A DNA stretch of 10,153 nt, taken from assembly GCA_949287345.1 (NCBI GenBank), contig CASEGD010000023.1:1-10153 (forward strand). The letters run 5' to 3'. Below the pieces are notes generated by a model. That model did no database searches. It saw only the letters and a list, made by a program, of their open reading frames with translations, and was not told the origin of the DNA. The DNA comes from an uncultured Phascolarctobacterium sp. Lineage in GTDB: Bacteria > Bacillota > Negativicutes > Acidaminococcales > Acidaminococcaceae. Below, piece by piece: positions 1 through 10,153 of this stretch (position 1 is the stretch's first letter; the number at the start of each line of letters is the position of its first letter). The position numbers were made by a program, and so were the translations under genes.

Positions 1-1205
1 TCGCGCACCTGCAAATGGCGTTTTTTGGCAATGCCCGGCGCGTTGACAAAGTTGACGCTGTCCTGCAGAATCGGGTTCAAAAGGCCTTTCAAAAAGGCGG
101 TGGTCAGTGCCTGCGTTTCCGTCTGCGCCAGCTCGCCGGTGTATTCAATTTCCACAGCCTTAATCGGCCCTTCGGCCAGATAAATGCCGATGGTGCCCAT
201 GCGTTCCGCCAGTTTAAAGTACGGCGCGATAACGCTGGCGACGCTTTTAGGGATGGGCGCCATGTTGACGGCTGTCATAACGGGTTTGCCCTCCAGCGCG
301 TCGATAACGCCGTAAGCAACGTCAACGGCGACGCCGATTTGCGCTTCAATGGTGCTGGCGCCAAGGTGCGGGGTCTGCACAACCTGCGGCATGCCGATGA
401 AGGGGTTGTTGTCCGGCGTCAGCGGTTCTTCGGGGTACACGTCAATGGCAGCGCCTGCAACCTTACCGCTCTTTAACGCATCGGCAAGCGCCTGGGTATC
501 CACGCAGCCGCCGCGGGCACAGTTGACAATGCGCACGCCGTCCTTCATTTTGGCGATGGCAGCGGCGTCGATAATGTTGTGCGTTTCCTTCGTCAGCGGG
601 GTGTGGATGGTGATGTAGTCGGATTTTGCCAAAAGCTCGTCAAACGATACCAGTTCCACGCCGACCTGATGTGCGCGTTCTTCGGTAATGTAAGGGTCGT
701 AGCCGATGGTGGTCATTTCCATTGCCTGCATGCGCAGGGCTACGCGGCTGCCAATGCGGCCCACGCCGATAATGCCCAGCGTTTTGCCCTGCACCTGAAT
801 GCCGTCAAAACTTTTTCTGTCCCATTTGCCTGCCTGAATGGAAGCATGTGCCTGCGGGATGTGGCGCGTCATCGCCATCATCATGGCAATGGTGTGTTCG
901 GTGGCGGCAATGGTGTTGCCCTCCGGCGCGTTCAGCACAACAATGCCGCGTGCCGTAGCAGCGGGGATGTCGATATTGTCAACGCCTACACCCGCGCGGC
1001 CGATAACCTTTAAGTTTTTGGCGGCGTCGATAACGTCCTTCGTCACCTGCGTCTGGCTGCGGGTTACAAGCCCGTCGTATTCGCCGATAATTTTCAAAAG
1101 TTCTTCCGTCGGCAGGTTGGTTTTAACGTCCACGTCAAAATGTTCGCGCAGCAGCGCCACGCCTTTTTCGCTAACATCATCGCTTACAAGAATTCTCATC
1201 GTCAT
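1..1205 (-). CDS. serA: D-3-phosphoglycerate dehydrogenase, C-terminus cut by window edge
   Basis: Catalyses NAD-dependent oxidation of 3-phosphoglycerate to 3-phosphohydroxypyruvate, the first committed step of serine synthesis in the cytosol. About 401 residues are readable with no internal stop. The Rossmann fingerprint GVGRIG lies near residues 147-152. The expected catalytic residues are R231 (in NCARGG), E260 (in YPEEP) and H280 (in TPHLGAST). From about residue 320 the sequence enters the intervening (ASB) domain of long-form SerA, so the rest of that domain and the ACT serine-sensing domain of the roughly 525-residue form should lie left of the window. I chose the ATG at 1205 because GGAGG lies 8 nt upstream; the ATG at 1199 (MRILVSDD) is also possible. 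The gene starts 15 nt after the serC stop and its ribosome site directly follows that stop, so the two are co-transcribed behind the serine T-box. Confidence 0.95.
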
Positions 1206-1220
1206 TTTTCATTCCTCCGT

Positions 1221-2294
1221 TTATGCGTGTTTGGTTTGGTATTCCTTCATAAAATCTGCAAGTGCCCGGCAGGCTTCTACCGTTACGGCGTTGTAGGTGG
1301 ATACGCGGCAGCCGCCTACCAGCCTGTGCCCGCCAATTCCTATAAAGCCGCGTTTTTTGCCCTCGGCAATAAAATCTTTTTCCATTTCCGCCGTTGGCAG
1401 ATTAAACGTAATATTCATGCGGCTGCGGCTTGCCTTATCCGCGTGACCGTGGTAAAAACCGTTGCTGTTGTCGATAACATCATAAATAAGCTGAGCCTTT
1501 TCCTTGTTGCGCGCTTCGATAGCGGCAACTCCGCCCTGCGCCTTAATCCAGTGCAGCGTTTTGTTGACCATGTAAATGGCAAATACCGGTGGCGTGTTGT
1601 ACAGCGAATCGTTATCGGCGTAGTTCTGGTAGCTCAACATCGGCGCCAAATCCTTGCGCGCGGTTGCCAAAAAGTCCTTTTTTACAATTACGATTACCAC
1701 GCCTGCCGGGCCTAAATTTTTCTGCGCGCCGGCGTAGATGAGGCTGAACTTTTTAACATCCACCGGGCGGGAAAGGATATCGCTCGACATATCGCAGATG
1801 ACGGGCACGTCTACATCGGGGAAGTCCTGCCATTCCGTGCCGTAAATGGTGTTGTTGGCGGTAATGTGCAGGTAAGATGTGTCCGGCTTGATATCAAGCG
1901 CGGCGGGGATGTAGCTGTGGTTTTTATCGGCGCTCGTCGCTGCTTCGTAAACTTCGCCGAAGCGTTTGGCTTCTGCCATAGCTTTTTTTGCCCACACGCC
2001 GGTGTTGGCGTATGCGGCGTGCTTGTTGGTGTGGAAGTTAGCCGCCGTCATCAAAAACTGTAAGCTGCCGCCGCCCTGAATAAACAAAATTTCGTAATCG
2101 TCAGGCACGCCCATCAGTTCGCGCAAAAGCGCTTTGGTTTCAGTGTGCATGGCGGCGTATTCCGGGCTGCGGTGGCTCATTTCAATAATGCTCATGCCAG
2201 TGCCTTTGTAGTTTAAAAATTCGGCCTGCGCCTCCTGCAAAACCTCCAGCGGCATGGCGGAAGGGCCTGCGTTAAAATTATAAACTCTTTCCAT
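1221..2294 (-). CDS. serC: Phosphoserine aminotransferase
   Basis: A PLP enzyme that transfers the amino group of glutamate to 3-phosphohydroxypyruvate, giving phosphoserine (second step of serine synthesis); the family also serves pyridoxal phosphate synthesis in some bacteria. The 357-residue product has the normal SerC length. It opens with the family signature [11 protein letters not shown] and carries [16 protein letters not shown] at about 31-46 and the phosphate-binding region [10 protein letters not shown] at 71-80. The PLP lysine is expected at K192 in [12 protein letters not shown], and the C-terminal [12 protein letters not shown] matches the family. The ATG at 2294 is preceded by GGAGGT 6 nt upstream and gives the canonical N-terminus. 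A longer in-frame start at 2363 would lie inside the T-box leader and is rejected. First gene of the serC-serA operon; a phosphoserine phosphatase gene is not seen here. Confidence 0.96.
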
Positions 2295-2310
2295 GTTGTT
2301 ACCTCCTGCA

Positions 2311-2370
2311 ATAAAAATAGAGAAGCCGTCCTTGGGACGAGCTTCTCTATCTCGTGGTGCCACCCAAATT
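2311..2370 (-). promoter_or_regulatory. T-box module 2: antiterminator versus terminator
   Basis: A second complete decision element between module 1 and serC. TTGGG (2367-2363) pairs with CCCAA (2336-2332), the bulge is the consensus TGGCACC (2362-2356), and ACGAG (2355-2351) pairs perfectly with CTCGT (2341-2337). The alternative terminator pairs 2350-2335 with 2331-2317 (15 bp, one bulged U, loop CAA), followed by TATTTTTAT. The serC ribosome site begins only about 5 nt after the U-run. Confidence 0.87.
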
Positions 2371-2397
2371 CAGCCGCTGGTTTGCGCTTACGCGGAT

Positions 2398-2454
2398 AAA
2401 AAATAAAACCCTCAATCCCACATGGGACGAGAGTTACCCGCGTTGCCACCCAAA
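2398..2454 (-). promoter_or_regulatory. T-box module 1: antiterminator versus terminator
   Basis: The T-box core reads TTTGGGTGGCAACGCGGG. Antiterminator: GGG (2451-2449) pairs with CCC (2426-2424), bulge TGGCAAC (2448-2442), then GCGGG (2441-2437) pairs with CTCGT (2431-2427). The competing terminator pairs 2434-2423 with 2420-2408 with one bulged base and ends in the U-run TTTTATTTTTT. The bulge ends AAC where the consensus has ACC, so this copy deviates at one position. Confidence 0.85.
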
Positions 2455-2632
2455 TTGCCATACGGCCATCTTTAGTACGCTGTATCGGGCGGTACCCGTC
2501 GAATTCGTCATTCGCATCTCCGGAGCGGAACTTACTTACGCTTTACTGCCGCCTCGCATCAACCGGCGGCTTTCTGCAAGCTCAGCGCAGAGCTTCTCCA
2601 TCATCGTGTTGGCTGTATTGATTTATAGGGTA

Positions 2633-2660
2633 ATTATAGCAGTTTTGTGCCGCTTGTCAA
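2633..2660 (-). promoter_or_regulatory. serC-serA promoter
   Basis: Perfect consensus housekeeping promoter on the minus strand: TTGACA at 2660-2655, a 16-bp spacer, TATAAT at 2638-2633. Transcription should start near 2626, just upstream of T-box Stem I, so control is expected by attenuation rather than by a weak promoter. Confidence 0.88.
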
Positions 2661-2730
2661 CAAAACGAGGCGATTTTTTGAAAAATAGCTTTTTGCAAAA
2701 GTAATTTTGTAACGGAGTTTACAGTTTGGC

Positions 2731-2763
2731 AAATAAAAAACCACGCCGCTAAAGACGTGGTTT
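2731..2763 (-). terminator. Intrinsic terminator of the M23 peptidase gene
   Basis: On the minus strand AAACCACG (2763-2756) pairs with CGTGGTTT (2745-2738) around a 10-nt loop, followed by TTTTTTATTT. It lies 19 nt after the peptidase stop and before the serC promoter region, which isolates the two units. Confidence 0.85.
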
Positions 2764-2781
2764 AATAAACTGAACTCCAAA

Positions 2782-3714
2782 TTAGTGTATTAACTCAAGC
2801 GGGTCAGAATCCTGCCCGTTGATAATAACTTCGTAATGCAGGTGCGGGCCGGTGCTGTAACCGCTGCTGCCAACATAACCGATGACTTCGCCTTTTTTAA
2901 CATAGTCACCGCCGGAAACGGCAATGGAGGACATGTGGCCGTAAGCGGTTTCGTAACCGTAGCCGTGGCTGATTTTTACATAACGGCCGTAACCGCCGAA
3001 CCAGCCTGCAAATTCAACATATCCGTCTGCACCGGCGTAAATGGGTGCGCCGTAATCGTTGCCGATATCAATGCCGGGGTGATAATCATAGCCGTAACCG
3101 CTGAACGGGTTTGCCCTGCCGCCGAAGTAAGAGGTAATGCTGCCGCCGGCCGTCGGCCAGATGTCCGGGGTGGCGTTAAGGCGTGCGTTGCGTTCTTTAA
3201 GCTGTGCCAGCAAATTGCTGAGATTTTCTTTTTTCTGCTGCATTTCTGCCTGCAGATTTTTGGTCTGTGCAGCATAAACGTCAATCATTTTAATATCAGC
3301 CTGTAGCGGGCCGCCCTGGCCCATGTACTGGCTGCGGTCAATGCCGCCGCGGGAAGGCTGCTTGTTGTTGCCCAATTCCTTGCGTACTTCGTTTTCCAGT
3401 GCGGAAATTTCAGCCATTTCCTGCTGCATTTTTTCATTTTCTTTCTGCAAATCAGCCAGCTTCTGTTCCTGTGCGGCTTTTTCGCTGCGGTAGGCAGCAA
3501 GTTCATGCTGGCTGGCGTAGGCGTCATAAACTACTATCGAAGTCCTTAAAGCGCCGATAATGCCGAAAAATAATAAAATGTAGAAAACGATGCCGATTTT
3601 GGCAATTACACTGCTGCGGAAATTATAGCTTTTTGATTCTTTACCGTTATGCGGTATCAGCATTAAAGTGTATTTATCGTTTATTTTACGTTTTTGCTTT
3701 TTTACCGGTTCCAT
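2782..3714 (-). CDS. Membrane-anchored M23 metallopeptidase with coiled coil
   Basis: Predicted cell-envelope endopeptidase that cuts peptidoglycan cross-links, or an EnvC/NlpD-like activator. The 310 residues comprise a basic cytoplasmic start (1-33), one transmembrane segment (about 36-58, IGIVFYILLFFGIIGAL), heptad-rich coiled coil rich in Q/E/K (about 68-115 and 145-178), then an M23 (LytM) domain from about 188 to the end. The zinc ligands expected for active M23 enzymes are all present: H212 and D216 in HPGIDIG, and H293 of HLH (291-293), with H260 in YGHMS as the catalytic histidine. It therefore looks enzymatically intact, unlike degenerate LytM activators. ATG 3714 has GGGAG about 9 nt upstream. 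Monocistronic: own promoter region upstream and terminator downstream. The substrate bond cannot be told from sequence. Confidence 0.92.
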   Translation of the reverse strand: MEPVKKQKRKINDKYTLMLIPHNGKESKSYNFRSSVIAKIGIVFYILLFFGIIGALRTSIVVYDAYASQHELAAYRSEKAAQEQKLADLQKENEKMQQEMAEISALENEVRKELGNNKQPSRGGIDRSQYMGQGGPLQADIKMIDVYAAQTKNLQAEMQQKKENLSNLLAQLKERNARLNATPDIWPTAGGSITSYFGGRANPFSGYGYDYHPGIDIGNDYGAPIYAGADGYVEFAGWFGGYGRYVKISHGYGYETAYGHMSSIAVSGGDYVKKGEVIGYVGSSGYSTGPHLHYEVIINGQDSDPLELIH

Positions 3715-3758
3715 GTAAAATTACTCCCAACTAACCAAACACAAGTTACACAATTACT

Positions 3759-3764
3759 ATTATA
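3759..3764 (-). promoter_or_regulatory. Probable -10 box of the M23 peptidase gene
   Basis: TATAAT on the minus strand in an AT-rich stretch, about 45 nt upstream of the ATG. No good -35 sits at the right distance (only TTTTGT at 17 bp). The rest of 3765-3930 is AT-rich with no ORF and no other element that I can support. Confidence 0.5.
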
Positions 3765-3930
3765 TTTTCGCACAAAATACAACAAAAAACAACCTTAAAT
3801 GCCGTAAAAAAGTGTGAATTATTGTTAATTTAACACATTTTATGGTTAAAAGCGTTAAAATTAATGCCATGATGATTAGGACGGAATTTTAGTTTGTGCT
3901 GAATAGATTTTATAAAAACGTGTATAAATA

Positions 3931-3963
3931 ATAAAAAAATGCCGCTGCTTTTTGGGCAGCGGC
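3931..3963 (-). terminator. Intrinsic terminator of the alcohol dehydrogenase gene
   Basis: A perfect 8-bp GC stem: GCCGCTGC (3963-3956), 7-nt loop, GCAGCGGC (3948-3941), then ATTTTTTTAT on the minus strand. It lies 40 nt after the dehydrogenase stop and separates it from the M23 peptidase promoter. Confidence 0.92.
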
Positions 3964-4002
3964 ACTAAATTTACAGTGTTTTGAATTTTGTTGAAATGGC
4001 AA

Positions 4003-5172
4003 TCAGAAGGTTACCGGTTTGCCGTAGTAAGCGCAGGCCAGCACTTCTTTCATGGCTGCGTCGTCAATCGGGCGCGGGTTGCTGAAGGTGCAGGGGTCAA
4101 GCACTGCGTTGTGGGCAATAGCGTCGGCGTGTTCTTTAAAGACTTCTTCGCTGACGCCGTTGTCTTTATAAGTCTGCGCAATGTTCAGCGCTTTGTTCAT
4201 TTTCATAATAGCTTTAACCAGCGAATCAGTCAGCTGTTTATCGGTGCCGCCGGGCAGGCCGAGGTAACGGGCAATGGCAGCATAGCGAGGCATAGCAACG
4301 CGGCTGTTGTACTGGATAACTGCCGGCAGCAAAATTGCGTTGCAGCAGCCGTGCGGAATATGGAAAATGGCGCCGGTTTTGTGCGCCAGGCTGTGGGCAA
4401 TACCCAAAAGCGCGTTGCTGAACGCCATACCAGCGAGGCACTGGGCAATGTGCATTTTGCCGCGCGCTTCTTTATCGCCGTGGTAGCTGTCAAGCAGGTT
4501 GTCAAAAATATCGCCGATGGCTTTTAACGCCAGCGCGTCGGAAAATTCGCTGCGCGCAGTGGCAACATAGGCTTCGATGGCGTGGGTCAAAGCGTCCATG
4601 CCGGTGTGGGCAGTCAGCTTCGGCGGCATCGTCAGCGGGATATCGGTGTCGATAACGGCGATATCCGGCGTAATTTCAAAATCGGCCAGCGGATATTTGA
4701 TGCCGGTGCTGTAATCGGTGATAACCGAAAAGGCGGTAACTTCGGAAGCTGTACCGCTGGTGGACGGAATGGCTACGAAGATTGCTTTGTTGCGCAGCTT
4801 CGGCATAGTGAACGGATTTTTAATATCGTCGAAGGTTTTGTCGGGGTGTTCGTAAAATACCCACATGGCTTTGGCTGCGTCAATCGGCGAGCCGCCGCCG
4901 ATAGCGACGATAACGTCAGGTTCAAATTCGCGCATGGCCTGCGCGCCTTTCATAACGGTTTCAATGGAAGGGTCAGGCTCGATGCCTTCAAACAAAGAGG
5001 TTTCAAGCCCTGCGGCTTTCAAAACTTCTTCGGTTTTCTGCAAAAAGCCGCCTTTGCGCATGGAGCTGCCTCCGGTTAAAATCATGGCTTTTTTATGGCC
5101 AGCCAGAACCTTTAATTCATCAAGGGCGCCCGGCCCGTAGTAAATATCGCGTGGTAAAGTAAAGCGTGACAT
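4003..5172 (-). CDS. Iron-containing (group III) alcohol dehydrogenase
   Basis: NAD(P)H-linked interconversion of an alcohol and an aldehyde using an active-site iron, in the cytosol, likely in fermentation. The 389 residues match the family's full length. The N-terminal nucleotide-binding half holds GGGSPIDAAKAMW (92-104), and the PSTSGTASEVT region (136-146) also fits. Metal ligands by alignment with FucO are D193 and H197 (in GMDALTHAIEAY), H260 (in GIAHSLAH) and H274 (in HIPHG), all present. The wording around GGGSPIDAAKAMWVFYEHP resembles the dehydrogenase half of AdhE, but no aldehyde dehydrogenase domain is attached. ATG 5172 follows GGAGG by 7 nt. Substrate (ethanol, butanol, diol) cannot be assigned. 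Single-gene unit with its own promoter and terminator. Confidence 0.94.
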   Translation of the reverse strand: MSRFTLPRDIYYGPGALDELKVLAGHKKAMILTGGSSMRKGGFLQKTEEVLKAAGLETSLFEGIEPDPSIETVMKGAQAMREFEPDVIVAIGGGSPIDAAKAMWVFYEHPDKTFDDIKNPFTMPKLRNKAIFVAIPSTSGTASEVTAFSVITDYSTGIKYPLADFEITPDIAVIDTDIPLTMPPKLTAHTGMDALTHAIEAYVATARSEFSDALALKAIGDIFDNLLDSYHGDKEARGKMHIAQCLAGMAFSNALLGIAHSLAHKTGAIFHIPHGCCNAILLPAVIQYNSRVAMPRYAAIARYLGLPGGTDKQLTDSLVKAIMKMNKALNIAQTYKDNGVSEEVFKEHADAIAHNAVLDPCTFSNPRPIDDAAMKEVLACAYYGKPVTF

Positions 5173-5203
5173 ATAATCGCCTCCTAATTTCTTTGCTGAT
5201 TTT

Positions 5204-5212
5204 ATTATAGCA
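5204..5212 (-). promoter_or_regulatory. Extended -10 promoter of the alcohol dehydrogenase gene
   Basis: TGCTATAAT on the minus strand, 31 nt upstream of the ATG. The TGN extension can compensate for the lack of a good -35, none of which is visible at 16-18 bp. Confidence 0.65.
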
Positions 5213-5329
5213 CTAATCAGTAAGTAAATGTTGATATTTATATGAAAAATAAAAAATAATTATTAAATACATGTAAAGACTAATTTTAAAAAATCTGCAA
5301 AAGCGGTGGAGAGTTGCACGGTTTTGGGT

Positions 5330-5335
5330 TATAAT
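5330..5335 (+). promoter_or_regulatory. Probable -10 box of thiC
   Basis: TATAAT 30 nt before the TTG start. The -35 is unclear: TTGCAC at 5314-5319 is only 10 bp away. Transcription from here would leave a leader of about 25 nt, too short for a riboswitch. Confidence 0.5.
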
Positions 5336-5365
5336 AAAAACATCAACAGCAAAGGAAGTGATTTT

Positions 5366-6670
5366 TTGGCAACACAAATGCAACTTGCCCGTCAGGGCAT
5401 TATTACCGAAGCGATGAAGCAGGTGGCAGCTTACGAGGGCGTGACGGAAGAATTTATCCGCAAGGGCGTGGCCGAAGGCACGATTGCCATACCGCTTAAC
5501 ATAAACCATAAAAATGTAACGCCGCGCGGCGTGGGGCAGGGGCTGAGCGTTAAGGTCAATGCAAACATCGGCACGTCCAGCAACTTCCCTGACCCGGAGC
5601 CGGAGCTTAAAAAATTGCAGGCGGCGATTGACGCTGGCGCCGACAGCGTGATGGATTTATCCACGGGCGACAATATCGACGCATCGCGCAGGGCGATTAT
5701 TAACGCCAGCACGGTCATGGTCGGCACGGTGCCGATTTACCAGGTAACGGTAGAAACGATTAAAAAACGCGGCTCCGTCGTGGAGATGACGAAAGAGGAT
5801 TTGTTTGACGTTATCCGCCAGCAGGCGGCGGACGGTGCGGACTTTATGACTATACACTGCGGCATTAACAAAAAGGTGCTGGACATGCTGACCGGCGAAG
5901 GGCGCGTGATGGACGTGGTGAGCCGCGGCGGCAGCTTTATTACCGGCTGGATGCTGCATAACGGCAAGGAAAACCCGCTGTACGAATATTATGACGAGAT
6001 TTTGGATATCTGCGCCGAATATGATGTGACGATTAGTTTGGGCGACGGTTTGCGCCCCGGGTGCCTTGCCGATGCCAGCGACCGTGCACAGCTGCAGGAA
6101 CTTTTGAACCTTGGCGAGCTGACGCAGCGTGCGTGGGATAAAGGCGTGCAGGTAATGGTGGAAGGCCCGGGACATGTGCCTTACAACCAGATTGCCGCCA
6201 ACATGCAGCTGCAAAAACGTGTGTGCCACGGCGCGCCGTTTTATGTACTGGGACCTTTGGTGACGGATGTTGCGCCGGGCTACGACCATATTACCTCCGC
6301 TATCGGGGGTACGCTGGCGGCTGTCAGCGGCGCGGACTTTTTGTGCTATGTAACGCCGGCTGAACATCTGGGGCTGCCAGATATCGATGATGTGCGCGAG
6401 GGCGTAATTGCGGCGCGTATTGCAGGCCACGCGGCCGATATCGCCAAAGGGCTGCCCAAAGCTGTTGCCTGGGATTTGGAAATGGCGAAGGCACGCAAAG
6501 CGCTGGACTGGAAAAAGCAGATTGAGCTTGCGATTGACCCTGTTAAAGCGCAGGCCTACCGTGATAAAAAGAACAAGGAAGACGAAGAAGCCTGCTCCAT
6601 GTGCGGCGATTACTGCGCTGTGAAAATCGTCGGCGAATATCTGGATAAGTGCAAAAACTGCCGCAAATAA
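5366..6670 (+). CDS. thiC: Phosphomethylpyrimidine synthase (HMP-P synthase)
   Basis: Radical-SAM enzyme that rearranges the purine intermediate aminoimidazole ribotide to hydroxymethylpyrimidine phosphate for thiamine synthesis. The 434-residue product is the short form lacking the N-terminal extension of the E. coli enzyme. It begins ATQMQLARQGIITEAM, and continues with NFPDPEPELKKLQ, DLSTGDNID, GTVPIYQ, FMTIHCGI, SRGGSF, LGDGLRPGC, EGPGHVPYNQ and YVTPAEHLGLP, all typical of ThiC. The C-terminal iron-sulfur site is C410, C413, C417 (spacing CX2CX3C), with two more cysteines at 429 and 432. I chose TTG at 5366 because AGGAAG lies 7 nt upstream and it gives the family N-terminus; the in-frame ATG at 5306 is upstream of the probable -10 box. 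No other thi gene is adjacent. The downstream terminator at 6752-6784 is the first one available. Confidence 0.96.
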   Translation: MATQMQLARQGIITEAMKQVAAYEGVTEEFIRKGVAEGTIAIPLNINHKNVTPRGVGQGLSVKVNANIGTSSNFPDPEPELKKLQAAIDAGADSVMDLSTGDNIDASRRAIINASTVMVGTVPIYQVTVETIKKRGSVVEMTKEDLFDVIRQQAADGADFMTIHCGINKKVLDMLTGEGRVMDVVSRGGSFITGWMLHNGKENPLYEYYDEILDICAEYDVTISLGDGLRPGCLADASDRAQLQELLNLGELTQRAWDKGVQVMVEGPGHVPYNQIAANMQLQKRVCHGAPFYVLGPLVTDVAPGYDHITSAIGGTLAAVSGADFLCYVTPAEHLGLPDIDDVREGVIAARIAGHAADIAKGLPKAVAWDLEMAKARKALDWKKQIELAIDPVKAQAYRDKKNKEDEEACSMCGDYCAVKIVGEYLDKCKNCRK

Positions 6671-6674
6671 AATT

Positions 6675-6703
6675 TTGCTTTTTATAATGAACCGTGCTAT
6701 AAT
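6675..6703 (+). promoter_or_regulatory. Promoter of the antisense RNA (antitoxin)
   Basis: TTGCTT at 6675-6680, exactly 17 bp, then TATAAT at 6698-6703 with a TGC extension directly before it. It begins 5 bp after the thiC stop and faces no long reading frame on its strand, only a terminator about 45 nt after the expected start near 6710. The -10 sits inside a perfect 6-bp dyad (CGTGCT 6693-6698, AGCACG 6707-6712). Confidence 0.8.
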
Positions 6704-6709
6704 GTAAGC

Positions 6710-6743
6710 ACGAAAAGGGATTGATGGTTTCCGAAAGGTGCAC
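6710..6743 (+). repeat. Direct repeat DR1 (antisense RNA copy)
   Basis: Shares with DR2 (6859-6897), in the same order and on the same strand, ACGAAAA, GGGATT, GTTTCC, then RAAA (G here, A in DR2), then TGCAC, with spacers differing by one or two bases. The two promoters converge, so direct repeats in DNA become complementary segments in the two RNAs. Confidence 0.75.
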
Positions 6744-6751
6744 ATCAAAAG

Positions 6752-6784
6752 AAAAACCGGGAGCTGCAACTCCCGGTTTTTTAT
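6752..6784. terminator. Bidirectional terminator shared by toxin mRNA, antisense RNA and thiC
   Basis: A perfect 11-bp stem AAAACCGGGAG (6753-6763) / CTCCCGGTTTT (6770-6780) with loop CTGCAA. It is followed by TTTTTTAT on the plus strand and by TTTTTCTTTT on the minus strand, so it works in both directions. It lies 13 nt after the stop of the small peptide gene and is the first terminator after thiC. Confidence 0.93.
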
Positions 6785-6797
6785 GTGCTGGCCGTGT

Positions 6798-6887
6798 TTA
6801 CATATATCTGTCCAGCCACTTGCAAATATAGTACGCTGCTATACTTGCTGCGACAGATACGAAAAATGGGATTATAATTGTTTCCAA
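6798..6887 (-). CDS. 29-residue hydrophobic peptide, putative Fst-like type I toxin
   Basis: A tiny single-pass membrane peptide. It reads METIIIPFFV, then SVAASIAAYY, then ICKWLDRYM, starting at TTG. Residues 4-21 form one transmembrane helix; the tail C22-K23-W24-L25-D26-R27 is polar. A proline early in the helix followed by FV, and WLD-R after it, recall the Fst/Lpt toxin pattern, though the proline-to-tryptophan distance is about one helical turn longer than I remember for those. Translation signals are excellent: AAGGAGG (6903-6897) 9 nt before TTG, with a consensus-like promoter upstream. The ribosome site is held in a hairpin and the start region is complementary to the convergent RNA at 6710-6784. 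By analogy it would damage the membrane when unrepressed. A harmless small membrane regulator is the alternative. Confidence 0.75.
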   Translation of the reverse strand: METIIIPFFVSVAASIAAYYICKWLDRYM

Positions 6888-6897
6888 AAAGATGCAC
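6859..6897 (+). repeat. Direct repeat DR2 (toxin start-region copy)
   Basis: The same blocks as DR1: ACGAAAA (6859-6865), GGGATT (6868-6873), GTTTCC (6880-6885), TGCAC (6893-6897). On the minus strand these cover the last base of the Shine-Dalgarno, the TTG start and codons 2-10 of the small peptide gene, so pairing with the antisense RNA would block ribosome loading. Confidence 0.75.
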
Positions 6898-6917
6898 CTC
6901 CTTCCTACCGGAAAGAG
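6898..6917 (-). promoter_or_regulatory. Shine-Dalgarno-sequestering 5' hairpin of the toxin mRNA
   Basis: CTCTTTCC (6917-6910) pairs along its full 8 bp (one U-G) with GGAAGGAG (6905-6898), loop GGTA. The 3' arm contains most of the AAGGAGG ribosome site, so the nascent mRNA should be translated poorly unless this opens. The Fst mRNA has a comparable inhibitory 5' stem. Confidence 0.7.
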
Positions 6918-6930
6918 TCACGGCTTTTAT

Positions 6931-6959
6931 ATTATGCTTGAAAAGTAAAAATTAGTCAA
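6931..6959 (-). promoter_or_regulatory. Promoter of the small toxin-like gene
   Basis: TTGACT at 6959-6954, exactly 17 bp, CATAAT at 6936-6931. The predicted start near 6924 gives a 5' leader of about 37 nt and an mRNA of about 180 nt ending at the shared terminator, close to the roughly 210 nt of pAD1 RNA I. Confidence 0.8.
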
Positions 6960-6970
6960 GACGTTATAAG

Positions 6971-7009
6971 TAAAAAACAACCTGCTGCATTGCTGCGGCA
7001 GGTTGTTTT
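6971..7009 (-). terminator. Intrinsic terminator of the acetyltransferase operon
   Basis: A perfect 12-bp stem (7009-6998 with 6985-6974; arms AAAACAACCTGC / GCAGGTTGTTTT) with a 12-nt loop. On the minus strand it ends in TTGTTTTTTA. It lies 11 nt after the acetyltransferase stop and insulates the toxin promoter at 6931-6959 from readthrough. Confidence 0.88.
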
Positions 7010-7020
7010 GCGTATTAAGC

Positions 7021-7602
7021 TCATTTTTTATACGTTTCATCAGGCTGTAATAAGTCGCTGTTATTGAAGCTGTTTATTTGTTTCAGCGGCTGCGGCGGAT
7101 TGGTATCCGCTTGTAAGCGTTTGTAATACCAGCAAACGTCCAGCCATTTGCCGTGTTTAAAACCGGCTAACGGGTGCGTACCGGCACCAGTAAAGCCCAT
7201 GCGCTTGTGAAAGTTAAGGCTGTTCCGGTTGGTGGCGGTAATGCAGGCGTAAGCGTTGTAAAAGCCCTGCTTTGCCAGAATATCCAGCAGCGCTGCGTAT
7301 AAACATTCGCCGATGCTTTGCCCGCAATACGCTGCGTCCACATAAACGGACAGGTCAACGGTGTAATCATACGCCGCGCGTTCAATGTACGGCGACGCAT
7401 AAGCGTAGCCAACTACCACGCCGTCAAGCTCATATACTAAATACGGATACTTGCTGCTGATTCTTTCCACGCGTGCGGTAAAATCCGCAAGCGACGGCAC
7501 ATCGTATTCAAACGAGATGACGGTATCCGTAATATACGGCGCGTAAATTTCTAAAATGCGCCCGGCGTCGGCAGGCGCTGCAAAACGGATTAAGTCCTTC
7601 AT
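7021..7602 (-). CDS. GNAT N-acetyltransferase, phosphinothricin/Pat-like
   Basis: Predicted to move acetyl from acetyl-CoA to an amino group of a small molecule; the Pat/MddA family acts on phosphinothricin, methionine derivatives and related amino acids. The 193 residues start IRFAAPADAGRILEIYAPYI and keep the family markers VISFEYDVPS (28-37), GYAYASPY (65-72), DLSVYVDAAY (83-92), ITATNRNSLNFHKRMGF (121-137) and FKHGKWLDVCWY (148-159). The acetyl-CoA loop reads CGQSIGE (93-99) where RGxGIGxxL is usual, so it is somewhat degenerate. A tail of about 30 residues after 164 is not part of the fold. The ATG overlaps the stop of the upstream gene as ATGA and has no Shine-Dalgarno of its own, so translation is probably coupled. 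The substrate is unknown. Confidence 0.88.
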   Translation of the reverse strand: MKDLIRFAAPADAGRILEIYAPYITDTVISFEYDVPSLADFTARVERISSKYPYLVYELDGVVVGYAYASPYIERAAYDYTVDLSVYVDAAYCGQSIGECLYAALLDILAKQGFYNAYACITATNRNSLNFHKRMGFTGAGTHPLAGFKHGKWLDVCWYYKRLQADTNPPQPLKQINSFNNSDLLQPDETYKK

Positions 7603-8681
7603 TTTTTGTTTCTGTCGGTTAAAATGCGGCGCAGAATGGCAAACATAACTTCGGCAGCGTCGTCCTGCATTTTAAAGGAAAGGCTTTCGCCGTCATTTTT
7701 ATGCGCGTAAATGATATTAGAAGAAAGGTCGGCCGTTTTTAAATCGTCCAGGCGGATTTCCTTAGCCATTTTTTTGCTTAAATAAATAATGCGGCTGTTT
7801 GTCAAAAACAGGTAGCCCGCGTCGGTGATAACCGCCGTTTCTTCCATAATCTGAGGGTGCTCGATATGCTCGCCTTTAAAGGAAATGGTTTCATCAATGC
7901 GCAGCTTGCGGGTCAGCTGGTAGTAGTTGTCCTCTTTAGCAACGGTTTTAACCTCGCACAAATAAGCCTGACCTGCCGCGTGGCAGATTTCGCCTTCGTC
8001 CAGCGGGAAGTCAACTTTAACATTGCCCAGTGGCGCGTTTTCGGCGTTCCACAAATAACGGTACTTGGTCAGCGCGTTGTCGATGTTGGCTTTAAATTCA
8101 TACGGAATATCCAGCTTGGCGCACATATCGCGCAGGTGCTGTTCATCATTCGGCGTAAAGCGTTTGGCTTCGGCAATGCGGTCAAACTCACCGTTAAAAT
8201 AATCGTTAAACACCTGCTTGCGGAAGTCAAAGCCGTCCTCATAATCGTAGCCGAACAATTCATTAATGGCTTTAATGTCCAAGGTTTCTTCGCCGTTGAC
8301 GATATTGCGGCAGCGTGCAAAATACGCCGATTTTTTTGCGCCGTTATCTGCCAGGCGGCACAGGTTTTCAGGTATCTCCAAAATTTCTGCCATGTGGGCG
8401 CGGTCTGCCAAAAGCGCGTCGTCCTTGTCCTTGGCGTAGGTAAAGGCGTTATCTGCAACCTTGCGGTAAATAGCGCTGCGCTGGTCCATATTGCCGTCGT
8501 TAAACTTGCAGCCCCACTTTTTAAAAATGCCTGCGGCTGCGTCCTTCGTCAGTTCGGCGGCTGTCGCTGCGTCCGTCAGTATGTTATTTATTTCGGCAAA
8601 GGCGTTCTGCTGGGGCTTGCTGCCAAACAGCTTGCCCATAAAGCCCTGCTGTTTAAGTTCCTGTTTTTTAAATCCTTTCAC
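7599..8681 (-). CDS. Protein of unknown function with C-terminal PH/GRAM-like domain
   Basis: 360 residues, soluble, no signal peptide or membrane segment. I do not recognise residues 1-220: a basic start (KGFKKQELKQQG) followed by mostly helical, charged sequence. From about 225 a region starting LDEGEICHAAGQAYLCEVK leads into about 285-352, GYLFLTNSRIIYLSKK then alternating strands and a final helix (AAEVMFAILRRIL). This is the shape of bacterial PH/GRAM-like domains, which often carry a GxLxxTNxRIIY strand pair. These domains bind lipids or partners, so this is a fold hint, not a function. Starts at GTG 8681 with AAGGA 9 nt upstream. First gene of a two-gene operon with the acetyltransferase (4-nt overlap). 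Confidence 0.85.
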   Translation of the reverse strand: MKGFKKQELKQQGFMGKLFGSKPQQNAFAEINNILTDAATAAELTKDAAAGIFKKWGCKFNDGNMDQRSAIYRKVADNAFTYAKDKDDALLADRAHMAEILEIPENLCRLADNGAKKSAYFARCRNIVNGEETLDIKAINELFGYDYEDGFDFRKQVFNDYFNGEFDRIAEAKRFTPNDEQHLRDMCAKLDIPYEFKANIDNALTKYRYLWNAENAPLGNVKVDFPLDEGEICHAAGQAYLCEVKTVAKEDNYYQLTRKLRIDETISFKGEHIEHPQIMEETAVITDAGYLFLTNSRIIYLSKKMAKEIRLDDLKTADLSSNIIYAHKNDGESLSFKMQDDAAEVMFAILRRILTDRNKK

Positions 8682-8713
8682 GGTTACACATCCTTATTTA
8701 ATGTAGTCAATTT

Positions 8714-8742
8714 ATTATACAATATCCGCCGCCGCGCCGCAA
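8714..8742 (-). promoter_or_regulatory. Promoter of the PH-like/acetyltransferase operon
   Basis: TTGCGG at 8742-8737, 17 bp, TATAAT at 8719-8714 on the minus strand, about 33 nt before the GTG start. The GC-rich spacer (GCGGCGCGGCGGCGG) is unlike the surrounding AT-rich DNA. Confidence 0.72.
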
Positions 8743-8791
8743 CAACCCCTTTTATGCAATGAGTTTACACAAATGTCACACTAAATATTTA

Positions 8792-8800
8792 TGGTATGAT
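8792..8800 (+). promoter_or_regulatory. Extended -10 promoter of the MFS gene
   Basis: TGGTATGAT on the plus strand, 40 nt before the ATG. No convincing -35 at 16-18 bp. The 98 bp between the two divergent start codons holds both promoters. Confidence 0.55.
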
Positions 8801-8840
8801 AAAATGTTAATATAAGATATTATCGTGCGGAGATGATATT

Positions 8841-10070
8841 ATGAATATTTTTGAGGACAGGGGCGGCGGTAAGCTGCACTGGAAGCTGAACCTGTACGTA
8901 TTATGGGTGTGCGTGTTTTTCTGCTGCGCCAGCTACACCATGTGCGTGCCGTTTTTGCCTGTGTACCTTTTACAGCATTTAGGCGTTGCGCAAAGCGATG
9001 TTAACGAGTGGACGGGGCTTATTTACAGCGTAACGTTTTTTACGGCGGCGGTTATGGCGCCGTACTGGGGCGCTCACGCGGACAGAATCGGACAGCGCCT
9101 CATGGCAATCCGCGCGGGCTTCGGGCTGGCAATAAGCTATGCGCTGATGGGCATGTGCCAGACGCCAGAACAGCTTTTTGGCGTGCGTCTTTTGGCAGGC
9201 CTTGTCAGTGGTTTTGTACCGGCGGCGCTGTCGCTTGTTTCATCCACGCTGCCAGCGGTTAAAATGGGCTGGGGCATGGGCCTTATGCAGACAGCGGTTG
9301 CCAGCGGCAGCATTTTAGGACCGATGCTCGGCGGTTACGTCAGTGCGTGGTTCGGTATGCGTATGTCGTTTTATATCGCGGCGGTGGCGCTTTTAATTGC
9401 CACAATTATGGTTATTGCGCTGGTGCGCGATATTGGGCACGAAAAGGGCGAAGGCAAAGTTATCCACGTTTGGGCGGATTTACGCGCTTCGCTGCAAAAT
9501 AAAGGCCTGCTGTTTGTTATGAGCATGTTTTTTCTGGTGCAGGTTTGCGTGATGATTGTGCAGCCGCTGATTACCATGTACGTTTCGTATCTTTTGGGCG
9601 GCGTTGTCAATGACGATGTTGTTAAAACGGCGGGCGTTATCTTCTCGCTGGCGGGTATCGCCGGTATCATCGCCGGTCCGTACTGGGGCAACCGCGGGCA
9701 AAAGCGCGGTTATACCAAAACTCTGTTTTTAGTGTTCATCTGCGCGGGCGCAATAAATATGTGCCAGTTCTTTGTCAGCAACATCTGGCAATACGCGGCG
9801 GTTACCTTTGTTTACGGTTTGTTTTTGGCAGGCGCGGTGCCTAACATTAACGCGCGCCTTGTTGAAGTTACCGACCCTTCCGTCCGCGGCAAGGCGTTTG
9901 GGCTTGTTACCAGTGCGCAGCAGTTCGGCGGCGTGGTTGGCCCGCTGTTGGGCGGTTTTTTAGGCGGCTTTTTGCCGACGCGCCTGATACTGGTGCTGAC
10001 CGGTTTTATTCTGGTGTGCGCCGGTGTTTATACTTACCTTACCAAAGTGCGCGGTATGGCGAGAGCATAA
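8841..10070 (+). CDS. MFS transporter, drug:H+ antiporter type (DHA1, 12 TM)
   Basis: An inner-membrane secondary transporter, probably exporting small molecules in exchange for protons. The 409 residues suit a 12-helix protein with helices throughout from about residue 17. Motif A of the family is seen as GAHADRIGQR at 77-86 between helices 2 and 3, with a relic repeat at PYWGNRGQKRG (280-290). The antiporter motif C appears as GSILGPMLGGY (156-166) and again as GGVVGPLLGGF (363-373), showing the ancestral duplication. A charged central loop (about 196-222) separates the halves. The ATG follows GGAG by 8 nt. It is divergent from the PH-like operon and stands alone in this window. The substrate cannot be told; multidrug efflux is the usual annotation. 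Confidence 0.9.
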   Translation: MNIFEDRGGGKLHWKLNLYVLWVCVFFCCASYTMCVPFLPVYLLQHLGVAQSDVNEWTGLIYSVTFFTAAVMAPYWGAHADRIGQRLMAIRAGFGLAISYALMGMCQTPEQLFGVRLLAGLVSGFVPAALSLVSSTLPAVKMGWGMGLMQTAVASGSILGPMLGGYVSAWFGMRMSFYIAAVALLIATIMVIALVRDIGHEKGEGKVIHVWADLRASLQNKGLLFVMSMFFLVQVCVMIVQPLITMYVSYLLGGVVNDDVVKTAGVIFSLAGIAGIIAGPYWGNRGQKRGYTKTLFLVFICAGAINMCQFFVSNIWQYAAVTFVYGLFLAGAVPNINARLVEVTDPSVRGKAFGLVTSAQQFGGVVGPLLGGFLGGFLPTRLILVLTGFILVCAGVYTYLTKVRGMARA

Positions 10071-10097
10071 AGTGTTAATAAGTTAACGGTTTTGGCA

Positions 10098-10125
10098 GGG
10101 GTTTTATTTTTAAGGTAAAATCCCC
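10098..10125 (+). terminator. Possible terminator hairpin after the MFS gene
   Basis: GGGGTTTTA (10098-10106) pairs with TAAAATCCCC (10116-10125) with one bulged base. There is no U-run after the stem, so it is a weak candidate for an intrinsic terminator. Confidence 0.35.
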
Positions 10126-10140
10126 GTCAATTCCTTGACA
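10126..10140 (+). promoter_or_regulatory. Dyad overlapping a -35-like box at the right edge
   Basis: GTCAA-TTCC-TTGAC is a perfect 5-bp inverted repeat whose right arm is part of a consensus TTGACA (10135-10140). A -10 would fall just beyond the window, so a promoter with an operator-like dyad is only suggested. Confidence 0.35.
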
Positions 10141-10153
10141 AATTTTGTATACA

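What the first reader, a model, noticed from the sequence alone, without database searches (positions are those of the whole stretch)
6675..6959. Candidate chromosomal par/Fst-like type I toxin-antitoxin locus between thiC and an acetyltransferase gene
In 285 bp the sequence shows two facing promoters with 17-bp spacers, a bidirectional intrinsic terminator, a 29-codon hydrophobic ORF with a near-perfect ribosome site on one strand, and a non-coding RNA of about 75 nt on the other. RNA sizes and geometry match the pAD1 par locus (RNA I/Fst and RNA II). The peptide ends in CKWLDRYM after one transmembrane helix, which recalls the WLD tail of Fst-type toxins but with a longer helix. The element would be missed by standard gene calling because it starts at TTG and is 29 residues long. 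That the peptide is toxic and the RNA its antitoxin is inference.
Basis: partly seen in the sequence, partly recalled or inferred. Interest (0 to 1): 0.92.

Follow-up and report, generated by a model that had tools for sequence, protein, structure and literature searches.

The report
Fst-like toxin and antisense RNA locus
A bacterium carries several small self-poisoning modules, each a roughly 29-residue membrane peptide whose messenger RNA is probably silenced by its own matching antisense RNA; the type is known, but this branch is widespread and was not recognised by the toxin-family models tried here.

Summary
Window 6675-6959 is a par/Fst-type type I toxin-antitoxin module: a predicted 175-nt toxin mRNA and a convergent 75-nt antisense RNA share a two-way terminator, and nearly all of the antisense RNA's 5' half repeats the toxin's ribosome-site-to-codon-9 region.

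Evidence beyond the window: five copies in the genome, each pairing best with its own antisense RNA; in 116 distinct relatives the toxin start best matches its own downstream RNA in 91; covarying mRNA helices; pN/pS 0.24. At five sites in 4 of 6 genus genomes the toxin is absent while the antitoxin RNA gene remains, against 0 of 28 toxins without an antisense repeat (one repeat is weak).

The peptide profile matches enterococcal Fst toxins (hhalign E 1.7e-7; 0 of 200 shuffled controls as good), but Pfam and NCBIfam Fst cut-offs are missed and the window copy lacks the [PDST]xxxG motif. Relatives occur in 25 of 120 genomes sampled from the window's class, in Clostridia, on 450 Enterococcus plasmid records and in viral contigs. 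Rfam's pneumococcal "sRNA" SpF66 appears to encode a related peptide. Known mechanism, large unnamed sister clade.

The parts
6798..6887 (-). toxin ORF, 29 codons, TTG start, METIIIPFFVSVAASIAAYYICKWLDRYM
   Evidence: pN/pS 0.24 in codons 10-29 of 21 copies
6897..6902 (-). Shine-Dalgarno AGGAGG, mostly inside the 5' stem-loop
6898..6917 (-). 5' stem-loop CUCUUUCC-GGUA-GGAAGGAG that covers the ribosome site
   Evidence: fold; covariation
6919..6924 (-). 5' arm of the long-range helix (GCCGUG) that pairs with CACGGC after the stop codon
   Evidence: weak in the wider family
6791..6796 (-). 3' arm of the long-range helix (CACGGC), just after the stop codon
6931..6959 (-). toxin mRNA promoter TTGACT-17-CATAAT
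   Evidence: aligned -10 in relatives
6750..6924 (-). predicted toxin mRNA (RNA I), 175 nt
   Evidence: ends inferred from promoter and terminator
6675..6703 (+). antitoxin RNA promoter TTGCTT-17-TATAAT with TG extension
   Evidence: seen by eye in copies
6710..6784 (+). predicted antitoxin RNA (RNA II), 75 nt
   Evidence: ends inferred from promoter and terminator
6711..6746 (+). direct repeat in RNA II, complementary to the toxin mRNA start region
   Evidence: predicted duplex -38.9 kcal/mol
6860..6900 (+). matching direct repeat over part of the Shine-Dalgarno, the start codon and codons 1-9 of the toxin
6752..6781 (.). two-way intrinsic terminator shared by both RNAs

Best explanation
A chromosomal type I toxin-antitoxin module that works like the par locus of pAD1. 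RNA I encodes a one-helix membrane peptide. Its ribosome site is held in a 5' stem-loop and its 5' end is clamped to the region after the stop codon. RNA II is made from the opposite strand, ends at the same hairpin, and pairs through positions 2-37 with the stretch of RNA I from the Shine-Dalgarno to about codon 9, blocking translation. When RNA II runs short, the peptide is made and harms the cell at its membrane. Each copy in the genome has its own pairing sequence, so copies probably do not protect against one another. Shown here by computation: reading frame, repeats, folds, copy-specific pairing, loss pattern. Inferred: transcription, toxicity, translation block, where pairing starts, separateness of copies in the cell.
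For: Own genome: the cognate duplex is the most stable in 5 of 5 rows. In 26 non-redundant loci (from 30 of genus, family and one other family of the class) the cognate is best in 22; in 116 wide loci best in 79 and in the top five in 102. By alignment score the cognate downstream region is strictly best in 91 of 116. All 28 toxins of the six genus genomes were read; in 27 the repeat is reached by at most 3 of 300 shuffles, in one by 24 of 300. RNA I helices: 95.4% of cells paired against 39.5-48.2% when slid; 19 of 41 pairs change on both sides. pN/pS 0.24 for codons 10-29. Five antitoxin loci without toxin in 4 of 6 genus genomes, including the thiC site of G001. Enterococcal loci found with the NCBIfam Fst model have the repeat at the same places: 10 of 11 plausible Fst ORFs. 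Profile match to Fst, E 1.7e-7; 0 of 100 full-column and 0 of 100 helix-only shuffles score as high.
Against: No transcript or growth data for this locus. No PF13955 hit and NF033608 cut-off not reached. The window peptide has SxxxS, not [PDST]xxxG; 46 of 116 relatives have that motif. No YUNR loop in the window terminator (read). 25 of 116 wide loci do not rank their own downstream region strictly first; 13 of these rank 13th or lower, and the 11 of the 13 printed show no convincing same-strand repeat by eye (L143 doubtful), so some relatives may be toxin-only relics or be regulated otherwise. The long-range 5' helix is hardly supported in the wide set (2 of 116 strictly best, 17 in the top five). 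In one search the count of further pair types does not exceed the shuffles (198 of 500 as high). Much of the profile match comes from the WLD end: helix-only shuffles still average 19.3 against 30.7.
Confidence: 0.9

Rival explanations
1. A small regulated membrane protein that is not a toxin: the antisense RNA tunes synthesis of a helper peptide for a membrane complex.
For: A single helix with a conserved YICKWLD end could bind a partner; copies beside thiC are present in 4 of 6 genus genomes; no toxicity data.
Against: Relatives on plasmids and viral contigs; varying copy number and sites; toxin absent with the antisense RNA gene kept at five sites, which is expected for a toxin and not for a useful protein; relation to Fst.
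Confidence: 0.07
2. A relic: the module was once active but is now silent in this genome.
For: The RNA II -35 is weak; toxin-less remnants exist in sister genomes.
Against: Promoters, ribosome site, frame, repeat and terminator are all intact in the window copy, and by reading also in the orthologues at thiC in G002, G003 and G004.
Confidence: 0.05
3. Member of the Clostridioides difficile type I toxin family (NCBIfam NF047374).
For: 17 of 40 relatives have weak hits, best E 2.4e-5.
Against: The window peptide has no hit. Best score among ten relatives scored singly was 18.9 bits against a cut-off of 60 (the member with E 2.4e-5 was not among those ten). That family is described with a lysine-rich charged tail (PMC6563280, passages).
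Confidence: 0.03

Closest known systems
par/Fst loci (pAD1 par, E. faecalis par EF0409, S. mutans fst-Sm/srSm)
   Same: Convergent RNAs, two-way terminator, direct repeats over ribosome site and start codon, 5' stem-loop and long-range helix, W after one helix, copy-specific pairing (PMC7472228, sections and legends read); RNA sizes ~200 and ~70 nt in S. mutans (PMC3543317, passages).
   Different: Helix motif S/AxxxS/G/N in most of 116 members instead of PxxxG, conserved YICKW before LD (part of the search pattern), no YUNR loop in the window copy, Pfam and NCBIfam Fst cut-offs missed.
Pneumococcal RNA F66 (srn502; Rfam RF02442 SpF66_sRNA) and its neighbour F67
   Same: 5 of 28 family loci scanned hit RF02442 over its gathering score along the whole model; the RF02442 consensus reads MSLILELVLTIIADVIAG...VCKWLDGKE (my reading, 14 positions hidden in the print-out); F67 is annotated in PneumoBrowse2 as Fst family (PMC12323649, passage).
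   Different: The window locus itself does not reach RF02442 (10.2 bits against 42, terminator only).
C. difficile type I toxins (NF047374)
   Same: Small hydrophobic peptide with charged end, convergent overlapping antitoxin RNA, mostly cognate specificity (PMC6563280, passages).
   Different: Lysine-rich tail, often longer (34-53 residues in the passages seen); no hit by the window peptide.
orz-only loci of E. coli (PMC11264685, passages)
   Same: Type I antitoxin kept without its toxin.
   Different: Different toxin family (ZorO) and host.

Membership tests
Fst/Ldr superfamily | Tryptophan between the membrane helix and a charged C-terminus (Weaver 2020, PMC7472228) | tested here: met
   W24 in the window; W invariant in A1 (40 of 40) and in 116 of 116 (those 116 were found with a pattern that contains it). 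The tail of the window copy is only weakly charged (D, R).
Fst/Ldr superfamily | P/D/S/TxxxG(C) in the helix (the source says the majority, not all) | tested here: not met
   Window copy SVAAS. Met by the copies at C29 and C76 (SVMAG) and by 46 of 116 relatives.
Fst (Pfam PF13955, NCBIfam NF033608) | score over the curated cut-off | tested here: not met
   PF13955: no hit; 0 of 41 relatives' genomes over cut-off. NF033608: no hit for the window peptide; 4 of 40 relatives with weak hits, best E 0.028.
Fst | sequence relation to Fst peptides found with the curated Fst model | tested here: met
   hhalign A1 against nine enterococcal Fst peptides: probability 93.8, E 1.7e-7; 0 of 100 column shuffles and 0 of 100 helix-only shuffles score as high. 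Only W and D are invariant between the sets.
par locus | convergent transcripts, two-way terminator, direct repeats over ribosome site and start codon | tested here: met
   in silico only, no transcript seen
par locus | 5' stem-loop over the ribosome site and long-range 5' helix in the toxin mRNA | tested here: met
   for 24 genus and family copies; long-range helix weak in the wide set
par locus | YUNR U-turn in the terminator loop of RNA I | tested here: not met
   window loop UGCA in context UUGCAG, read by eye
par locus | toxic peptide neutralised by RNA II; both RNAs expressed | not testable with these tools
   needs expression and RNA data
C. difficile type I toxins (NF047374) | score over the cut-off of 60 bits | tested here: not met
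   no hit for the window peptide; best 18.9 bits of ten relatives scored singly
Rfam RF02442 (SpF66) | score over 42 bits | tested here: not met
   window 10.2 bits; met by L042, L045, L062, L178, L198, 5 of 28 loci scanned

The most novel reading that the evidence does not exclude
The YICKWLD peptides are a large unnamed sister clade of Fst across Negativicutes, Clostridia, Lactobacillales plasmids and phages. Genomes keep several copies that pair only with themselves, and toxin halves are repeatedly lost while antitoxin RNAs stay as stand-alone genes that could protect against incoming plasmid- or phage-borne toxins of matching start sequence.
Probability: 0.3. Interest if true: 0.75.

Novelty: new variant of a known kind. 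Interest (0 to 1): 0.56.

Why it matters
It puts par-type addiction modules, often several per genome, in the window's class (Negativicutes by inference), and gives a peptide signature that the family models tried here lack. It suggests that an Rfam 'non-coding' RNA of pneumococcus (SpF66), whose disruption was reported to lower colonisation fitness, is a toxin mRNA. The toxin-less loci give a natural series for asking whether a type I antitoxin is kept for use or merely decays.

Tried and rejected
Promoter and terminator scan of the window alone: no better than chance. Pfam, NCBIfam and PADLOC on the peptide or on 40 relatives: no curated cut-off reached in the tables seen (bit scores were printed only for the first member and for the proteins); PHROG phrog_738 matches 35 of 40 but has no function. 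PDB profile search: one hit, E 0.94. Rfam on the window: nothing near a gathering score. PF13955 in 41 relatives' genomes: weak hits in 15, none over cut-off, with 7 of 14 control genomes ringing too, so noise. Long-range helix in the wide set: weak. Matching orphan antitoxins to toxins elsewhere: the G004 orphan fits best the G003 toxin L030 at the corresponding site; the others had no clear partner (best scores of the five 9.5-14.5). Literature: full-text search for YICKWLD, 0 papers; 'type I toxin-antitoxin' with Negativicutes, one paper on thioredoxins, with Phascolarctobacterium among the terms, listed 8 of 205 papers, none of the 8 holding that name; (SpF66) listed 20 of 191, on malaria vaccines; some searches were used to choose papers. 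[quoted passage not shown] asparagiforme; I did not look at that survey or at other surveys of Fst homologues, so I cannot say that single members were never listed. The structure predictor was not used.

Full report
What is in the window. On the minus strand a TTG-started ORF (6887-6798) encodes METIIIPFFVSVAASIAAYYICKWLDRYM, with AGGAGG at 6902-6897 and a promoter TTGACT-17-CATAAT at 6959-6931. On the plus strand TGC-TATAAT ends at 6703, with a weak TTGCTT -35 that recurs in other copies. The hairpin at 6752-6781 has T-runs on both sides. Predicted RNAs are 175 nt and 75 nt. The larger folds at -63 kcal/mol (z -5.5) into a long-range helix that clamps its 5' end to the region after the stop codon, a stem-loop over the ribosome site, a hairpin in the coding part and the terminator. 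The smaller has a short 5' structure and the terminator (folded from 6709). Taken alone, promoters and terminators here are no more than chance would give.

Direct repeats. Plus-strand 6711-6746, nearly the whole 5' half of RNA II, repeats 6860-6900, which covers part of the ribosome site, the start codon and codons 1-9 of the toxin. The predicted duplex is -38.9 kcal/mol. By alignment score 1 of 300 shuffles does as well.

Copies in the same genome. A DNA search finds three more copies and a protein search a fifth. Two start with ATG where the window has TTG. The pairing sequence differs in each, yet the cognate duplex is the strongest in all 5 rows of the 5 x 5 table (window: -39.2 cognate, -20.0 to -35.1 otherwise). 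In 26 non-redundant loci, collapsed from 30 of the genus, its family and one other family of the class, the cognate is best in 22.

Wide test. From 158 hits, 116 distinct loci passed the filters. The toxin start region matches its own downstream 220 nt strictly better than the other 115 downstream regions in 91 of 116. Mean score is 14.5 cognate, 7.3 non-cognate, 7.2 shuffled. Of 94 with score 12 or more, 75 cover the start codon. Duplex energies agree: -44.2 cognate, -27.3 non-cognate, -29.5 for an upstream control (113 loci), with 79 of 116 best and 102 in the top five. Against the reading: 13 of 116 rank 13th or lower. Eleven of these were printed and show no convincing same-strand repeat by eye, with L143 doubtful; three of them (L080, L110, L156) are from Selenomonadaceae genomes. 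L063 and L116 were not printed.

Coding and RNA selection. Among 21 ORFs of 29 codons, pN/pS is 0.24 for codons 10-29 and 0.54 for codons 2-9, the antisense target. In 24 aligned toxin mRNAs, 95.4% of cells of the named structure are paired (39.5-48.2% when slid), and 19 of 41 pairs have changes on both sides, 8 of them in the terminator; one of the five measures, further pair types, does not exceed its shuffles.

Toxin lost, antitoxin kept. At the thiC site, G002, G003 and G004 carry the orthologue. In G005 the alignment ends at 6684, so the module is not there. G001 keeps the RNA II promoter, body and terminator but no toxin ORF. Four more toxin-less antitoxin loci were read: G003:C14:112554 (at the site of the own-genome C96 copy), G003:C15:33886 (next to a complete copy), G004:C25:8941 (where a stretch of a toxin promoter is left, by eye; site corresponding to the complete G003:C15 copy) and G005:C3:5077. 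That is five in 4 of 6 genus genomes. Not counted: G001:C2:348653, a hairpin without an RNA II promoter by eye (L247), and G003:C24 and G003:C11, where an RNA II gene lies at a contig end and a toxin may be cut off. On the other side, all 28 toxins of these genomes were read: in 27 the opposite-strand repeat is reached by at most 3 of 300 shuffles, in one (G002:C13:9304) by 24 of 300. A further toxin at G003:C10 is cut by its contig end. This one-sided loss is what a toxin with its antidote predicts.

Relation to Fst. Using the NCBIfam Fst model in 15 genomes of the genus of G144 (Enterococcus, through L087), loci over the cut-off were found in 8 of 15. Of 12 loci fetched, the script picked 12 ORFs in 11; one ORF is plainly not Fst and L259 gave none. 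In 10 of the 11 plausible ones (L255 and L260 have the same peptide) the start region recurs about 80-120 nt after the stop, close to the geometry here; L253, beside a contig end, gave no repeat. Profile comparison of 40 relatives with nine of these Fst peptides gives E 1.7e-7, with one single-residue gap in the helix. None of 100 fully shuffled and none of 100 helix-shuffled profiles scores as high, though the helix-shuffled ones average 19.3 against 30.7, so the WLD end carries much of it. In the alignment Fst's PxxxG lies at the place of S/AxxxS/G/N/E here. Weaver 2020 (PMC7472228; two sections, figure legends and passages read) gives the W signature, the par anatomy, and a pneumococcal clade with DxxxG. 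The RF02442 consensus, as I read it, contains ADVIAG followed by VCKWLD, so that clade is probably this family.

Known RNA. Rfam SpF66 (RF02442) covers the toxin mRNA of 5 of 28 loci scanned over its cut-off. Mann 2012 (PMC3395615, passages) lists F66 as a 239-nt RNA seen on Northern blots and gives fitness 0 for its mutant in the nasopharynx. PMC12323649 (passages) says PneumoBrowse2 annotates the neighbour F67 as Fst family. So an RNA of this kind has probably been detected in another host.

Spread. Profile search: 25 of 120 genomes and 13 of 64 genera sampled from the class, up to 8 matches in one genome (some of the weakest matches may be chance). Plasmids: 360 records with the window peptide at E up to 10, and 482 records with an enterococcal relative at E up to 0.01, 450 of them Enterococcus. 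Phage records: 13 with weak matches. The window's family includes Phascolarctobacterium: G031:C12 has the length of JAUNWI010000008.1 and encodes the same peptide; that the class is Negativicutes follows from this and is not told by a call; the genus of the window is not told.

Verdict. The kind is known; what is new, as far as my searches go, is the size and spread of a clade that the family models tried here do not name, its several copies with separate pairing, and the toxin-less antitoxin loci. Toxicity remains to be shown.

Noticed in passing
L214 1900-2020; L243; L244 about 430-570; L245; L246: Antitoxin RNA genes without a toxin in sister genomes, three of them at sites where another genome has the complete module.
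   Followed up: yes
Rfam RF02442; L178 1659-1882: The SpF66 'sRNA' model encodes a VCKWLD peptide in its consensus (my reading) and is probably a toxin mRNA.
   Followed up: partly
L080, L110, L156 (Selenomonadaceae); L054, L064, L086, L096, L120, L130: Toxin-like ORFs with ribosome site but no clear antisense repeat downstream.
   Followed up: partly
L051, about 120-170 nt after the ORF stop: Instead of a direct repeat, a reverse-complement match to the toxin start (GTGTCTACGTG) follows a second TATAAT on the same strand; perhaps a turned-round antitoxin gene. Seen by eye.
   Followed up: no
L141, L154, L186, L095: Two YICKWLD pattern hits within about 0.4-1 kb on one contig.
   Followed up: no
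L050 1025-1105 (-): Twister-sister ribozyme match, 70.7 bits, in an Oscillospiraceae MAG contig.
   Followed up: no
L037 922-1151: Three tRNA genes lie close to the C76 copy.
   Followed up: no
PHROG phrog_738: A phage protein family of unknown function that matches 35 of 40 relatives at E up to 1 (best 1.4e-5); perhaps this toxin.
   Followed up: no
G003:C10, C11, C24 ends: Contigs break inside these modules, probably because several similar copies confuse assembly.
   Followed up: no
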